Origin: an uncultured Roseobacter sp.
GTDB taxonomy: Bacteria; Pseudomonadota; Alphaproteobacteria; Rhodobacterales; Rhodobacteraceae
Direction: 5' to 3'
NCBI RefSeq assembly: GCF_947496515.1
Contig: NZ_CANMDB010000005.1
Coordinates: 216,501 to 280,500, forward strand
Length of the DNA stretch: 64,000 bases
Position 1 is the stretch's first letter, and every line of letters starts with the position of its first letter. Both the position numbers and the translations under genes were made by a program. Shown in pieces: positions 1-64,000 of this stretch. The notes under the pieces are model-generated. The model was not told the origin of the DNA and made no database searches. It saw only the letters and a list, made by a program, of their open reading frames with translations.

Positions 1-1
1 C

Positions 2-952
2 GACAGGCTTGGCCTGCTGATCTACGGCAGCGATGCCATGCGGGTCGCTCTCAAACGGCAGGAAGTGCTGGCCAATCTGCTGGGCGCGGGCGCCGAGGAG
101 GAGATGCGGCTCGCCCGGATGACCGGCGCGGATATCCGCAAGGACCCCGCCCGGCTGCTCGATGCGGTAAAGGCCGTGGGGTTCTTTCCCGGCGCCCGCG
201 CGGTCTTTGTCGAAGACGCCAATGAGTTAGCGGCACCGGCGATCCTCGCAGCGCTCGAGGACTGGCAGCCCGGGGATGCGCAGATCATCGTCAGCGCGGG
301 CGCGCTCAAGCCTACCTCCAAGCTGCGCAAGGCTTTCGAGGCGCATCGCGAAACATATGCAGTGGGCATCTACGACAACCCGCCCACCCGCGATGAGATC
401 GAGGCCCAGCTGCGCGCAGCGGGTCTGGCATCGGTGCCGGGCGATGCGATGGCCGCTCTCACCGATCTGGCGCAGGCGCTGGACCCCGGAGATTTCCGGC
501 AGATGGTGGAGAAGCTGGCGCTTTACAAGCTGGGGGACGAGACCGCGCTTGATCCCGCGGATATCGCTGCCTGCGCGCCGACCTCCACGGAAGCGGATGT
601 GGACGATGTTCTGATGGTCGTGGCCGATGCCCGCGCGGCAGAGATCGGACCGGTGATGCAGCGGGTGGTGGCCCAGGGCGCGACGCCGGTGGGTCTGTGC
701 ATCGGCGCGATGCGGCACTTTCGGGCGTTGCACAGGGCCGCCAGCGATACCAGCGGTCGGCCCCAGATATTCGGCCCCAACCGTGAGCGGATGCTGGCGC
801 AATCGCGTCGTTGGGGGGCCGCGCGACTGGAGACCGCCATTCAGTTGCTGACCGATACGGATCTGACCTTGCGCTCTGCCGGGCAGAATGCGCCTGGCAT
901 GGCTCTGGTAGAGCGGACATTTATCCGGCTGGCGATGCTGGGCGCGCGCTAG
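2..952 (+). CDS. holA: DNA polymerase III delta subunit, 5' end outside window
   Basis: Delta subunit of the replicative clamp loader, which opens the beta sliding clamp. The frame is open from base 2 and reads GLLIYGSDAMRVALKRQEVL, the usual opening of the delta N-terminal domain. The ATG at 38 therefore lies inside the protein, and the true start lies upstream of the window, probably by some 15-20 residues. The rest (about 304 residues after that ATG) has the family pattern: an AAA+-like fold without a working P-loop, and a helical C-terminal collar region containing GLCIGAMRHFRALHRAAS. The stop is followed by a convergent gene. In this family the gene usually follows leuS and lptE, which would lie to the left of the window. 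Confidence 0.9.
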   Translation, partial: DRLGLLIYGSDAMRVALKRQEVLANLLGAGAEEEMRLARMTGADIRKDPARLLDAVKAVGFFPGARAVFVEDANELAAPAILAALEDWQPGDAQIIVSAGALKPTSKLRKAFEAHRETYAVGIYDNPPTRDEIEAQLRAAGLASVPGDAMAALTDLAQALDPGDFRQMVEKLALYKLGDETALDPADIAACAPTSTEADVDDVLMVVADARAAEIGPVMQRVVAQGATPVGLCIGAMRHFRALHRAASDTSGRPQIFGPNRERMLAQSRRWGAARLETAIQLLTDTDLTLRSAGQNAPGMALVERTFIRLAMLGAR

Positions 953-1106
953 GGCCTCTTCGCCGCGCGGGGCTTTTCGGGAAAGGTTGATGGGTCGGGG
1001 CATTGCCCCGTCGCCGCACCGGCGGCACGCGTCGCGTCTTGAGTTTATTTGGCAAGATGAAAGAGCTGGCGCGTGGCGCGCCGGATCCTTTCGCGGCACA
1101 TGGTGG

Positions 1107-1535
1107 CTAGTCGGACGGTGCGAACATCGCCATCACTTCGTCGGTGGTCATCTGGTGGGTATCCTCGGCGAAGCTGTAGCCCCGGGGCTTGTTGTCGATA
1201 AAAAGCTCACCGGTCAGTTGGGCGTCCCCGGTATCGTCGAGGGTACCGACGCCCATGTGGAAGGTTCCCTGATGCGGGCCGGGGGCGGTCACCCGGTAGT
1301 AGAGGCTGCTGCCGCAGGTCGAGCAAAAGGCCCGTTCGGCCCAGGGGGACGAGGTATAGGTCGTCAGGTTTTCGCCGCCTTTCAGGGTGATGGCATCGGG
1401 CTTGACCTCGAGGCCGAGATAGATGCCGCCGCTCCATTTGCGGCACATGGTGCAATGACAGGCGCCCAATTCCGCCGGTGGTTCGCTCAGTTCATAGCTC
1501 ACAGCGCCACAGAGGCAGCTTCCGGTTTTCGACAT
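1107..1535 (-). CDS. GFA / CENP-V family zinc protein
   Basis: Member of the glutathione-dependent formaldehyde-activating enzyme (GFA) family, a small zinc fold of about 140 residues. The zinc ligands are visible: C7 and C9 (CLCGAVSYE), C26, C28 and C31 (CHCTMCRKWSG), and C71 and C74 (FCSTCGSSLYY). The length is normal (142 aa). Only a few members have been shown to act on glutathione adducts, so the substrate is unknown. It is divergent from the glutathione S-transferase gene to the right, which would suit a shared thiol role, but that is inference. Confidence 0.88.
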   Translation of the reverse strand: MSKTGSCLCGAVSYELSEPPAELGACHCTMCRKWSGGIYLGLEVKPDAITLKGGENLTTYTSSPWAERAFCSTCGSSLYYRVTAPGPHQGTFHMGVGTLDDTGDAQLTGELFIDNKPRGYSFAEDTHQMTTDEVMAMFAPSD

Positions 1536-1671
1536 GGGTTCACTCCTTTGTTCCCGGTCCCTATGTGGTGAGACGCTATCGGCACCCCTTGTCAGTTTCT
1601 GTCATCATTGTCAGGAGCGGCTGTCTGTGAAACCGTCTCGGGTGATCGCCCCGCAGGAGCTTGCGACGCAT

Positions 1672-2226
1672 ATGTACAAAGTTATCGGTACGACGAAATC
1701 CCGCACCTTTCGCGTGCTCTGGACACTGGCGGAGATTGGCGCGCCTTTTGAGCAGATCGCGGTCGCGCCGCGCTCGGAAGAGGCGCTGCGGTACAATGCC
1801 TCCGGCAAGGTACCCGCATTGGTCGACGGTGACGCTGTCTTGACCGATTCAGTGGCGATCATGACCTATCTGGCGGATAAGCACGGCCAGTTGACCGCCC
1901 CTGCGGGCACGATCGCCCGCGCGGAGCAGGATGCGCTGACGCTGTGGCTGATCGATGAGTTTGATGCAATCCTGTGGTCGGCGGCCAAACACAGCTTTGT
2001 CTTGCCAGAAGAACGGCGGGTGCCTGCGGTCAAAGAAACGCTCAAATGGGAGTTCGAACGGGCGGCGGCGCAGCTGTCCGCGCGGTTGCAGGGGCCGTTT
2101 CTTATGGACGATGCGCTGAGCCTGCCGGACATCCTCGCCTGTCATTGCCTGAACTGGGCGATTGGGGCGAAGTTCCCGCGGGTCGATGCAAAGCTCTTCG
2201 CCTATGGCAAAGCGTTGCGGGCGTGA
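1672..2226 (+). CDS. glutathione S-transferase family protein
   Basis: Cytosolic GST-like protein of 184 residues. The N-terminal thioredoxin-like domain runs from MYKVIGTTKSRTFRVLW to the conserved GKVPALVDGDAVLTDSVAI segment, where the cis-Pro and the Ser of the glutathione gamma-Glu site lie. A helical C-terminal domain follows (residues about 80-184). The ATG at 1672 is preferred because the GST fold begins there; the upstream in-frame codons (from 1534) do not resemble a GST. The substrate cannot be read from sequence. It ends 9 bases before the end of a convergent flavoprotein gene. Confidence 0.85.
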   Translation: MYKVIGTTKSRTFRVLWTLAEIGAPFEQIAVAPRSEEALRYNASGKVPALVDGDAVLTDSVAIMTYLADKHGQLTAPAGTIARAEQDALTLWLIDEFDAILWSAAKHSFVLPEERRVPAVKETLKWEFERAAAQLSARLQGPFLMDDALSLPDILACHCLNWAIGAKFPRVDAKLFAYGKALRA

Positions 2227-2234
2227 CCGGCGTT

Positions 2235-3419
2235 TCAGGCGGTTTCTGCCGCGTAAGCGGCGGCGGCCCGGCCCGCCCACCGCCCGGTGGCCAGGCACGC
2301 GGTGATGAGATAGCCGCCCGTGGGCGCCTCCCAGTCCAGCATCTCGCCCGCGCAGAAGACCCCCGGCAGGGCGCGCAACATCAGACCCGGGGTCAGCGCG
2401 TCCCACGCGACCCCACCCGCAACGGAGATCGCACCGTCCAGCGCCCCCAGCCCCGCGTGGCGGATGGGCAGCGTCTTGAGCAGGTTGGCCAGCTGTGCCG
2501 GATGGGCTGGCAGCGGGCGCGCCATCTCCTGCGCCAGGGCAATCTTTATCGGTGGTAGCCGCAGGGTCTTGCGCAGATGGGTGGCAAGGCTCGCCTTGCC
2601 GCGCGGACGCGACAGTCTAGCCGTGACCGCCTCCAAATCCAGATCCGGCAACAGATCGACGATCAGCGGTGCACCCTGTCGGACCGCCCGGCTGATGCTG
2701 TAGATACCGCCACCCTCCAGCCCCGTCTGGCTGATCACCGCCTCGCCGCGGGTCTCGAGATCCCCGGCGCGCCAGTGGACCCCTTTCAGCGCGGTGCCGT
2801 AATGCCGTGCCATATGCTGCGACCAATCCACCCTCAGACCGACATTTGCCGCGAGAAAGGGCGTGACCGGCACGCCCTTGGCGGCCAGCTGCACCGTCCA
2901 CGCACCGTCAGAGCCCAGTCGCGACCAGCTCGCCCCGCCAAGCGCCATCACGGTGACGTCCGCACGGACCAATTCCGCGCCACCGGGACCGTCAAAGGCA
3001 AGGGCGGCGCCCTGCCAGCCCTGCCAGCGCAGCCCCTTCCGCAGCGTGACACCCGCCGCTCCCAGCCGAGCCAACCACGCCCTCAGCAGCGGTGAGGCCT
3101 TCATCGCGGTTGGGAAGACGCGGCCCGAGGAGCCGGTAAAGACCTCCTGTCCCAGACCGCGGGCCCAGCTCTGAACCGCCTGTGCATCGAAGTCTGTCAG
3201 CATGGGGCGCAAGGGGGCGGCGGCCTCGAAATACTGCGGCAGCTGCTCGGTCAAGGGCGTGTCCATCGCAAGATTGAGACCCGATTTCCCGGCCATGAGG
3301 AACTTGCGCCCGGCGGAGGGCTTGGCCTCATAGACCGTCACCCGCAGACCTGCCTCGGCCATTGCCTCTGCGGCCATCAGCCCCGCCGGACCCGACCCGA
3401 TCACCGCTGCCTCTTGCAT
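2235..3419 (-). CDS. NAD(P)/FAD-dependent oxidoreductase (HI0933/BaiN-like, TIGR03862 type)
   Basis: Flavoprotein of 394 residues. The Rossmann FAD-binding motif is at the N-terminus (AVIGSGPAGLMAAEAMAEAG, residues 5-24), followed by KFLMAGKSGLNLAMD, which is typical of the HI0933 family. Near the C-terminus, FCAGEMLDWEAPTGGYLITACLATGRWAG is the usual closing FAD motif. The physiological substrate is unknown for most members. The length is normal for the alphaproteobacterial subgroup. The start overlaps the far upstream region of the divergent HNH gene, whose likely start is at 3510. Confidence 0.88.
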   Translation of the reverse strand: MQEAAVIGSGPAGLMAAEAMAEAGLRVTVYEAKPSAGRKFLMAGKSGLNLAMDTPLTEQLPQYFEAAAPLRPMLTDFDAQAVQSWARGLGQEVFTGSSGRVFPTAMKASPLLRAWLARLGAAGVTLRKGLRWQGWQGAALAFDGPGGAELVRADVTVMALGGASWSRLGSDGAWTVQLAAKGVPVTPFLAANVGLRVDWSQHMARHYGTALKGVHWRAGDLETRGEAVISQTGLEGGGIYSISRAVRQGAPLIVDLLPDLDLEAVTARLSRPRGKASLATHLRKTLRLPPIKIALAQEMARPLPAHPAQLANLLKTLPIRHAGLGALDGAISVAGGVAWDALTPGLMLRALPGVFCAGEMLDWEAPTGGYLITACLATGRWAGRAAAAYAAETA

Positions 3420-3509
3420 GTGTTCCCGCTCCGATCCGGCCGCAGCCTCTTTCCAAACGCCGGGCTGCGGCTACGTCGCACCCTGCCCGCCGCTGACAGA
3501 GCACGCCCC

Positions 3510-3803
3510 ATGTCCGACCCCATTTGCCCCCTCTGCATGCGCCCGATCCCGGGGGACGTCAAACAGAGCGTGCATCATCTTGTCCCCAAGCTGAAGGGCG
3601 GCAAGAGCGGGCCGACCGTGCTGCTGCATCACATTTGCCACCGCGAGATCCACGCCACCCTGACAGAGGCGGAACTGGCCCGCGACTATGCCAGCGTCGA
3701 GGCGCTGCGGGCTCATCCGAGGCTGGAAAAATTCATCGTCTGGGTGCGCAAACGTCCGCCCGGGTTCTTGTCAAAAGTGCCCGGCGGGCGGCGCAAGCGG
3801 TAA
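3510..3803 (+). CDS. small HNH-fold protein
   Basis: Protein of 97 residues with an HNH-nuclease-like zinc finger: C6 and C9 (CPLCMRP), H22-H23 (HHLVPKLKGG), C43-H44 and H48 (HHICHREIH). The Asn normally present between the two halves (as in DNLVLLC) is replaced, the segment here being SGPTVLLHH, so catalysis is uncertain. The ATG at 3510 is chosen because the zinc motif begins 5 residues later. The earlier in-frame codons from 3414 are low-complexity and overlap the divergent flavoprotein start. Its 3' end overlaps the convergent crotonase gene by 33 bases. Similar short HNH proteins are common in Rhodobacteraceae with no known role. Confidence 0.75.
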   Translation: MSDPICPLCMRPIPGDVKQSVHHLVPKLKGGKSGPTVLLHHICHREIHATLTEAELARDYASVEALRAHPRLEKFIVWVRKRPPGFLSKVPGGRRKR

Positions 3804-4415
3804 GGACCGTGAGCACATTTCCTTGATCTGGCGCGCGTGCTCGGGGCTGGCCGCGACCGCGTCGGCGGCCAGGGCGCGGGCCTCGCTCAGCAGCGCGTCC
3901 GCCTCGACGATCCGCTCGATCAGCCCCGCTTGCAACGCCTCCTCTGCCCCCAGTCGCTGCCCTGCCATCAGCATCAGCTTGGCACGGGCCGGACCGATCA
4001 ATGCGGCCAGCCGATGGGGATCGCTGGGTTGCGGCAGAAATCCCAGTTTCATCACCGGGTAGAAGAACGTCGCCCGTGGCACCGCGATGCGCAGATCGCA
4101 GGCCAGCGCCATGCCCATGGCGCCCCCCGCCAGCGTGCCATTGAGCGCGGCAATGCTCAGCCCCGGCAGGGCAGAGACGGCGGCCGACAGCTCCTCCCAC
4201 TGGGGCGACACCGCCAGCCCGCCGCGCACGGCGTCGAGATCCGCACCGGCGCTGAAAACCTTGCCCGCGCCGGTCAGGATCACCGCCCGGGCGGCCTGTG
4301 CCTCGCGCATGGTCTGCGCCAGATCCCGCAACATATGAGCGGTCAGCGCATTTGCCTTGTCGGGTCGGTTCAGCGTGACGGTCCAGATGCCATCCGCCTG
4401 GGCGACGTCGATCAT
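3771..4415 (-). CDS. enoyl-CoA hydratase/isomerase family protein
   Basis: Crotonase-fold protein of 214 residues, shorter than the usual 255-260. It has the acyl-CoA binding segment LNRPDKANALT, the first oxyanion-hole strand (ILTGAGKVFSAGADLDAV) and the second (AALNGTLAGGAMGMALACDLRIAV). The C-terminal helical region is short. The Glu positions typical of hydratases are not obvious, so the reaction is open (hydratase, isomerase or another crotonase chemistry). It overlaps the upstream SDR gene by 4 bases (ATGA), so the two are probably translationally coupled. Confidence 0.83.
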   Translation of the reverse strand: MIDVAQADGIWTVTLNRPDKANALTAHMLRDLAQTMREAQAARAVILTGAGKVFSAGADLDAVRGGLAVSPQWEELSAAVSALPGLSIAALNGTLAGGAMGMALACDLRIAVPRATFFYPVMKLGFLPQPSDPHRLAALIGPARAKLMLMAGQRLGAEEALQAGLIERIVEADALLSEARALAADAVAASPEHARQIKEMCSRSLPLAPPAGHF

Positions 4416-5176
4416 ATGAGCCCGGCCTTGCGGCGGATGTCCTCATCGCGCAGGGAAATTTCCTGACCGCACCAGTCATCCGCCGCCTCACTGCACATCC
4501 ACAAGAGCGCCCGCGCCGGCCAATCCGCCGGAATATGATCCTCCCAGTCGAGCTGGCTGACCGGGTTCACACCGCTGGCCTTGATCTCGCGCTGCATCTG
4601 CGTGGCGACCGTGCCCGGTGACAGACCCATGGCGCGGATACCATGGGCCGCCTCTTCCTTGTCGAGACAGCGCGTCAGCATGTTCACCGCCGCCTTGGAG
4701 GCGCAATAGTGGCTCCACGCCTCGACGGGTCCATGGGCCGCACCCGAGCTGATGGTCAGCACCGAGCCGCCGCCCGCGGCCTTCATCACCGGGACGGCGG
4801 CGCGCATCCCGTAAAAGACGCCCTTGAGGTTGATGTCGATCACATCCCCCCAGGCCGTCACATCCGCGCGGGTCAGATGCGAGATCGGCTCGATCACACC
4901 TGCGTTATTGATCAGCACGTCCAGCCCGCCAAAAGCGTCGACCGTCGTCTCCACCGCCGAGGATACTTCCCGGCTGTTGGCCACATTGCAGGGGATCGCA
5001 ATCGCCCGCTGGCCGATCTCGCCCGCCAGATCCGCAATCTCGGTCTGCCCGCGGGCCACCAGCGCCACATTGGCCCCCGCCTTTGCAAAGATCCGCGCCG
5101 TTTCCGCGCCGATCCCGCGGCTCGCACCTGTGATCAGCACTGTCTTTCCCGTCATGTCCATCTGCACCGCTCCCAT
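4412..5176 (-). CDS. SDR family oxidoreductase
   Basis: Classical short-chain dehydrogenase/reductase of 254 residues. It has the TGASRGIG cofactor motif (residues 16-23), the NNAG motif (INNAGVIEP), the catalytic Ser (ISSGAAHG) and YCASK for the Tyr and Lys. Two starts are possible, ATG at 5176 and at 5161. The second gives MDMTGKTVLITGAS, closer to the usual SDR length before the motif. It is first in a two-gene unit with the crotonase homologue, which suggests acyl-CoA or 3-hydroxyacyl-type chemistry, but the substrate is not readable. Confidence 0.87.
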   Translation of the reverse strand: MGAVQMDMTGKTVLITGASRGIGAETARIFAKAGANVALVARGQTEIADLAGEIGQRAIAIPCNVANSREVSSAVETTVDAFGGLDVLINNAGVIEPISHLTRADVTAWGDVIDINLKGVFYGMRAAVPVMKAAGGGSVLTISSGAAHGPVEAWSHYCASKAAVNMLTRCLDKEEAAHGIRAMGLSPGTVATQMQREIKASGVNPVSQLDWEDHIPADWPARALLWMCSEAADDWCGQEISLRDEDIRRKAGLI

Positions 5177-5301
5177 GGTTCAGCGCGCAGGGTAAGCGTG
5201 CACCTCTCCGCGGTCCAGCCCCCCGCGCCCACAGGTCCTCTTGACCATCGGCAGACCTTCGCAGACCATGCGCGCTGACAGATTTAACAAGGACTTCAGG
5301 T

Positions 5302-6825
5302 ATGATCTTCTCCCGTCTCACACCGGCGACGCTCGGCGTCGCGCTGGCGATGGCGCCCGCGGCGCAGGCCGACATCACCGCCCAGGACGTCTGGCGCGAC
5401 TGGCAGGCCTATTTCGTTGGTCTGGGCCAGACACTTGAGGCGACGGAGGTCGATGAAGGCGACGCACTGGTGCTGACGGATCTGACCTTCAGCAGCACGA
5501 ACCCCGGTAACGACGGCGAGACGGTCATTCGGCTGGGGCAGATCACCTTTCAGGAAACCGATGACGGCAGTGTCGACATCCTGGTGCCCGAAGTCATGTC
5601 CGCGACCATCGAGACGCTGCTGCCCGAGGCCGAACCCGTTGTCATGCGGTTCGATCTGCGCCTGCAGGATATGGCAGCCAACGTCACGGGTGTCCCCACC
5701 GAGATGGTCACCACCTACAGCGCCCGCGAAATCACCGCAGAGCTGGCGGATCCGACCATCGAAGGTGACGCGGAACCGATGGATATCGACGGGCTTTTCA
5801 CCCTGACGGACCTGTCGGGCACAACGGAGACGACGGTGGGCGGTACCCGCTCCTACGTTCAGGATCTCGATGCCGGTGCCATGCTTTACAATTTGGAGAT
5901 CGACGATCCCGACAGTGACGGTCGCATGAGCATCGCGGGCACGCTCAATACCCTCGCCTCCGACAGCCGCAGCACCGTCCCGCTCGCCGTGGTCGGGGCA
6001 GAGGGCATGGCCGACCTTCTGGACGCTGGCATGAATGTGGACGGCAGCTTCACCTATCAGGATGGCAGCACCGCCTTTTCGCTGGTGGATGGCAATGACG
6101 GGACGCAGCAGATGTCGGCCCAGACCTCAACCGAGGGCGGCACATTGGGCGTCAGCATGGCGGAGGATGGGCTTACCTACGACATCGCGGGTCAGGGGCT
6201 CGCCGCGGTGCTCAGCCTGCCGGATTTTCCCGTGCCCATCACCCTCGATATGGAAGAGGCGCGCTTCAACCTGACCATGCCCGTTCGGCAAAGCGAGACA
6301 GCCGAAGAGGTGGCCCTCGGGCTGACCCTGGACGCATTCACCCTGTCGGACGCGCTCTGGGCGCTCTTTGATCCGCAAGGCACGCTGCCGCGTGATCCCG
6401 GAACCATCGCGCTCGATCTGACCGGGACGGCCCGGCTGCTTCTGGATATCCTCGATCCGACCGCTGCCGAGGCGATGGCGGTTCCCGGCGCGACCGTGGC
6501 GGAAATCGAGACGCTCGACATCAACACTTTGGAAATAGCGCTTGCCGGTGCAGCGCTTACCGGTACCGGCGCTTTTACTTTCGACAACAGCGACCCGACC
6601 GCCCCGGCGCGACCGTCGGGCGCGGCGGATCTGATGCTCAAGGGCGGCAACGCGCTGCTGGACGGCCTGGTGGCCATCGGGCTGCTGCCGGAGGATAACG
6701 CCATCGGTGCGCGCATGATGATGGGCATGCTGGCAGTGCCCGGCGATGCACCGGACACACTCAACTCCCGCATCGAAGTGACCGAAGAAGGGCACATCAT
6801 CGCCAACGGTCAGCGCATCCGCTGA
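5302..6825 (+). CDS. DUF2125 exported protein
   Basis: Exported protein of 507 residues. Residues 1-23 form a Sec signal peptide ending PAAQA before DITAQDVW. The mature part is acidic and rich in Thr, Asp and Gly, with alternating beta-type segments such as VLTDLTFSSTN and ITFQETDDGSVDILVPE, as in the DUF2125 family of alphaproteobacteria. The function is unknown; a periplasmic or envelope-associated role is likely from the signal peptide. Transcription appears to stop at the strong hairpin at 6854-6879, so it is probably monocistronic. Confidence 0.82.
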   Translation: MIFSRLTPATLGVALAMAPAAQADITAQDVWRDWQAYFVGLGQTLEATEVDEGDALVLTDLTFSSTNPGNDGETVIRLGQITFQETDDGSVDILVPEVMSATIETLLPEAEPVVMRFDLRLQDMAANVTGVPTEMVTTYSAREITAELADPTIEGDAEPMDIDGLFTLTDLSGTTETTVGGTRSYVQDLDAGAMLYNLEIDDPDSDGRMSIAGTLNTLASDSRSTVPLAVVGAEGMADLLDAGMNVDGSFTYQDGSTAFSLVDGNDGTQQMSAQTSTEGGTLGVSMAEDGLTYDIAGQGLAAVLSLPDFPVPITLDMEEARFNLTMPVRQSETAEEVALGLTLDAFTLSDALWALFDPQGTLPRDPGTIALDLTGTARLLLDILDPTAAEAMAVPGATVAEIETLDINTLEIALAGAALTGTGAFTFDNSDPTAPARPSGAADLMLKGGNALLDGLVAIGLLPEDNAIGARMMMGMLAVPGDAPDTLNSRIEVTEEGHIIANGQRIR

Positions 6826-6853
6826 TCCCCGCCCCTTCGGCAGATCATGGCAA

Positions 6854-6879
6854 GGGCGCCACGGGTGGCGCCCTTTTTT
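6854..6879 (+). terminator. rho-independent terminator after the DUF2125 gene
   Basis: Perfect 8-bp stem GGGCGCCA / TGGCGCCC with a 4-base loop (CGGG), followed by six T residues on the + strand. It lies 29 bases after the DUF2125 stop and 66 bases before the pmbA start, separating the two transcription units. Confidence 0.92.
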
Positions 6880-6945
6880 GGTGCCGTCCCTTGCGGGACC
6901 CCGCCCTTGGGACTACCTCACGCCCATCCTGCAGAAAGTCCGTTC

Positions 6946-8292
6946 ATGACCCACTCGCCCGAGCGTCTCGCCGCGCAGCTTCTCGACACCGCCCGCGATG
7001 CCGGTGCCGATGCGGCAGATGCCATCGTGATGCGCGGCACCTCGCTGAGCATCGACGTGCGCGAAGGCACGCTGGAGCATGCCGAACGGGCCGAGGCCAT
7101 TGATCTGGGCCTGCGGGTCTTTCTGGGCACCCGCAGCGCCATCGTCTCTGCCTCCGACGCGCGGCCGGAAACCCTGTCGGAGATGGCGGCGCGCGCGGTC
7201 ACCATGGCCCGCGAGGCACCCGAGGACCCGCATGCGGGCATCGCCACCGCGGATCAGCTGGTGCAGGACTGGGACGCGGAGGCGCTGGAACTCTTTGACC
7301 CCACGCCGGAACCCGCGCCCGCCGATCTGCAGGCCGACGCCGAAGCCGCCGAGGCCGCGGCGCGCACCAATCCCGGCATCAGTCAGGTACAATCCACCTC
7401 CGCAGGCTATTCCGCACGCCACATTCATCTGGCCGCCAGCAACGGCTTTTCAGGCGGCTACCGGCGTAGCAGCCGGGGTCTGTCCTGTGCTGCCATCGCT
7501 GGCACCGGTACGGGGATGGAACGGGACTACGACGGCGACAGCCGCATCTTTCAGGCGGATCTGCGCAGCGCCGAAGAGATCGGCAAACGCGCTGCCGAAC
7601 GGGCCGTGGCCCGCGTGGGCGCACGCAAACCGCCCACCGGCAGCTATCCTGTGCTTTTTGACGAGCGCGTCGCCAGCTCGCTGATCGGCCATCTGCTGGT
7701 CGCGGCGAACGGCAGCTCCGTCGCGCGCGGCGCCTCCTGGTTGCGCGAGGCCCTCGGGTCAGCGGTGCTGCCCGAGGGCATGTCGCTCATAGAGGATCCG
7801 CACCGCCCCCGTGCGACCTCCTCCCGGCCCTTTGATGCCGAAGGTCTGCCCACCGCGCGCCGGGCGATTGTCGAGGACGGTGTGCTGACGGGCTGGACGC
7901 TGGATCTGGCAACCGGGCGCAAACTGGGGCTGCCGTCTACCGGCAACGCAGGGCGCGGCACCTCCTCGGCGCCGACGCCTTCCACCTGGAACGTCACGCT
8001 GTCGCCGGGCAGCGCCAGCCGCGCGGATCTGATCCGCGACATGGGCACCGGGCTTCTGGTCACCTCCATGATCGGAGCGACGATCAACCCCAACACCGGC
8101 GATTATTCCCGCGGCGCCGCAGGCCATTGGGTGGAGAACGGCGAGATTACCCACGCCGTCAACGAATGCACCATCGCGGGCAACCTGCGCGACATGCTCC
8201 GCAGCATCGTGCCCGCCAATGACGCGCGCGCGCATCTCAGCCGCGTGGTGCCCTCGCTGCTGGTGCCCGGAATGACCCTTGCCGGCAGCTGA
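6946..8292 (+). CDS. pmbA: TldD/PmbA family metalloprotease-like protein
   Basis: TldE/PmbA-type protein of 448 residues. In E. coli the TldD-TldE complex degrades unfolded peptides and processes microcin B17, with TldD holding the metal site and TldE/PmbA being the partner. Here the PmbA pattern is clear: SLSIDVREGTLEHAERAEAIDLG near the N-terminus and GRGTSSAPTPSTWNVTL then GLLVTSMIGATINPNTGDYSRGAAGHWVENGEIT towards the C-terminus. The ATG at 6946 is used because the family similarity begins there; the in-frame extension from 6847 overlaps the terminator. It overlaps the next gene by 14 bases. Confidence 0.9.
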   Translation: MTHSPERLAAQLLDTARDAGADAADAIVMRGTSLSIDVREGTLEHAERAEAIDLGLRVFLGTRSAIVSASDARPETLSEMAARAVTMAREAPEDPHAGIATADQLVQDWDAEALELFDPTPEPAPADLQADAEAAEAAARTNPGISQVQSTSAGYSARHIHLAASNGFSGGYRRSSRGLSCAAIAGTGTGMERDYDGDSRIFQADLRSAEEIGKRAAERAVARVGARKPPTGSYPVLFDERVASSLIGHLLVAANGSSVARGASWLREALGSAVLPEGMSLIEDPHRPRATSSRPFDAEGLPTARRAIVEDGVLTGWTLDLATGRKLGLPSTGNAGRGTSSAPTPSTWNVTLSPGSASRADLIRDMGTGLLVTSMIGATINPNTGDYSRGAAGHWVENGEITHAVNECTIAGNLRDMLRSIVPANDARAHLSRVVPSLLVPGMTLAGS

Positions 8293-9058
8293 TCTCGACC
8301 TTATCACCGATGCCGTCCGCCGCGCGGGAGAGATCGCCACCGGCTTCTCCGGCAAGGACACCCGCACCTGGGACAAGGCAGATGGCGCCGGTCCGGTGAC
8401 CGAGGCCGATCTGGCCGTGAACGCAGCACTCGAAGAGAGCCTGCGCGGCGCGCGCCCGGGCTACGGATGGCTGTCGGAGGAAAGCGAGGATGACCCCGCA
8501 CGGCTGAGCTGTGAGAGCGTCTTTGTTATCGACCCCATCGACGGCACCCGCAGCTTCATCGAAGGCTCGCGCACCTGGGCGCACTCCGTTGCCGTCGTGG
8601 ACCGCGGCCGCGTCACAGCGGGTGCGATCTACCTGCCCCTGCGCGACAAGCTCTATACCGCAGCCCTGGGGCAAGGCGCCTTTTGCAATGGCGACCCTCT
8701 GCGGGTCTCGGCCCAGGGAGATCTGGCGCTGGCGGAAATCCTGGCCACGAAACCGGTGATGGATCCCAAACACTGGCACGCTCCGCCCGCCTTTCAGCGC
8801 GCGCACCGCCCCTCGCTCGCCTACCGGCTGGGGCTGGTGGCCGAAGCACGGTTCGACGCGATGCTCACCCTGCGCCCCAGCTGGGAATGGGACATCGCCG
8901 CTGGCGCGCTCATCGTCACGGAGGCAGGCGGGCTCTGCACCGACCGGCGCGGCGCGCCTTTGCTCTTCAACAACGCGCACCCCAGCCTCGACGGTGTGAT
9001 CGCCGCAGGGCAGGCCCTGCACACAGCACTCGGCGATGCGCTGACCCCGCCCGCTTGA
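8279..9058 (+). CDS. inositol monophosphatase family protein (CysQ-like)
   Basis: Metal-dependent phosphatase of 259 residues in the FIG/IMPase fold. It has GPVTEADLAVN, a Glu in LSEESEDD, the DPIDGTRSFI signature (about residue 84) and WEWDIAAGALIVTEAGG. Family members act on inositol phosphates, 3'-phosphoadenosine 5'-phosphate or histidinol phosphate, and sequence alone does not decide between them. CysQ-like is the usual label in this operon position. It begins with TTG inside the end of pmbA (14-base overlap), so coupling to pmbA is likely. Confidence 0.85.
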   Translation: MPAADLDLITDAVRRAGEIATGFSGKDTRTWDKADGAGPVTEADLAVNAALEESLRGARPGYGWLSEESEDDPARLSCESVFVIDPIDGTRSFIEGSRTWAHSVAVVDRGRVTAGAIYLPLRDKLYTAALGQGAFCNGDPLRVSAQGDLALAEILATKPVMDPKHWHAPPAFQRAHRPSLAYRLGLVAEARFDAMLTLRPSWEWDIAAGALIVTEAGGLCTDRRGAPLLFNNAHPSLDGVIAAGQALHTALGDALTPPA

Positions 9059-9119
9059 CCCCGCCCTTCAGATACGCAATTTTCCGCGCACCCTCCGCCA
9101 CCGCAAAAGGATAGATCAC

Positions 9120-9362
9120 ATGACGCAACGGCTGCATCTCGTCTTTGGGGGCGAACTCGTCAACCCAAGCCAGAACACCTTCAAGAACGTGGACGACATC
9201 CACATCGTGGGCATCTTTCCCAGCTATGAAAAGGCCTTCAACGCCTGGAAATCCGAAGCGCAGCGCACCGTGGACAACGCCCATATGCGGTATTTCATCG
9301 CGCATCTGCACCGTCTGCGCGACGAGGAAACCGCCGCCTCTCCCACCGAAGAACTGGGCTAG
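9120..9362 (+). CDS. DUF4170 protein
   Basis: Small protein of 80 residues, MTQRLHLVFGGELVNPSQNT onwards, with VDDIHIVGIFPSYEKAFNAW and MRYFIAHLHRLRDEE. This is the DUF4170 pattern known mainly from alphaproteobacteria, where the gene sits between the inositol-phosphatase and KDO-transferase genes as here. No catalytic motif is visible and the function is unknown. It has no signal peptide or membrane segment. It is followed after 6 bases by the KDO-transferase-like gene. Confidence 0.85.
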   Translation: MTQRLHLVFGGELVNPSQNTFKNVDDIHIVGIFPSYEKAFNAWKSEAQRTVDNAHMRYFIAHLHRLRDEETAASPTEELG

Positions 9363-9368
9363 CCGCCC

Positions 9369-10616
9369 ATGGGCCGCTCGCTCGCCATGGCGGCCTACCG
9401 GGCATTGTCGGGGCGCACGGCAGCGCGGGGGTTCGTGCCCGCCGGGCCCCGCCCAAAGGGAGAGCTTGTCTGGCTTCATGCCGCCGAGAAGAGCAACCTT
9501 CTGGCGCTGCAGGATCTCGCCCAGCGTCTGGCGGTGGCGCGCGACGGGCTCAACACGCTGATCACCCTGTCCGACGGCGACAGCCTCGAGACCGCACGGG
9601 CGGACACGCCGCGCCCCGGGCCGGTCTGTCTGGACGTGCTGCCGTCCGAGCATCCCGCGGCCGTTGCGCGCTTTCTCGATCATTGGTCACCCGATATGTG
9701 CATCTGGGCCTGGGGCAATCTGCATCCGACGCTGATGGCCGAAGCCCACGCGCGCGGCTGCCCGACAGCGCTAGTCGACGCGGACGCGGGCGGGTTCGAC
9801 GGGCGGCGCGACCGCTGGCTGCCCGACCTCACCCGAGAGCTGCTGTCGGATTGCGTGGCGGTGATGGCGCGCTCCTCCTCCGCTGCGGACCGGCTGGCAA
9901 ACCTCGGGGTGCGGCGCCGCGACATCAGGATCACGCCACCGTTGCAGGCGGGCGGTCAGGCACTGCCCTGCGATGACACAGATCTGGCGGAGACCTCGGC
10001 CCTGCTCGCCGCGCGGCCCGTCTGGCTGGCCACCGGCGTGCAGGAGGAGGAGGTGCAGCTGATCCTCGCCGCACACCGCCACGCGCTGCGCTATTCCCAC
10101 CGGCTGCTGCTGATCCTGCACCCCGCCCGGACCGAAGCAAGCGACATCATGGCAGGGCAGGCGCAAGAGGCAGGCTTTCGTGTCAGCACCTGGGGCGGGC
10201 CGGGCGAGCCGGGCGAGAACAGCCAGGTCATGATCGCGGAGGATGGCGAGGATCTGGGCCTGTTCTTTCGATTGGCGCCGGTGTCCTTTCTGGGCAGCTC
10301 GCTGGTCTCCGGCTATGGCGGTCGCAACCCCTTTGAGGCCGCGGCACTCGGCTCTGCCGTGCTTTATGGCCCGAACGTGCGGCGCTACCTGCCCTTCTAC
10401 TCGCGTCTGGCCAACGCCGGGGCCGCGCGCATCGTCAAGGACAGTGACACCCTCGGTGCTGCTGTGACCCGGCTCATCGCCCCCGATCAGGCGGCGGCCA
10501 TGGCGCATGCAGGCTGGGACGTGATCAGCCGCGGGGCAGAACTGGCCGACACAGTCACAGAACTGGTCGAAGAGACGCTGGACACCCGGACAGCACACCG
10601 ACATGCGCCCGCCTGA
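9369..10616 (+). CDS. 3-deoxy-D-manno-octulosonic acid (KDO) transferase-like protein
   Basis: Glycosyltransferase of 415 residues in the WaaA/KdtA family, which adds KDO to lipid A precursors on the inner face of the inner membrane. Family-like segments are [17 protein letters not shown] near residue 33, [18 protein letters not shown], and [26 protein letters not shown] near the C-terminus. The expected HAASVGE-type segment with its catalytic Glu is altered to HAAEKSNL, so this may be a diverged paralogue rather than the main WaaA. It overlaps lpxK by 14 bases, which supports a lipid A role. Confidence 0.8.
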
Positions 10617-11592
10617 CTTCTGGTACCGCCCGCCGGAGGCACCGGGCCTGCGCGCGCGCCTGCTCGGCCCGCTGGGCGCGCTCTACGCCCGCGGGACCGC
10701 GCGGCGGCTCGCCTCGGGCAACCCGCAGCGGCTGGGCATCCCGGTGATCTGCGTCGGCAACATCAACGTAGGAGGCACGGGCAAGACGCCGACGGTGATT
10801 GCGTTGCTGGAGCGGCTGACCGCCCGGCTGCAGCGGCCTCATGTGGTCACCCGCGGTTACGGCGGCCGGCTGCAAGGTCCGGTGCAGGTTGATCCTGCCC
10901 GGCACAGCGCGGCGGATGTGGGCGACGAGCCCTTGTTGCTCGCGGCCTTCGCCGAGGTCTGGGTGGCACAGGACCGTGCCGCCGGGGGCCGTGCCGCGGA
11001 GGCCGCAGGCGCCAGCGTCGTCGTGCTGGACGACGGGTTGCAAAACCCGGCTCTGGCCAAGGATCTCAGCATCGTGGTGGTGGATGCCGCCCGTGGCTTT
11101 GGCAATGAACGCTGCCTGCCCGCGGGACCTTTACGCGAACCCGTGGCGACCGGATTGGCCCGGGCGGACGTGCTGCTCAGCCTCGGTGACGGTGCGGCAC
11201 AGGGGCCGTTTGTCCCGCCCCCCGGCGCCCCGCCACGGGTAGAGGCGATGCTGCGCCCCCTGCCCACCGGCATGGACTGGTCTGACGCCCGCGTGGTGGC
11301 CTTTGCGGGCATCGGCACGCCGGAGAAATTCTTTGCCACGCTGCGCGATCTCGGGGCTGACGTGGCCCATGCCGAACCGCTCGATGATCACCAGCCCCTG
11401 ACACCTGCCCTGATGGCGCGGCTGGAGGCGGATGCCGCGGCCCGCGGTGCGCAGCTGGTCACCACCGAGAAAGACGCCGTGCGCCTGCCGGATGGCTTCC
11501 GGACAAAGGTAATCACCCTGCCCGTGCGGCTGGCCTTTGCGGAGGCGGAGAATGCGCTTTTCGCGGCAGTGGATGCGTTGCCGGTGCCGTGA
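10603..11592 (+). CDS. lpxK: tetraacyldisaccharide 4'-kinase
   Basis: LpxK phosphorylates the 4' position of the lipid A disaccharide at the inner membrane. The protein has 329 residues, the normal length. The P-loop is [20 protein letters not shown] (about residues 48-67), followed by [11 protein letters not shown]-type sequence ([15 protein letters not shown]), DDGLQNPAL and the [10 protein letters not shown] segment near the C-terminus. The N-terminal [10 protein letters not shown] is typical. It overlaps the KDO-transferase-like gene and is the last gene of the pmbA-lpxK run. Confidence 0.93.
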
Positions 11593-11691
11593 GCCGTATC
11601 GCAAAATGCTGCTTGTGATCATAAAATCTGGGGCAGGCGGTCGGGGGCTGCCCGGCCTTTCGGCCGGATGGAGCGGTTACACCAAGAGAAC

Positions 11692-12816
11692 CTACCTCGA
11701 CCCGTCATCCTCGCCCAGCTTCGGTGCAGGCCGGTCCAGCGCCAGCTCCGCATCCGAGAAGGTGAAGGGCGAGCGGACCCCCGGCACACCGCCCAGCTCC
11801 AGCTGCATCCCCCGCGCCTGTACCTGAGGGTCGGCCATCACTTCGGCCATGTTATTGATCGGCCCCGCGGGCACGCCTTGGGCCTCACAGGCCGCCAGCA
11901 GATCCGCCCGCGTGCGGGTTTTGGTGACCGCCGTCAGCCGCGCATCCATCTCCGCGCGATTGGCAATGCGGTCCACGTTCTTCAAAAACGCGGGCGCTTC
12001 GGCCATCTCCGTCAGGCCCAAGAGCTGGCACAATCGCCGGTACTGGCCGTCATTGCCCGTCGCGATGATGATATGCCCGTCGAGACAATCGAATACCTGA
12101 TAGGGCGCGAGGTTGAGATGCGCGTTGCCCATCCGGCGCGGCGGCACGCCGGTTGTGAGGTAGTTCATCGCCTGATTGGAGGTGATCGCCACCGCCACAT
12201 CCATAAGGGCCATGTCGATATGCTGCCCGCGCCCCGTGCTCTCGCGCTGATGCACTGCCGCGAGAATCGCCGTCGTGGCATACACGCCCGTCAGGATATC
12301 CGTGATCGCGATGCCGTATTTCTGCGGCTGACCGTCCGGATCGCCGGTGACCGACATCAGCCCCGACATGCCCTGAATGATGAAATCATACCCCGCGCGG
12401 GCCGCATAAGGACCGCTGTGCCCAAAACCGGTGATCGAGCAATAGATCAGCCGCGGGAATTCCGCCGCGAGGCTATCGTAGTCCAGACCGTATTTCGCCA
12501 GCCCCCCGGTCTTGAAGTTCTCGATCAGGATATCGGCATCACCCAGCAGCGCGCGTACCTTGGCGCGCCCTTCTTGCGTCCGGAAATCCGCCGTTACGGA
12601 GGATTTGCCCCGGTTGGTGGAGTGGAAATACGCCGCCGAATTGTCCCCCTCGCGCTCGACGAAAGGCGGGCCCCACTGCCGCGTGTCATCGCCCGCAGGG
12701 CTTTCGACCTTGGTCACCGTGCAGCCCAGATCAGCCAGCGTCTGCCCGGCCCAGGGCCCGGCAAGCACCCGGGCCAGTTCCACGACCTTCAGCCCGGCCA
12801 GCGGGGCAGACATCAC
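11692..12816 (-). CDS. CaiB/BaiF family CoA-transferase
   Basis: Family III CoA-transferase of 374 residues. It starts MMSAPLAGLKVVELARVLAG and has the family segments GWAGQTLADLGCTVTKVE-like (PWAGQTLADLGCTVTKVESP), NRGKSSV, ENFKTGGLAKYGLDYD and GYDFIIQGMSGLMSVTGDPDG. The catalytic Asp of the family falls near residue 170. The acyl donor and acceptor are not identifiable; formyl-CoA, succinyl-CoA and carnitine-type members all look alike. It overlaps the upstream DsbA-like gene by 4 bases. Confidence 0.88.
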   Translation of the reverse strand: MMSAPLAGLKVVELARVLAGPWAGQTLADLGCTVTKVESPAGDDTRQWGPPFVEREGDNSAAYFHSTNRGKSSVTADFRTQEGRAKVRALLGDADILIENFKTGGLAKYGLDYDSLAAEFPRLIYCSITGFGHSGPYAARAGYDFIIQGMSGLMSVTGDPDGQPQKYGIAITDILTGVYATTAILAAVHQRESTGRGQHIDMALMDVAVAITSNQAMNYLTTGVPPRRMGNAHLNLAPYQVFDCLDGHIIIATGNDGQYRRLCQLLGLTEMAEAPAFLKNVDRIANRAEMDARLTAVTKTRTRADLLAACEAQGVPAGPINNMAEVMADPQVQARGMQLELGGVPGVRSPFTFSDAELALDRPAPKLGEDDGSR

Positions 12817-13481
12817 TCCGCCGCCGCGTCGATCAGCTCTGCCATTTCGCCGTAGCTCATGTTGGAGTATTTCCGGCCGTCGATCACAAAGCTCGGGGTG
12901 CTGTCGATCCCGTCGGCTTCGGCGTTTTCCTGATACCAGGCGACCAGCGTGCGGGCCTTTTCACCGTCTTGCAGGCAGGCCTCCATGGTCTCCGCATCCA
13001 GTCCCGCCAACAGCCCGATCTTGCGCAGCTCGTCCACGATGGCCGCCGGATCCCCGGCGCGTGCCCATTCGGACTGCTTTTCGTAAAGGATGCCGGAGAT
13101 GCCAAAGAAGCTCTGCGGGGTCCCGGCACAGCGCGCGATCATCGACCCCCACAGCCCGTAGCGATCAAAGAACACCTCGCGGTAGACAAAGTTGATCTTG
13201 CCGCTGTCGATGTAATCCGCCTTCAGCTGCTTGAACGGCCCCTGATGAAAGGTCGCGCAATGCGGGCAGGTGTAGCTGGCGTATTCGATCACCGTCACCG
13301 GCGCATCGGGATTGCCCAGGCTCATCTCCACGATGCTGGAGGTATCGAGATCTTCGGCCTCCTGCGCATTGGCCGCACCAAAGGGATCGGCAACCGGCGT
13401 CTGCCCGCCGGGCGATGTCAGAAACCACGCCCCCACACCAACGGCAGCCACGGCGGCAGAAATCATCATCATTCGCGACAT
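12813..13481 (-). CDS. DsbA family thiol:disulfide protein
   Basis: Periplasmic thioredoxin-fold protein of 222 residues. Residues 1-22 are a signal or anchor segment (ISAAVAAVGVGAWFL). The active site is CPHC (C72-C75) in YASYTCPHCATFH. The cis-Pro loop is GIDSTPSFVI, and the helical insertion between them is DsbA-like. Such proteins in Rhodobacterales act as oxidases or in protein folding, but the partner is unknown. The ATG lies 15 bases downstream of the DUF721 gene stop, so the two and the CoA-transferase may be co-transcribed. Confidence 0.88.
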   Translation of the reverse strand: MSRMMMISAAVAAVGVGAWFLTSPGGQTPVADPFGAANAQEAEDLDTSSIVEMSLGNPDAPVTVIEYASYTCPHCATFHQGPFKQLKADYIDSGKINFVYREVFFDRYGLWGSMIARCAGTPQSFFGISGILYEKQSEWARAGDPAAIVDELRKIGLLAGLDAETMEACLQDGEKARTLVAWYQENAEADGIDSTPSFVIDGRKYSNMSYGEMAELIDAAAE

Positions 13482-13496
13482 CGGTACTTCCTTTTT

Positions 13497-14003
13497 TCAG
13501 CTGTCTGTCTTTTTCAGGATATTCGCGCCCAGACGGGCCAGCGCGGCGCGCAGATCATCGTCCTGCACGGGGCGCACGGTCTCTGCCGCGCGCTGCTGCT
13601 GTGCCGCATCGGGGCCGGACCGTGCCGCAGGTGCTGCGGGCGCAAAGGCCACCTGCCCTTCGGCAAATCCGGTGGGCGCCGTCTGTGTCACCCGCACCCG
13701 GGCAATGGCGTTGTAGCCGTAGACCGCATTGACACGCGCGCGCAGCTTTTCCTTCTGCATCTCCAGCATGGGCGCCTGCGCCCCGGTGGTCAGCAGCGTG
13801 AGCGTCGCGCCCATGCCCCCGCGGCCATAGCTTACCTCCACCGGCCGGGCGATGGCGGCCACATCCGGCCCCGCGATCTCCGACCAATGGGTCAGCACGC
13901 GGCTCTGCGCAAAGCCCCGCGTCTCGGAAGCAGCGCGGATCCGGCCCGTCAGCAGGCTGGCGGTGCGGGTAAAGCCTTTTGTTGTGGCGCGGCGCGGCGG
14001 CAT
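13497..14003 (-). CDS. DUF721 (DciA-like) protein
   Basis: Protein of 168 residues in the DUF721 family. DciA members of this family help load the replicative helicase DnaB in bacteria lacking DnaC. The DUF721 core reads FAQSRVLTHWSEIAGPDVAAIARP and continues through LTLLTTGAQAPMLEMQKEKLRARVNAVYG. The C-terminal third is Ala-rich and low in complexity. The ATG at 14003 (MPPRRATTKGFTRTAS) is preferred over the in-frame extension to 14102, which would run into the divergent mutY start. Divergence from mutY is common in this group. Confidence 0.82.
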   Translation of the reverse strand: MPPRRATTKGFTRTASLLTGRIRAASETRGFAQSRVLTHWSEIAGPDVAAIARPVEVSYGRGGMGATLTLLTTGAQAPMLEMQKEKLRARVNAVYGYNAIARVRVTQTAPTGFAEGQVAFAPAAPAARSGPDAAQQQRAAETVRPVQDDDLRAALARLGANILKKTDS

Positions 14004-14100
14004 TGCTATGGTCCCGGACGAAACTCTTCGCGCGCAGCATACCCTGTCCCGCGCGCGGCAACCAGTCAAAGCCAGCGGAGCGCCATAAAGATTGCGTGAC

Positions 14101-15171
14101 ATGACCCCCGACCCTTATGCGCTGAGCGACAGCCTGCTGGCGTGGTACGATATGCACGCCCGGGTGATGCCCTGGCGTGTGGCACCCGCCGACCGCAAGG
14201 CGGGCCAGCGCCCCGATCCCTACCGGGTGTGGCTCTCCGAGGTGATGCTGCAGCAGACCACCGTGGCCACCGTGCGCGACTACTTCCGCGCCTTCACGGA
14301 GCGGTGGCCGAGGGTCGAAGATCTCGCCGCGGCGCAGGATGCGGATGTCATGGGCGCCTGGGCGGGCCTGGGCTACTACGCCCGCGCGCGCAACCTGCTG
14401 AAATGCGCGCGGCAGGTGGTGGCCGAACACGGTGGCCGGTTCCCCGCCGATCACGCCGCCCTGCTCAAACTGCCGGGGATCGGGCCCTATACCGCGTCGG
14501 CCATCGCCTCCATCGCCTTTGATCTGCCGCACGCCGTGCTTGACGGCAATGTGGAGCGGGTGATGGCGCGGCTCCATGACATTCACACGCCGTTGCCCGC
14601 CGCCAAGCCAGAGCTGATGGCCCGTGCCGAAGCCCTCACCCCGCAGCAGCGCCCCGGCGACTATGCTCAGGCGGTCATGGATCTGGGTGCCACCATCTGC
14701 ACGCCCACCTCGCCTGCCTGCGGCATCTGCCCCTGGCGCGACCCCTGTGTCGCGCGCATCCAGGGCACCGCCCCGGATCTGCCGCGCAAGACGCCCAAGA
14801 AACCTAAACCGACCCGCCGCGGCACCGTTTTCGTCGCGCGGCGCGCGGATGGTGCCTGGCTGCTGGAGACGCGGCCCGACAAGGGCCTGCTGGGCGGCAT
14901 GCTCGGCTGGCCCGGTTCCGACTGGGCCGAAACGCCGCCAGAGGCACCGCCGCCCCTGCCTGCTGACTGGACCGCGCTCGCCGGTGAGGTGCGCCACACC
15001 TTCACCCATTTCCACCTGATCCTGGATGTACAGATCGCACGGGCCCCGCAGGCGGCGACACCCACCCGCGGCAGCTTTCGCGCGGCATCGGAGTTTCGGC
15101 CCTCAGACCTGCCCACGGTCATGCGCAAGGTCTTCGATCTGGCGCAGGGCGATCCGCGCCTGAAACCCTAG
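14101..15171 (+). CDS. mutY: A/G-specific adenine DNA glycosylase
   Basis: MutY removes adenine mispaired with 8-oxoguanine. The protein has 356 residues. The catalytic Glu is E47 in SEVMLQQTTVATV. The helix-hairpin-helix is LLKLPGIGPYTASAIASIAFD, the catalytic Asp lies in AVLDGNVERVMAR, and the 4Fe-4S ligands are CTPTSPACGICPWRDPC (spacing 6-2-5). A C-terminal NUDIX-like domain (LLETRPDKGLLGGMLGWPG, VRHTFTHFHL) recognises 8-oxoG. The ATG at 14101 is used; an in-frame TTG lies 9 bases upstream. Confidence 0.95.
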   Translation: MTPDPYALSDSLLAWYDMHARVMPWRVAPADRKAGQRPDPYRVWLSEVMLQQTTVATVRDYFRAFTERWPRVEDLAAAQDADVMGAWAGLGYYARARNLLKCARQVVAEHGGRFPADHAALLKLPGIGPYTASAIASIAFDLPHAVLDGNVERVMARLHDIHTPLPAAKPELMARAEALTPQQRPGDYAQAVMDLGATICTPTSPACGICPWRDPCVARIQGTAPDLPRKTPKKPKPTRRGTVFVARRADGAWLLETRPDKGLLGGMLGWPGSDWAETPPEAPPPLPADWTALAGEVRHTFTHFHLILDVQIARAPQAATPTRGSFRAASEFRPSDLPTVMRKVFDLAQGDPRLKP

Positions 15172-15189
15172 CGGCGCAGCAACGGACAT

Positions 15190-15265
15190 GTTTGGCCAAA
15201 ACGGCGGATCCAGCGAAATGCGCCGCCCCGCGTCACTTTGAACACCACGTCGCGGTTGGCCAAAC
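15190..15265. promoter_or_regulatory. paired TTGGCCAA palindromes in the alkB leader
   Basis: Two sites share the palindromic core TTGGCCAA: GTTTGGCCAAAAC at 15190-15202 and GTTGGCCAAAC at 15255-15265. Their centres are 64 bases apart, close to six helical turns. The second lies 43 bases before the alkB ATG. Paired palindromes so placed suggest a regulator binding site for alkB, but no regulator gene is adjacent and none is proven. Confidence 0.45.
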
Positions 15266-15307
15266 TGGCGCGGGCGGCTAAACTAGCCGCGCTCAAGAGG
15301 CAATGCC

Positions 15308-16480
15308 ATGACATCCCAAAGCCGCTACATCCCGCTCGCCGACCTCACGCGCCCGGCCCGTGCCGCTCCCTTCTGGGTGTCGCTGCTGCTGGTGCCGCTG
15401 GCCTGCTGGACGGCGACGCAAGGCGGCTGGACCCTGGCGCTGCTGCCGCTGCTCACCTGGTATCTTTCCGCCGCGCTCGACGCGGCACTGGGACGAGAGA
15501 GCGCCAACGCAGACCCGGACACCGACCCCGCAGACCTGTTCTGGTACCGCGCCATCACGCTCATCTGGACACCGGTGCAATTCTGCCTTCTCTTCGGCCT
15601 GCTGTGGTACGCACCGCGGGCCGACCACCTCGGCGGCGGCGAACTGACAGCGCTGTTTTTCGGGGTGGGCGTCGTCACCGGTACCGTGGGCATCAATTAC
15701 AGCCACGAGCTCATGCACCGGCGCAGCCGCACCGAACGCTGGCTCGCCGATATCCTGCTCTCCATGGTGCTCTATTCCCACTTCCGGTCCGAGCATATGC
15801 TGGTCCACCACCGCCACGTGGGCACCCCCGCCGATGCTGTGACCGCGCGCTACAACGAAGGGTTTCACCGCTACTACCCGCGGGTACTGTGGCAATCCCT
15901 ACGCTCTGCCTTCCGGGCCGAGGCGGCCATGCGCGCGCGCCGCGGCCAGCCGTGGTATCACCTGTCGAACCCGTTCTTTCGCTACTGGGCCTTGCAGGCG
16001 GGGATGCTGGCGCTGGCCTTTGGCCTGGGCGGCTGGACCGGGCTTGCGCTCTTTGCCGTGCAGGCGGGCACCGCAATCTGGCAGCTGGAGCTGGTGAACT
16101 ACATCGAACACTACGGGCTGACCCGCGCGCATCTGGGCGGCGGCAAATACGAACCCGTCGGCCCGCATCATTCCTGGAACGCAGAGCAGCGCATGTCCAA
16201 CTGGCTGCTCATCAACCTGCAGCGCCACTCCGATCATCACGCCAAGCCCGACCGCAGCTTTCCGGTGCTGCAGACCTATTCCGAGGACGACGCGCCACAG
16301 CTGCCCTATGGCTACCCGGTCATGACGACACTGGCGATGATCCCCCCGCTCTGGCGTCGGGTGATGAACCCGCGCGTGCGCCGCTGGCGCCAACGTCACT
16401 ATCCCCGGATCACCGACTGGTCGGCCTATAACGCGGCCACGAACCCCCTGCCCGGCTCACACCGACTCATCAGATCTTAA
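15308..16480 (+). CDS. alkB: alkane 1-monooxygenase (AlkB type)
   Basis: Integral-membrane non-haem diiron hydroxylase that oxidises medium-chain n-alkanes to 1-alkanols with rubredoxin as electron donor. The protein has 390 residues and several hydrophobic spans (for example WVSLLLVPLACWTAT and LLTWYLSAAL). The histidine boxes are present: HELMHRR, HHRHVGT, NYIEHYG and LQRHSDHHAKP. The ATG at 15308 follows AGAGG-like sequence (CAAGAGGCA). No rubredoxin or rubredoxin reductase gene lies next to it. Paired palindromes upstream may control it. Confidence 0.92.
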   Translation: MTSQSRYIPLADLTRPARAAPFWVSLLLVPLACWTATQGGWTLALLPLLTWYLSAALDAALGRESANADPDTDPADLFWYRAITLIWTPVQFCLLFGLLWYAPRADHLGGGELTALFFGVGVVTGTVGINYSHELMHRRSRTERWLADILLSMVLYSHFRSEHMLVHHRHVGTPADAVTARYNEGFHRYYPRVLWQSLRSAFRAEAAMRARRGQPWYHLSNPFFRYWALQAGMLALAFGLGGWTGLALFAVQAGTAIWQLELVNYIEHYGLTRAHLGGGKYEPVGPHHSWNAEQRMSNWLLINLQRHSDHHAKPDRSFPVLQTYSEDDAPQLPYGYPVMTTLAMIPPLWRRVMNPRVRRWRQRHYPRITDWSAYNAATNPLPGSHRLIRS

Positions 16481-16529
16481 ACTTTCTGGCGTAATTATGG
16501 CCCGTGTGTGATTTTTGCGGGATGTAACG

Positions 16530-16952
16530 ATGCAGCGCCAACTTGCCCTATCACGAAGGCCCAAGACCCAGACCTGCCTGATCGTGGAAGACAGCACCTT
16601 TGATCAGGAGCGTATCAAGCGCATCATCGATCGCAGTTTCAAGACGCTTGAGGTCGCGGTGGCCGCCACCATTGGCGAGGCATGGGCTCATGTGCTGCGC
16701 TATCCGACCGGGTTCATCCTGCTCGACAACAATCTGCCCGACGGGACAGGGGCCAATTTCGCGACCGAACTCGCGGCCCAACCGCATTTTGCGCATATCC
16801 CGATCGTGATCGTCAGCGACTGGCCCACCCCTTTCATGTTCGACAAGGCGCAGGCGGCCGGCGTCATCCATGTCGTCAGCAAATCCGACTTCGGCGCGCG
16901 CTACATCCACGCAGCCATGCACCACAGGCCATCGCCCAGACCGCTGGCCTGA
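16530..16952 (+). CDS. single-domain response regulator (CheY-like receiver)
   Basis: Stand-alone receiver domain of 140 residues. The acidic pair is E20-D21 (LIVEDSTFD), the likely phospho-acceptor is D66 (FILLDNNLPDGTG), the switch Ser lies in IVIVSDWPTP, and the conserved Lys is in VVSKSDFG. No output domain follows. The ATG at 16530 is preferred over an upstream TTG (16515). No histidine kinase is adjacent, so its partner and output are unknown. Confidence 0.85.
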   Translation: MQRQLALSRRPKTQTCLIVEDSTFDQERIKRIIDRSFKTLEVAVAATIGEAWAHVLRYPTGFILLDNNLPDGTGANFATELAAQPHFAHIPIVIVSDWPTPFMFDKAQAAGVIHVVSKSDFGARYIHAAMHHRPSPRPLA

Positions 16953-16965
16953 CCCGGCCTCGCGA

Positions 16966-16995
16966 CAAAAAGGCCCCGCCACAAACGGGCGGGGC
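16966..16995 (-). terminator. hairpin terminator at the end of the ccrM unit
   Basis: Stem GCCCCGCC (16973-16980) and GGCGGGGC (16988-16995) with a 7-base loop. Reading the minus strand, the stem is followed by CTTTTTGTCG, giving five T residues. On the plus strand no T-run follows, so it mainly serves leftward transcription from ccrM, while also lying just after the response-regulator gene. Confidence 0.75.
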
Positions 16996-17168
16996 TCAGG
17001 TGAGTGCCCTCAGGCGCAGCCCTTGATCAGGCCGCAGGCACCGGCGGTGTTCCAATTGTCCGGGTGTGTGAGACCCGGCTGAGCTTGCAGCATCGGCGGG
17101 ATTATCGCTGTGCCATCAGGCGGGCCAGCGTATCCGACGCCGTCTCGGGTCGGTTGTCTTTCATTAAA

Positions 17169-18290
<1,122 letters not shown>

Positions 18291-18314
18291 TCACACCTTG
18301 TTGCAGACAACCAT

Positions 18315-18353
18315 GAGTCAAAGGCGATTCGCGGTCAATTTCTTTATTGAATC
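18315..18353. promoter_or_regulatory. three GANTC sites in the ccrM leader
   Basis: GAGTC at 18315-18319, GATTC at 18326-18330 and GAATC at 18349-18353 lie 52-90 bases before the ccrM ATG. GANTC is the recognition site of CcrM. In Caulobacter the ccrM promoter is itself sensitive to GANTC methylation, so autoregulation is the natural reading. A TTGACC that could serve as a -35 lies between the second and third sites on the minus strand, but no convincing -10 was found. Confidence 0.6.
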
Positions 18354-18359
18354 AAGGTC

Positions 18360-18980
18360 TTAGCTTTTTTCTTGATACAAGATGTTGTGGACGGGGCGAA
18401 ACGTTCGTCTATGGTGTGGGGTGACCCCGAGATCTTGAAGCGCCGATATGTGGCTTTTCGATCCATATCCCATGTTGGTCTCCCAGCCGTAGCCGGGGTG
18501 CTGTTGCGCCAAATCCACCATCAGCCGGTCGCGCGTCACCTTGGCAATGATGGAGGCCGCCGCAATCGACAAACACCGCGTATCTCCCTTGACGATGCCT
18601 TGGGCCGGCGCGCCCATCCCTTTGGGGAGCATGCTTCCGTCAATCAGCAGGTGATCGGGCGCCATGGCCAGCCCTGCCACCGCGCGCCGCATCGCACGGT
18701 GGCTGGCTTGCAGGATGTTCAGCGTTTCGATCTCCGCCACGGAGGCATGCGCCACCGACACTTGCGCCATTTCCGCCAGCGCTTCCGCCAGCGCGACCCG
18801 CTTTTTCGCCGGGATCTGTTTGGAATCGTTCAATCCCTCGGGGATCCGCGCGGGGTCAAGAACCACGGCAGCGGCGGTCACAGGCCCGGCCAAAGGCCCG
18901 CGCCCGACCTCGTCCAGCCCCGCCACCCGCAGGGCCCCCGCCGCATAGGCCGCGGCCTCGAATTCAAAATCCGGCATCAT
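18360..18980 (-). CDS. rnhB: ribonuclease HII
   Basis: RNase HII cuts RNA in RNA/DNA hybrids and at single misincorporated ribonucleotides. The first acidic cluster is in VAGLDEVGRGPLAGPVTAAAV, the LNDSKQIPAKKR segment follows, then LLIDGSMLPKG, IAAASIIAKVTRDR and the closing HHRRTFRPVHNIL. About 206 residues from the ATG at 18980; an ATG one codon further in and another at 19013 are also possible. It is directly upstream of ccrM on the same strand. Confidence 0.93.
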   Translation of the reverse strand: MMPDFEFEAAAYAAGALRVAGLDEVGRGPLAGPVTAAAVVLDPARIPEGLNDSKQIPAKKRVALAEALAEMAQVSVAHASVAEIETLNILQASHRAMRRAVAGLAMAPDHLLIDGSMLPKGMGAPAQGIVKGDTRCLSIAAASIIAKVTRDRLMVDLAQQHPGYGWETNMGYGSKSHISALQDLGVTPHHRRTFRPVHNILYQEKS

Positions 18981-19036
18981 CCGCCTGTGATCCCCCGATC
19001 CGGGCCCCGGCACAAGCCCCCACGTCCGGGCAAAGG

Positions 19037-19068
19037 AAAAGCGCGCCCCCGGGGGCCGGAGGGCGCGC
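19037..19068 (-). terminator. hairpin terminator for the repeat-bearing exported protein gene
   Basis: Arms GCGCGCCC (19041-19048) and GGGCGCGC (19061-19068) around a 12-base GC-rich loop. On the minus strand the stem is followed by TTTTCC. It lies 90 bases after the stop of the minus-strand gene at 19159 and before rnhB. Confidence 0.6.
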
Positions 19069-19158
19069 GTTACTGGTTAAAAAGGGGAAGAAACACCCGA
19101 ATGCTCCTTCCCCAGGTCAGGGTCGGCTCATACATCACCGCCCTGCATCGACCCGTCC

Positions 19159-19710
19159 TCAGCGGCGGGCCAATTGGTATCCCCGGTCGGCCAGACAGCG
19201 CGCCTCGTACCCGCGCCGCGTGCCACGATCCGCCCGAAACCGGACCGCACAGGCTTCCGGCAGATGGTCAAACCGGGCGTAATTCTGTTGAAGGCACCCG
19301 CGGCCGAAATACCTCACCCGCCCGTCCCGTGTCTCCGCCGAGCGCAGGCAGTCGCCGGGCAGAAGGCGCCGCTGCGCGCGCTCCGGCAACGGACGGGGCT
19401 TCAGATCGTAGGTGCGGGTTGACGCGTTGTAGCGCCCGGGTGTCACGACCCGCTTCTCCGCTCGCTTGGGCGTCACGACCTTCTTGTCCGCGCGCCTCGG
19501 TGTCACGACCTTTTTGTCTGCGCGTCGCGGTGTCACGACCTTTTTGTCCGCGCGCGTCTGCTGGTCATAGATGATCTTGCCGACGATCGCGATCCCGGCA
19601 ATTGCCGCCAGCGCGCGCAGTACATCCTCATCGGCCCGTGCCGGGGCCGACCCCAAGGCGGTTACGGCCATGGCGGTCGCGACGATCATTGCGATGAATT
19701 TCCGGTGCAT
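19159..19710 (-). CDS. exported basic protein with four tandem RADKKVVTPR repeats
   Basis: Unrecognised protein of 183 residues. A signal peptide spans residues 1-25 (ATAMAVTALGSAPARA). A hydrophobic stretch AALAGIAIVGKIIY-like (ALAAIAGIAIVGKII) follows, then four tandem 10-residue units at residues 53-92: RADKKVVTPR twice, RADKKVVTPK and RAEKRVVTPG. The C-terminal part (residues 110-183) has four Cys and many Arg (GDCLRSAETRDG, GRGCLQQNY, ACAVRF, ARCLADRGY), suggesting a disulphide-bonded extracytoplasmic domain. The repeat is basic and may bind an anionic polymer, which is inference. It is divergent from the small exported protein at 19895. Confidence 0.75.
   Translation of the reverse strand: MHRKFIAMIVATAMAVTALGSAPARADEDVLRALAAIAGIAIVGKIIYDQQTRADKKVVTPRRADKKVVTPRRADKKVVTPKRAEKRVVTPGRYNASTRTYDLKPRPLPERAQRRLLPGDCLRSAETRDGRVRYFGRGCLQQNYARFDHLPEACAVRFRADRGTRRGYEARCLADRGYQLARR
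19435..19554 (-). repeat. four 30-bp in-frame tandem repeats
   Basis: Four successive 30-bp units encode the 10-residue repeats of the exported protein. On the plus strand each contains GTCACGACC. The third and second units are nearly identical, and the outermost unit is more diverged, as expected for expansion by slippage. Confidence 0.85.
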
Positions 19711-19822
19711 GACGGCCCTCTCATATGGTTTGCGCCGCGCCGAGGGATCGATGGAAAGCCGATCCCGCCGCGGTTGCTGTCATCTGGGTCATGGCGGTGC
19801 GGCAAGGCAATATCAGCGCCGC

Positions 19823-19835
19823 GTTATCAGATAAC
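19823..19835. promoter_or_regulatory. 13-bp palindrome between divergent genes
   Basis: GTTATC-A-GATAAC, perfect 6-bp arms, lies 60 bases before the small exported protein gene (19895) and 113 bases before the divergent repeat-protein gene. It looks like an operator, but nothing else supports a role. Confidence 0.3.
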
Positions 19836-19894
19836 AGCTGCCCCAAGTGCCTTTTGTCATTGAATATCTTCTCGTCCGCGCGCAGTCTTGCGGC

Positions 19895-20182
19895 ATGAGA
19901 CTCCGCCTCACGTGCCTGGGCCTTGCCACCGCCCTCAGCCTATCCATCCCCGCTCATGCGGCGGGCTGCTACGCTGATTACAAGGCCAAGCAGGACGACC
20001 CGCTGCGCCTGCACTACGGTGTTGCCGAGGTGTCCGGTTGCTCTCAACAGGCCGCCGAGGCAGAACTCACCGCCCGACTGGCCGCGCAGGGCTGGACGCT
20101 TCTCAACGTCGTCTCGGTCTTCGACGAAGCAGGCCTTGCAGAAAGGAAAGACAGTGCAGGCGCCTACTTCCTCCGCTTCTGA
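19895..20182 (+). CDS. small exported protein of unknown function
   Basis: Protein of 95 residues. The first 22 residues form a Sec signal peptide (MRLRLTCLGLATALSLSIPAHA, shown here by its hydrophobic core LGLATALSLSIP) ending AHA before AGCYADYK. The mature part is about 73 residues with two Cys (GCYADY and VSGCSQQ), which may form a disulphide. No known family is recognised. The ATG at 19895 is chosen because the signal peptide starts there. Its stop TGA is followed one base later by the ATG of the membrane protein gene, so the two are almost certainly co-translated. Confidence 0.7.
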   Translation: MRLRLTCLGLATALSLSIPAHAAGCYADYKAKQDDPLRLHYGVAEVSGCSQQAAEAELTARLAAQGWTLLNVVSVFDEAGLAERKDSAGAYFLRF

Positions 20183-20183
20183 G

Positions 20184-20858
20184 ATGCGCCGCGCCGGGGG
20201 GCGCCTCGTGACCGTGGGCATCGCCAGCATCGTGGCCATTCTGCTGCTGGCGGCGGGGGTGCTGTTCTGGGCCCTGCCGGATGCAAACGCCTTCAACGCG
20301 CGGGTCGAACGGCTCTTTGTCGAGAACAACGATCTGACCGAACAGGCTGAGATCAAGTTGCTGGAGATCCTGGCCCAGTCCGGCACGGCCTTTTCCGATA
20401 CGCTGATGAGCTACCGGATGGTGATCTTCGTGCTTTTGGTCTTTGCCACGGCGATGCTGGTCGCCGCACTGGTGTTTCTGGTCATGCTGGTCAGCGTCAA
20501 CCGCCGGGTCGCCCAGATCGAACGCGCGGGCATCCAGGTCAATTCGCTGCTGATCAGCCGCGAGGAGAACACCGTCTATCTCAACAATCTGGGTTTCCGG
20601 CTGACGGATGCGGCGATGGAGACGATGTCGGTGCTGGCAGAAGCCCGCATGGACGATGACATCCTGTCGGGCGCGCAGATCGAAGGGGTGATCTCGGGCC
20701 GCAGCGCCTCGGACTGCGACGAGGCCGCCGGTGCCACCCGGATCAAGCGGCTGCGCGATACGCTGGGCAACCAGATCGTGGCAGAGCTGCTGGTCAAGAA
20801 CATCGCCCGGCGCGGCTACATGCTGTCCATCGACAAGGATGTGATCAAGGTCATCTGA
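20184..20858 (+). CDS. two-span membrane protein with OmpR-like winged-helix C-terminus
   Basis: Protein of 224 residues. Transmembrane spans lie at about residues 8-31 (VTVGIASIVAILLLAAGVLF) and 79-104 (VIFVLLVFATAMLVAALVFL), enclosing a periplasmic loop of about 47 residues. The C-terminal 115 residues resemble an OmpR-type winged helix: NNLGFRLTDAAMETMSVLAE matches the start of such domains, and ATRIKRLRDTLG with NIARRGYMLSI matches the recognition helix and wing. With both termini cytoplasmic it would be a membrane-bound regulator with the order reversed relative to ToxR or CadC. This reading is from pattern only. Confidence 0.65.
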   Translation: MRRAGGRLVTVGIASIVAILLLAAGVLFWALPDANAFNARVERLFVENNDLTEQAEIKLLEILAQSGTAFSDTLMSYRMVIFVLLVFATAMLVAALVFLVMLVSVNRRVAQIERAGIQVNSLLISREENTVYLNNLGFRLTDAAMETMSVLAEARMDDDILSGAQIEGVISGRSASDCDEAAGATRIKRLRDTLGNQIVAELLVKNIARRGYMLSIDKDVIKVI

Positions 20859-20960
20859 CCCTCGGGGCGATCCCGGGATGCGGGACGGTGGGCGGGGCGA
20901 GGGCGCAGCCCAGCGCCGTCGCCGTCTGAATCGTTAAGACCGCCGCGTTAACCGGCACCA

Positions 20961-21013
20961 ATACCGATGCGTGCACCGACAGAATACCGACGTGATACCG
21001 ACACAATACCGAT
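20961..21013. repeat. five 11-12 bp direct repeats in a convergent gap
   Basis: ATACCGAT (20961), GCACCGAC (20973), ATACCGAC (20984), ATACCGAC (20995) and ATACCGAT (21006) repeat with spacings of 12, 11, 11 and 11 bases, about one helical turn. The block lies between the membrane wHTH gene (ends 20858) and the photolyase gene (ends 21088). The rest of this 229-bp gap holds no supported gene. Confidence 0.7.
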
Positions 21014-21068
21014 GTGGAATCTTGCCCCAAAATCAACCGTTAACGAGCGAATGGCAGTGCGGGCAGGT

Positions 21069-21088
21069 AACCCGCCGCGCGGCGGGTT
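21069..21088. terminator. 20-bp perfect palindrome at the photolyase stop
   Basis: A perfect inverted repeat with arms AACCCGCCGC and GCGGCGGGTT abuts the photolyase stop codon. The minus strand lacks a T-run after it, so it could act as a factor-dependent terminator or an mRNA 3'-end stabiliser. Confidence 0.45.
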
Positions 21089-22617
21089 CACACCGCCTCG
21101 CCCGCATCGAGCCGCTTGAGGAACCCCTCCGCTTCCCGCAGCACCGTCTCGCGCCGGTCGTCGTCCATCCTGTCCCAGGTACGGTACATATTCCCCATGC
21201 GCGCGTTTTTCGAAAAACGCGTCCGGTGCCGGTCGAGAAAATGCCAATAAAGAAGGTTGAACGGACATGCCCCTTCCCCCGTCTTCCTGCTGACCGAATA
21301 TGTGCACCCCTTGCAGTAATCCGACATTCGGTTGATGTAGGCGCCGCTCGATACATAGGGCTTTGAGGCGATGATCCCGCCGTCGGCAAACTGGCTCATC
21401 CCGATGACATTGGGCGCCTCAACCCATTCGAACGCATCCATGTAAACCGCCAGATACCACTCATGCACCTGATGCGGGTCGAGTCCCGCAAGCAGCGCAA
21501 AATTCCCCGTGATCATAAGACGTTGGATGTGGTGAGCGTAGGCCTCATCCCGGGTCTGGCCTACCGCTTTCTCCAGGCACAGCATATCTGTCTTGCCGCC
21601 CCAGAACAGCTCCGGCAGATCCCTCTTGTGCCCCAACCCGTTGCGCCCGGTATAGTCCGGCCCTTCCAGAAAGTAGATGCCCCGCATGTACTCTCGCCAG
21701 CCGATGATCTGCCGGATGAACCCTTCGGCCGCATTGATCGGGACATCCCCCGCGGCATGGGCCTCTGCGACCTTCTCGCAGACCTCCAGCGGGTCGAGCA
21801 GCCCGATGTTGATATAGGCAGAGATCACCGCGTGATAGAGAAACCGGTTCTCGGTCAGCATCGCGTCCTGGTAATCGCCGAATTTCGGCAAAGCCTTTGA
21901 AATAAAATGACGTAGCGCCCGCCGCGCCTCTCCTTCGGTGGTCGCAAACCAGAAAGGACGAAGCGCGCCGAAGTGGTTGCCAAAGCGCGCCTCGACCAGC
22001 GCCAGCACCTCTTCCACCGTATCATCCGGCGTGAATTGCATCGGCCCATTGAAATCGACTTCCCCGGGCGCGGGCTTGCGGTTTTCATGGTCGAAATTCC
22101 ACTTGCCCCCGCTGGGTTTATCTCCCTCCATCAACAGCCCTGTCTTGCGCCGCATCTCGCGGTAGAAATACTCCATCCGCAAGGCTTTACGCCCCTCGGC
22201 CCATGCCTCAAACTCCTGATGTGACGCGATAAACCTCTCATCGGACAGGATTTGAACCTTGACAGGTGCCTCCCGCAAAGCCTCGATCAGCCGCCATTCT
22301 CCGGGCTCGGTGGCCAGCACCTCCGACGCGCCCGTCTCCTCCGCCCGGCGCAGCAGCTCACCGACGATGGAGCCTGCGTTTTCCGTGTCATCCAGCTGGC
22401 TGTAGCGGACATCCCAGCCCTCCGCGCGCAGCCTGGCTGCAAACTTGCGCATGGCGGCAAAGATCAGCGCGATCTTCTTGGGATGATGCCGGACGTAATC
22501 CGTCTCATCCGCGACCTCGGCCATCACCACCACGTCATGATCGCGATCAGCCTCACGCAAGGCGCTCAACCCCGGGCTCAGCTGGTCTCCCAGAACCAGG
22601 ATCAGGCGGCTCACCAC
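21088..22617 (-). CDS. FeS bacterial cryptochrome / (6-4) photolyase family protein
   Basis: Protein of 509 residues in the deoxyribodipyrimidine-photolyase-related (PhrB, FeS-BCP) family, which repairs (6-4) photoproducts or serves as a blue-light receptor. The N-terminal alpha/beta domain begins LILVLGDQLSPGLSAL. The FAD domain contains GWREYMRGIYFLEGP and SGAYINRMSDYCKGCTYSV. Four Cys expected to hold the 4Fe-4S cluster are seen: one in DMLCLEKAVG, two in DYCKGCTY and one in GACPFNLLYW. Substrate specificity is known for a few members only. It overlaps the SDR gene upstream by 7 bases. Confidence 0.92.
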   Translation of the reverse strand: MVSRLILVLGDQLSPGLSALREADRDHDVVVMAEVADETDYVRHHPKKIALIFAAMRKFAARLRAEGWDVRYSQLDDTENAGSIVGELLRRAEETGASEVLATEPGEWRLIEALREAPVKVQILSDERFIASHQEFEAWAEGRKALRMEYFYREMRRKTGLLMEGDKPSGGKWNFDHENRKPAPGEVDFNGPMQFTPDDTVEEVLALVEARFGNHFGALRPFWFATTEGEARRALRHFISKALPKFGDYQDAMLTENRFLYHAVISAYINIGLLDPLEVCEKVAEAHAAGDVPINAAEGFIRQIIGWREYMRGIYFLEGPDYTGRNGLGHKRDLPELFWGGKTDMLCLEKAVGQTRDEAYAHHIQRLMITGNFALLAGLDPHQVHEWYLAVYMDAFEWVEAPNVIGMSQFADGGIIASKPYVSSGAYINRMSDYCKGCTYSVSRKTGEGACPFNLLYWHFLDRHRTRFSKNARMGNMYRTWDRMDDDRRETVLREAEGFLKRLDAGEAV

Positions 22618-23276
22618 GGCACCGCCTTGCCTGCCCAGTCAAAAAACTGCCCCGTCTGCTCAGGCGTCAAGCTATCAATAACATTCAACAAATTCTCTGC
22701 GGCTTGCTCGGGCGCGACCGACGGATGGCGGCCCAGATATTTCTGCGTAAAAGGCGTCGCGACTGTGCCGGGATGCAGGCTGACACAGATCGCTTCCTTG
22801 TGGCTCCGCGCCAGCTCGATCGCCGAGGTGTGCACGATCTGGTTCACCGCGGCCTTGGCGCTGCGGTAGCTGATCCAGCCGCCGATCCAATTGTCCCCGA
22901 TGGAGCCAACGCGAGCCGACAGCACCGCAAACACGGCCCGCCGGTCGCGCGGCAGCAGATCATGGGCATGACGCAGGACAAGGGCGGGACCAAGGGCGTT
23001 CACCGCGAACTGATCCATGAGCGCGTGTTTCGTAACGCCCTTGACCGTCTTCTCGGGTGCCGCACCGTCGATTTCAAGGGCACCGGTTGCGACAACCACC
23101 AGGTCGAAAGGGTCGGCCTGATTGCCGACGTGCTCGGCAACGCTTTCCTCCTCGGTGATCTCCAACCCGTCGACCGAGCGAGACAGCCCCGTCACCTCAT
23201 CGCCGCGCGCCCGGCAGGCCGCAACGAGTGCAGCACCGATCCCGCCGGAAGCCCCTATGATCAAAGCTCTTTTCAT
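22611..23276 (-). CDS. SDR family oxidoreductase (C-factor-like)
   Basis: Short-chain dehydrogenase of 221 residues. The cofactor motif is IIGASGGIGAAL, the catalytic Ser is in VLSARVGSIGDN, and the Tyr-Lys pair is in SYRSAKAAVNQ. The ATG at 23276 (MKRALIIGASGG) is chosen because the dinucleotide motif begins 5 residues in; an in-frame extension to 23309 looks non-coding. SDRs of this type often lie beside FeS photolyase genes in Roseobacters, but a common pathway is not established. Confidence 0.85.
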   Translation of the reverse strand: MKRALIIGASGGIGAALVAACRARGDEVTGLSRSVDGLEITEEESVAEHVGNQADPFDLVVVATGALEIDGAAPEKTVKGVTKHALMDQFAVNALGPALVLRHAHDLLPRDRRAVFAVLSARVGSIGDNWIGGWISYRSAKAAVNQIVHTSAIELARSHKEAICVSLHPGTVATPFTQKYLGRHPSVAPEQAAENLLNVIDSLTPEQTGQFFDWAGKAVPW

Positions 23277-23422
23277 CGCCAGCCGTCTATCCTGTTGCAG
23301 ACCCGCCACCTAGCGGCACCGCCTTCCGCTTCAAGCCCGTGACCTGCGGCACCCGGCAAACTGCGACGATTTTCGTCGAAAACCACCTTCCCATTTTCGC
23401 TCGTGCAGGTATAACGCCGTCC

Positions 23423-23503
23423 ATGGTTCAGGCTCAGACATACCCTTGCGCGCAGCTCTTCCCCGCGCCCGCCGCCGCCCGACTGCTGCTAACACGCCTC
23501 TGA
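23423..23503 (+). CDS. leucine-rich leader peptide of leuA
   Basis: Open frame of 26 codons beginning MVQAQTYPCA and ending RLLLTRL, with codons CTG CTG CTA at 23483-23491 and CTC as the last sense codon. It lies 79 bases before leuA. A cluster of Leu codons just before a hairpin upstream of the leucine biosynthesis gene is the hallmark of ribosome-mediated attenuation. A TATAAC that could be a -10 lies at 23410-23415, so the peptide may be nearly leaderless. No clear Shine-Dalgarno sequence is seen. Confidence 0.7.
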   Translation: MVQAQTYPCAQLFPAPAAARLLLTRL

Positions 23504-23532
23504 GCGTGCCCTCCGGCGCGCCCGCTCAGAGG
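23497..23532 (+). promoter_or_regulatory. leuA attenuator-like hairpin
   Basis: Perfect 10-bp arms CCTCTGAGCG (23497-23506) and CGCTCAGAGG (23523-23532). The left arm contains the leader-peptide stop codon. The 7-mer GCTCAGA of the right arm also occurs early in the leader (23432-23438), so the left arm can pair with either copy, as in competing attenuator folds. No T-run follows, so termination would not be of the simple intrinsic type. Confidence 0.6.
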
Positions 23533-23582
23533 GACCCGTGCCGCGCGCCACCGACATCAGCAGACAACGAAAGACCAATCCC

Positions 23583-25151
23583 ATGACAGACAAGAGCCAA
23601 CAGGACCGGGTCCTGATTTTCGACACCACTTTGCGCGACGGCGAACAGAGCCCGGGCGCCACCATGACCTATGCCGAAAAGCTGGAGATCGCGGCCCTGC
23701 TCGACGAGATGGGTGTGGACATTATCGAGGCGGGTTTTCCCATCGCCTCGGACGGTGACTTCGCCGCCGTCTCCGAAATCGCCAGGCAGAGCAAGAACGC
23801 CGTGATCTGCGGTCTGGCCCGCGCCCAGATCGGCGATATCGACCGCTGTTGGGAGGCCGTGAAACACGCGAAATCCCCGCGTATTCATACCTTTATCGGC
23901 ACTTCGCCTCTGCACCGCGCCATCCCCAACCTGGACATGGACCAGATGGCGGAGCGAATTGAGCAGACTGTGACCCATGCCCGCAACCTCTGCGACAACG
24001 TGCAGTGGTCGCCCATGGATGCGACCCGAACAGAGGAGGACTACCTCTGCCGCGTGGTGGAAATCGCGATCAAATGCGGGGCGACGACGATCAACATCCC
24101 CGACACCGTCGGCTATACCGCCCCGCGCGAATCCGCAGCGCTCATCGCCATGCTGCTCGACCGTGTGCCCGGCGCCGACGAGATCACATTTGCCACCCAC
24201 TGCCATAACGATCTCGGCATGGCGACGGCCAATTCTCTGGCGGCAGTCGAGGCAGGCGCGCGGCAGATCGAATGCACCATCAATGGTCTGGGCGAGCGGG
24301 CGGGGAATACCGCACTGGAAGAGGTCGTGATGGCCATGAAGGTGCGCAACGACATCATGCCCTATCAGACCCGCATCGACGCCACCAAGCTGATGAACAT
24401 CTCCCGCCGGGTCGCGACGGTCTCGGGCTTTCCGGTGCAGTTCAACAAGGCCATCGTCGGCAAGAACGCCTTTGCCCACGAAAGCGGAATCCACCAGGAC
24501 GGCATGCTCAAGAACGCCGAGACCTTCGAGATCATGCGCCCTGAGGACGTGGGCCTGAGCGAGACGAACCTCGTGATGGGCAAGCATTCGGGCCGCGCCG
24601 CGTTACGCTCCAAGCTTGAGGATCTGGGGTTCGAGCTGGGTGACAATCAGCTCAAGGATGTCTTCGTCCGGTTCAAGGAACTCGCTGATCGCAAAAAGGA
24701 AATCTACGACGATGATCTGATCGCGCTCATGCGCACCTCCTCAGATCCCGAGAACGATCGGCTGAAACTGACCTCGCTCAAGGTCGTCTGCGGCACCGAC
24801 GGTCCACAACAGGCCGATCTGGTGATGGAGGTCGACGGTCAGGAGAAATCCACCACCCAAACCGGCGACGGGCCGGTGGACGCCTCCTTCAACGCGATCA
24901 AGGCGCTGGTGCCCCACGCAGCCCGGCTGCAGCTCTACCAGGTGCACGCTGTCACGGAAGGCACCGATGCGCAGGCGACCGTCTCCGTCCGGATGGAGGA
25001 AGAGGGCCGCATCGTAACGGGGCAATCGGCCAACACCGATACGGTCGTCGCCTCGGCGCTGGCCTATATCCACGCGCTCAATCGCCTGCTCGTGCGGCGC
25101 GAAAAGGGTGGCAAGGACCGGCCCGAGATCAGCTACAAGGATGTCAGCTAG
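23583..25151 (+). CDS. leuA: 2-isopropylmalate synthase
   Basis: First committed enzyme of leucine biosynthesis: condenses acetyl-CoA with 2-oxoisovalerate. The protein has 522 residues. The DRE-TIM metallolyase domain begins [19 protein letters not shown] and has [19 protein letters not shown] for the metal-binding His pair, then [19 protein letters not shown] and [10 protein letters not shown]. The C-terminal regulatory domain for leucine feedback (residues about 390-520) contains [14 protein letters not shown]. The ATG at 23583 is preferred over an in-frame extension. A leader peptide and hairpin lie upstream. Confidence 0.95.
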
Positions 25152-25303
25152 ATCAGCGATCCCTTCGACGTCGGCAGCCACCCTGCCGATGTCATCCGCG
25201 CATTCCCAGCGGGCAGGCAAGGCACCCTTGGCGCGGCCGGAATTGGGGCGTCCGCGACAATGGTACAGTCGGTGATGGCCGGAACGACGCTGCGCTCGGA
25301 CAC
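25148..25303 (-). CDS. possible small protein (51 aa), weak
   Basis: GTG-started frame (MSERSVVPAITDCTIVADAP onwards) with AAAGGAG placed 5 bases before the GTG. The stop overlaps the leuA stop by 4 bases. It resembles no known family and may be chance. It would be second in a small unit after the candidate lipoprotein at 25320. Confidence 0.22.
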   Translation of the reverse strand: MSERSVVPAITDCTIVADAPIPAAPRVPCLPAGNARMTSAGWLPTSKGSLI

Positions 25304-25319
25304 GGCTTCTCCTTTTCTT

Positions 25320-25493
25320 TCACAGGATCGCGTCTTCCACATAAAGGTCGGCAGATCCGGGATCGCCGAGACGGGTGCGCGCGCAAGGGCAGCACCCTCC
25401 TCCCGGGGCGCAGGCAGCAACGGCACAAAACGCCAGAGCCATCGTTGCTTTGCGGGTGATGATCGTATTTTCCGGCCCTTTTTCGCGATGCAT
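25320..25493 (-). CDS. possible small lipoprotein (57 aa)
   Basis: Short frame starting MHREKGPENTIITRK, then a short hydrophobic stretch ATMALAFCAVAAC with a fair lipobox (VAAC), then APGGGCCPCARTRLGDPG and a polar tail. It could be a Cys-rich secreted or lipid-anchored peptide. An inner ATG at 25442 would remove the basic N-region. No homologue is recognised and codon bias is only moderate. Confidence 0.35.
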   Translation of the reverse strand: MHREKGPENTIITRKATMALAFCAVAACAPGGGCCPCARTRLGDPGSADLYVEDAIL

Positions 25494-26733
<1,240 letters not shown>

Positions 26734-26805
26734 TCCATGGCGGGACACAATCACCCGACAGCGGCAGGAGCGCCCTGCCCGCACCCGGGGTAGGAGACGC
26801 GGACC

Positions 26806-27708
26806 ATGGCCAAGGAACGGCCCAACAGCAGTGACTACACCGGCCCGCTGAGCCGGTTGTTGCTGAGCGTCATGGCGCTCTGCCTGCTGGCCGTGTTTCT
26901 GGTCTGGCGCATCGACAGCCCGCGCGTGGAACGGTTCCGCGCGCAAGTGACCGATCAGTTCGTGCCCAACCTCGACTGGGCGATGGCCCCGGTGACGGGC
27001 CTGATCAACCTGCTGCAGGATTTCCAGAGCTACCAGCGGCTGGCGGAGCAGAACAGCGAGTTGCGCTCGGAACTGCGCCGGATGCAGGCCTGGAAAGAGG
27101 CCGCACTGCAACTGGAGCAGGAAAACGCCCGGCTGCTGGATCTCAACAACGTGCGGCTCGATCCGCGGCTGACCTACATCACTGGCGTGGTGCTGGCCGA
27201 CAGCGGCTCACCCTTCCGGCAGTCGGTACTGCTGAATGTGGGCGGTCGGGACGGTGTCGTTGACGGCTGGGCCACCATGGACGGGATCGGTGTCGTGGGC
27301 CGCATCTCCGGTGTGGGGGAGAATACCTCTCGTGTGATACTGCTCACCGACGCGTCGAGCCGGATCCCGGCGGTCATCCAACCCTCGGGCCAGCGCGTGA
27401 TCGTCTCGGGTGACAACTCCGCAGCACCGCCTATCGAGTTTCTCGAAGACAGCGATCTGGTCAATCCCGGCCAGCGGGTCATCAGCACCGGTGACGGCGG
27501 CGTCTTCCCCGCCGGGCTGCTGATCGGTCAGGTCGCACTCGATCCCGCTGGGCGCCTGCGCGTCCGGCTTGCGGCGGATTACGAGCGGTTGGAGTTCCTG
27601 CGCGTGTTGCGCCACCACGGGATCGAGCCGGTCTCGGAGACCGCGCAGATCATCGGCCCGCAACTGCCCGAACCACAGGGTCCCGCGCCAGAGGACACAG
27701 ACTCATGA
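26806..27708 (+). CDS. mreC: rod shape-determining protein MreC
   Basis: Bitopic inner-membrane protein of 300 residues. A cytoplasmic N-terminus is followed by a transmembrane span (LLLSVMALCLLAVFLVWRI, about residues 20-38), a coiled coil (LAEQNSELRSELRRMQAWKEA, about residues 80-110) and the double-barrel periplasmic domain starting ITGVVLADSGSPFRQSVLLN. MreC links MreB to PBP2 and RodA in the elongasome. The C-terminus is Pro-rich. It overlaps mreD by 4 bases. Confidence 0.94.
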   Translation: MAKERPNSSDYTGPLSRLLLSVMALCLLAVFLVWRIDSPRVERFRAQVTDQFVPNLDWAMAPVTGLINLLQDFQSYQRLAEQNSELRSELRRMQAWKEAALQLEQENARLLDLNNVRLDPRLTYITGVVLADSGSPFRQSVLLNVGGRDGVVDGWATMDGIGVVGRISGVGENTSRVILLTDASSRIPAVIQPSGQRVIVSGDNSAAPPIEFLEDSDLVNPGQRVISTGDGGVFPAGLLIGQVALDPAGRLRVRLAADYERLEFLRVLRHHGIEPVSETAQIIGPQLPEPQGPAPEDTDS

Positions 27709-28244
27709 GCGAGCTGCCTCTGGCCCGACTGTGGAGCATGCGACTGGCCTTTGCGCTGCTGGTCTGCGCGATCCTTTTCTTCCACCTTCTGCCGCTTGAG
27801 ACCACACCGCAACGCTGGGTCGGACCGGATCTGCTGCTCGGTTTTGCCTGCGCATGGAGCCTGCGTCGGCCTGAGTACGTACCGATCCTGGCCTTGGCGG
27901 GGCTCTTTTTGCTGGCCGACTTGCTGCTGCAGCGACCGCCCGGACTCTGGGCAGCTCTTGCGCTGCTGGGCTGCGAAAGCCTCAAGGCCCGGGCGCGCGG
28001 GCTGCGTGACACAGGGTTTACCGGTGAATGGCTGAGCGTTTGCATCGTGCTGGCCGCCGTGACGATCGGCTACCGGGCCGGTTTGATGGTGACACTGGTG
28101 GATCTGCCCTCTTTCGGCTTGACGGCCATCGAACTGGTCATGACAATTCTGTTCTACCCGCTGGTCGTTGCCGTTACCCACGGGCTGATGCGCGTTCGCA
28201 AACCCGTCCCCGGTGATCTGGACGGAAGCGGGGCCCGACTATGA
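27705..28244 (+). CDS. mreD: rod shape-determining protein MreD
   Basis: Small polytopic membrane protein of 179 residues with about five hydrophobic spans (LAFALLVCAILFFHLLP, LALAGLFLLADLLLQ, VCIVLAAVTIGYRAGL and IELVMTILFYPLVVAVTHGL among them). MreD sequences are weakly conserved, so identity rests on topology plus the ATGA overlap with mreC and position before mrdA. It is part of the elongasome. Confidence 0.88.
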   Translation: MSELPLARLWSMRLAFALLVCAILFFHLLPLETTPQRWVGPDLLLGFACAWSLRRPEYVPILALAGLFLLADLLLQRPPGLWAALALLGCESLKARARGLRDTGFTGEWLSVCIVLAAVTIGYRAGLMVTLVDLPSFGLTAIELVMTILFYPLVVAVTHGLMRVRKPVPGDLDGSGARL

Positions 28245-28275
28245 ACCGCCTGACCTTCTGCACACGAGGGGCCGC

Positions 28276-30219
28276 ATGAAAAAAACCCGCGCAGAGACGG
28301 ATTTCAGCCACCGGCGTATTTCCCGCCGGGCGGCGCTTCTGGGTGGCGCACAGCTGTTGTTCATCGGCGGGCTTGCCGCGCGCATGCGGTATCTTCAGGT
28401 GGATCAGGCGGACCAGTTCCGCCTGCTCGCCGAGGAAAACCGGATCAATGTCCGGCTCATCCCGCCCGCCCGCGGCGAGGTTTTCGACCGCAATGGCATG
28501 CGACTGGCACAGAACGCTCCCTCCTACCGGATCGTCATCGTGCGCGAAGATGCAGGTGATGTGGATGCCGTGCTGGACCGGCTGGCCACCATCATCGAAC
28601 TTGCCCCCGAAGAGCTCGACCGGACGCGGGAAGAGCTGCGCCGTTCACCGTCTTTCCTACCGGTGACCATCGCTGAAGATGTCAGTTGGAAAGACATCAG
28701 CCGCGTGTCAGTCAACGCGCCAGCCCTGCCCGGCGTGACGCCGGAAGTGGGCCTGAGCCGCATTTACCCACAGGGATCCGATTTTGCGCATGTGCTGGGC
28801 TATGTAGGTCCTGTGTCGGATTACGACCTCAGCAAGATAACCGACCCTGAACCCGTGTTGCGGATACCGCGGTTCCAGATCGGCAAAGTGGGGGTGGAGA
28901 CCAAGCTGGAACCCCTGTTGCGCGGCAAGGCAGGCGCCAAGCGGGTGGAGGTCAACGCCGCCGGTCGTGTGATGCGCGAGCTCAGCCGCAAGGAGGGCAC
29001 GCCCGGCGCCGATGTCCAACTGACCGTGGATGCGAAACTGCAAGGCTACGTTCAGGCCCGCTTGGCGTCCGAGAGCGCCAGCGCCGTGATCATGGACTGC
29101 GACAACGGTGATGTTCTGGCGTGCGCCTCGGCGCCGACGTTTGATCCCAACCTTTTCGTGCGGGGAATTTCTGTCAGGGATTACAGCAGCCTGACGGAAA
29201 ACAAGTACCGTCCGCTGGCCAGCAAGACGGTGCAGGGGCTCTACCCCCCCGGCTCCACCTTCAAAATGATCACGGCCATGGCCGCGCTCGAGGCCGGGCT
29301 GATCGGACCCGACGATACTGTCTATTGCCCCGGTCATCTGGAGGTCTCGGGCCGCCGGTTCCATTGCTGGAAACGCGCGGGGCACGGCTGGGTCGACCTG
29401 CAGACTTCGCTGAAACGGTCCTGCGATGTGTACTACTACGATCTGGCGATCAAGGTCGGGATCGAGAAGATCTCGGACATGGCGCGCCGTTTCGGTCTTG
29501 GCGTGAAACACGATGTGCCGATGTCCGCTGTGGCCCAGGGGCTCGCGCCCAATATGGAATGGAAACAGCAGACCTACGGGCAAAGCTGGCGCGTCGGCGA
29601 TACGGTCAACGTGTCCATCGGGCAGGGATTCATGCTCAGCTCGCCCATGCAGCTGGCGGTGATGACCGCGCGTCTCGCCACCGGACGGGCAGTAGAGCCG
29701 CGGTTGATCAAATCCGTCGATGGGGTGGAGCAGCCCCCCCGCGGTGGAGAGAGCCTCGGGATGAACGAAAACAACCTGCGCAAGATGCGCCGTGCGATGA
29801 ATGCAGTGGTCAACGACCGGCGCGGAACAGCCTATGGATCCCGCATCATCGAGGATGCGATGCGCATGGCTGGCAAGACGGGCACCAGTCAGGTCCGCAA
29901 CATCACCGCAGCGGAGCGTCGGGCGGGGGTCATCCGAAACGAAGATCTGCCGTGGGAACGCCGCGATCACGCGCTGTTCGTCAATTTCGCTCCGATTGAC
30001 CGGCCCAAATACGCGGTCGCGGTGGTCGTGGAACACGGCGGCGGAGGCTCCAAGGCAGCCGCCCCCATCGCACGGGACATCACGCTGCAGGCGCTCTACG
30101 GCGGCCCGCCCCCCCTCGAAGCCTACCCAACCAAGGACCGCGAGCGTATCGAGGCTCAGCAGCAGGAGCTTCAGCGCATGCAACCGCAGGCCTCCTTTGT
30201 CGGGCGCGATCAGGCATGA
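28276..30219 (+). CDS. mrdA: penicillin-binding protein 2 (elongation transpeptidase)
   Basis: Class B PBP of 647 residues that crosslinks lateral-wall peptidoglycan. The N-terminal membrane anchor lies in RRAALLGGAQLLFIGGLAAR. The pedestal region contains ARGEVFDRNGMRLAQNAPS. The transpeptidase motifs are STFK (catalytic S327, in PPGSTFKMIT), SCD (S382, in KRSCDVYYYD) and KTGT (K534). The ATG at 28276 is chosen because the upstream in-frame stretch from 28213 overlaps mreD. It overlaps rodA by 4 bases. Confidence 0.95.
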   Translation: MKKTRAETDFSHRRISRRAALLGGAQLLFIGGLAARMRYLQVDQADQFRLLAEENRINVRLIPPARGEVFDRNGMRLAQNAPSYRIVIVREDAGDVDAVLDRLATIIELAPEELDRTREELRRSPSFLPVTIAEDVSWKDISRVSVNAPALPGVTPEVGLSRIYPQGSDFAHVLGYVGPVSDYDLSKITDPEPVLRIPRFQIGKVGVETKLEPLLRGKAGAKRVEVNAAGRVMRELSRKEGTPGADVQLTVDAKLQGYVQARLASESASAVIMDCDNGDVLACASAPTFDPNLFVRGISVRDYSSLTENKYRPLASKTVQGLYPPGSTFKMITAMAALEAGLIGPDDTVYCPGHLEVSGRRFHCWKRAGHGWVDLQTSLKRSCDVYYYDLAIKVGIEKISDMARRFGLGVKHDVPMSAVAQGLAPNMEWKQQTYGQSWRVGDTVNVSIGQGFMLSSPMQLAVMTARLATGRAVEPRLIKSVDGVEQPPRGGESLGMNENNLRKMRRAMNAVVNDRRGTAYGSRIIEDAMRMAGKTGTSQVRNITAAERRAGVIRNEDLPWERRDHALFVNFAPIDRPKYAVAVVVEHGGGGSKAAAPIARDITLQALYGGPPPLEAYPTKDRERIEAQQQELQRMQPQASFVGRDQA

Positions 30220-31355
30220 GCTATCTTGAGTACAACGTTAAATCCGCGCCCACTGGGCTGCGCAAGATCCTCTATCTGAACTGGCCGGTCGCACTCTTGC
30301 TGGCCTCGGTCTCGGGCGCGGGATTTCTGATGCTCTATTCGGTGGCGGGCGGATCGTTTTCCCCCTGGGCGGAACCACAGATGAAACGGTTCGCGCTCGG
30401 CTTTGTGCTGATGCTGGGCGTCGCAATGGTACCCATCTGGTTCTGGCGGTCGCTCGCCGGGCTGGGATATCTGATGACGGTCGCGCTGCTGGTGGGGGTC
30501 GAGCTCTTCGGGACCGTCGGAATGGGCGCGCAACGCTGGATTGATCTCGGGTTCATGCGCCTGCAACCTTCTGAATTGATGAAGATCACGCTCGTCATGT
30601 TTCTGGCGGCCTATTACGATTGGCTCCCCGCAAAACGCACGTCACACCCCTTCTGGGTGCTGCTGCCGGTGATCGCCATCCTGATCCCCACAGCGCTGGT
30701 CCTGCGCCAACCCGATCTCGGCACGTCCATCCTGCTGCTCGCAGCGGGGGGCGGGTTGATGTTTCTCGCAGGGGTGCATTGGGCCTATTTTGCTGTGGTT
30801 CTGACCAGTGCAATCGGTCTGGTAACGGCCGTTTTCAGATCGCGCGGCACCTCCTGGCAGCTGATCCAGGATTATCAGTTCCGCCGGATCGATACCTTTC
30901 TGGACCCCAGTACGGACCCGCTGGGCGCGGGATACCATATTACCCAGTCCAAGATCGCTCTGGGGTCCGGCGGATGGACGGGGCGCGGTTTCATGCAAGG
31001 CACACAGAGCCGGCTGAACTTCCTGCCCGAAAAGCACACCGATTTCATCTTCACCACCTTGGCGGAGGAGTTCGGCTTTCTGGGCGGCATTTCCCTGCTG
31101 GGGCTCTATGCGCTCATCATCGTCTTCTGCATCTGGTCAGCACTGACCAACAAGGACCGCTTCTCCTCGCTGCTGACCCTGGGGATTGCGCTTAACTTCT
31201 TCTTGTTCTTCGCGGTCAACATGTCGATGGTGATGGGGCTCGCGCCGGTCGTCGGGGTGCCGCTGCCACTGGTCAGCTACGGCGGTTCGGCCATGCTGGT
31301 CCTGCTGCTGGCCTTCGGCCTGATGCAAAGCGCCCATGTCCACCGTCTGAGATAA
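30216..31355 (+). CDS. rodA: peptidoglycan glycosyltransferase RodA
   Basis: SEDS-family polytopic membrane protein of 379 residues that polymerises lipid II during elongation. Typical segments are MGAQRWIDLGFMRLQPSELMK, VLRQPDLGTSILLLAAGGGLM, LGAGYHITQSKIALGSGGWTG-like sequence, LNFLPEKHTDFIFTTLAEEFG (containing the conserved Glu-Lys-His-Thr-Asp loop) and PLPLVSYGGSAML. It is coupled to mrdA, its transpeptidase partner. Confidence 0.95.
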   Translation: MSYLEYNVKSAPTGLRKILYLNWPVALLLASVSGAGFLMLYSVAGGSFSPWAEPQMKRFALGFVLMLGVAMVPIWFWRSLAGLGYLMTVALLVGVELFGTVGMGAQRWIDLGFMRLQPSELMKITLVMFLAAYYDWLPAKRTSHPFWVLLPVIAILIPTALVLRQPDLGTSILLLAAGGGLMFLAGVHWAYFAVVLTSAIGLVTAVFRSRGTSWQLIQDYQFRRIDTFLDPSTDPLGAGYHITQSKIALGSGGWTGRGFMQGTQSRLNFLPEKHTDFIFTTLAEEFGFLGGISLLGLYALIIVFCIWSALTNKDRFSSLLTLGIALNFFLFFAVNMSMVMGLAPVVGVPLPLVSYGGSAMLVLLLAFGLMQSAHVHRLR

Positions 31356-31360
31356 AAGCA

Positions 31361-32293
31361 ATGTCCATCAATGTCCTTTTCGCCGCTCGCCCGGATCGGT
31401 GGAGCAGTTACGAGCCTTCCTTGCGCGCAGCTTTCGCCGAGCGGGATCTGCCGGTGACCCTGTCTCAGGAGATGCCGCCCGAGACGGTGGACTACATCAT
31501 CTACGCACCCAATTCGCCGCTGCAGGATTTCACGCCCTATGCGCGCGCCAAGGCGGTGCTGAACCTCTGGGCGGGGGTCGAGCAAATCGTCGGTAACCCC
31601 ACGCTCAAAATCCCGCTCGCGCGGATGGTCGATCCCGGCATGACGCAATCGATGACCGAATGGGTAACCGGCCACGTCATGCGTTATCACCTCGGCATGG
31701 ACCGCCACATCGTAAACCCGGGCCACGTCTGGCAAGCGCACACGCCGCCACTGGCATCTGAGCGCCGCGTCTGTATCCTCGGGATGGGCGCTCTTGGCAG
31801 CGCTGTGGCAGAGAAACTGATCACGATCGGGTTCGAGGTCCATGGCTGGAGCCGCCGCAAGAAAGATATCGCCGGTGTGACCACCCACCACGGCGAGGCA
31901 GGTCTGGAACAAGCGTTGCGCGTGGCACAGATCCTCGTGCTGCTGCTGCCCGATACGCCCGCAACCGAAGATATCCTGAACGCGCGCACCATCGGTCATC
32001 TGCCGCAGGGCGCTTTTGTCATCAATCCCGGCCGGGGCCCTCTCATTGACGATACGGCCCTGATGGCGGCGCTCGACAACGGCAAACTGGCGGGTGCAAC
32101 ACTCGATGTCTTTCGGGTGGAACCGCTCCCCGAGGCGCACCCGTTCTGGGCCCATCCCAAGGTGACCGTCACGCCCCACATCGCTGCAGAAACCCGACCC
32201 AGTACTGCCGCGCGCGTCATCGCGGAGAACATTCAGCGCGGCGAGACCGGTGCGCCGCTTCTGAACCTGGTGGACCGGGATAGCGGATATTAG
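31361..32293 (+). CDS. glyoxylate/hydroxypyruvate reductase A-like dehydrogenase
   Basis: D-2-hydroxyacid dehydrogenase of 310 residues resembling GhrA. The NAD(P)-binding motif is ILGMGALGSAVAEKLITIGFEV. Catalytic Arg lies in INPGRGPLIDD, the Glu in DVFRVEPLPEAHPFW and the His in VTPHIAAETRPST. The substrate is probably glyoxylate or hydroxypyruvate, but other 2-oxoacids are possible. It starts 5 bases after rodA. Its stop codon TAG is also the first triplet of the left end of the dispersed repeat at 32291. Confidence 0.88.
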   Translation: MSINVLFAARPDRWSSYEPSLRAAFAERDLPVTLSQEMPPETVDYIIYAPNSPLQDFTPYARAKAVLNLWAGVEQIVGNPTLKIPLARMVDPGMTQSMTEWVTGHVMRYHLGMDRHIVNPGHVWQAHTPPLASERRVCILGMGALGSAVAEKLITIGFEVHGWSRRKKDIAGVTTHHGEAGLEQALRVAQILVLLLPDTPATEDILNARTIGHLPQGAFVINPGRGPLIDDTALMAALDNGKLAGATLDVFRVEPLPEAHPFWAHPKVTVTPHIAAETRPSTAARVIAENIQRGETGAPLLNLVDRDSGY

Positions 32294-32457
32294 AGCATCC
32301 CACCTTCAACCAGAGACACACAGATTCGATCAGAACGCCCGCGCAACAGGCATTGTCGCGCCGTCCCGCCCTGTCAAGCCGGAGGTTTGCCTTTGGCAAA
32401 ACGGGCGGCGCTTCCATACCGACATCGGGCGTCTCAGGTTTGAGGCCGGACACTGTA
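32291..32457. repeat. diverged copy A of a MITE-like repeat
   Basis: 167-bp element with ends TAGAGCATCCCACCTTCAAC... and ...TCTCAGGTTTGAGGCCGGAC. It matches copy B at 50992-51126 over both 26-bp ends (about 19-20 of 26 each) and over the internal stem GCGCAACA-GGCAT-TGTCGCGC. It carries about 32 extra bases relative to copy B. The remainder of the 333-bp gap (32458-32626) shows no gene or clear signal. Confidence 0.65.
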
Positions 32458-32626
32458 GCCGCAAGCCACGGAGCCCGTGCTTTCATGATTGAACGAATCC
32501 GCGTCAGAAACGGATCAATCGCCGGTCAAGGATGCCGCAGACCTGAACGCCGCTCATGGCAGCAGCACAGTTTTCAACGTCGGGCTCTGCCAGTGCTTAC
32601 CCGCGGGTCGAAGCGTCCCCCCTTTG

Positions 32627-34639
32627 CTAGGCCGCCAACCCACGTCCTTTGAGCAACGCCTCGACGCCGGGCAGACGCCCGCGAAAGGCGGTGTAGAGCG
32701 CCGCGGCATCACGGCTGCCGCCGGTGGACAGGATATGCTTTTCCAGCGCTGCGGCCTGAGCGGGATCGAAGGCATCGCCCGCTTCTTCAAAAGCTGCGAA
32801 AGCATCCGCATCCATAACCTCCGACCACATATAGCTGTAATACCCGCTGGAATACCCGTCACCGGCAAAGACATGGGCGAACTGCGGTGTGGCGTGCCGC
32901 ATGGTGATGGCATCGGGCATGCCGATCTCCTCCAGCACCTCGCGCTGACGCAGCATCGGATCGGCGGGCGCCGGACCATCGTGAAAGGCCAGATCCACCA
33001 GCGCAGAAGCCACGTACTCCACCGTCTGAAATCCCATGTCATAGGTCGCCGCAGCCAAGAGCTTATCAAGCAACTCCGGCGGCATTGGCTGGCCCGTCTC
33101 GGCATGGGTCGCAAACTCAGCCAGTACCTCCGGCACCTCCAGCCAGTGTTCATAAAGCTGGCTGGGCAGTTCCACGAAATCGCGTGCAACTGAGGTTCCC
33201 GAAACACTCTCATAGGTGACATCCGACAGGATCTGGTGCAGCGCGTGGCCGAATTCGTGAAACAGCGTCCGCGCATCGTCATAGGACAGCAGCGCGGGAT
33301 CCCCCTTGGCAAAGTTGCACACGTTGATCACCACCGGCGTCTGAGTTTGCGGGAACCGCGCCTGCCCACGCATGGCCGAGCACCACGCCCCCGAACGCTT
33401 GCCACCACGCGCAAAGTAATCCCCGATGAACACGGCCAGATGCTGGCCATCGCGCGTGACCTCCCACGCGCGGCAGTCGGGATGATAGAGCGGCACGTCA
33501 AGCGGTTTGAACGCCAGCCCGAAGAGCCGGGTCGCACAGGAAAACGCCGCCGCGATCATCTGCTCCAACTGGAAGTACGGCTTCAGCGTCGCCTCATCCA
33601 GATCGTGCTCGGCGACGCGCCGTTTCTCGGCGTAGTAACGCCAGTCCCAGGGTTCGAGCGGGCCGTTCACCCCATCGGCCTGCATCATCCGGGTCAGCAC
33701 CGCCGCGTCCGCTTCGGCCTGCGCGCGGGCGGGTGACCAGACGGCCATCAACAGGTCCCGCACGGCGGCGGGCGTCTTGGCCATCTCGGTCTCCAGCTTG
33801 TAATCGGCAAAGCTGTCGTATCCCAGCAGCCGCGCGCGCTCTTGGCGCAGTTGCAGGATCTCTGCCGCGATGGCGCGATTGTCAGTCTCCCCACCCCCTG
33901 CCCCCCGCGCAGCCCAGGCCTCGAACGCCGTCTTGCGCAGGTCGCGCCGGGGTGAAAACTGCAGGAATGGCACGATCAGGGATCGTGACAGTGTGACAAC
34001 AGGCTGACCTGCTTCGCGCTCTGCTCCGGCGGACCGCGCGGCGGTGACAACGAAGTCAGGCAGTCCTTCGAGATCTTCTTCCACCAATGGCATGAACCAG
34101 CTGCGCTCATCGGCGAGCAGATTTTGCGTGAACTGGGTGCCAAGCGTCGCGAGCCGACCCTTGATCTCCTTCATCCGAGCATCATCCGCACCTTCCAACG
34201 CAGCGCCAGCCCGGACGAAATTGCGATGGGTAAGCATCAGGACGCGCGCCTGCTCCGGGCTCAGATCGAGAGCATCGCGCCTCTCCCAAACTGCCGCGAT
34301 CCGTGAAAAGAGCGCCTTGTTGCCGGAAATTTCTGCCGAATGGGCGGCCAGGCGGGGCGAAAAATCTCGCTGCAACGCCTCGCGCGCGGGCGTGCTGTCA
34401 GCTCCGGCGATGGTGAAAAAGACGCTGAGCACCTTGTCCAGCGCGCGGCCTGCCGCCTCCAGAGCCTCGACCGTATTGGCAAAGGTAGGCTCGGCATCAC
34501 TGCCTGCGATAGCGTCGATCTCTGCTCGGTGCGCGGTCAGTGCCTGCTCCAGCGCAGGGGCAAAGTCTTCGTCGGAAAGCCGGTCAAAAGGGGCGATCCC
34601 GAAGGGGGTTGCCCAGTCCTGCAACAAGGGGTTTGTCAT
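32627..34639 (-). CDS. M3 family oligopeptidase (OpdA/Dcp type)
   Basis: Zinc metallopeptidase of 670 residues, the normal length. The active site is HEFGH (H461-E462, H465) in TLFHEFGHALHQILSD, with the third ligand Glu expected about 25 residues on (VARDFVELPSQLYEHW). N-terminal helices begin NPLLQDWATPFGIAPFDRLS, typical of oligopeptidase A and peptidyl-dipeptidase Dcp. It acts in the cytoplasm on short peptides, including cleaved signal peptides in E. coli. The choice between OpdA and Dcp cannot be made here. Confidence 0.92.
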   Translation of the reverse strand: MTNPLLQDWATPFGIAPFDRLSDEDFAPALEQALTAHRAEIDAIAGSDAEPTFANTVEALEAAGRALDKVLSVFFTIAGADSTPAREALQRDFSPRLAAHSAEISGNKALFSRIAAVWERRDALDLSPEQARVLMLTHRNFVRAGAALEGADDARMKEIKGRLATLGTQFTQNLLADERSWFMPLVEEDLEGLPDFVVTAARSAGAEREAGQPVVTLSRSLIVPFLQFSPRRDLRKTAFEAWAARGAGGGETDNRAIAAEILQLRQERARLLGYDSFADYKLETEMAKTPAAVRDLLMAVWSPARAQAEADAAVLTRMMQADGVNGPLEPWDWRYYAEKRRVAEHDLDEATLKPYFQLEQMIAAAFSCATRLFGLAFKPLDVPLYHPDCRAWEVTRDGQHLAVFIGDYFARGGKRSGAWCSAMRGQARFPQTQTPVVINVCNFAKGDPALLSYDDARTLFHEFGHALHQILSDVTYESVSGTSVARDFVELPSQLYEHWLEVPEVLAEFATHAETGQPMPPELLDKLLAAATYDMGFQTVEYVASALVDLAFHDGPAPADPMLRQREVLEEIGMPDAITMRHATPQFAHVFAGDGYSSGYYSYMWSEVMDADAFAAFEEAGDAFDPAQAAALEKHILSTGGSRDAAALYTAFRGRLPGVEALLKGRGLAA

Positions 34640-34700
34640 GGCGGTCTCCTTTGGTTGTCAGGCTAGGGGCGCGCGCGCCGCCCCGCAAGCGCACGCGGTA

Positions 34701-35753
34701 TCAGCGCGGAAGTTTGCCACAAACCGGGCAATCGGCCCGGGACGCGGCTGCGATTGTCCGGCTTTCGCCGTGGAGCGCATCGTAGATCACCATCTGGCCA
34801 CGCAAGGTCGTGCCCGCGCCAGTGATGATCTTGAGCGCTTCGGTGGCCATCATCGCGCCGATCACACCCGGCAAAGGCGCGAAAACACCCGCCTCGGCGC
34901 ATGAGGGGGCCAGATCTGCGGCGGGTGCCTCGGGAAAGACGCATTGATAACAGGGGCCGGACCACGCGGGATCGAACACGCTCAACTGCCCTTCCCATTG
35001 GCTCAGCGCGCCTGAGATCAGCGGGATCCCTTGCGCCACCGCAATCCGGTTGACCAGATAGCGGGTGTCGAAATTATCGGTGCCGTCCAGCACCACGTCG
35101 TAATCGGCAAAAAGCTCGGCGGCGATCTCTTCGGTCAGGCGGCGCTGGTAGGGGCGGACGGTGATATGGGGGTTTTGCGCCAGCATCTCTTCCTGCGCGG
35201 AAAAGACCTTGGGCACGCCGATGGTCCGATCCTTGTGGATCACCTGCCGTTGCAGATTGGCGTTCTCGACCTTATCGTCATCGATCACCCCAATGGTGCC
35301 CACCCCGGCGGCAGCCAGATACTGCAACGCGGGCGCGCCGAGACCACCCGCGCCGATCACCAGCACCTTGGCGTCCTTCAGTCGCTTCTGCCCGGCACCG
35401 CCGACCTCGCGCAAGACGATGTGGCGCGCGTAACGGTTAAGCTCAGTCTCGCTAAAGCCCGGACGCGGTTCGCGGGCGCGGGCCGCCTCCTGAACTTCCT
35501 CCGCCCTGCCGCGCAAACGGCGCAGCCCGTAGCGGTAGGCCAGAAAAAGCCCCACAAGACCGCCCAGGATCAGCCATGGCGCTGCACTCTCGCCGGTGGC
35601 GATCCGCAAAGGGTTGCCCGCAGGCAAGATCAGCTGGATGATCAGCACGCCGAGATACAGCATTCCGATCATCTTGGCGCGGGTCTGACGCGGTGCGCCG
35701 ACAACAGACCCCAGGCCCCAAAACGCCCCCGCCATGATCAAAACCAACAGCAT
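34701..35753 (-). CDS. MoeB/ThiF-type adenylyltransferase with N-terminal membrane segment
   Basis: E1-like ATP-dependent adenylyltransferase of 350 residues that activates the C-terminal Gly of a sulphur-carrier protein (MoaD or ThiS type). The catalytic domain starts at about residue 100 (RYARHIVLREVGGAGQKRL) with VLVIGAGGLGAPALQYLAAAG for ATP, and zinc-binding pairs CYQC and CPVC. The first 80 residues are unusual: hydrophobic spans [33 protein letters not shown] and APWLILGGLVGLFLAYR suggest membrane anchoring. It overlaps dut by one base, so the two are probably coupled. Confidence 0.87.
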   Translation of the reverse strand: MLLVLIMAGAFWGLGSVVGAPRQTRAKMIGMLYLGVLIIQLILPAGNPLRIATGESAAPWLILGGLVGLFLAYRYGLRRLRGRAEEVQEAARAREPRPGFSETELNRYARHIVLREVGGAGQKRLKDAKVLVIGAGGLGAPALQYLAAAGVGTIGVIDDDKVENANLQRQVIHKDRTIGVPKVFSAQEEMLAQNPHITVRPYQRRLTEEIAAELFADYDVVLDGTDNFDTRYLVNRIAVAQGIPLISGALSQWEGQLSVFDPAWSGPCYQCVFPEAPAADLAPSCAEAGVFAPLPGVIGAMMATEALKIITGAGTTLRGQMVIYDALHGESRTIAAASRADCPVCGKLPR

Positions 35754-36214
35754 CAGGTCCCTCCTGTTGAGCCGAAACCACCCGTGGCGCGCGCCGTGGT
35801 GCCGAGATCAGAAACGCCGGTAAAGCGCGCCCGTATCACCGGGGCCAGCACCATTTGTGCGATGCGCATGCCGTGAGTGATTTCAAAAGAGGCCTCTCCG
35901 GCGTTCAAGACGATCACCCCAACGTCACCGCGGTAGTCACTGTCGATCGTGCCGGGGCTGTTGACCAGCATCAGCCCGTGGCGCAGTGCCAGACCCGACC
36001 TGGGACGGATCTGCACCTCAAAGCTATCAGGTACTTCCATGCGCAATCCGGTGGGGATCAGCGCGCGGGCACCGGGCGCCAGTGTCAGCGGCCCGTCCGG
36101 CAGGTTGGCGCGCAGATCAGCACCAGCGGCGCCCGCGGTCTGATACACCGGCAGACCGAGGCTGGTATCGGCGCCTTCCGCCCAGACGATACGAATTTCA
36201 ATGGCCCCAGTCAT
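35753..36214 (-). CDS. dut: dUTP diphosphatase
   Basis: Trimeric dUTPase of 153 residues that hydrolyses dUTP to dUMP and pyrophosphate. Motifs in order: [12 protein letters not shown] (I), [13 protein letters not shown] (II), [17 protein letters not shown] (III), [10 protein letters not shown] (IV) and ATGGFGSTG (V). All catalytic segments are intact. It lies 8 bases after coaBC on the same strand, a neighbourhood common in alphaproteobacteria. Confidence 0.95.
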
Positions 36215-36221
36215 ACCGCCG

Positions 36222-37421
36222 TCATGCCTTGCTCAACGCAGCCGCGATACGTGCCGCCAGCCGCGTGGCCACGTCAGTCTTGGACAGCGTCGGCCAATCC
36301 TCCGCGCCCGCATCATCGATCAGCGTGACGGTATTATCCGTACCGCCCATGACACCGCTGGCTTCCGAGACATCATTGGCCACAATCCAATCGCAGCCCT
36401 TGCGCACCCGCTTGGCGGTCGCGTGCGCCACCACATCATCCGTTTCCGCCGCGAAGCCGACGACCAGATCGGGCCTGTTCTCCGACAGATTCGCGACGTC
36501 TCTGAGGATGTCCGGGTTCTCCGCAAGATCCAGCTTCGGCAGACCCTCTTTCGATTTCTTCAGCTTCCGACCGGATGCTTCTTTCAGCCGCCAGTCGGCC
36601 ACCGCAGCCGCAAAGATCGCCGCATCCACGGGAAGCGCGGCCATGACAGCGCACCGCATTTCCTCGGCGGTTGTCACGCGGACGACCTTGGCCTGTGCAG
36701 GCGGGGGGACGTCGGCGGGCCCGGTGATGAACACAACATCCGCCCCCAGAGCCGCCAGTGCCGTGCCGATCGCCGTTCCCTGCGCGCCGGAGGATCGGTT
36801 GGCAATGTAGCGGACAGGATCAATCGGTTCATGGGTCGGGCCAGAGGTCACAAGCACCCGTTTGCCGTTCAACGGGCCTGTGCTCAGGTGGCGCTCGATC
36901 GCCGCGACAATCTCCAGCGGTTCGGCCATGCGCCCCGGACCGTACTCGCCACATGCCATGTCACCCTCGCCCGGCCCGACGCTGGTCACGCCATCCTGCG
37001 CAAGCGTCGCCCGATTTCGCTGGGTCGCGGGATGCTGCCACATGCGGACGTTCATCGCGGGCGCGATCAGGACCGGCGTATCCGTGGCCAGCAACAGCGT
37101 GCTCGCCAGATCATTGGCGTGCCCCTGTGCCATCTTGGCCATCAGATCGGCGGTCGCAGGTGCGACGACGATCAGATCGGCGACACGGCTGAGCTGAATG
37201 TGACCCATCTCCGCTTCATCCGTGAGATCGAAGAGATCGCCGTAGACCTTGGTTCCCGCCAGGGCGGAGACCGACAGCGGCGTGACAAAGGCCTCGCCCG
37301 CCTTTGTCAGCACCGGTGTGACGACCGCGCCCCGTTCGCGCAACCGCCGGATCAGGTCGAGCGATTTGAACGCGGCGATGCCACCACCGATGATGAGCAG
37401 AACGTGTTTTCCCGTCAGCAT
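36222..37421 (-). CDS. coaBC: bifunctional phosphopantothenoylcysteine decarboxylase / phosphopantothenate-cysteine ligase
   Basis: CoaBC makes 4'-phosphopantetheine in CoA biosynthesis. The protein has 399 residues. The N-terminal flavin-dependent CoaC half begins [21 protein letters not shown] and has the PAMNVRMW motif ([18 protein letters not shown]). The CoaB half begins about residue 185 with [20 protein letters not shown] and has [19 protein letters not shown] and the KLKK segment ([16 protein letters not shown]). It is followed directly by dut. Confidence 0.94.
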
Positions 37422-37493
37422 GAGGCATCCTTTGATCCCACCGTCCGCGCGCGACCATAGGGTGGGAGTTTGGGGACCACCAGCCCCGGACCC

Positions 37494-38306
37494 TCAGTTG
37501 AATGCATCGCAGGGATTGCCCCGATCGACGCTTTCACCGTCAACGACCGTGTCGAACCCGCCTGCAGGCGCCTGTCCCGCTTCGCCCTGACCAAGCGCAA
37601 AGACCACCAGATCGGGTGCCGCAGCCTGCAAGAGCGCGGGCGCCCCCCAGTCGCTGCGCGCGTGACCATTGCCGGTAATCACCACCACCGTTCCGCCCGT
37701 CTCGGACCGGGCCTCCAGCGCGGCGCGCGCCAGCGCCGCATCGCGCAACCGCTGAACCGACACCATCAGTGGCAACATCTCTTCGGGCAATGCGTCACAA
37801 TGAGCGTCCGCTTGCAATGCTTCACGGGCTTGTTGCTCATCCTCCGGCAAAGGCTGATCCAACCCGAAACGTGCTGCATCCTCCGCGCCGAAGACTGCCG
37901 TCAGATGTTGCCCCATCAGGCCGCGTACCTGATCACGCGGGACACCCGCGCCGTAGATCGCCGCTGTCTCTGCTGCGGCAAAGATGGGAAAATACATCGC
38001 GAAATCGGGCCAACCTGCCGCTTCCCATTCCAAAACGACCGCGAGATCAGACTGTGAACGTCGGTTTTCAGGTGTGATCCGGGCTGCTTGCTCTGGCGTC
38101 AGCATCTCAAAGACGAGGGCGGCGGGCGATATCTCAGCCGTCCACTCTGCCTGAACCCTGTGGTGAGCCGGGTTGTCGTGCTGCTCGCCGAGAAAAACAA
38201 CATCAGCAGAGAATGCTGGAGGGGGGACGGCGCTATCCGCAAAGACGGACGAAGCCGCGATTGCCGCGGCTCCGAAACTCATCATGACGGCGGTGGTGCG
38301 CATCAC
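37494..38306 (-). CDS. ChaN family exported protein
   Basis: Protein of 270 residues with a signal peptide (residues 1-23, SFGAAAIAASSVFA) and a ChaN-type fold: VVFLGEQHDNPAHHRVQAEW near the start, LVFEMLTPEQAA, and TVVVITGNGHARSDWGAPALL near the end. ChaN homologues bind haem or haem-like groups in some species; the conserved Glu-Gln-His segment is present. Location is probably periplasmic. It follows rpoH with no gap (stop of rpoH at 38307, start at 38306), so co-transcription is likely. Confidence 0.82.
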   Translation of the reverse strand: MMRTTAVMMSFGAAAIAASSVFADSAVPPPAFSADVVFLGEQHDNPAHHRVQAEWTAEISPAALVFEMLTPEQAARITPENRRSQSDLAVVLEWEAAGWPDFAMYFPIFAAAETAAIYGAGVPRDQVRGLMGQHLTAVFGAEDAARFGLDQPLPEDEQQAREALQADAHCDALPEEMLPLMVSVQRLRDAALARAALEARSETGGTVVVITGNGHARSDWGAPALLQAAAPDLVVFALGQGEAGQAPAGGFDTVVDGESVDRGNPCDAFN

Positions 38307-39185
38307 CTACAGGAGGAAGTGATGCACTTCACGCGACTGGTTTTCGAGAGATTTACGCATCTTACCAAAGGCTGCTGCCTCCAGTTGGCGCACCCGCTCT
38401 TTGCTGAGGCTCAACTCCTGGCCCAGGCTTTCCAGCGTGCGGGGTTGTTCGCGCAGCTTTCGTTCACGGACGATGAAACGCTCCCGCTCGTTCAGATCGC
38501 ACATCGCCTGCAGCAACCAGGCACGCAACTGCTCGGTGTCATGTTGATGCTCAACGTTTTCCGCAGCCTGAGCGCTGTCGTCTTCCAGAACGTCGATCCA
38601 CTCGCGCCCTTCATCTTCGGTCGATTGGGTGGCGTTGAGAGAATAGTCAGACCCCGACAGCCTGCCCTCCATCATTTCCACATCATGCAGTGGCACGCCG
38701 ATCTCCGTTGAAATCATCTGCCGCAGCTGGTGCCGGTCCAATACGCCGCCCGCGGCAGCGCTTTCCCTTTCCAACCGGGCTTGCACCCGGCGCATGTTGA
38801 AAAACAGAGACTTTTGCGACGAGGTCGAACCGGTGCGCACCATCGACCAATTCCGCATGACATAATCCTGAATGGACGCTTTGATCCACCAGACCGCATA
38901 GGTTGAGAAACGAACGCCGCGGTCGGGGTCAAACTTGTCCGCCGCTTTCATGAGGCCCAGCCCGGCCTCTTGGATAAGGTCGTTCATCGGCGCGCCGTAC
39001 CGCTTGAACTTTGAAGCCATCGAAATGGCCAGGCGCATGTACGCAGTGATCAACCGATGCAGGGATTTTTCACATCGTTCGTCGCGCCAGGCGTAGGCCA
39101 GTCTCAACTCCGTTTCCGCGTCCAGCAACTCCGCTTTCATTGCGGTGCGCGAAAGTGACATATCTCTTGCCGAATCCAGTGCCAT
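38307..39185 (-). CDS. rpoH: RNA polymerase sigma-32 family factor
   Basis: Group 3 sigma factor of 292 residues, RpoH type (heat-shock or, for RpoHII paralogues, oxidative-stress response). Region 2: LITAYMRLAISMASKFKRYG and MNDLIQEAGLGLMKAADKFDPDRGVRFSTYAVWWIKASIQDYVMRNWSMV. The RpoH box region follows with SSQKSLFFNMRR. Region 4: LNERERFIVRERKL and LESLGQELSLSKERVRQLE. Alphaproteobacteria often have two copies; which one this is cannot be settled from the sequence. It is divergent from cobU. Confidence 0.92.
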   Translation of the reverse strand: MALDSARDMSLSRTAMKAELLDAETELRLAYAWRDERCEKSLHRLITAYMRLAISMASKFKRYGAPMNDLIQEAGLGLMKAADKFDPDRGVRFSTYAVWWIKASIQDYVMRNWSMVRTGSTSSQKSLFFNMRRVQARLERESAAAGGVLDRHQLRQMISTEIGVPLHDVEMMEGRLSGSDYSLNATQSTEDEGREWIDVLEDDSAQAAENVEHQHDTEQLRAWLLQAMCDLNERERFIVRERKLREQPRTLESLGQELSLSKERVRQLEAAAFGKMRKSLENQSREVHHFLL

Positions 39186-39282
39186 AGCGACATCTCCCAG
39201 TCAGATGAAGCACACCTTGCCGTGCACAATTGATATAGATACGCACCATATACGCGATTGGTTCACCGCAAAGGTTTATAAA

Positions 39283-39804
39283 ATGTTGCCAGAGTTGACT
39301 TTCGTTCTAGGCGGAGCGGCTTCGGGAAAGTCACTTTGGGCGGAAAATCTCATACTGGCCAGCGGCTTAGCGCCCGTCTACGTTGCCACATCCCGCTCCT
39401 TCGATGACGAAATAAAAATGCGTATCGAGGTTCATAAATCGCGCAGAAGTGACCGATGGATCAATTTTGAGGCAGCTTTTGACCTGCATACAACACTCGC
39501 GGAGCGAGAATCTACCCAAGCTGTCCTCATTGACTGTGCAACCATGTGGCTGACCAATCACCTGCTCGAAGGACACGACATCGACGCAGCGCAGGGCGCG
39601 CTGATGTCCGCCATCGATGTCTGCCCGGCCCCCCTTGTCATCGTCTCGAATGAGGTGGGTCAGGGGATCGTGCCCGACAACGCGCTGGCCCGCGATTTCC
39701 GCGAACGGCAAGGCCGCCTCAACATCGCGCTGGCCGCGAAAGCCGATTTGGCGGTGCAGGTGGTCGCCGGGCTGCCGCAGGTGCTGAAGGGAACATTGCC
39801 ATGA
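39283..39804 (+). CDS. cobU: adenosylcobinamide kinase / adenosylcobinamide-phosphate guanylyltransferase
   Basis: CobU/CobP activates cobinamide in vitamin B12 assembly. The protein has 173 residues. The P-loop is FVLGGAASGKSLWAENL, then PVYVATSRSFDDEIKMRIEVHKSRR with the His guanylylation segment, LIDCATMWLTNHLL and VIVSNEVGQGIVPDNALARDFRE with GRLNIALAAKAD. The ATG at 39283 is chosen since the P-loop starts 8 residues later; in-frame codons upstream lie in the divergent rpoH region. It overlaps the phosphatase gene by 4 bases. Confidence 0.93.
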   Translation: MLPELTFVLGGAASGKSLWAENLILASGLAPVYVATSRSFDDEIKMRIEVHKSRRSDRWINFEAAFDLHTTLAERESTQAVLIDCATMWLTNHLLEGHDIDAAQGALMSAIDVCPAPLVIVSNEVGQGIVPDNALARDFRERQGRLNIALAAKADLAVQVVAGLPQVLKGTLP

Positions 39805-40382
39805 CAGTCTGGCACTGGGTTCGGCACGGGCCCACGCACGCCAAGACGCTGCTGGGCTGGAAAGACCTGCCTGCCGATCTGTCCGACACTGCGCAGATTG
39901 CCCGACTGCGCGCTCATCTGCCGGACCGCAGCCTGCTGATCGCGTCCGACCTGATCCGGGCCTCTGCAACAGCTGACGCGGTGCAGGGTCCGGATCACGA
40001 CAGGCTGCCAGACACAGAGCAGCTGCGGGAGTTCGATTTCGGCGATTGGGACGGTCGGCATTTCTCTGATGTCGCAGCAACAGACCCGGAGCTGAGCCGC
40101 GCCTACTGGGAGCAGCCCGGTGATACAGCCCCCCCCGGCGGGGAAAGCTGGAACGCCGCCGCGGCCCGCATCAATGCACAAGTGGACCGGATCAACGCCG
40201 ATTATCCCACGGCAGAGGTCATCGCAGTAGCGCACATCGGCGTCATTCTTACCCAGGTGCAACGCGCCCGGGCGATCACTGCCTACGATGCCCTCGCCCA
40301 AAGCATCGACAACCTGTCCTGCACTCGGATCGTCTGGACGGACGGGGTCCCACGGCTGGAGCAGGTCAATCACTGTCCGTGA
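39801..40382 (+). CDS. histidine phosphatase family protein (CobC-like)
   Basis: Phosphoglycerate-mutase-like phosphatase of 193 residues. The catalytic motif is RHG (R8-H9-G10, WVRHGPTHA), the second Arg-region LIASDLIRASATA, the acid EFDFGDWDG, and the second catalytic His VAHIGVIL. Coupled by a 4-base overlap to cobU, so alpha-ribazole phosphatase (CobC) is the likely role, but the family is broad. Confidence 0.84.
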   Translation: MTVWHWVRHGPTHAKTLLGWKDLPADLSDTAQIARLRAHLPDRSLLIASDLIRASATADAVQGPDHDRLPDTEQLREFDFGDWDGRHFSDVAATDPELSRAYWEQPGDTAPPGGESWNAAAARINAQVDRINADYPTAEVIAVAHIGVILTQVQRARAITAYDALAQSIDNLSCTRIVWTDGVPRLEQVNHCP

Positions 40383-40442
40383 TCCGCCACCACACAAGGC
40401 TTCATTTGATCGCGCAGGACGACAGCGGATAGCATGCGCGCC

Positions 40443-41123
40443 ATGACATATGATCTTTTCATCGGCGACCGCACATTCTCAAGCTGGTCCTTGCGGGGCT
40501 GGCTGATGCTGGAGAAATTCGGCCTGCCGTACCGGACACGGATGGTGGGCCTCTACAGTGGGACAATGGCACAGGATCTGGCACCGCTGGCGCCCGCCCG
40601 TCTGGTGCCTGCACTGCGCACCGCCGAGGGCGATGTGATCGGGGAGAGCATCGCGATGGCCGAAACCCTGGCCGAGCGGCACCCAGACGCCGGCCTCTGG
40701 CCTTCTGATCCCGCACTGCGCGCCCGGGCCCGGTGGCTCTGTGCCGAGATGACCAGTGGTTTTGCTGCCCTGCGCGACGCCTGCCCGATGCAACTGCAAC
40801 ACGTCAACGCAGGCTTCGTACCTTCGGATGCCGTCCGCTCGGATCTCGACCGGCTGGAGCAGATCTGGACATCAGCGCGCGATCTCGCCGGCACGCAGGA
40901 TGGCTGGCTCCTGGGCCGATATTCCCTGGCGGATGTCTTTTTCGCACCGGTCGCGGCACGGATCATCGGCTACGCCTTGCCCGTGTCGGACAGCGCACGC
41001 TCCTATTGCGAGCGGACCATTCAGGACCCCGCATTCCGGCGCTGGCGCAGCGAAGGTCTGACCCAGACCTACGAACCCTTTCCCTATCCCGTTTACGCGC
41101 CCTGTACCGACTGGCCAGCATGA
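40443..41123 (+). CDS. glutathione S-transferase family protein
   Basis: Protein of 226 residues. The thioredoxin-like half reads DLFIGDRTFSSWSLRGWLML, then ARLVPALRTAEGDVIGESIAMAETLAER, where the cis-Pro and the Ser of the glutathione site lie. The helical domain contains LGRYSLADVFFAPVAARIIGY. This subtype resembles the plant zeta / YfcF-like groups. The ATG at 40443 (MTYDLFIGD) is preferred; an ATG three codons upstream is in frame. Confidence 0.84.
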   Translation: MTYDLFIGDRTFSSWSLRGWLMLEKFGLPYRTRMVGLYSGTMAQDLAPLAPARLVPALRTAEGDVIGESIAMAETLAERHPDAGLWPSDPALRARARWLCAEMTSGFAALRDACPMQLQHVNAGFVPSDAVRSDLDRLEQIWTSARDLAGTQDGWLLGRYSLADVFFAPVAARIIGYALPVSDSARSYCERTIQDPAFRRWRSEGLTQTYEPFPYPVYAPCTDWPA

Positions 41124-41205
41124 CAGCGGTACCGACGCCGCTGCGCCATTAACCCTTCGTCAACCAAGGTGACGTACCCGTTTACCATCATCGGGGAGAG
41201 ATCAC

Positions 41206-42720
41206 GTGGTTGCAGTCGCACAATCCGTTGCCTTTCGCGGGGTCGAAGCCTGCCTCGTCGCCGTGCAGTGCTCGCTCTCGCCCGGACTGCCCGGTTTCAG
41301 TATCGTGGGCTTGCCCGACAAGGCCGTGTCCGAGGCCAAGGAACGGGTGCGCGCGGCATTGTCCTGCATGTCGATCGCCTTTCCGTCCAAGAAGGTCACG
41401 ATCAACCTCAGCCCGGCTGACTTGCCAAAGGAAGGCAGCCATCTGGACTTGCCCATCGCGATTGCGTTGCTCGCCGCGCTGGAAATCATCCCAAAAGACG
41501 CCGCACAGCCGGTCATCGCCCTCGGCGAGCTATCGTTGGACGGACACCTGATCCCGGTTACCGGCGCTCTCCCCGCGGCGATGACAGCCGCCGCCGAAGG
41601 GTTGGGCCTCATCTGCCCCGAAGCCTGCGGAAAGGAGGCTGCCTGGGTCAGTGACGCGGACGTGACCGCCGCAAGAACGCTGGGCGATGTGATCCGCCAT
41701 ATGACCGGGCAGGTGCCGATCCCGCCCGCGCGGCCCGGCGAGGCACCGCCTGCGCGCTCTGTTCAGGACCTGCGCGAGGTCAAGGGCCAGGAGCGCGCCA
41801 AACGCGCGATGGAGATCGCAGCGGCCGGACGCCACCATATGATCCTCATCGGTGCGCCCGGCTCCGGCAAGTCGATGCTGGCCCAGAGGCTACCCGGTAT
41901 CCTGCCGCCCATGACCGCGACCGAAGCGCTCGAGACCTCGATGATCCATTCGGTCGCGGGTCTGCTGAAAGACGGTGGCATCAGCCGCGACAGACCCTTC
42001 TGCGACCCGCATCATACCTCTTCCATGGCCGCGATCATCGGCGGTGGGCGACAGGCCAAACCGGGCCAGGCGTCGCTTGCGCACAACGGCGTCCTGTTCA
42101 TGGACGAGCTGCCGGAATTTCAGCGCAACGTGCTGGAAACGCTCCGCCAGCCCATCGAGACAGGCGAGGTGATGATTTCCCGCGCCAATGCCCATGTGCG
42201 CTACCCCTGCCGGTTCATGCTGATGGCCGCGGCCAACCCCTGTCGGTGCGGCTACCTGTCGGACCCGGCCCGCGCCTGCGCACGAGTGCCCAAATGCGGC
42301 GAGGATTACCTCGGCAAGATCTCCGGTCCCTTGATGGACCGCTTCGATCTGAGGGTCGATGTGCCGCCCGTTGGCTACCGCGATCTCGACCTGCCCGCGA
42401 ATGGCGAGACCTCTGCGACGGTCGCAGCCCGTGTTGCAACGGCCCAGGCGGTACAACACCGCCGTTTCGAGAACAGGCCAGACATGCGGTCGAATGCCGA
42501 TGCCGCAGGCGAGGCCCTCGAAGAAGTCGCCACACCGGACGCAGAGGGTCGCACGCTCCTGATGCGGGCCGCAGAACGCTTTGCGCTCACGGCCCGCGGG
42601 TATCACCGGGTGATGCGCGTGGCCCGGACCATCGCCGATCTCGACGGGTCGGAGGGCGTGCGCCGCCCCCACATCGCCGAGGCCGTCAGTTTCCGCCTCG
42701 CCAGCGCCACCGATACCTGA
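41206..42720 (+). CDS. comM: YifB/ComM-family Mg-chelatase-like AAA+ ATPase
   Basis: Protein of 504 residues. ComM is a branch-migration helicase that aids integration of transforming DNA in naturally competent species. The N-terminal Lon-S5-like domain begins SVAFRGVEACLVAVQCSLSP and GFSIVGLPDKAVSEAKERVR. Walker A is GAPGSGKS (residues 216-223), Walker B GVLFMDELPEF, and the arginine-finger region follows with ISRANAHVRYPCRFML. Cys-rich PCRCGY and the C-terminal Mg_chelatase_C domain close it. It starts with GTG after GGGGAGAG. Confidence 0.92.
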   Translation: MVAVAQSVAFRGVEACLVAVQCSLSPGLPGFSIVGLPDKAVSEAKERVRAALSCMSIAFPSKKVTINLSPADLPKEGSHLDLPIAIALLAALEIIPKDAAQPVIALGELSLDGHLIPVTGALPAAMTAAAEGLGLICPEACGKEAAWVSDADVTAARTLGDVIRHMTGQVPIPPARPGEAPPARSVQDLREVKGQERAKRAMEIAAAGRHHMILIGAPGSGKSMLAQRLPGILPPMTATEALETSMIHSVAGLLKDGGISRDRPFCDPHHTSSMAAIIGGGRQAKPGQASLAHNGVLFMDELPEFQRNVLETLRQPIETGEVMISRANAHVRYPCRFMLMAAANPCRCGYLSDPARACARVPKCGEDYLGKISGPLMDRFDLRVDVPPVGYRDLDLPANGETSATVAARVATAQAVQHRRFENRPDMRSNADAAGEALEEVATPDAEGRTLLMRAAERFALTARGYHRVMRVARTIADLDGSEGVRRPHIAEAVSFRLASATDT

Positions 42721-42726
42721 TCCCAA

Positions 42727-42828
42727 TCACGCTGAGGGACCCGGCAACCTCTCCAGCGTGGAACGGATCTTGCGGTTTTCTTGGTATTCCAGAAAGCACG
42801 AGACTGCAGTGGTGCTGGCGGATGGCAT
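42727..42828 (-). CDS. possible small protein (33 aa), weak
   Basis: Frame MPSASTTAVSCFLEYQENRK onwards, ending LERLPGPSA, in the 196-bp convergent gap between comM and gshB. The amino-acid composition looks protein-like, but there is no clear ribosome site and no known relative. A GTG ten codons upstream would lengthen it. Confidence 0.2.
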   Translation of the reverse strand: MPSASTTAVSCFLEYQENRKIRSTLERLPGPSA

Positions 42829-42916
42829 CCCCCCATCGATCAGCCGCTGTCGATACACGCCTGTCCATTTTTAGACGCCTTCAATCCCTCGTAGCCCGCT
42901 CGCCCCCAACTACGCT

Positions 42917-43855
42917 TCAGGTCCCAAGTCGCGCGTCAATCGCATCCCAGATCAGGCCCGCTACATTCACACCGTCAAAGCGCTCCAGTTCCTGAATACC
43001 GGTGGGAGAGGTCACGTTGATCTCGGTCAGATAGTCCCCGATGACGTCGATCCCGACGAAAACCTGCCCCTTCTCTTTCAGCAATGGCCCGATGGCCGAG
43101 CAGATCTCACGGTCGCGCGCGCTTAGCCCGATTTTCTCGGGCCGCCCGCCGACGTGCAAGTTAGAGCGTGTCTCCCCCGCTGCTGGCACCCTGTTGATCG
43201 CGCCGACAGGCTCCCCATCCACCAGGATCACCCGTTTATCACCCGCCGAGACATCCGGCAGGAACTTCTGCACAATCAGCGGCTCGCGCGAAAAGCCCGT
43301 GAACAGCTCATGCAGCGACGTCAGGTTGCGGTCGTTCTCATCGAGCCGAAACACACCCGCACCCCCATTGCCGTAAAGCGGTTTGAGGATCACGTCGCGG
43401 TGTTTTTCCTTGAAAGCCTTGATGGTATTCAGATCACGGGCGATGGTTGTCGGCGGCGTCAGATCCGGGAAATCAAGCACCAGGAGCTTTTCGGGGTAGT
43501 TCCGCACCCAGAAAGGATCATTCACCACGAGCGTCCCCGGTGCCAACCTGTCCAGCAGGTGGGTCGAGGTGATGTAATGCATGTCAAAGGGAGGATCCTG
43601 ACGGAGCCAGACGACGTCCATCTCCGCAAGATCCACTTCGCGCATAGGACCAAGGTGCGCATGGTCGCCCTGGACCCGTTGAACCCGCAGATCCTGTCCC
43701 CGCGCGGTGACCCTGCCTTCCTGAAAGGCCAGCTGATCGGGCGTGTAGAAAAACAGATCATGCCCGCGCGCCTGCGCCTCTTCGGCCAGACGAAAGGAGC
43801 TGTCTGCCTCGATATCCACCGTACCGATTGGATCCATCTGAAAGGCGATCTTCAT
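42917..43855 (-). CDS. gshB: glutathione synthase
   Basis: ATP-grasp ligase of 312 residues that joins gamma-glutamylcysteine and glycine. The N-terminus [20 protein letters not shown] is typical. ATP-grasp elements: [46 protein letters not shown], and [25 protein letters not shown] for metal and substrate. The ATG at 43855 is chosen for this reason; 20 extra in-frame codons upstream look non-coding. It is in a minus-strand run with yraN and rsmI. Confidence 0.94.
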
Positions 43856-44014
43856 GGCAACTCCCCGCATCTGTTGCGCCCGAGATATCGGCGAAAAACG
43901 ACCGTGCCTGCGCATCAGGGACCGGCCACGCCCCGCACGATGGCGGGATCGGATTTTCCGACAGAACCTTACATGGCCCAGCCTTGCGCGAGGTGCAATG
44001 CGCGAGAGGCGCCC

Positions 44015-44398
44015 TCAGCCATCGACCCCGAAGGCATTCGGCAGGATCCGGACCATGCCCGATCCGTTGACCAGCGCCACATCAAACCGCGCCTCCGTCA
44101 GCGAGCCTGCAGGCAATGTCCCCAGATAGGCCGCCGCCGACGCACACAGCCGCTCTATCTGGCGCGGACCCAATCGCACGGCAGCTGCATCGAAAGATCT
44201 GCTCTTCTTGACTTCGACAAAGACCACATATGGCCCGTCCTGAACGATCAGGTCGATCTCACCACCCGGACCCCGCCACCGCGTCTCCAAAACCCCGCAG
44301 CCCTTTGCCTGGTACTGGCGCGCCACGATCTCTTCGGCGGCGACGCCTGCGGCATGAGCCTGTTGACCCCGTGATTGACGCTGAAGGGAAACTGTCAT
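44015..44398 (-). CDS. UPF0102 / YraN family protein
   Basis: Protein of 127 residues with a restriction-endonuclease-like core: GVAAEEIVARQYQAKGCGVLETRW, then GGEIDLIVQDGPYVVFVEVKKSRS, in which the Asp and the Glu-x-Lys arrangement match the nuclease fold. The biochemical role is unsettled. It starts 4 bases after rsmI and is the usual neighbour of rsmI and the LpoA-like gene. Confidence 0.88.
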   Translation of the reverse strand: MTVSLQRQSRGQQAHAAGVAAEEIVARQYQAKGCGVLETRWRGPGGEIDLIVQDGPYVVFVEVKKSRSFDAAAVRLGPRQIERLCASAAAYLGTLPAGSLTEARFDVALVNGSGMVRILPNAFGVDG

Positions 44399-44401
44399 CC
44401 G

Positions 44402-45259
44402 CTACTCCTTGGTGCGCGCGAGGGCCATCTGATACACGTGGCGCCGGGGCAGGTCATGCGCCTTGGCCACCACATCGACCGCATCGCGCATCGACAGTGT
44501 TTCCAGCGCTGTCCTCAGATCAGCTTCTATGTCTTCTTCCCTAACAGCCACTGAACGCGCCCGGTCAATCAGCACAACAATCTCGCCCTTTACGGTCGCG
44601 CCTGCATAGTCGGAGGCCAGCGTCTCAAGGGTGCCACGCCGGATCTCTTCGAACTTCTTTGTCAGTTCGCGGCAGACCACGGCCGCCCGGGCTCCGCCCA
44701 AACCGTCGCGTGCATCCGCCAGCATGGCCGCCAGCCGCTTTGGCGATTCGTAGAAGACCAGCGTGCCCGGCACCTCGCGCAGTGTCTCCAGTACCCGCCG
44801 CCGCGCCGCCGCCGCATTGGGCAGAAAGCCCGCAAAATGAAAGCTGTCCGTAGGCAACCCCGCCAGCACCAACGCGGTGAGGACAGCCGAAGGCCCGGGT
44901 GCACAGGTCTGCGGATGCCCCGCCACCGCGGCTGCACGGCTCAACTCGAACCCAGGATCCGCGATCAGTGGCATGCCCGCCTCAGAGGCATAGGCGACCG
45001 ACTTGCCCGCCGCCACATCCGCCAGCAACCGAGCCACGACCGTGTCCTTGCTGTGGTCATGCAAAGCGACCAGCGGCCGTCCCGCCAGCGGCACGCCGTG
45101 GATGTCGAGCAGCCGCCGCAAGCTGCGGGTATCCTCCGCCGCCAGCACATCCGCGGAGGCCAGCACATCGAGCGCACGCAGCGTGATATCCCGCGCCGTG
45201 CCGATGGGCACGCCGACAAAGGTAAGCCCCGGCGCCAGAGAGACCTTTTGGAAATTCAA
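44402..45259 (-). CDS. rsmI: 16S rRNA (cytidine1402-2'-O)-methyltransferase
   Basis: SAM-dependent tetrapyrrole-methylase-fold enzyme of 285 residues that 2'-O-methylates C1402 of 16S rRNA. Segments: GVPIGTARDITLRALDVLASADVLAAEDTRSLRRLLDIHGV, YASEAGMPLIADPGFELSRAA, PGPSAVLTALVLAGLPTDSFHFAGFLP and VVCRELTKKFEEIRRGTLE. The first motif has GTARD where many relatives have GNLGD. It is divergent from the LpoA-like gene, a common arrangement. Confidence 0.93.
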   Translation of the reverse strand: MNFQKVSLAPGLTFVGVPIGTARDITLRALDVLASADVLAAEDTRSLRRLLDIHGVPLAGRPLVALHDHSKDTVVARLLADVAAGKSVAYASEAGMPLIADPGFELSRAAAVAGHPQTCAPGPSAVLTALVLAGLPTDSFHFAGFLPNAAAARRRVLETLREVPGTLVFYESPKRLAAMLADARDGLGGARAAVVCRELTKKFEEIRRGTLETLASDYAGATVKGEIVVLIDRARSVAVREEDIEADLRTALETLSMRDAVDVVAKAHDLPRRHVYQMALARTKE

Positions 45260-45342
45260 CGCTGGACCCGCCTTTCGTGACGTTTATGATCACCGCACCC
45301 GCGCTGATCGCGCCTGAACACTGATTGCTGGAGTCGTTACAT

Positions 45343-46524
45343 ATGTTTGCCGTTTTCCCCAAGGCCCGCAAGATGGTGCATATGATCCTGCTGCCGGTGG
45401 TCGCGCTCATGCTTGCAGCCTGCGACACCCTGCCGACGAACGCCATCTCCGGCGCTCCGCGTCTCGATACCGGTGAGGCCGTGCCCGTGGCCCTTCTGCT
45501 GCCCGGCGGATCAGGCCAGAGCACAGATGAGATTTTAGCGCAAAGCCTTGAAAACGCGGCGCGTCTGGCAATGCGGGACCTCAATGGCGCGCAAATCGAT
45601 CTGCGGGTCTATCAGACAGCCGGAAACGCAGGCACTGCGGCGGCACGGGCACAACAGGCAGTGGAGGAAGGCGCCAAGATCATTCTGGGGCCTGTTTACG
45701 CAGCCTCCGCCAACGCGGTGGGCAATGCGGTCGCGGGTGACAACATCGCGGTGCTGTCCTTCTCCAACACCAGTGCCATCGCGGGCGGCAATGTCTTTGT
45801 GCTGGGCCAGACCTTTCAGAACACCGCAAACCGGATGGTGCGCTACGCAGTCGGCCAGGGTAAACAGCGCTTTGTTATCGTTCACGGGCAGGATCCCGCT
45901 GGCAATCAGGGCCGTCAGGCAATTGCCAGCGCGGCCAGTGCGCAAGGAGGCACAGTCGTCGGAACGGTCGGCTACGCTCTGTCACAACAGGACGTCATTG
46001 CCGCCGTGCCGCAGATCAAGGCCGCAGTGGAAGGCAACGCAGCAGATGCGGTGTTCATGACGACGGATACCGCCAGCGCCCTGCCCCTTTTGTCTCAACT
46101 CCTGCCCGAAGCAGGCATCAACTCGCAGACCGCCCAATTCATGGGTCTGACCCGCTGGGACATTCCTGCTCAGACGCTCGGGCTGCCCGGGGTTCAGGGC
46201 GGTTGGTTTGCGGTCCCTGACCGCGGGGCCTCCGGTGCCTTCAGCGCGCAGTATCAGGCGGCCTACGGATCCGCACCGCACCCCATCGCCGGGCTGGCGT
46301 TTGATGGCATCGCCGCCATCGGTGCACTGGCCAGCCGTGGCAGTGGCAATGCGCTCAACCGGGCGGCGCTGACGCAGGGCGCGGGCTTTCGGGGTGCGAG
46401 CGGGATCTTCCGCCTGCGCAGCGACGGCACCAGCGAGCGGGGTCTGGCGGTCGCGAGCATCGTCAACTCGCAGGTCGTCATCCTCAGCCCTGCGCCTCAA
46501 TCCTTTGGCGGCTCTGGTTTCTAG
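45343..46524 (+). CDS. penicillin-binding protein activator (LpoA-like lipoprotein)
   Basis: Lipoprotein of 393 residues. The signal peptide has a lipobox LAAC with acylated C27. The mature part is a periplasmic-binding-protein-like domain: VPVALLLPGGSGQSTDEILAQSLENAARLAMRDL, IILGPVYAASANAVG, then GLAFDGIAAIGALAS. This matches the C-terminal half of LpoA, an outer-membrane activator of PBP1a in gamma-proteobacteria; the activity in alphaproteobacteria is inferred. The ATG at 45343 is preferred to an upstream TTG. Confidence 0.85.
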   Translation: MFAVFPKARKMVHMILLPVVALMLAACDTLPTNAISGAPRLDTGEAVPVALLLPGGSGQSTDEILAQSLENAARLAMRDLNGAQIDLRVYQTAGNAGTAAARAQQAVEEGAKIILGPVYAASANAVGNAVAGDNIAVLSFSNTSAIAGGNVFVLGQTFQNTANRMVRYAVGQGKQRFVIVHGQDPAGNQGRQAIASAASAQGGTVVGTVGYALSQQDVIAAVPQIKAAVEGNAADAVFMTTDTASALPLLSQLLPEAGINSQTAQFMGLTRWDIPAQTLGLPGVQGGWFAVPDRGASGAFSAQYQAAYGSAPHPIAGLAFDGIAAIGALASRGSGNALNRAALTQGAGFRGASGIFRLRSDGTSERGLAVASIVNSQVVILSPAPQSFGGSGF

Positions 46525-46535
46525 GGCACCCCCGG

Positions 46536-49313
46536 ATGTCCATGACCGCCCAAGAGGCAGCGCCCCCCCCGGCGGAGGACATGATCTGCCCGGCGGAGCT
46601 GATCTTTGACTTCGACGCTTTCCGACTGCAGTTCGCGGATGCACGTCAGGGGTTGAGCGATCACGCAAAGATCCGGGCCAAAGCGGTGGCTCTTCTGCGG
46701 GAGATGCAGCAAAACGGGCGCACCCAGATCGCCCAGGCCTTTGCTGATGCGCCCTTTGCGGCGCGCCCGATGACCCGCGCCTACACCTATCTGACCGACC
46801 AACTGGTGATGTCGGCGCTCTATGTGGCGCGCGAGGTCCTGCACCCCAAAGCCAACCCGACCTCGAGCGAGCGCCTCTCGGTCATCGCGGTGGGAGGATA
46901 CGGGAGGGGCGAGATGGCGCCTTACTCGGACGTCGATCTGCTTTTCCTGACGCCCTACAAGATGACCGCCTGGGCGGAGAGCGTGATCGAGTCGATGCTT
47001 TACGTCCTGTGGGACATCAAGCTGAAGGTCGGCCACGCAAGCCGCACGATCAAGGAATGCCTGCGCCTTGGTTCCGAGGATTTCACGATCCGCACCGCAA
47101 TGCTGGAACAGCGCTACCTCGCCGGGGACCGCGAGCTTGCCCATACGCTGGCCCAGCGGCTGCGGCGAGATCTTTTTGCGGGCTCGGGGCGTGAGTTCGT
47201 GGAGGCGAAACTCGCCGAGCGTGAGAGCCGCCACATCCGTCAGGGCCAGCGCTATGTGGTCGAACCCAATGTCAAGGAAGGCAAGGGCGGGCTGCGCGAT
47301 CTGCAATCGCTCTACTGGATCGCGAAATACGTCCATAACGTACAGCGGGCCGCGGAACTGGTGGGCATCGGCGTGTTCACGCGCGAGGAATACGAAGGCT
47401 TCGCCGCGGCGGAGGATTTCCTCTGGGCGGTGCGGGCGCACCTGCATTTGCAGAACCGCCGCGCCTCCGAGCAGCTGACCTTTGACATGCAGGTTCAGGT
47501 CGCCGAGGCCATGGGCTATGAGGACAAGGCAGGCCGCCGGGCGGTTGAAGTCTTCATGCAGGAGTATTTCCTGCATGCGACCGAGGTCGGCGATCTTACG
47601 CGGATCTTTCTCACCAAGCTGGAGGCCGATCACGTCAAGGCGGAACCCATTCTGGAGCGGATTTTTCGGCGCAAGCCGCGGGTGCGCGCTGGCTACCAGG
47701 TCGTCAACAACCGCATCGCCATAGAGGACGACGCGGCGTTTCTGTCCGATGCACTCAACCTGTTGCGGCTCTTCGAGGAAGCGCTGAGGACGGGCATGCT
47801 GATCCACCCCGATGCGATGCGGCTGATCAAATCCAACCTGCATCTGATCGACGACGAGGTTCGCAACACGCCTGAGGCGCGACGCATCTTTTTCGATCTG
47901 CTGCTCAAGCACGGTAACCCCGAACGCGCGCTTCGGCGCATGAACGAGTTGGGGATGCTGTCGGCCTTTCTGCCGGAGTTTGAGCCCATCGTGGCCATGA
48001 TGCAGTTCAATATGTATCACAGCTATACGGTCGATGAGCATACGATCCAGTGCATCAAGAACCTCGCGCAGATCGAACGGGGTGAGTTGGCCGAGGATCT
48101 GCCCGTGGCGTCCTCCATCCTCACCGAAGGGGTTGACCGCAAGGTGCTCTATACCGCGCTTCTGCTGCATGACATCGGCAAGGGGCGGCCAGAGGATCAT
48201 TCGATCCTTGGGGCGCATATGGCCCGCAAGATCGCGCCGCGGCTCGGGCTCAACAAATCCGATACGGAAACGGTGGAATGGCTGGTGCGTTACCATCTGC
48301 TGATGTCGGATATGGCGCAGAAACGGGACATCGCCGATCCCCGCACGGTGCGGGATTTCGCCAAGGCGGTGCAGACGGTCAAGCGGCTGGATCTGCTCTG
48401 CGTGTTGACGGTCTGCGATATCCGGGGAGTTGGCCCCAATACCTGGAACAACTGGAAGGCCGTGCTGATCCGCGCGCTTTATCGTCAGACGCGCCGGGCG
48501 CTGGAGACCGGGTTGGAGGATCTCAACCGCGAGAACCGCGGTGCCGAGGCCAAGCGCGCGCTGCGCGAGGCACTTGCCGACTGGCCGCGCAAGGATCTGC
48601 AAAAGGAGACCGGTCGCCATTACGATCCCTATTGGCAGGCGCTGCATGTGACCGCTCACGTCACCTTTGCCCGGATGCTGCGCGACGTGAAGGACGACGA
48701 GATCCTGATCGACCTGCACCCGGACGAAGATCGCGACGCCACGCGGGCCTGCTTTGTCATGGCGGATCACCCGGGCATTTTTGCGCGGCTCGCGGGCGCG
48801 CTGGCCATGGTGGGCGCGAATGTGGTCGATGCCCGCAGCTACACCACCAAGGACGGCATGGTGACGGACGCCTACTGGATCCAGGATGCGGATGGAAACC
48901 CCTATGACGCGAGCCGCCTGCCGCGCCTGCGCAAGACCATCGAACGGACCCTGCGCGGCGAGGTCGTCGCCCGCGACGCGCTCAAGGACCGCGACAAGGT
49001 CAAGAAACGCGAGCGCGCGTTCCGGGTGCCCACTCATATCACCTTCGACAACGATGGCTCGGAGATCTACACGATCATCGAAGTCGATACCCGCGACCGC
49101 CCCGGACTGCTGCATGATCTGGCACGGACGCTGGCCAGCGCAAACGTCTATATCGCCAATGCGGTCATCGCCACCTACGGCGAGCAGGTGGTAGATACGT
49201 TCTACGTCAAGGATATGTTCGGGCTCAAATATCACTCTGCCGCCAAGCAGCGCGCGCTGGAACGCAAGCTGCGCGCGGCCATCGACGAGGGCGTCGAAAG
49301 GGCGCGGGAGTGA
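46536..49313 (+). CDS. glnD: [protein-PII] uridylyltransferase / uridylyl-removing enzyme
   Basis: Nitrogen sensor of 925 residues that uridylylates and deuridylylates PII proteins in response to glutamine. Domains in order: nucleotidyltransferase (GGYGRGEMAPYSDVDLLFL, about residue 118), helical domain, HD domain (LLLHDIGKGRPEDHS, about residue 545), and two C-terminal ACT domains (ADHPGIFARLAGALAMVGAN and DTRDRPGLLHDLARTLASAN). All signature residues are intact. It overlaps murJ by 4 bases. Confidence 0.96.
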   Translation: MSMTAQEAAPPPAEDMICPAELIFDFDAFRLQFADARQGLSDHAKIRAKAVALLREMQQNGRTQIAQAFADAPFAARPMTRAYTYLTDQLVMSALYVAREVLHPKANPTSSERLSVIAVGGYGRGEMAPYSDVDLLFLTPYKMTAWAESVIESMLYVLWDIKLKVGHASRTIKECLRLGSEDFTIRTAMLEQRYLAGDRELAHTLAQRLRRDLFAGSGREFVEAKLAERESRHIRQGQRYVVEPNVKEGKGGLRDLQSLYWIAKYVHNVQRAAELVGIGVFTREEYEGFAAAEDFLWAVRAHLHLQNRRASEQLTFDMQVQVAEAMGYEDKAGRRAVEVFMQEYFLHATEVGDLTRIFLTKLEADHVKAEPILERIFRRKPRVRAGYQVVNNRIAIEDDAAFLSDALNLLRLFEEALRTGMLIHPDAMRLIKSNLHLIDDEVRNTPEARRIFFDLLLKHGNPERALRRMNELGMLSAFLPEFEPIVAMMQFNMYHSYTVDEHTIQCIKNLAQIERGELAEDLPVASSILTEGVDRKVLYTALLLHDIGKGRPEDHSILGAHMARKIAPRLGLNKSDTETVEWLVRYHLLMSDMAQKRDIADPRTVRDFAKAVQTVKRLDLLCVLTVCDIRGVGPNTWNNWKAVLIRALYRQTRRALETGLEDLNRENRGAEAKRALREALADWPRKDLQKETGRHYDPYWQALHVTAHVTFARMLRDVKDDEILIDLHPDEDRDATRACFVMADHPGIFARLAGALAMVGANVVDARSYTTKDGMVTDAYWIQDADGNPYDASRLPRLRKTIERTLRGEVVARDALKDRDKVKKRERAFRVPTHITFDNDGSEIYTIIEVDTRDRPGLLHDLARTLASANVYIANAVIATYGEQVVDTFYVKDMFGLKYHSAAKQRALERKLRAAIDEGVERARE

Positions 49314-50854
49314 AGCCCATCCGCCTGCTCCAGGGCTTTTTCACGGTGGGCGGCTGGACCTTGATGAGCCGCGTTCTGGGGTTCGTGCGCGATGCGATGA
49401 TCCTCGCCTTTCTGGGCACGGGCCCGCTCTATCAGGCCTATGTGGTGGCGTTCCGCCTGCCCAACATGTTCCGGCGCTTCTTCGCAGAAGGCGCGTTCAA
49501 CATGGCCTTCGTGCCGATGTTCTCCAAGCGGCTGGAGGCGGGAGACGATTCCGATGGATTTGCGTCGGATGCCTTTGCGGGGCTGGCGACGGTCCTGATC
49601 GGGCTGACGGTACTGGCCATGGCGACGATGCCCTGGCTGATCTTTGGGCTGGCGTCAGGCTTTGCCGGGCAGGAGGAATTTGCGCTCTCGGTAGAGTTCG
49701 GGCGCATCGCATTCCCCTACATTCTCTTTATCTCGCTTGCGGCACTGTTGTCGGGCATGCTGAACGCCTCCGGCAGGTTTGCCGCCGCTGCCGCAGCGCC
49801 GGTGCTGCTCAACGTGCTGCTGATCGCTGCCCTGGGTGGGGCCGCCTGGCTGGGCGGCGATGTAGCGCGCGCGCTGATCTGGGCGATCCCGGTCGCAGGA
49901 GTGGCGCAATTCGGGCTGTTGTGGGTGGCTACAAAACGCGCGGGCTTCACCATCCGGCCGCGCAGACCACGTCTGACACCGGAGATGCGGCGGCTTATCC
50001 GAGTGGCAATCCCCGCCGCCCTTGCCGGTGGGGTGGTGCAGGTCAACCTGCTCGTCGGGCAGCAGGTGGCCAGCTATTTCGACAAGGCCGTGGGGTGGCT
50101 GTTTGCGGCTGACAGGCTCTATCAGCTTCCGCTCGGCGTGGTGGGTATCGCGGTGGGCATCGTGCTCCTGCCGGATCTGTCGCGCCGCCTGCAGGCGCGC
50201 GACGACGACGGTGCCCGTGACGCGCTGAGCCGTGCGGCAGAGATCGCGCTGGCACTCACCATCCCCTCAGCGGTGGCACTGGTGATCATCCCCTTCCCGC
50301 TGGTCTCGGTGCTGTTCGAGCGCGGGGCGGCGACCGTCGATGACACCGCGGCCATCGCCGTTGCCGTTGCAATCTACGGTCTGGGGCTGCCTGCCTTCGT
50401 TCTGCAAAAGATCCTTCAGCCGGTTTTCTTCGCCCGCGAAGACACCCGGCGCCCGTTTCACTACGCCGTCGTCTCCATGGTGATCAACGCTTGCCTCGCC
50501 ATCGGCCTTGCGCCTGTTGTCGGCTGGATCGCACCTGCCATCGCCACGACCGTGGCCGCCTGGATGATGGTGGCGCTGCTGCGCATTGGCGCCCGCAGCT
50601 ACGGCGATGTGGCAAAGTTTGACAGCCGGTTCCGGGGTCGTATCTGGCGCATGGTCGCCGCCGCGCTCTTCATGGGCTTGGTGCTGTGGTGGTCAAAGGC
50701 CGGGCTCAGCCCTTTTCTGGGCCTGCCGTGGTGGCGCGCGCTCGCACTGGCCGTGCTCATCGGGATCGGCGTCGTGAGCTATTTCGGGATGGCCCATCTC
50801 ATCGGTGCCATCCGCCTCAACGAATTGCGCGGCGCCTTCAGACGCAGCAGTTGA
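49310..50854 (+). CDS. murJ: lipid II flippase MurJ
   Basis: MOP-superfamily polytopic membrane protein of 514 residues that moves lipid II across the inner membrane. The N-terminus LLQGFFTVGGWTLMSRVLGFVRDAMI and FRLPNMFRRFFAEGAFNMAFVP are typical of MurJ, as is INLLVGQQVASYFD-like sequence (VNLLVGQQVASYFDKAVGWL) and LPLGVVGIAVGIVLLPDLSRR. It starts with GTG inside the glnD stop. The glnD-murJ pair is common in alphaproteobacteria. Confidence 0.95.
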   Translation: MKPIRLLQGFFTVGGWTLMSRVLGFVRDAMILAFLGTGPLYQAYVVAFRLPNMFRRFFAEGAFNMAFVPMFSKRLEAGDDSDGFASDAFAGLATVLIGLTVLAMATMPWLIFGLASGFAGQEEFALSVEFGRIAFPYILFISLAALLSGMLNASGRFAAAAAAPVLLNVLLIAALGGAAWLGGDVARALIWAIPVAGVAQFGLLWVATKRAGFTIRPRRPRLTPEMRRLIRVAIPAALAGGVVQVNLLVGQQVASYFDKAVGWLFAADRLYQLPLGVVGIAVGIVLLPDLSRRLQARDDDGARDALSRAAEIALALTIPSAVALVIIPFPLVSVLFERGAATVDDTAAIAVAVAIYGLGLPAFVLQKILQPVFFAREDTRRPFHYAVVSMVINACLAIGLAPVVGWIAPAIATTVAAWMMVALLRIGARSYGDVAKFDSRFRGRIWRMVAAALFMGLVLWWSKAGLSPFLGLPWWRALALAVLIGIGVVSYFGMAHLIGAIRLNELRGAFRRSS

Positions 50855-50991
50855 AGGCCTTTGGAACGGTTATGCCGTTGTGGTCTCTCCTGAAACCCGA
50901 CCCCTTGCGGACCTCAGACCACACCACCCTGTGGGGATAAGTTTGATCACGCACACAGCTCCACGATTGCTCAGCAAAGGTAGGGAAGTGT

Positions 50992-51126
50992 TAAAACACC
51001 CAACCTTACACCTGAGACCTCCCGCTTCGTTCAAAGCACCTGCGCAACAGGCACTGTTGCGCCACCCTTCGGAACGGCGCTTCGGTATAGACGGTGGGGA
51101 TCTCAGGTTTGAGGTTGGATGTTTTA
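50992..51126. repeat. copy B of a MITE-like repeat with 26-bp inverted ends
   Basis: 135-bp element. The left end TAAAACACCCAACCTTACAC... and the reverse of the right end match at 22 of 26 positions (50992-51017 against 51101-51126). An internal stem-loop GCGCAACA-GGCAC-TGTTGCGC lies at 51042-51062. It is related to copy A at 32291-32457. It has no coding capacity. It sits in the 303-bp convergent gap after murJ; the rest of that gap (50855-50991) shows no gene. Confidence 0.72.
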
Positions 51127-51157
51127 GAACCGAGGGGCGGAAGCTGCGGTGCCTGCG

Positions 51158-51625
51158 TCACTCCTTGAACTGCATCTCGGCCGGATCAAAGGTCGTCACC
51201 TGCACGTAGAGCAGACCGTCCCGGGTGACATAAGCATCCGCGCCCTTGTAGGGTTCGGCCAGCCACTCCGCTTCCACCCGCCAGGAAACGCTGACCGTAT
51301 CGCCCACAGTCTTGACCTTCTCGGGAATAAACGTCGCGCCCCGAAATCCCCCTTGGCTGCGGGACCGGCAGAAATTGGTAAAGACCTCGCCGATAGCGCC
51401 CCGCCCCTCCAGCCAGATGCCGCCCGGCACAACGAAGAGCACCTCTTCGGGGTATTGCGCCATCAGCCGGTCCCAGTCACAGGCGTTGAGCGCGTCGAGA
51501 TGTTCGAACGTCACCATCTCGGCGTTGGGCTGGGGCACGTAGGCGGGCAGTTTCCGCGGGTTTTCCTGTGCAAGAACCGGCAAGGCAAGCGCGAGAGCCG
51601 CGCAGACTGCAGGGATAATCCTCAT
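51158..51625 (-). CDS. exported SnoaL/NTF2-like protein
   Basis: Protein of 155 residues with a signal peptide (MRIIPAVCAALALALPVLA, cleavage before QENPRK). The mature part has an NTF2-like arrangement: FEHLDALNACDWDRLMAQYPEEVLFVVPGGIWLEGRGAIGEVF is the usual helix-then-strand opening, followed by VSVSWRVEAEWLAEPYKGADAYV. Such folds serve as enzymes, ligand binders or assembly domains; no activity can be assigned. The ATG at 51625 is used because the signal peptide starts there. Confidence 0.72.
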   Translation of the reverse strand: MRIIPAVCAALALALPVLAQENPRKLPAYVPQPNAEMVTFEHLDALNACDWDRLMAQYPEEVLFVVPGGIWLEGRGAIGEVFTNFCRSRSQGGFRGATFIPEKVKTVGDTVSVSWRVEAEWLAEPYKGADAYVTRDGLLYVQVTTFDPAEMQFKE

Positions 51626-51858
51626 GATGGTCTCCTGTGATCCATTGCGCGCGAGCTTATCTGCCCAAACACGTTTTGCGTGCATCAAATCCACCCGAAG
51701 GCAGATTCTGACCGCCAGCAGTGACCCGATCGCCGCAATCCAGCCATCCAAGTCCCTACCGACCGCGGGCCAGGTTGATGCCTATCGGCAGTTGCTGCGG
51801 GTGTGGTGATGATTTCAGTTGGTCCACTCCCAAGACGCTGGCTGCACCCAGGGCGCGG

Positions 51859-52044
51859 TTATTGCGCGGCAGCAAGTGCCTGCTCCAGCACATCTGCATC
51901 TCCGATATGATTGGCCAGCAGCAGAATGAGCCGGGCGTTCAGCGCCGCGCTTTCCGTATCTGTCTTGCCCTCATGCGCGGCAATCAGTGCGGCGTAGAAC
52001 TCATCGGGGGTCGGGATATTCGGCTCTGTGTTCAGCTTGGCCAC
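51859..52044 (-). CDS. DUF2783 protein
   Basis: Small acidic protein of 61 residues (MAKLNTEPNIPTPDEFYAAL onwards, with LNARLILLLANHIGDADVL). The pattern matches DUF2783, which in proteobacteria occurs beside aromatic-ring FAD monooxygenases, as here. The start lies 3 bases after the stop of the monooxygenase gene, so it is part of the same transcript. The function is unknown; a small accessory role for the hydroxylase is plausible. Confidence 0.82.
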   Translation of the reverse strand: MAKLNTEPNIPTPDEFYAALIAAHEGKTDTESAALNARLILLLANHIGDADVLEQALAAAQ

Positions 52045-52047
52045 GCG

Positions 52048-53673
52048 CTACTCCCTTGCACAGGCGCGCATCAGCGCAGCTTGGACAGCGGTAGGATCAT
52101 AGGCCGACCACCGCGCGGTAATGTGCTGGTCCGGCCGGATGAGGTACACGGCCTGCGCGCCCGTGCCCAGATACCGCGCCGCGAGCGCACCCGAAAGATC
52201 ATCGGAGGTGCGGAACACGACCCGCCTCAGCGGAATAGGGGCGGTCTCCGGAAGATCCGGGAGATCCACATTGATGCCCAGCAGCACAAAACTGTCACCA
52301 AGATGCTCCAGCAGATGGCCATTCCCCACAGGCGCGTCGACGCAGGCGCTGCCCACGCGCGTGCGCGCAGGCCCGCCGGGCAGCGCATCAGGGCCGTTGA
52401 GCGCCGCGCCGTCGTAGACGCATGGCACCGACAACCGACCCGAATTCACCAGCGGTCGCGCAAAAGGGTAAGTTTCGGCCAGCTTGAGCACCGCGTTGCG
52501 GAAGGTCTGGCTGACCTTTGATTTGGGCGTAATGAAATCGGTCGCGCGCGTGGAGTTCAGGATGTTCTCCTCCGCTGCGGCGATGCGCTCGGTGTCATAG
52601 CTTTCGAGCAGTTGCGGAGGGGCCAGCCCCTTGACCACCAACCCCAACTTCCAGCCGAGATTATCAGCGTCCTGAATGCCGGAGTTCGCGCCGCGCGCGC
52701 CGAAGGGTGACACCTGATGCGCTGCGTCGCCCGCAAAGATCACCCGGTTATGGCAAAACCGCTGCATCCTGCGGCACTGGAACGTATAGATGGAAGACCA
52801 AACAAGACGGTACTCCACCCCTTTCCCCAGCATCGCGTCCAGACGGGACCGTATGTTTTCCTCTTTCAATTCTTCCGCGCGGTCGATGTCCCAGCCGATC
52901 TGAAAATCGACGCGCCAGATGTTATCGGGCTGCTTGTGCAGCAAGGTGGAGGCACCGGACTTGAACCAAGGATCGAACCAGAACCAGCGCTCGGTCGGAA
53001 AGCTGCTCTGCGTCATCTCGATATCCGCGATCAGGAAATTATCCTCGAAGACACGACCTTCGAAATCCAGCCCCAGCATGCCCCTCAGCGGCGAGCGCGC
53101 GCCATCGCAGGCCACGACCCATCCAGCTTCGATCTGATAGTCGCCATCTGGTGTTGCGATGTCGAGCCGCGCATGATCATCGTGTTGCTCGATCGCCTCC
53201 ACCCGGTTCCTGCCGCGGATCTCAATGGGCGCGCCGCGCGCCTGCTCTGCAGAAATCTGCTCAAACAGGAACTTCTCAAAGTAGGGCTGCTGCAGGTTGA
53301 TGAAGGCGGGATGCGCATGACCATCCTCGGGCAACAGGTCGAAGTCGAATACCTGACGGTCGTCCTGAAAGACCCGGCCGACGTTCCAGACCACGCCCTT
53401 GTCCAGCATCGGACCGCTACAGCCGAGCCTGCTGGCGATCTCCAGTGTGCGCTTGGCAAAGCAAATGGCGCGGCTGCCGGTGCCGACGCCTTCGTGATCG
53501 TCCAGCAGCAGAACGGGCACCCGCTGTCGACCCAGATCGAGCGCGGTGGCAAGGCCCACCGGACCGCCGCCCACCACGACGACAGGGTGCCGCACCGGGC
53601 GGGCTGCGCTCTGGTCCGGGCTCTGCCGGTAGGGGTAAAGCTCGAATGCCAGCGAATATCGGTCGTCCAGCAC
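52048..53673 (-). CDS. FAD-dependent aromatic hydroxylase (MhpA-like)
   Basis: Class A flavoprotein monooxygenase of 541 residues. Motifs: GGGPVGLATALDLGRQRVPVLLLDD (FAD), VVACDGARSPLR (DG motif) and IFAGDAAHQVSPFGARGANSGIQDADNL (second FAD motif). A C-terminal thioredoxin-like region contains VLLGINVDLPDL and YLIRPDQHITARW, as in MhpA and related hydroxylases. Such enzymes hydroxylate phenolic acids with NAD(P)H and O2. In this homogentisate cluster it might produce homogentisate from a hydroxyphenylacetate, which is inference. Confidence 0.85.
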   Translation of the reverse strand: MLDDRYSLAFELYPYRQSPDQSAARPVRHPVVVVGGGPVGLATALDLGRQRVPVLLLDDHEGVGTGSRAICFAKRTLEIASRLGCSGPMLDKGVVWNVGRVFQDDRQVFDFDLLPEDGHAHPAFINLQQPYFEKFLFEQISAEQARGAPIEIRGRNRVEAIEQHDDHARLDIATPDGDYQIEAGWVVACDGARSPLRGMLGLDFEGRVFEDNFLIADIEMTQSSFPTERWFWFDPWFKSGASTLLHKQPDNIWRVDFQIGWDIDRAEELKEENIRSRLDAMLGKGVEYRLVWSSIYTFQCRRMQRFCHNRVIFAGDAAHQVSPFGARGANSGIQDADNLGWKLGLVVKGLAPPQLLESYDTERIAAAEENILNSTRATDFITPKSKVSQTFRNAVLKLAETYPFARPLVNSGRLSVPCVYDGAALNGPDALPGGPARTRVGSACVDAPVGNGHLLEHLGDSFVLLGINVDLPDLPETAPIPLRRVVFRTSDDLSGALAARYLGTGAQAVYLIRPDQHITARWSAYDPTAVQAALMRACARE

Positions 53674-53676
53674 GGC

Positions 53677-54627
53677 TCAGCCCTGCAGTGCTTCCCACAT
53701 CTCCAGATCGCGGGTGTCTGTCCAGATGCGGGGGGTGTCCATGCCACGCGCCTCGTCATAGGCGCGGCTGACGTTGAAGGGCAGGCAATGCTCATAAATT
53801 GCGTAATCGGCGAATTTCGGATCGCAGGCGGCGCGCACCGCGTCCCAGGCGTCTTTCAAAGCCCCCCCGCGTGCGGCAACGCGGGCGGCTGGCCGGTAGG
53901 TGCTGTCCACAAAGTCGCGGGTGCTGTGGATGGCGCGGGCCACCGCCTCGCGGCCCACCAGCGCGCCGCCACGCCCCGGTGCGATGGCGTCCACATCATA
54001 GGAGGCGATCCGGTCCAGCGTCTTGCCCCAATCAGCGAAGTGCCCGTCACCGCAATAGCAGGCCGAGTGATCCTCGACGATGTCACCGGTGAACATCACG
54101 TTCTCATCGGGCACATGGATCACCGCGTCGCCTGCCGTATGCGCGCGCCCCAGATGCCGAATATCGACGCGCCGCTGCCCCAGATAAACGGTCATGCTTT
54201 CGCTGAAGGTAGTCGTCGGCCACGTCAGACCAGGGATGCTCTCATAGCCTTCGAAGAGCCGGGGGAAGCGCTGAAACTCGCTGTCCCAGTCCTCCTGCCC
54301 CCGCTCCGCGACCATGGCGCGCGCGGTGTCAGACATGATGATCTGATCCGCCCCATATGCGGACGAGCCCAGCACGCGCACCGCATGGTAGTGGGTCAGC
54401 ACCACATGGCTGATCGGTTTGTCGGTGACACTGCGCACCCGCTCGATCACCTTGTGCGCCAGCCGCGGGGTGGCTTGCGCTTCAACGATCATTACGCTGT
54501 CATCGCCGATGATCACGCCGGAATTGGGATCCCCCTCTGCCGTGAAGGCATAAAGGCCGCGCCCCACCTCATCAAAGGTGATCGTCTTTTCCGTCATATC
54601 GCCCTGAGACGCGAATGCCTTTGCCAT
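53677..54627 (-). CDS. MBL-fold protein with altered metal site
   Basis: Metallo-beta-lactamase-fold protein of 316 residues. The usual HxHxDH signature is replaced: residues 79-84 are H-Y-H-A-V-R in VLTHYHAVRVLG, so the Asp and His of the second metal site are missing. Later ligands H163 (GRAHTAGDAV) and D182 (MFTGDIVED) are kept, while the final PGHG-like motif reads PGRGGAL. It may bind one metal or none. The ATG at 54627 follows AAAGGAG. It lies between hmgA and the flavin hydroxylase on one transcript, so a role in aromatic breakdown is likely but not defined. Confidence 0.8.
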   Translation of the reverse strand: MAKAFASQGDMTEKTITFDEVGRGLYAFTAEGDPNSGVIIGDDSVMIVEAQATPRLAHKVIERVRSVTDKPISHVVLTHYHAVRVLGSSAYGADQIIMSDTARAMVAERGQEDWDSEFQRFPRLFEGYESIPGLTWPTTTFSESMTVYLGQRRVDIRHLGRAHTAGDAVIHVPDENVMFTGDIVEDHSACYCGDGHFADWGKTLDRIASYDVDAIAPGRGGALVGREAVARAIHSTRDFVDSTYRPAARVAARGGALKDAWDAVRAACDPKFADYAIYEHCLPFNVSRAYDEARGMDTPRIWTDTRDLEMWEALQG

Positions 54628-54646
54628 CTGGGGCTCCTTTTTAGGG

Positions 54647-56008
54647 TTATTTCTTGCCCGGTGTGCCGTCGAACTTCTTTTCGATGTCGTCCCAGCAGTC
54701 GATGTAATCGTCCTGCAAAGGCGCCTCGCTGGCGGCAAATCGGGTCAAATGCTGGGGAAAGCGCGTCTCGAACATAAACGACATCGTGTTGTCGAGCTTA
54801 TCCGGCCCGAGGTTGGCGTTCGACGCCCGCTCGAACGCCGTGTTGTCCGGTCCGTGCGGCAGCATCATGTTATGCAGGCTGATCCCGCCCGGCACGAAGC
54901 CTTTGGGCTTGGCATCATACTGGCCGTAGATGTTGCCCATCAACTCCGACATGATGTTCTTGTGATACCATGGCGGGCGAAACGTATCCTCCGCCACCAT
55001 CCAGCGTTCGCGAAACAGCACGAAATCGATGTTGGCGGTTCCCTCCTGACCCGATGGCGCGGTCAGCACGGTAAAGATCGACGGATCAGGGTGGTCAAAG
55101 AGCACCGCGCCGACCGGGCAATAGGTGCTGAGATCGTATTTCACCGGGCAGTAGTTCCCGTGCCAGGCCACCACATCGAGCGGTGAGTGCCCGATCTCGG
55201 TTTGGTGAAACTGACCGCACCACTTGATGATGAGGGTGGAGGGGACGTCGCGATCCTCAAAGGCGGCGACGGGTGTCTTGAAGTCCCGCGGATTGGCCAT
55301 GCAGTTGGCACCAATGGGGCCGCGGCCCGGCAGTTCGAACTTCTGGCCGTAGTTCTCACAGACGAAGCCGCGCGCGGGGCCCTCCAGCACCTCAACGCGG
55401 TAGACCAACCCGCGCGGTATGATGGAGATTTCCCGGGGCGCAAGCTCGATGATCCCCAGTTCCGTGCAGATGCGCAGCAGGCCTTCCTGCGGGACAACCA
55501 GCAATTCGCTGTCGGCGGAGTAGAAATACTCATCCACCATGGAGGCGGTCGCCAGATAGACATGCGCCGCCATGCCCACCTGCGTGTTTACATCCCCTGC
55601 CGTCGTCATCGTCCGCATACCGGTGACGAAGGTCAGATCATCGGTGCCGTGCGGCACCGGGTCCCAGCGGTACTGGCCCAGGCTGATCACGTCCGGGTCC
55701 ACGTCGGGCGCTGATTTCCAATAAGGCATGTCGATCTTTGCGTAGCGCCCGCTGTGCTTGACCGACGGGCGGATGCGGTAGCACCACGTCCGCTCATTCC
55801 GGTGGCTCGGCGCGGTAAAGGCCGTGCCTGAGAGCTGCTCGCCATAAAGCCCATAGTTGCATTTCTGCGGGCTATTCATGCCCTGCGGCAAGGCCCCGGG
55901 CAGAGCTTCCGTCTCGAAATCGTTGCCAAAGCCCGGCATGTAGCCCGCGGTCGTCCCGCCGGTGCTCGGGGCCATGGTCATCTCGCTGGGCTGGGCGTGT
56001 TTGTTCAT
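54647..56008 (-). CDS. hmgA: homogentisate 1,2-dioxygenase
   Basis: Opens the ring of homogentisate to 4-maleylacetoacetate in tyrosine and phenylalanine degradation, using Fe(II) and O2. The protein has 453 residues. Typical segments are [61 protein letters not shown], and [23 protein letters not shown] with the iron-binding His and Glu. It is the first gene of the minus-strand unit and is divergent from marR, with two palindromes between. Confidence 0.95.
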
Positions 56009-56057
56009 GTCGCGCTCCGGATCAACAAAGGGTGCATTGTCCTTTCTGCACTATTCA

Positions 56058-56099
56058 TTGCACTTGCAATGATGTCAAGAATGTTCATTGTAAGTGCAA
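56058..56099. promoter_or_regulatory. two MarR-type operators between hmgA and marR
   Basis: TTGCACTTGCAA at 56058-56069 (perfect TTGCA/TGCAA arms) and TTGTAAGTGCAA at 56088-56099 (one arm mismatch) lie 30 bases apart, three helical turns. Both are followed or preceded by TTCA/ATTG context repeats. They sit between the divergent hmgA and marR starts (ATGs at 56008 and 56128), so the MarR protein probably represses both. Confidence 0.65.
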
Positions 56100-56127
56100 C
56101 AAATCAGACCCGCAGAAAGGACATAGC

Positions 56128-56568
56128 ATGGCGGACACCTTGCCCGATTTCGATCTGGAGCAGTATCTGCCCTACCGGATGACCGTCATCGCGGCCCAGC
56201 TCAGCGCTGATCTGGCCGCCCAATACAAAAGCCGCTTTGGCATCTCCATGCCGGAATGGCGGGTCCTGCTGAACGTGGGCTACAGCACCACGCCCTCGGT
56301 ACGTGACATCGAAAAACGCGTGAGCCTGGAGAAATCCAAGGTGAGCCGGGCTGCCTCGCGGCTTGAAGCAAAGGGCTATCTGGTCAAAACTGTGGATGCC
56401 CGCGACAAGCGCCTGCTCAAGTTGAGCCTGACGGCGGCGGGCGTGCATCTGCTCCACCAGCTGATCCCGATTGCGCAAGCCTTTCAGACCGACCTGGATA
56501 CGCGACTGGGGGAGAGCTGCGGCGCGCTCCACAAAGCGCTCGACCGGCTGTCAGAGCGAACGCCGTGA
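56128..56568 (+). CDS. MarR family transcriptional regulator (HmgR-like)
   Basis: Winged-helix regulator of 146 residues. The helix-turn-helix lies at SVRDIEKRVSLEKSKVSRAASRLEAKGYL, with the wing VKTVDARDKRLLKLSLT, as in MarR. The ATG at 56128 follows AGAAAGGACATAGC. The divergent hmgA and coupled maiA indicate that it controls homogentisate breakdown, with homogentisate or a ring-cleavage product as likely ligand. Its stop overlaps the maiA start. Confidence 0.88.
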   Translation: MADTLPDFDLEQYLPYRMTVIAAQLSADLAAQYKSRFGISMPEWRVLLNVGYSTTPSVRDIEKRVSLEKSKVSRAASRLEAKGYLVKTVDARDKRLLKLSLTAAGVHLLHQLIPIAQAFQTDLDTRLGESCGALHKALDRLSERTP

Positions 56569-57212
56569 TCACGCTCTACGACAGCCCCGGCTCCTCGGCG
56601 AGCTACCGGGTGCGCATCGCGCTCGGCCTTGCCGAGGAACGGTGGCAGACCAAGACAGTGGATTTGCAGGGTGGCGGGCAGCGCAAGCCTGCCCACCTGG
56701 CAAGAAACCCTCAGGGACGCGTTCCGGTGCTGGATGTGGACGGCCTGCAGCTGACGCAATCGCTGGCCATCATTGAATATCTCAACGGTACGCGCAGACT
56801 GGGCCTCCTGCCGGACACCCCCGCCGCGCGAGCGCGGGTGCAGGCACTCGCTCATGCCATCGCCATGGAAATCCACCCTATCTGCAATCGCGCCACGGCC
56901 ACCTGGGCGGTGGATCGCTCCGGCGGCACCATCGCGCTGGATACTTGGATGCAGCACTTCATCGCGACGGGGCTGGCCGCCTACGAAGAGATGCTGGACG
57001 GCAGCGCATATTCCTTCGGGGCCGGTGTCACGCTGGCAGACCTCTGCCTGATACCGCAGCTCTATAACGCACGGCTCTGGGGCGTCGACCTGGCTGGATG
57101 CCCAAAGATCCAGCGGGTGGAAGCGACCCTGCAAGCAATCCCCGCCGTGCGGCACGCGCATCCTGATCGCGCCCCGACCTACGGGTCCGATGACGTCTCG
57201 GGATCCCCCTGA
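56565..57212 (+). CDS. maiA: maleylacetoacetate isomerase
   Basis: Zeta-class GST of 215 residues that isomerises maleylacetoacetate to fumarylacetoacetate with glutathione. The signature SSASYRVRIALGL (residues 10-22, usual form SSCSWRVRIAL) is present, then NPQGRVPVLDVDGLQLTQSLAIIEYL and a helical domain with ITLADLCLIPQLYNARLWGVDL-like sequence. It begins with GTG overlapping the marR stop. Its product would be the substrate of fumarylacetoacetase, which is not encoded nearby. Confidence 0.9.
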   Translation: MITLYDSPGSSASYRVRIALGLAEERWQTKTVDLQGGGQRKPAHLARNPQGRVPVLDVDGLQLTQSLAIIEYLNGTRRLGLLPDTPAARARVQALAHAIAMEIHPICNRATATWAVDRSGGTIALDTWMQHFIATGLAAYEEMLDGSAYSFGAGVTLADLCLIPQLYNARLWGVDLAGCPKIQRVEATLQAIPAVRHAHPDRAPTYGSDDVSGSP

Positions 57213-57427
57213 GGCGGACGGGGTGCGCCTTCATCTCGGGTTGTGGACAGCCCCGGACAGGGCCTCATCTGATGGGCAGGTTTACGGTTCAGCCAGAACT
57301 GGCGCTCGTCATCCGCGATTGCGAGCCAAAGACCGTCAGTGTCGGAGCGTGACCGCTTTGACGACGCAACACGCGGGTTCTAGCCACTGGCATAGTAAGG
57401 AAAGCGTACCTGCCAGGCCTAAAGACC

Positions 57428-57952
57428 CTAGGCAGTGACGGTACTGCGTGCAGGGTAGTCGTTCTCTCTTAAAAAGTCGACCTTGGCCAGCATGCCCACT
57501 AGATCGGGCCGCGCCATCGGCATGTTCGAGATATCCGCGAGATAGAGCCTGCCATCGGGCCGGATCCAAAAGAGCCCAGGCTCATTGAAGACATCCGGCT
57601 CCCCTTCCCTGATGGACCGTGAGATCCACAGCCCCCAATTCTGTGCCTGCTCGAGACTCAGCGAGTGGGCCACCCGCAAACCGTCGATATCCCAATCGTC
57701 GACGGACTTCTGCGCCGTTTCCGCATTATTCATGGAAACAGCGACAACACCGAAACCCGCTGCGGTGTACCCGTCCAGCAGCCCTGCAAGCTCACCCAGA
57801 TAGGTCTTGCACAGCGGGCAGTGGTGACCCCGGTAGAAGACCACCATCGTAAAGCTCTCAGGACGCTCGTCTGCGAGATCGAACGTACCACCCCCGACAA
57901 GCGGCAGGGCTAGATCCGGGGTACCCCCGTCGGGCGTCAGTTTCTGGCTCAT
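57428..57952 (-). CDS. peroxiredoxin-like thioredoxin-fold protein
   Basis: AhpC/TSA-type redoxin of 174 residues. The active-site region is VVFYRGHHCPLCKTYLGELAG with C45 and C48 (CPLC), a pair rather than the single peroxidatic Cys of standard peroxiredoxins. WDIDGLRVAHSLSLEQ and EPGLFWIRPDGRLYLADIS are typical of the peroxiredoxin-like subgroup. The ATG at 57952 follows CCAGGAGTGCCCGAC, a good ribosome site; longer in-frame extensions to 58243 are unlikely. The IS1 element begins 71 bases upstream of its start. Confidence 0.85.
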   Translation of the reverse strand: MSQKLTPDGGTPDLALPLVGGGTFDLADERPESFTMVVFYRGHHCPLCKTYLGELAGLLDGYTAAGFGVVAVSMNNAETAQKSVDDWDIDGLRVAHSLSLEQAQNWGLWISRSIREGEPDVFNEPGLFWIRPDGRLYLADISNMPMARPDLVGMLAKVDFLRENDYPARSTVTA

Positions 57953-58014
57953 GTCGGGCACTCCTGGAATAATAACTGTCTTTTCTAAGACGCTATCTGT
58001 CATTGTTGGCAGCG

Positions 58015-58022
58015 GAAAATCA
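58015..58022. repeat. left target-site duplication GAAAATCA
   Basis: The 8-mer GAAAATCA directly abuts the left terminal inverted repeat and is repeated exactly at 60594-60601 beside the right one. An 8-bp duplication is typical of IS1-family insertions. Confidence 0.88.
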
Positions 58023-58043
58023 GGTAGTGGGTCACTTTGAAAT
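58023..58043. repeat. left terminal inverted repeat of the IS1-family element
   Basis: 21-bp end beginning GGTAGTGGGTCACTTTGA. It pairs with 60573-60593 at 20 of 21 positions; the single mismatch is at the fifth base (G on the left, A on the right). Confidence 0.9.
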
Positions 58044-58109
58044 CTAGCCCCTCGCGCGGGCGCGAACCTTTGATTTGCACCGGATCGCATCTGGCCCCAT
58101 ATTGAGGGC

Positions 58110-58337
58110 ATGACCGACAAACCCAAGAGACCAAGAGACGCGAACCAGTTGGCCAAGTTCATTGTGGACGTGGCTACAGGCGAGGAGCCTGAGTATGAGC
58201 TTGATACTTCGGGGCAGCGCAAGGGTGGTTTGAAGGGTGGCAAGGCTCGCGCTGAAAAGCTAACTCGCGCTCAGCGAGAAGAAATTGCGACCAAAGCTTC
58301 AAACGCTAGGCGGAAAAAAGATCACGCTGACGAGTAG
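58110..58337 (+). CDS. small basic KGG-motif protein, IS passenger
   Basis: Protein of 75 residues. The N-terminal half reads MTDKPKRPRDANQLAKFIVD with an acidic VATGEEPEYELDT. The C-terminal half is basic: QRKGGLKGGKARAEKLTRAQ then REEIATKASNARRKK, the KGG-type motif seen in many small proteins of unknown function. It may bind nucleic acid, which is inference. It lies wholly inside the IS1-family element and overlaps the convergent ATPase gene by 32 bases at the 3' end. It is shared by the mobile context and is probably cargo. Confidence 0.75.
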   Translation: MTDKPKRPRDANQLAKFIVDVATGEEPEYELDTSGQRKGGLKGGKARAEKLTRAQREEIATKASNARRKKDHADE

Positions 58338-59583
58338 GTCCATATTTTTTCTCGATCTCTGGCGTCACCAGCCCGCTCTCTTTTCCTTTCAAGATGATGT
58401 ATGGCTCCGTCAGTGCTTCCCGGAAGCGGAACCGGAATTGGCGAGTAGTGCCCAGTTTTTCCAACATCCTTCCACGCTCATGGGTAGCAAACTGATCAAG
58501 GTGATATGAAAAAGCTGGAACCCCGTAGCTTTGCTTCATCAGGTCAGACAAGACCGTTGCAACATCCTTTGCCAAAAACCTTCCGCTGACATCTTTAGGG
58601 GCAAGCGCACAGGCCAATAATACCGGAAAGAAGATATTCTCTTTTCTTTCTGAATGTATCGCATCATCAAAATTTGTTCGTATCGTGCTGTTACTTTCGC
58701 CGATTGCTCGCGATCTCGCTTCTTCGATCACGGAAGAATCAACTAATGTAATCTTTCTATCACAGGCTGTCTGACAGGCGTGCAGGCCGAGCAAATGCGC
58801 ATAAAACGGCAGCCCCTTAGATAGAAACACGCAGTCCCAAAGTGCATCTTCAGTGACTTTTAGCCCCAATCCCCGGATGCGAGTGTGAATGACTTCGATA
58901 ATCTCTTGATCGTTCATTCGTGGCATCTCAACCTGCGCAACAGCTCTATCAATTGACTCATGGCCCTCGATAAGATCGGCTACGCTGTCTGCAATCCCGA
59001 CAATGAAAAAGGTTACATTTGCGCCTTCATCACTGATCAACTTCACTGTTTCAGCGACTTCCTCTTTTACTCTTCGGCTGCTTATTTTGTCGAACTCATC
59101 AATTACAATAATTGGGGTGACGGAGGCGGAGAACTCTTCAAACTCCAACAGCACATCATCGGCAGTGATTTCCTTTTCCAGATAGTAGTCGGCTACCTTG
59201 CGGCGTTTCCCATCCGGGCTTTCGGAGGATATCCGCTTAAAGACCTTTAAGAAAAGACTGGTGAATGTGTCTTCTGCAACCCCGGCGACACGGACGTACT
59301 GAATTCGTGCAGCGTTTTGGTCGGCTATGAATTTAAATACATTCACAAGTGAGGATTTTCCAACCCCTCGCTCGCCATACACAATGGCATGACTTCCGGG
59401 TGACCTAATTCGCTGCGTGAGTTTTTGAATCTGAGGAAGGCGGCCGGCAAAGAGTTCGCTCTGCTTGATTGGAGTGCCAGGAGTGAAGACCTGTTCACAC
59501 TCAAACCTCAAGTTTTCCCAGTCCTCATCTGACATAGTGTTGGGATTAAGAAAGCCGCTCGCCGTGCCTATTGGAAATTCCAC
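58306..59583 (-). CDS. Orc1/Cdc6-like AAA+ ATPase, IS passenger
   Basis: Protein of 425 residues. P-loop YGERGVGKSS (residues 69-78), Walker B PIIVIDEFDKIS, sensor region ANVTFFIVGIAD, and a helical lid with MNDQEIIEVIHTRIRGLGL. The C-terminal 130 residues (from about SGRFLAKDVATVLSDLMKQS) look like a winged-helix domain, giving the layout of Orc1/Cdc6 and of transposition ATPases. It starts with GTG after AGGGGCG. It is markedly AT-rich compared with its surroundings. Its role (element mobility, target choice, or a defence or addiction function) is not decidable. Confidence 0.8.
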   Translation of the reverse strand: MEFPIGTASGFLNPNTMSDEDWENLRFECEQVFTPGTPIKQSELFAGRLPQIQKLTQRIRSPGSHAIVYGERGVGKSSLVNVFKFIADQNAARIQYVRVAGVAEDTFTSLFLKVFKRISSESPDGKRRKVADYYLEKEITADDVLLEFEEFSASVTPIIVIDEFDKISSRRVKEEVAETVKLISDEGANVTFFIVGIADSVADLIEGHESIDRAVAQVEMPRMNDQEIIEVIHTRIRGLGLKVTEDALWDCVFLSKGLPFYAHLLGLHACQTACDRKITLVDSSVIEEARSRAIGESNSTIRTNFDDAIHSERKENIFFPVLLACALAPKDVSGRFLAKDVATVLSDLMKQSYGVPAFSYHLDQFATHERGRMLEKLGTTRQFRFRFREALTEPYIILKGKESGLVTPEIEKKYGPTRQRDLFSA

Positions 59584-59687
59584 GATTCGCCCCTACATCG
59601 CTCCACAATTGCTAAATAAGGGCTTCACCGCTGTCAATCTGGTCAATTTATCTTGACTATCGGTCAGTTTGAAATTAGGTTCAGCTT
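59584..59687. promoter_or_regulatory. divergent promoter region inside the element
   Basis: The 104-bp AT-rich gap between the ATPase and transposase starts must hold promoters for both. TTGACT at 59653-59658 could be a -35 for the transposase gene, but no clear -10 is seen and none could be fixed. Confidence 0.35.
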
Positions 59688-60584
59688 ATGAGAAAGCTCG
59701 ACACCAAAACCCGCGCCCTAATCATCCGCCTTTTGGTAGAGGGCAATAGCATCCGTGCCATCAGCCGCATCGCAGACGTGTCCAAGAACACCGTCAACAA
59801 GCTGCTGATCGACGCGGGCGCGGCGTGCGCCAAGTATCACGACGAGCATGTGCGCAGCGTTCGGGCGTCTGTGATCCAGTGTGACGAAATCTGGAGCTTC
59901 ACCTACGCCAAGCAGAAGAACGTTGCAGGCGCGAAGGCTGCACTAGATCACGCGGGCGACACTTGGACGTGCACCGCAATCGACAGCGATAGCAAGCTAA
60001 TCGTGTCTTACATGGTCGGTGGACGGGACAGCGAATATGCAATCGCGTTCATGGATGATCTGCGCGACCGTCTGGCGAACTGGGTGCAACTAACCACTGA
60101 CGGTCACAAAGCCTATCTTGAAGCCGTAGAGGGCGCGTTTGGCGGCGATGTGGACTATGCACAGCTTATCAAGATGTACGGCGGCGAAACTGGCACCAAA
60201 GGCCACGAGAAAAAGTACAGCCCCGCAGAATGTACCGGGATCAAGAGGCGCACCGTCGAAGGCAATCCAGACAAATCTCTGATCAGCACCAGCCACGTTG
60301 AGCGTCAGAACCTCACCATGCGGATGCACATGCGCCGCTTTACACGCCTGACCAATGGGTTCTCAAAGAAGGTGGAAAACCACATGCACGCGGTTGCGCT
60401 GCACTTCATGTGCTACAACTTCGTGAAGGTGCATCAGACCCTGAAAGTGACGCCAGCAATGGAAGCTGGTTTGACGGATCGCCTCTGGGATATTTCCGAT
60501 CTGGTGGCTATCGTGGATGCAAACGAGCCAGCACCTAAAAAACGCGGCCCTTACAAACCTCGCAAGAAATCAATTTCAAAGTGA
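59688..60584 (+). CDS. IS1-family DDE transposase
   Basis: Transposase of 298 residues. The N-terminal helix-turn-helix is NSIRAISRIADVSKNTVNKL. The DDE catalytic residues are suggested by QCDEIWSFTYAKQKN (first Asp), LTTDGHKAYLEAV (second Asp) and STSHVERQNLTMRMHMRRF (Glu). This is the layout of the single-frame IS1 relatives found in alphaproteobacteria and archaea, without the frameshift of classical IS1. The stop TGA lies within the right inverted repeat. Confidence 0.9.
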   Translation: MRKLDTKTRALIIRLLVEGNSIRAISRIADVSKNTVNKLLIDAGAACAKYHDEHVRSVRASVIQCDEIWSFTYAKQKNVAGAKAALDHAGDTWTCTAIDSDSKLIVSYMVGGRDSEYAIAFMDDLRDRLANWVQLTTDGHKAYLEAVEGAFGGDVDYAQLIKMYGGETGTKGHEKKYSPAECTGIKRRTVEGNPDKSLISTSHVERQNLTMRMHMRRFTRLTNGFSKKVENHMHAVALHFMCYNFVKVHQTLKVTPAMEAGLTDRLWDISDLVAIVDANEPAPKKRGPYKPRKKSISK

Positions 60585-60593
60585 CCCATTACC
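60573..60593. repeat. right terminal inverted repeat of the IS1-family element
   Basis: Reverse complement begins GGTAATGGGTCACTTTGA and matches the left end at 20 of 21 positions. The transposase stop codon is inside it (60582-60584). Confidence 0.9.
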
Positions 60594-60601
60594 GAAAATC
60601 A
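60594..60601. repeat. right target-site duplication GAAAATCA
   Basis: Exact copy of the 8-mer at 58015-58022, directly outside the right inverted repeat. Confidence 0.88.
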
Positions 60602-61005
60602 CGTTCGCTTGACATCGAGCGGCGGTTACCGGGCACCCGCGGCGCGTTGATCCCGAGCGGCGGGGACCGCATCGTTTCAGTTCCAGACCGACAATTGGAC
60701 GCCAAAGGTACCGATGAGATTAAACTCAATCCATACGCTTTGGATCAAACCTATGGCCAACCGCCCACACCACATGGCAAGCCAAAAAGCGCCCCCGCGA
60801 ATGGCTTGCCGTCAGATCAGACGTCGCGGCGCCTTGCGGCCGTTGCGGCGGGCTCAGGTCCGCATGCTGGCATCGGTGCCCCATGGGCGTTGACTACCCG
60901 GTGCGGGCCTCCGTGCTTTCCCGGACGACCCGTCAACCCATGTCGGGAGTTATACGCTGGGCTCCGCCTCTAAGTCGCTGTCACCGTGGATGCCGCTGGG
61001 CGGTG
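60602..61005. other. gene-free stretch between the IS element and the BY-kinase
   Basis: About 400 bases with no supported gene. Open frames exist on the plus strand but their translations are Arg/Pro-rich and resemble nothing known. Before the insertion this sequence continued directly into the region upstream of the peroxiredoxin gene. It may be the remains of a decayed gene. Confidence 0.4.
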
Positions 61006-61027
61006 GAATGGCTTTGCAAAGCCATTC
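61006..61027. terminator. 22-bp perfect palindrome after the BY-kinase gene
   Basis: Arms GAATGGCTTTG and CAAAGCCATTC meet without a loop, 12 bases beyond the BY-kinase stop. There is no T-run on the minus strand, so it is only a candidate transcription end or mRNA-stabilising hairpin. Confidence 0.4.
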
Positions 61028-61038
61028 GCCGCGCTGCT

Positions 61039-63114
61039 CTACGCCCAGTACTTCCCATACGCCTGGTTTGACGATCCGTAGTTCTGGCCAAAGGCCTTTG
61101 GCGCGTTGCAAAATGCGACGATGGGTCGGCTCACCTTGACCGCCTGCAACGCCGCGACCGCATCGCGCACCGCGGCGCGGGGGCTGCGGTCGTGATCGGT
61201 CACCAACACATGCGCGCCCATCAGCGCCGCGATCTTCGGCGCGTCCGGCAACACGAGAATTGGTGGCGTGTCAAAAAGCACCACGTCGTAATGCTGGCGC
61301 AGGGCGTTGATCAGTTCCTCAAAGCGAGGCGATTCAAGCAGGTCCGCGGGGTTGGCCGACGAGTTCCCGCTGGCCAGAAAGTCGAAATCAACACTGCCCG
61401 GCGACACGATGGCCTCTGACGGATCCAGCCGGTTTGCCAGGACCTCCTGCAGCCCCGGCTGATCGTTCGCAACGCCCAGATAGTTGGACAGCGTCCCGGC
61501 CCGCATGTCTCCATCCACAACGATCACCCGCTTGTCGATCATGGCGAAACTGTGACCGAGCGCCTGGGTCAACGTCGATTTCCCCTCGGACGGAAGCGAC
61601 GAAAAAATCCCGGCGACCATCGTCTCATTGGGTGCAGTAGCAGAGCAGGTCAACCGGTGCCGCAAGGCGCGCACACCTTCCAGAAACGGTGCGACCTTGC
61701 GCTTGGACTGCGTGAAATCCATTGGTTTGCCCCGGCTGAGAAAACCCCGTTGCGCGGCGGGCAGCTGCACGACCGTATCGCAGCCCGTGATCTCGATCAG
61801 ATCGGACACGCGGCGCACCCGGTCGTTGGCGGCCTCTCGCACCAGAACATAGGCAATGCCCAGAAACAGCCCCAGCACCGCGGCAATCGCCACCATCCGG
61901 CGCCGACCCTGCGCGTCGGTGCGCAGCGGTGCTTCGGCCCGGGCCAATACCTGCGCCCCCGCATCGCGAAGACCGGTCTGGATCACCAGTTCCTTGAGCC
62001 GGGCCAATGAGGCCTCATAGACCTGCGACGTGGTCTCGACCTCCACTTCGAGCTGGCGCAGCCCGACAGTGAACGCATTCATCTCCGCCACCCGGCTCTC
62101 GATCTGCTCACGACCGTCCTGGAGCGCATTGCGCAGCCGTGTCAGCCGCGTGTCTTCGGCGTTGAGCGCGACCGTGAGCGCGTCGATGTCTTGTGGCGTC
62201 GCTTGCTCGGCGTTCCCTCCCGTCAGTACGCGGGACGCGATGCGCGCGAGTGCGGCGTCACCCTCAATGGCCTGAACCAGCGCCGCAGTATCCCCCTCGG
62301 GTACCTCATCAAGCACGGTGCGGGCCGCGGCAATCTCGGCCAGCGCCTCTTCGGTCGTGGCCAGCCGCGCGCGCACATTGGCGGCCTCCGAGGCAAGCGC
62401 ATCAGCGGATTCCAAGGTCGCATTCTGAGCGCTGCCGCGATACTCCTGCAGACTTTCCTGGTCCTGCTCCAGCTGCAAACGCAATTCGTTCACGCGGGTC
62501 GCAAGGGCCTCCGCCGCCCGCTCGGTCTCGTTCTGGCCACTTTGCACACGGTAATCCAGATAGGCATCCAGATAAGCGTTGGCGATGGCGGCGGACCTGC
62601 CCGGTTCGGTTGTCGTGGCCCGGATCACAATGGCGTTGCTGCCCGGCTGCACCGTGGTCAGCGTCATCTCGGCCAACCAGTCAAGCGCATACTGCCGCAC
62701 GGCAGCTTCGGAATAGATTTCATCCTCCGGCGTGTCCTCCGGCAGGGAGAGGTTCGGGTTCACCTCCGGATCATTCAGCAAATCAAGGCGGTCCATCACG
62801 TCGAGCGCGACACTGCGCGAATCGAGGATCGTCAACGCATTGGCCAGCGCCCCCTGGCTGACCTCAATCCCGCCCGCGCTGTCGAATTCGACGATCTCCA
62901 GATTGCCCCGCGCCAGCAACATCTGGGCTTCGGCGGTGTAGGTATCGTCCGACCGCAGCACCAGCAGACCGGTGAGAAAGGCGAGGCCGAAGGTCGATAT
63001 CAGGATCGGACGCTTGTTCCGCCACAAAAGCTGCCACAGCGCGACGATGCCAACGGGGGCGTCATCCTGTTCCGGGCCAGCGGCAAAAGGTTCTCGGGGA
63101 GGCGTGTAATTCAT
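61039..63114 (-). CDS. polysaccharide co-polymerase with tyrosine autokinase domain (Wzc/ExoP-like)
   Basis: Bacterial tyrosine kinase of 691 residues that controls chain length and export of a surface polysaccharide. The Wzz-type N-terminus has a transmembrane span (PILISTFGLAFLTGLLVL, about residues 34-51) and a long coiled-coil region (residues 190-400). A second span lies at about 425 (MVAIAAVLGLFLGIAYVLV). The kinase part has Walker A near 505 (SSLPSEGKSTLTQALG), Walker A' (RVIVVDGDMRAG) and Walker B near 610 (VLFDTPPI). The tail carries Y679, Y686 and Y689, the likely autophosphorylation cluster. Confidence 0.92.
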   Translation of the reverse strand: MNYTPPREPFAAGPEQDDAPVGIVALWQLLWRNKRPILISTFGLAFLTGLLVLRSDDTYTAEAQMLLARGNLEIVEFDSAGGIEVSQGALANALTILDSRSVALDVMDRLDLLNDPEVNPNLSLPEDTPEDEIYSEAAVRQYALDWLAEMTLTTVQPGSNAIVIRATTTEPGRSAAIANAYLDAYLDYRVQSGQNETERAAEALATRVNELRLQLEQDQESLQEYRGSAQNATLESADALASEAANVRARLATTEEALAEIAAARTVLDEVPEGDTAALVQAIEGDAALARIASRVLTGGNAEQATPQDIDALTVALNAEDTRLTRLRNALQDGREQIESRVAEMNAFTVGLRQLEVEVETTSQVYEASLARLKELVIQTGLRDAGAQVLARAEAPLRTDAQGRRRMVAIAAVLGLFLGIAYVLVREAANDRVRRVSDLIEITGCDTVVQLPAAQRGFLSRGKPMDFTQSKRKVAPFLEGVRALRHRLTCSATAPNETMVAGIFSSLPSEGKSTLTQALGHSFAMIDKRVIVVDGDMRAGTLSNYLGVANDQPGLQEVLANRLDPSEAIVSPGSVDFDFLASGNSSANPADLLESPRFEELINALRQHYDVVLFDTPPILVLPDAPKIAALMGAHVLVTDHDRSPRAAVRDAVAALQAVKVSRPIVAFCNAPKAFGQNYGSSNQAYGKYWA

Positions 63115-63408
63115 GGGGACGGCTCATTCTTCACTGGACAATGGCCGCACCCGACAGCACCGCTGCGGGTCGGCACCCATCCGACAGCTGCTTAATAAGA
63201 CTGTTCGACACGGCATGAAAGGGTTAATGCTCAAACCTTGTGCCCGGCGGGACATGCATGGAAGAAAGCCGCCCAAGCGCACAGTATAGTGGCACCGCAG
63301 CCGAACATGCCGCAGGATCGTCTGGCCAGCGCTTGCGCGTGATATGATTAAGGATGTAATCCCGGTTTTAATAACGCTTCTGACTTCCGAGACACAGGTG
63401 ATGTGCAG
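63115..63408. promoter_or_regulatory. divergent region between BY-kinase and sulfotransferase genes
   Basis: 294-bp gap that must hold the starts of both divergent transcripts. AT-rich patches occur at 63191-63225 and 63340-63375 (TGATATGATTAAGG, TTTTAATAACG), plausible promoter positions, but no consensus box could be fixed. No small gene is supported. Confidence 0.35.
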
Positions 63409-64000
63409 ATGACACTACCGAACTACTTTTACGGCGGCCCGCCCAAGGCCGGGTCCTCCTGGATCTACAGCCTTCTGGCGACGCATCCGCAGGTCTTTGT
63501 GCCCGACGGGAAATACGTTCAGTTCTTCACCGATTTCTACGACCGCGGGTTGGAGTGGTATGCAGGATGTTACGAGGACGCAGGTCCCGAGCATATAGCG
63601 CGCTGCGACCTCACGACCGATTACCTTTTCGTACCCGAAGCTGCAGAGCGGTTGGCCAAGCATATCCCTGACGCACGCATCTTTTTTTCCCTGCGCAATC
63701 CGGCAGAGCGTGACTGGTCAGCCTATCAACACCTGCTGCGCACCGGTCAGGCCCACGGCCCGCTGGAGACAGAAGCAGACAGTGCGCATCGGCTGCTCTC
63801 TTCCTGCAGCGCCTATTCCGATGCCATCGAGCGCGCCTGGCGGCTCTTTGGTCGCGAGAACACCCACATCCTGTGGTTTGATGACATCAGGTCCGAGCCA
63901 CAGGTGGCCGCTGATTCCCTCTATGAATTCCTCGGCGTCGAAAAGCGCCCCATCCGGCAGGAAGACAGCGGTGCCAAGAACGTCGCCCGCGCTGCGCGGA
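63409..64000 (+). CDS. sulfotransferase domain protein, 3' end outside window
   Basis: First 197 codons of a sulfotransferase that transfers sulphate from PAPS. The 5'-phosphosulphate loop is GGPPKAGSSWIYSLLATHPQ (residues 9-28) and the 3'-phosphate motif is FFSLRNPAERDWSAY (about residues 93-107), with the usual Arg and Ser. The ATG at 63409 is used; the ATG at 63401 is stopped after two codons. No stop is reached by base 64000. Beside the BY-kinase gene it probably modifies an exopolysaccharide or related glycan. Confidence 0.85.
   Translation, partial: MTLPNYFYGGPPKAGSSWIYSLLATHPQVFVPDGKYVQFFTDFYDRGLEWYAGCYEDAGPEHIARCDLTTDYLFVPEAAERLAKHIPDARIFFSLRNPAERDWSAYQHLLRTGQAHGPLETEADSAHRLLSSCSAYSDAIERAWRLFGRENTHILWFDDIRSEPQVAADSLYEFLGVEKRPIRQEDSGAKNVARAAR

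Follow-up and report, generated by a model that had tools for sequence, protein, structure and literature searches.

An IS1-like transposon with a KGG mini-gene and an Orc1/Cdc6-like ATPase as probable cargo

The element and its three genes

A single closed element occupies positions 58015–60601 of the window, by which we mean the whole stretch of 64,000 nucleotides analyzed here, and three open reading frames (ORFs) lie inside its one pair of ends. Its features are as follows.

58015–58022: left target-site duplication, GAAAATCA, an exact match to 60594–60601
58023–58043, + strand: left terminal inverted repeat (IRL), 20/21 match to IRR; end type common to the other mapped elements
58110–58337, + strand: KGG mini-gene, 75 aa, basic, predicted helical
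58306–59583, − strand: ATPase, 425 aa, GTG start; probable cargo; Orc1/Cdc6-like AAA+ with winged-helix tail
59653–59657, + strand: putative −35 box (TTGAC) of the transposase promoter, close to the point at which relatives with other cargo become similar again at the DNA level
59662–59675, + strand: internal copy of the end sequence, GGTCAGTTTGAAAT, 13/14 match, 26 bp upstream of the transposase ATG; putative operator
59688–60584, + strand: IS1-like transposase, single ORF, 298 aa, N-terminal HTH
60573–60593, − strand: right terminal inverted repeat (IRR), 20/21 match to IRL
60594–60601: right target-site duplication, GAAAATCA, an exact match to 58015–58022

The first-pass annotation of this DNA had described a closed unit, and the grounds for it hold, the 8-bp duplication being perfect and the inverted repeats agreeing at 20 of 21 bp; the three ORFs that it named (a 75-aa KGG protein, a 425-aa AAA+ ATPase and an IS1-like transposase) are likewise present. 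The ATPase and KGG ORFs are convergent, the former overlapping the 3' end of the latter, and the 3' end of the transposase ORF overlaps IRR over 12 bp. The internal copy of the end sequence is an addition to that annotation.

The element had also been assigned outright to the IS1 family, an assignment that survives in weaker form. In classical IS1 two frames, insA and insB, are joined by a frameshift, and subgroups with a single frame exist as well; the ends start with GGT and the target duplication is 8–9 bp. The window transposase is one open frame of 298 aa, without the insA/insB layout. It passes the gathering threshold of the Pfam domain DDE_Tnp_IS1 (30.5 bits against 24.1, residues 199–237), and the duplication of 8 bp agrees with IS1, but it falls short of the NCBIfam IS1 transposase equivalog cut-off (64.5 bits against 100), for which reason we call it IS1-like and not IS1 proper. 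With the NCBIfam IS1595 profile it reaches 22.4 bits against a cut-off of 75.

Relatives, mobility and cargo

Relatives were taken from two scans as the best 80 of 562 confirmed loci and the best 80 of 119 confirmed loci, ranked by similarity and so not a random sample; in 23 of the 160 the two ends could not both be located. Among the matches listed, and with the window copy included, 142 elements with the window's transposase type were mapped by the likeness of their ends to the known end sequence, a search that elements with other ends would escape; eight exact duplicates were merged, and the pairs L052/L053 and L174/L175, each one base apart, were counted separately, leaving 140 clearly distinct. 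Perfect 8-bp duplications flank 121 of the 183 transposase loci among the matches listed, or 115 once exact duplicates are merged, while 21 of the 142 listed elements have inverted repeats without a duplication and six have duplications matching at 7 of 8 bases. Lengths in the listed set run from 1.3 to 5.6 kb, with a median of 3.1 kb including cargo. In a sample of the class, transposase matches were found in 36 of 337 genomes, near full length in 25 of them.

The element is present once in its own genome. Its empty site, which the first-pass annotation had proposed looking for, was not found when the 603-bp left flank was searched against 19 genomes including its own, the one match besides itself being a weak one of 44 bp; a single target copy was found in the lineages of two relatives. 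An Acidiphilium locus (L252) carries the exact single 8-mer of element L016, and two Mesorhizobium loci (L250, L251) carry a single 8-mer differing by one base from that of element L015. Where one genome holds copies at two sites, each with its own duplication, the two are identical in one case (L095/L096) and agree at 3249 of 3250 bases in another (L052/L053). Judged from such sites and copies, the relatives move as one unit, duplicating 8 bp.

A one-off capture of flanking DNA by an IS1-like element, joining the three genes by chance, would suit the single copy in the window's own genome, but it is already contradicted by the relatives: the KGG gene and transposase recur within one end pair in 141 of the 142 listed elements, whose hosts are, going by record titles, mostly Alphaproteobacteria together with two loci from one Nitrospirales assembly, and a bare 1-kb IS is not among the 142. 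Because 115 listed elements share the end type, perfect 8-bp duplications and the kind of transposase, chance can for practical purposes be dismissed.

What these elements carry varies. The commonest cargo, in 54 of the 142 listed, consists of ImmA/IrrE proteins related to the anti-phage system PD-lambda-2; a P63C protein is found in 14 of the 142 listed, and further elements carry HigB or PemK toxins, a methyltransferase–Mrr fusion or Abi-type genes. A frequent neighbor of the PD-lambda-2-like cargo (c1, ~160 aa) matches neither a PADLOC model nor, over cut-off, a Pfam family. As many as 141 of 178 cargo clusters, built by single linkage from ORFs called greedily (which may miss or mis-start genes), are singletons, and of the 117 cluster representatives, on which alone family names were tested, at most 4 matched any one Pfam family. 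One element, L157, has no cargo by the ORF filter, yet a 519-aa ORF overlaps its KGG gene. The right-hand block of DNA similarity between differently loaded relatives begins at position −36 of the transposase ATG in four of seven comparisons, and TTGAC lies 34–38 bp upstream of that ATG in 102 of 137 elements among the matches listed. The transposase promoter region also has an AAA[CG]TGA site, 50–53 bp upstream of the ATG.

On a quick transposase tree, in which 41 of 131 inner branches are well supported and some long branches are joined, cargo labels require 69 changes against 73.4 when shuffled, a value as low in 11 of 200 shuffles. The commonest cargo is somewhat clustered (35 changes against 42.7, as low in 2 of 500 shuffles), and the ATPase label, borne by eight elements, requires eight changes, seven of them forced by well-supported branches. 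By this measure the types of cargo are spread almost at random over the transposase tree, and given the shuffle results (2/500 and 11/200) exchange appears frequent and not fully random. Close relatives differ in the same way: L151 has a different cargo despite a transposase 92–93% identical to the window's.

The ATPase and the KGG gene

The window's ATPase passes the Pfam cut-offs for nSTAND1, AAA_16, AAA_22 and AAA. Its AlphaFold model (mean pLDDT 81) matches archaeal Orc1/Cdc6 proteins over residues ~20–400 with the winged-helix part included, which bears out the winged-helix tail suspected earlier, and archaeal Orc/Cdc6-type chains come out with a higher structural Z than TnsC. Against TIGR02928, the NCBIfam Orc1/Cdc6 family, it scores 25.4 bits where the cut-off is 181.3. 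PADLOC gave no convincing match for it (best E 0.0058 over 36 residues) and none at E 0.001 for its homologue in L145.

An earlier suggestion that the ATPase assists transposition, as TnsC, IstB or MuB do, finds little agreement with its distribution. It occurs in 8 of the 142 listed elements, the other 134 having the same transposase type and ends without it, and is thus not an obligate partner of the TnsC/IstB/MuB type. Homologues occur on plasmids and viral contigs, and 57 of 62 viral-contig loci have no such transposase nearby; 21 of the 62 have less than 2.5 kb on one side, and of the other 41, which have 2.5 kb or more on each side, 38 lack it. Two ATPase loci, L266 and the homologue of G607, have a KGG match (weak in the latter, E 1.6e-5) and no transposase. 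In the family sample, where 9 of 295 genomes hold a homologue, two distant ones (L069, L070) have no such transposase around them. The homologues do not, then, always sit with the transposase, ends and KGG gene; they were found mainly outside such elements (57/62; 38/41), the outcome that the first-pass annotation had named as refuting its proposal. Across 34 loci, almost all of them away from such elements, the ATPase has no steady partner gene either; the sole recurrent neighbors are the transposase (in three) and a putative endolysin-like gene (in two viral contigs). A target selector or activator gained by only some members of the family is very unlikely in light of this distribution, the structural ranking, the want of a partner gene in those 34 loci, and the case of L071, whose transposase is 92% identical to the window's and whose ATPase is only ~31% identical.

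A second role, as a DNA-binding or replication regulator (an Orc-like initiator) that helps plasmid or prophage hosts, would fit both the Orc1/Cdc6-like fold with its winged helix and the homologues on plasmids and viral contigs. We think it rather improbable, since the NCBIfam Orc1/Cdc6 score is far below cut-off and the slot that the ATPase occupies often holds toxin-antitoxin, restriction or Abi-type genes. A defense or addiction module is the favored reading of the ATPase, because many recognizable cargos of the relatives are toxin-antitoxin, restriction-modification or anti-phage genes; it is probably cargo, a stand-alone gene of this kind and not a transposition helper. The first-pass annotation had offered the ATPase and KGG gene as a pair forming such a module, which we retain for the ATPase but not for the KGG gene, a near-obligate partner of the transposase.

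The KGG profile matches 141 of the 142 listed elements and 114 of the 115 in the best tier, the former figure being an upper estimate reached in rounds (62 motif-picked seeds, then 137, 139 and 141 members) whose weakest members, such as L216, L222 and L224, are missing the GG motif at the C-terminus or are encoded on the opposite strand. One match was found in 1.82 Mb of element flanks. With ends mapped or not, 148 of the 160 loci among the matches listed have the gene no more than 5 kb from the transposase; several of the remaining 12 are cut by a contig end, which does not explain L201 and L210. In the class sample it occurs in 24 of 25 genomes with a near-full transposase against 10 of 312 others, and in the family sample in 9 of 9 against 5 of 286. 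Five of 29 near-full transposases of the class sample have no KGG gene within 6 kb; of four that were fetched, two run into a contig end and two are distant forms (L406, L407). Distant IS1-like transposases (22–41% identity; L018, L401–L403, L406, L407) had no KGG gene in the fetched stretch, so that the link seems confined to the window's branch of transposases. On this co-occurrence it is the KGG gene, not the ATPase, that is the near-obligate transposase partner.

Neither Pfam nor NCBIfam nor PADLOC gave a match for the KGG protein. The name is shared with Pfam KGG, the KGG stress motif family, but no Pfam family matched the window protein up to E 1. Its predicted structure consists of three helices, for which Foldseek returned one match at E 8.3 and no useful fold. 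In 45 of 45 pairs pN is below pS, which indicates purifying selection, with synonymous sites almost saturated (median pS 0.62). The KGG type agrees with the type of end (GG or TC at repeat positions 8–9) in 49 of 51 and 53 of 61 cases; we do not claim co-evolution beyond common descent, because the tree needs only 5–6 changes and yields too few independent pairs.

Could the KGG gene be itself a cargo, such as an antitoxin or host-takeover protein, that was fixed early and kept through adjacency to the left end alone? The distance correlation between transposase and KGG protein is 0.58 over 136 elements among the matches listed, but within the 54 elements that carry the commonest cargo, KGG–cargo (0.55) and KGG–transposase (0.54) are alike, with transposase–cargo at 0.26, so that the gene is not cleanly separable from cargo. 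Where a cargo ORF converges on it, the overlap at the cargo stop is exactly 4 bp in 47 of 86 cases, and some KGG copies persist by a left end without a transposase: 6 of 32 strong KGG loci in the class sample have none within 6 kb (of five examined, four adjoin an end and L408 does not), and 8 of 17 in the family sample have no adjoining full transposase (six by an end, L335 and L340 not). Several of these solo copies are near contig ends, however, where the transposase may have been cut off, and the gene is present whatever the cargo and under purifying selection. The shortest element, L190 (1.3 kb), keeps the KGG start, with an altered C-terminus, although it has no other cargo ORF of at least 80 aa. 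On balance we find a cargo origin of the KGG gene doubtful, and take a partner of the transposase as the better reading.

A probable exchangeable cargo slot and known systems

Sequence comparison of the 142 listed elements, in which the KGG gene and transposase stay together while the cargo changes, makes it very likely that the window element belongs to a large IS1-like transposon family whose core is fixed and whose cargo slot is exchangeable. That core would be the left end with the KGG gene, plus the transposase with the right end; the slot would run from the KGG stop codon to the transposase promoter, and sometimes also lie past the transposase, its module often being replaced. The transposase would recognize the ends and mobilize all DNA between them. 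In IS1, InsA has an end-binding or regulatory role, and the KGG protein may play a similar one as a small DNA-associated partner, a suggestion drawn from its charge and linkage. Cargo may earn its keep through addiction or by protecting the host from phage, and the window's ATPase would be a cargo of this kind, most probably a self-contained nucleotide-switch gene of defense or addiction. More tentatively, the family could be a new IS1-derived class of transposon that acts as a platform for shuffling immunity and addiction genes, with the KGG protein as an obligatory DNA-binding partner (in end recognition, repression or cargo exchange) and with unrelated or distantly related modules swapped near-randomly with respect to the transposase tree.

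An undescribed three-gene class had been proposed from the window alone. The unit is complete, and we found no description of a class with this transposase, KGG gene and ends in the open PMC literature, where the name RmrT also gave no useful match; the ATPase is not part of the core, and it is the core of transposase, KGG gene and ends that is apparently undescribed. The usual view of small insertion sequences is that they carry a transposase alone, and this family seems to shuttle single defense and toxin-antitoxin modules. If so, it would be a simple vehicle for fast turnover of bacterial immune genes, new defense genes could be found by reading the DNA between the KGG gene and the transposase, and the KGG protein, a conserved and unannotated transposase partner, poses a question of its own.

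The family resembles IS1 in its DDE_Tnp_IS1 domain over the Pfam cut-off, its 8-bp duplications and its terminal repeats starting with GGT, and differs in its one frame (298 aa in the window copy), cargo, KGG gene and median length of 3.1 kb. Unlike TnsC and MuB, the window's ATPase is not conserved in its transposon and is mostly found away from it, and it differs from archaeal Orc1/Cdc6 and related AAA+ proteins (2qen, 2qby, 2v1u) in identities of 13–15% and a score below the family cut-off. PD-lambda-2, an anti-phage system according to Vassallo et al. 2022 (PMC9519451), is approached by the commonest cargo, whose cluster representative has an Xre HTH and ImmA/IrrE (PADLOC PD-Lambda-2_B, E 7e-39) and 8 of whose 54 elements also carry a HigB-like cluster member; the match comes from that representative, and the cargo is that of relatives, not of the window element. 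Closest in layout are the transporter IS (tIS), in the account given in PMC3129680, which cites Siguier, Gagnevin and Chandler 2009, IS1595-family copies with passenger genes unrelated to transposition between their ends. As far as that account goes, the window's family is similar in that its ends enclose passengers which, because they are exchanged, are presumably unrelated to transposition, in that 8-bp duplications lie outside the cargo in the window and its relatives, and in that empty sites exist for two relatives; it differs from them in a transposase that is IS1-like and not IS1595-like (64.5 against 22.4 bits), in its near-universal KGG gene, in having no bare form among the 142 listed elements, in the very frequent exchange of cargo and in the addiction or defense character of much of the cargo that can be recognized.

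The transposase and its constant partner

Relatives of the window's element were gathered as the best 80 loci from a scan of public genomes and the best 80 from a scan of viral contigs, ranked by similarity, together with 5 loci from plasmids and 20 regions from genomes of the Rhodobacteraceae (the family sample). Terminal inverted repeats (the ends) on either side of the transposase, plus an 8-bp duplication, were sought by script; the 183 loci with a transposase match, window included, yielded 121 perfect duplications, 6 with 7/8 bases and 23 with matching ends only. Merging 8 exact duplicates left 142 elements (115, 6 and 21 in these classes), two pairs of which differ by one base. The elements are 1.3–5.6 kb long (median 3.1 kb), and because the left end lies at least 423 bp from the transposase, the 142 include no bare IS of 1 kb. 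The window's element comprises:

58015..60601, whole element, with 21-bp inverted repeats and an 8-bp duplication
58110..58337, + strand, KGG gene (small basic protein, 75 aa)
58306..59583, - strand, Orc1/Cdc6-like AAA+ ATPase (425 aa), its cargo
59688..60584, + strand, IS1-like transposase (298 aa)

The order KGG, cargo, transposase was already visible in the closest plasmid relatives of the window's transposase (60–67% identity); on a Mesorhizobium loti plasmid a gene annotated "histone H1", which is the KGG gene, is followed by two other genes and then the transposase.

On sequence evidence, KGG is the constant partner of this transposase type. A KGG profile, which in its first building round matched 137 elements, matches 141 of the 142 (136 on the transposase strand), with a single match in 1.82 Mb of DNA flanking the same loci. 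Independently of end mapping, KGG lies within 5 kb of the transposase at 148 of the 160 loci in the two best-80 sets, and at several of the other 12 the contig stops a short way from the transposase. KGG occurs in 24 of 25 genomes with a near-full transposase in the alphaproteobacterial (class) sample versus 10 of 312 others, and in 9 of 9 versus 5 of 286 in the family sample; KGG loci inspected that have no full transposase alongside still adjoin an end in 6 of 8 cases in the family sample and 4 of 5 in the class sample. It is absent beside those more distant IS1-like transposases that were inspected (22–41% identity). In all 45 pairs compared, pN is lower than pS (median 0.18 against 0.62), so KGG looks to be under purifying selection. 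Its predicted structure consists of three helices whose overall arrangement is not modelled with confidence (pTM 0.41), and searches of Pfam, NCBIfam, PADLOC and Foldseek returned no known relatives of the window's protein.

Among 112 elements with both features typed, ends with GG at positions 8–9 pair with RPRDxNQLA-type KGG proteins (49 of 51) and TC ends with the RPADV type (53 of 61). This may hint that KGG recognises the ends; shared descent explains the pairing equally well.

Cargo repertoire and exchange

The ATPase, found in 8 of the 142 elements, is by this sampling one cargo among many. The commonest cargo cluster (54 elements; clusters are named here from their representatives) is represented by an Xre HTH and ImmA/IrrE protein that matches PADLOC PD-Lambda-2_B (E 7e-39), PD-lambda-2 being a toxin–antitoxin-like anti-phage system (Vassallo et al., PMC9519451). 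It is accompanied by a ~160-aa protein without assigned family (31 elements) or alternatively by proteins of clusters c5, c7 or c13 (16 elements), of which c7 and c13 have RmrT-like representatives, and a HigB-like toxin cluster joins it in 8. P63C-domain proteins form the third largest cluster, c2 (14 of 142; for example L107:8909-9961), and a Panacea/SocA cluster occupies 7 elements; further clusters represent PemK toxins, NYN proteins, a methyltransferase–Mrr fusion, an AbiEii/OLD-like ATPase (PADLOC HEC-04) and ClpP-like proteases. Many of the cargo proteins could be assigned to no recognised family.

On a transposase tree of 136 rows, built by a quick method, 12 cargo labels require 69 changes against 73.4 when shuffled; 11 of 200 shuffles gave a count as low. 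The ATPase label requires 8 changes for 8 elements, and the commonest cargo, somewhat clustered, 35 against 42.7. Judged by these counts, cargo is nearly, though not wholly, random relative to the transposase tree. Among close relatives of the window's transposase, one 92% identical (locus L071) accompanies an ATPase only ~31% identical, one 93% identical (L151) a protease-type cargo, and another of the nearest (L072) a PD-lambda-2-like cargo. DNA comparisons show one similar block on the left, spanning the end and KGG, then an interruption, then a second block on the right. In 4 of 7 comparisons this right block begins 36 bp before the transposase ATG, coinciding with the -35 region of the conserved promoter. 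Across 136 elements the correlation between transposase distances and KGG distances is 0.58; within the 54 commonest-cargo elements the values are 0.54 for transposase–KGG, 0.26 for transposase–cargo and 0.55 for KGG–cargo, the last a caution that KGG is partly linked to the cargo. Where a convergent cargo gene follows KGG, the overlap of the two stop codons is exactly 4 bp in 47 of 86 elements, an oddly precise junction.

The ATPase outside the element

The first-pass annotation asked whether ATPase homologues are always flanked by the transposase; they are not. Of 62 viral-contig loci, 57 have no such transposase nearby, and of the 10 class genomes with a homologue (385 searched), 2 have it adjacent to this transposase, the window's being one of them. 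The five viral-contig loci with one (L267, L268, L273, L276, L312) include two identical over the compared part (L267, L268) and two contigs of elements already counted (L273, L276); where at least 2.5 kb is present on both sides, 3 of 41 loci have the transposase. Because it lies mostly away from the transposase, and no recurrent partner gene was found in the loci examined, the ATPase looks like a self-contained gene riding several kinds of mobile DNA. Of the two roles offered earlier, transposition helper ranks last of three and is improbable; a defence or addiction switch is our best guess, rated slightly above even. PADLOC does not recognise the ATPase. Some other DNA-linked role comes second. 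In viral contigs L253 and L254 an ATPase 39–40% identical to the window's lies within ~3–4 kb of a gene read from its sequence as endolysin-like.

Mobility, transposase promoter and known systems

Empty sites in related plasmids were found for two elements: that for Acidiphilium L252 contains the duplicated 8-mer exactly once, and that for Mesorhizobium L250 and L251 contains a single copy one base unlike the occupied site. In each of two genomes, copies at two sites, with different duplications, are identical (L095/L096) or agree at 3249 of 3250 bases (L052/L053). A 362-bp segment, L341:5310-5671, is bounded by end-like repeats (13/21 alike) with CAAAGCTA as a perfect 8-bp duplication; part of a KGG gene lies at its edge, and it appears to derive from a member of the family by deletion. 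In the window, the element lies directly 5' of a gene read as redoxin-like (57428-58004, - strand, ATG at 57952 or 58004) and so may separate it from its promoter.

When the 110 bp preceding the transposase gene were compared in 137 mapped elements, 102 had TTGAC 34–38 bp ahead of the ATG, and a T/A-rich box stands near -11; the window's own promoter has no clear -10 box. Because the promoter sits at a short fixed distance, an almost leaderless transcript, with little or no leader, is predicted. The window and five close relatives, among which L052 and L053 are nearly identical to each other, have a copy of the end sequence (13/14 match) 26 bp ahead of the ATG, and a half-site AAA[CG]TGA lies 50–53 bp ahead of it in 39 of 137 elements versus none in 130 control stretches. 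This recurrence suggests that one end-binding protein, transposase or KGG, also controls the transposase gene.

The proposal of an undescribed IS1-derived class stands in part. The general idea of passengers in an insertion sequence is known as the transporter IS, for which PMC3129680 refers to a 2009 study of the IS1595 family; our searches of the open literature found no description of an IS1-like core with a fixed KGG and frequently exchanged, often defence-like cargo, which is apparently the undescribed part. Passengers are common to both, whereas the IS1-like core with its fixed KGG belongs to the present elements.
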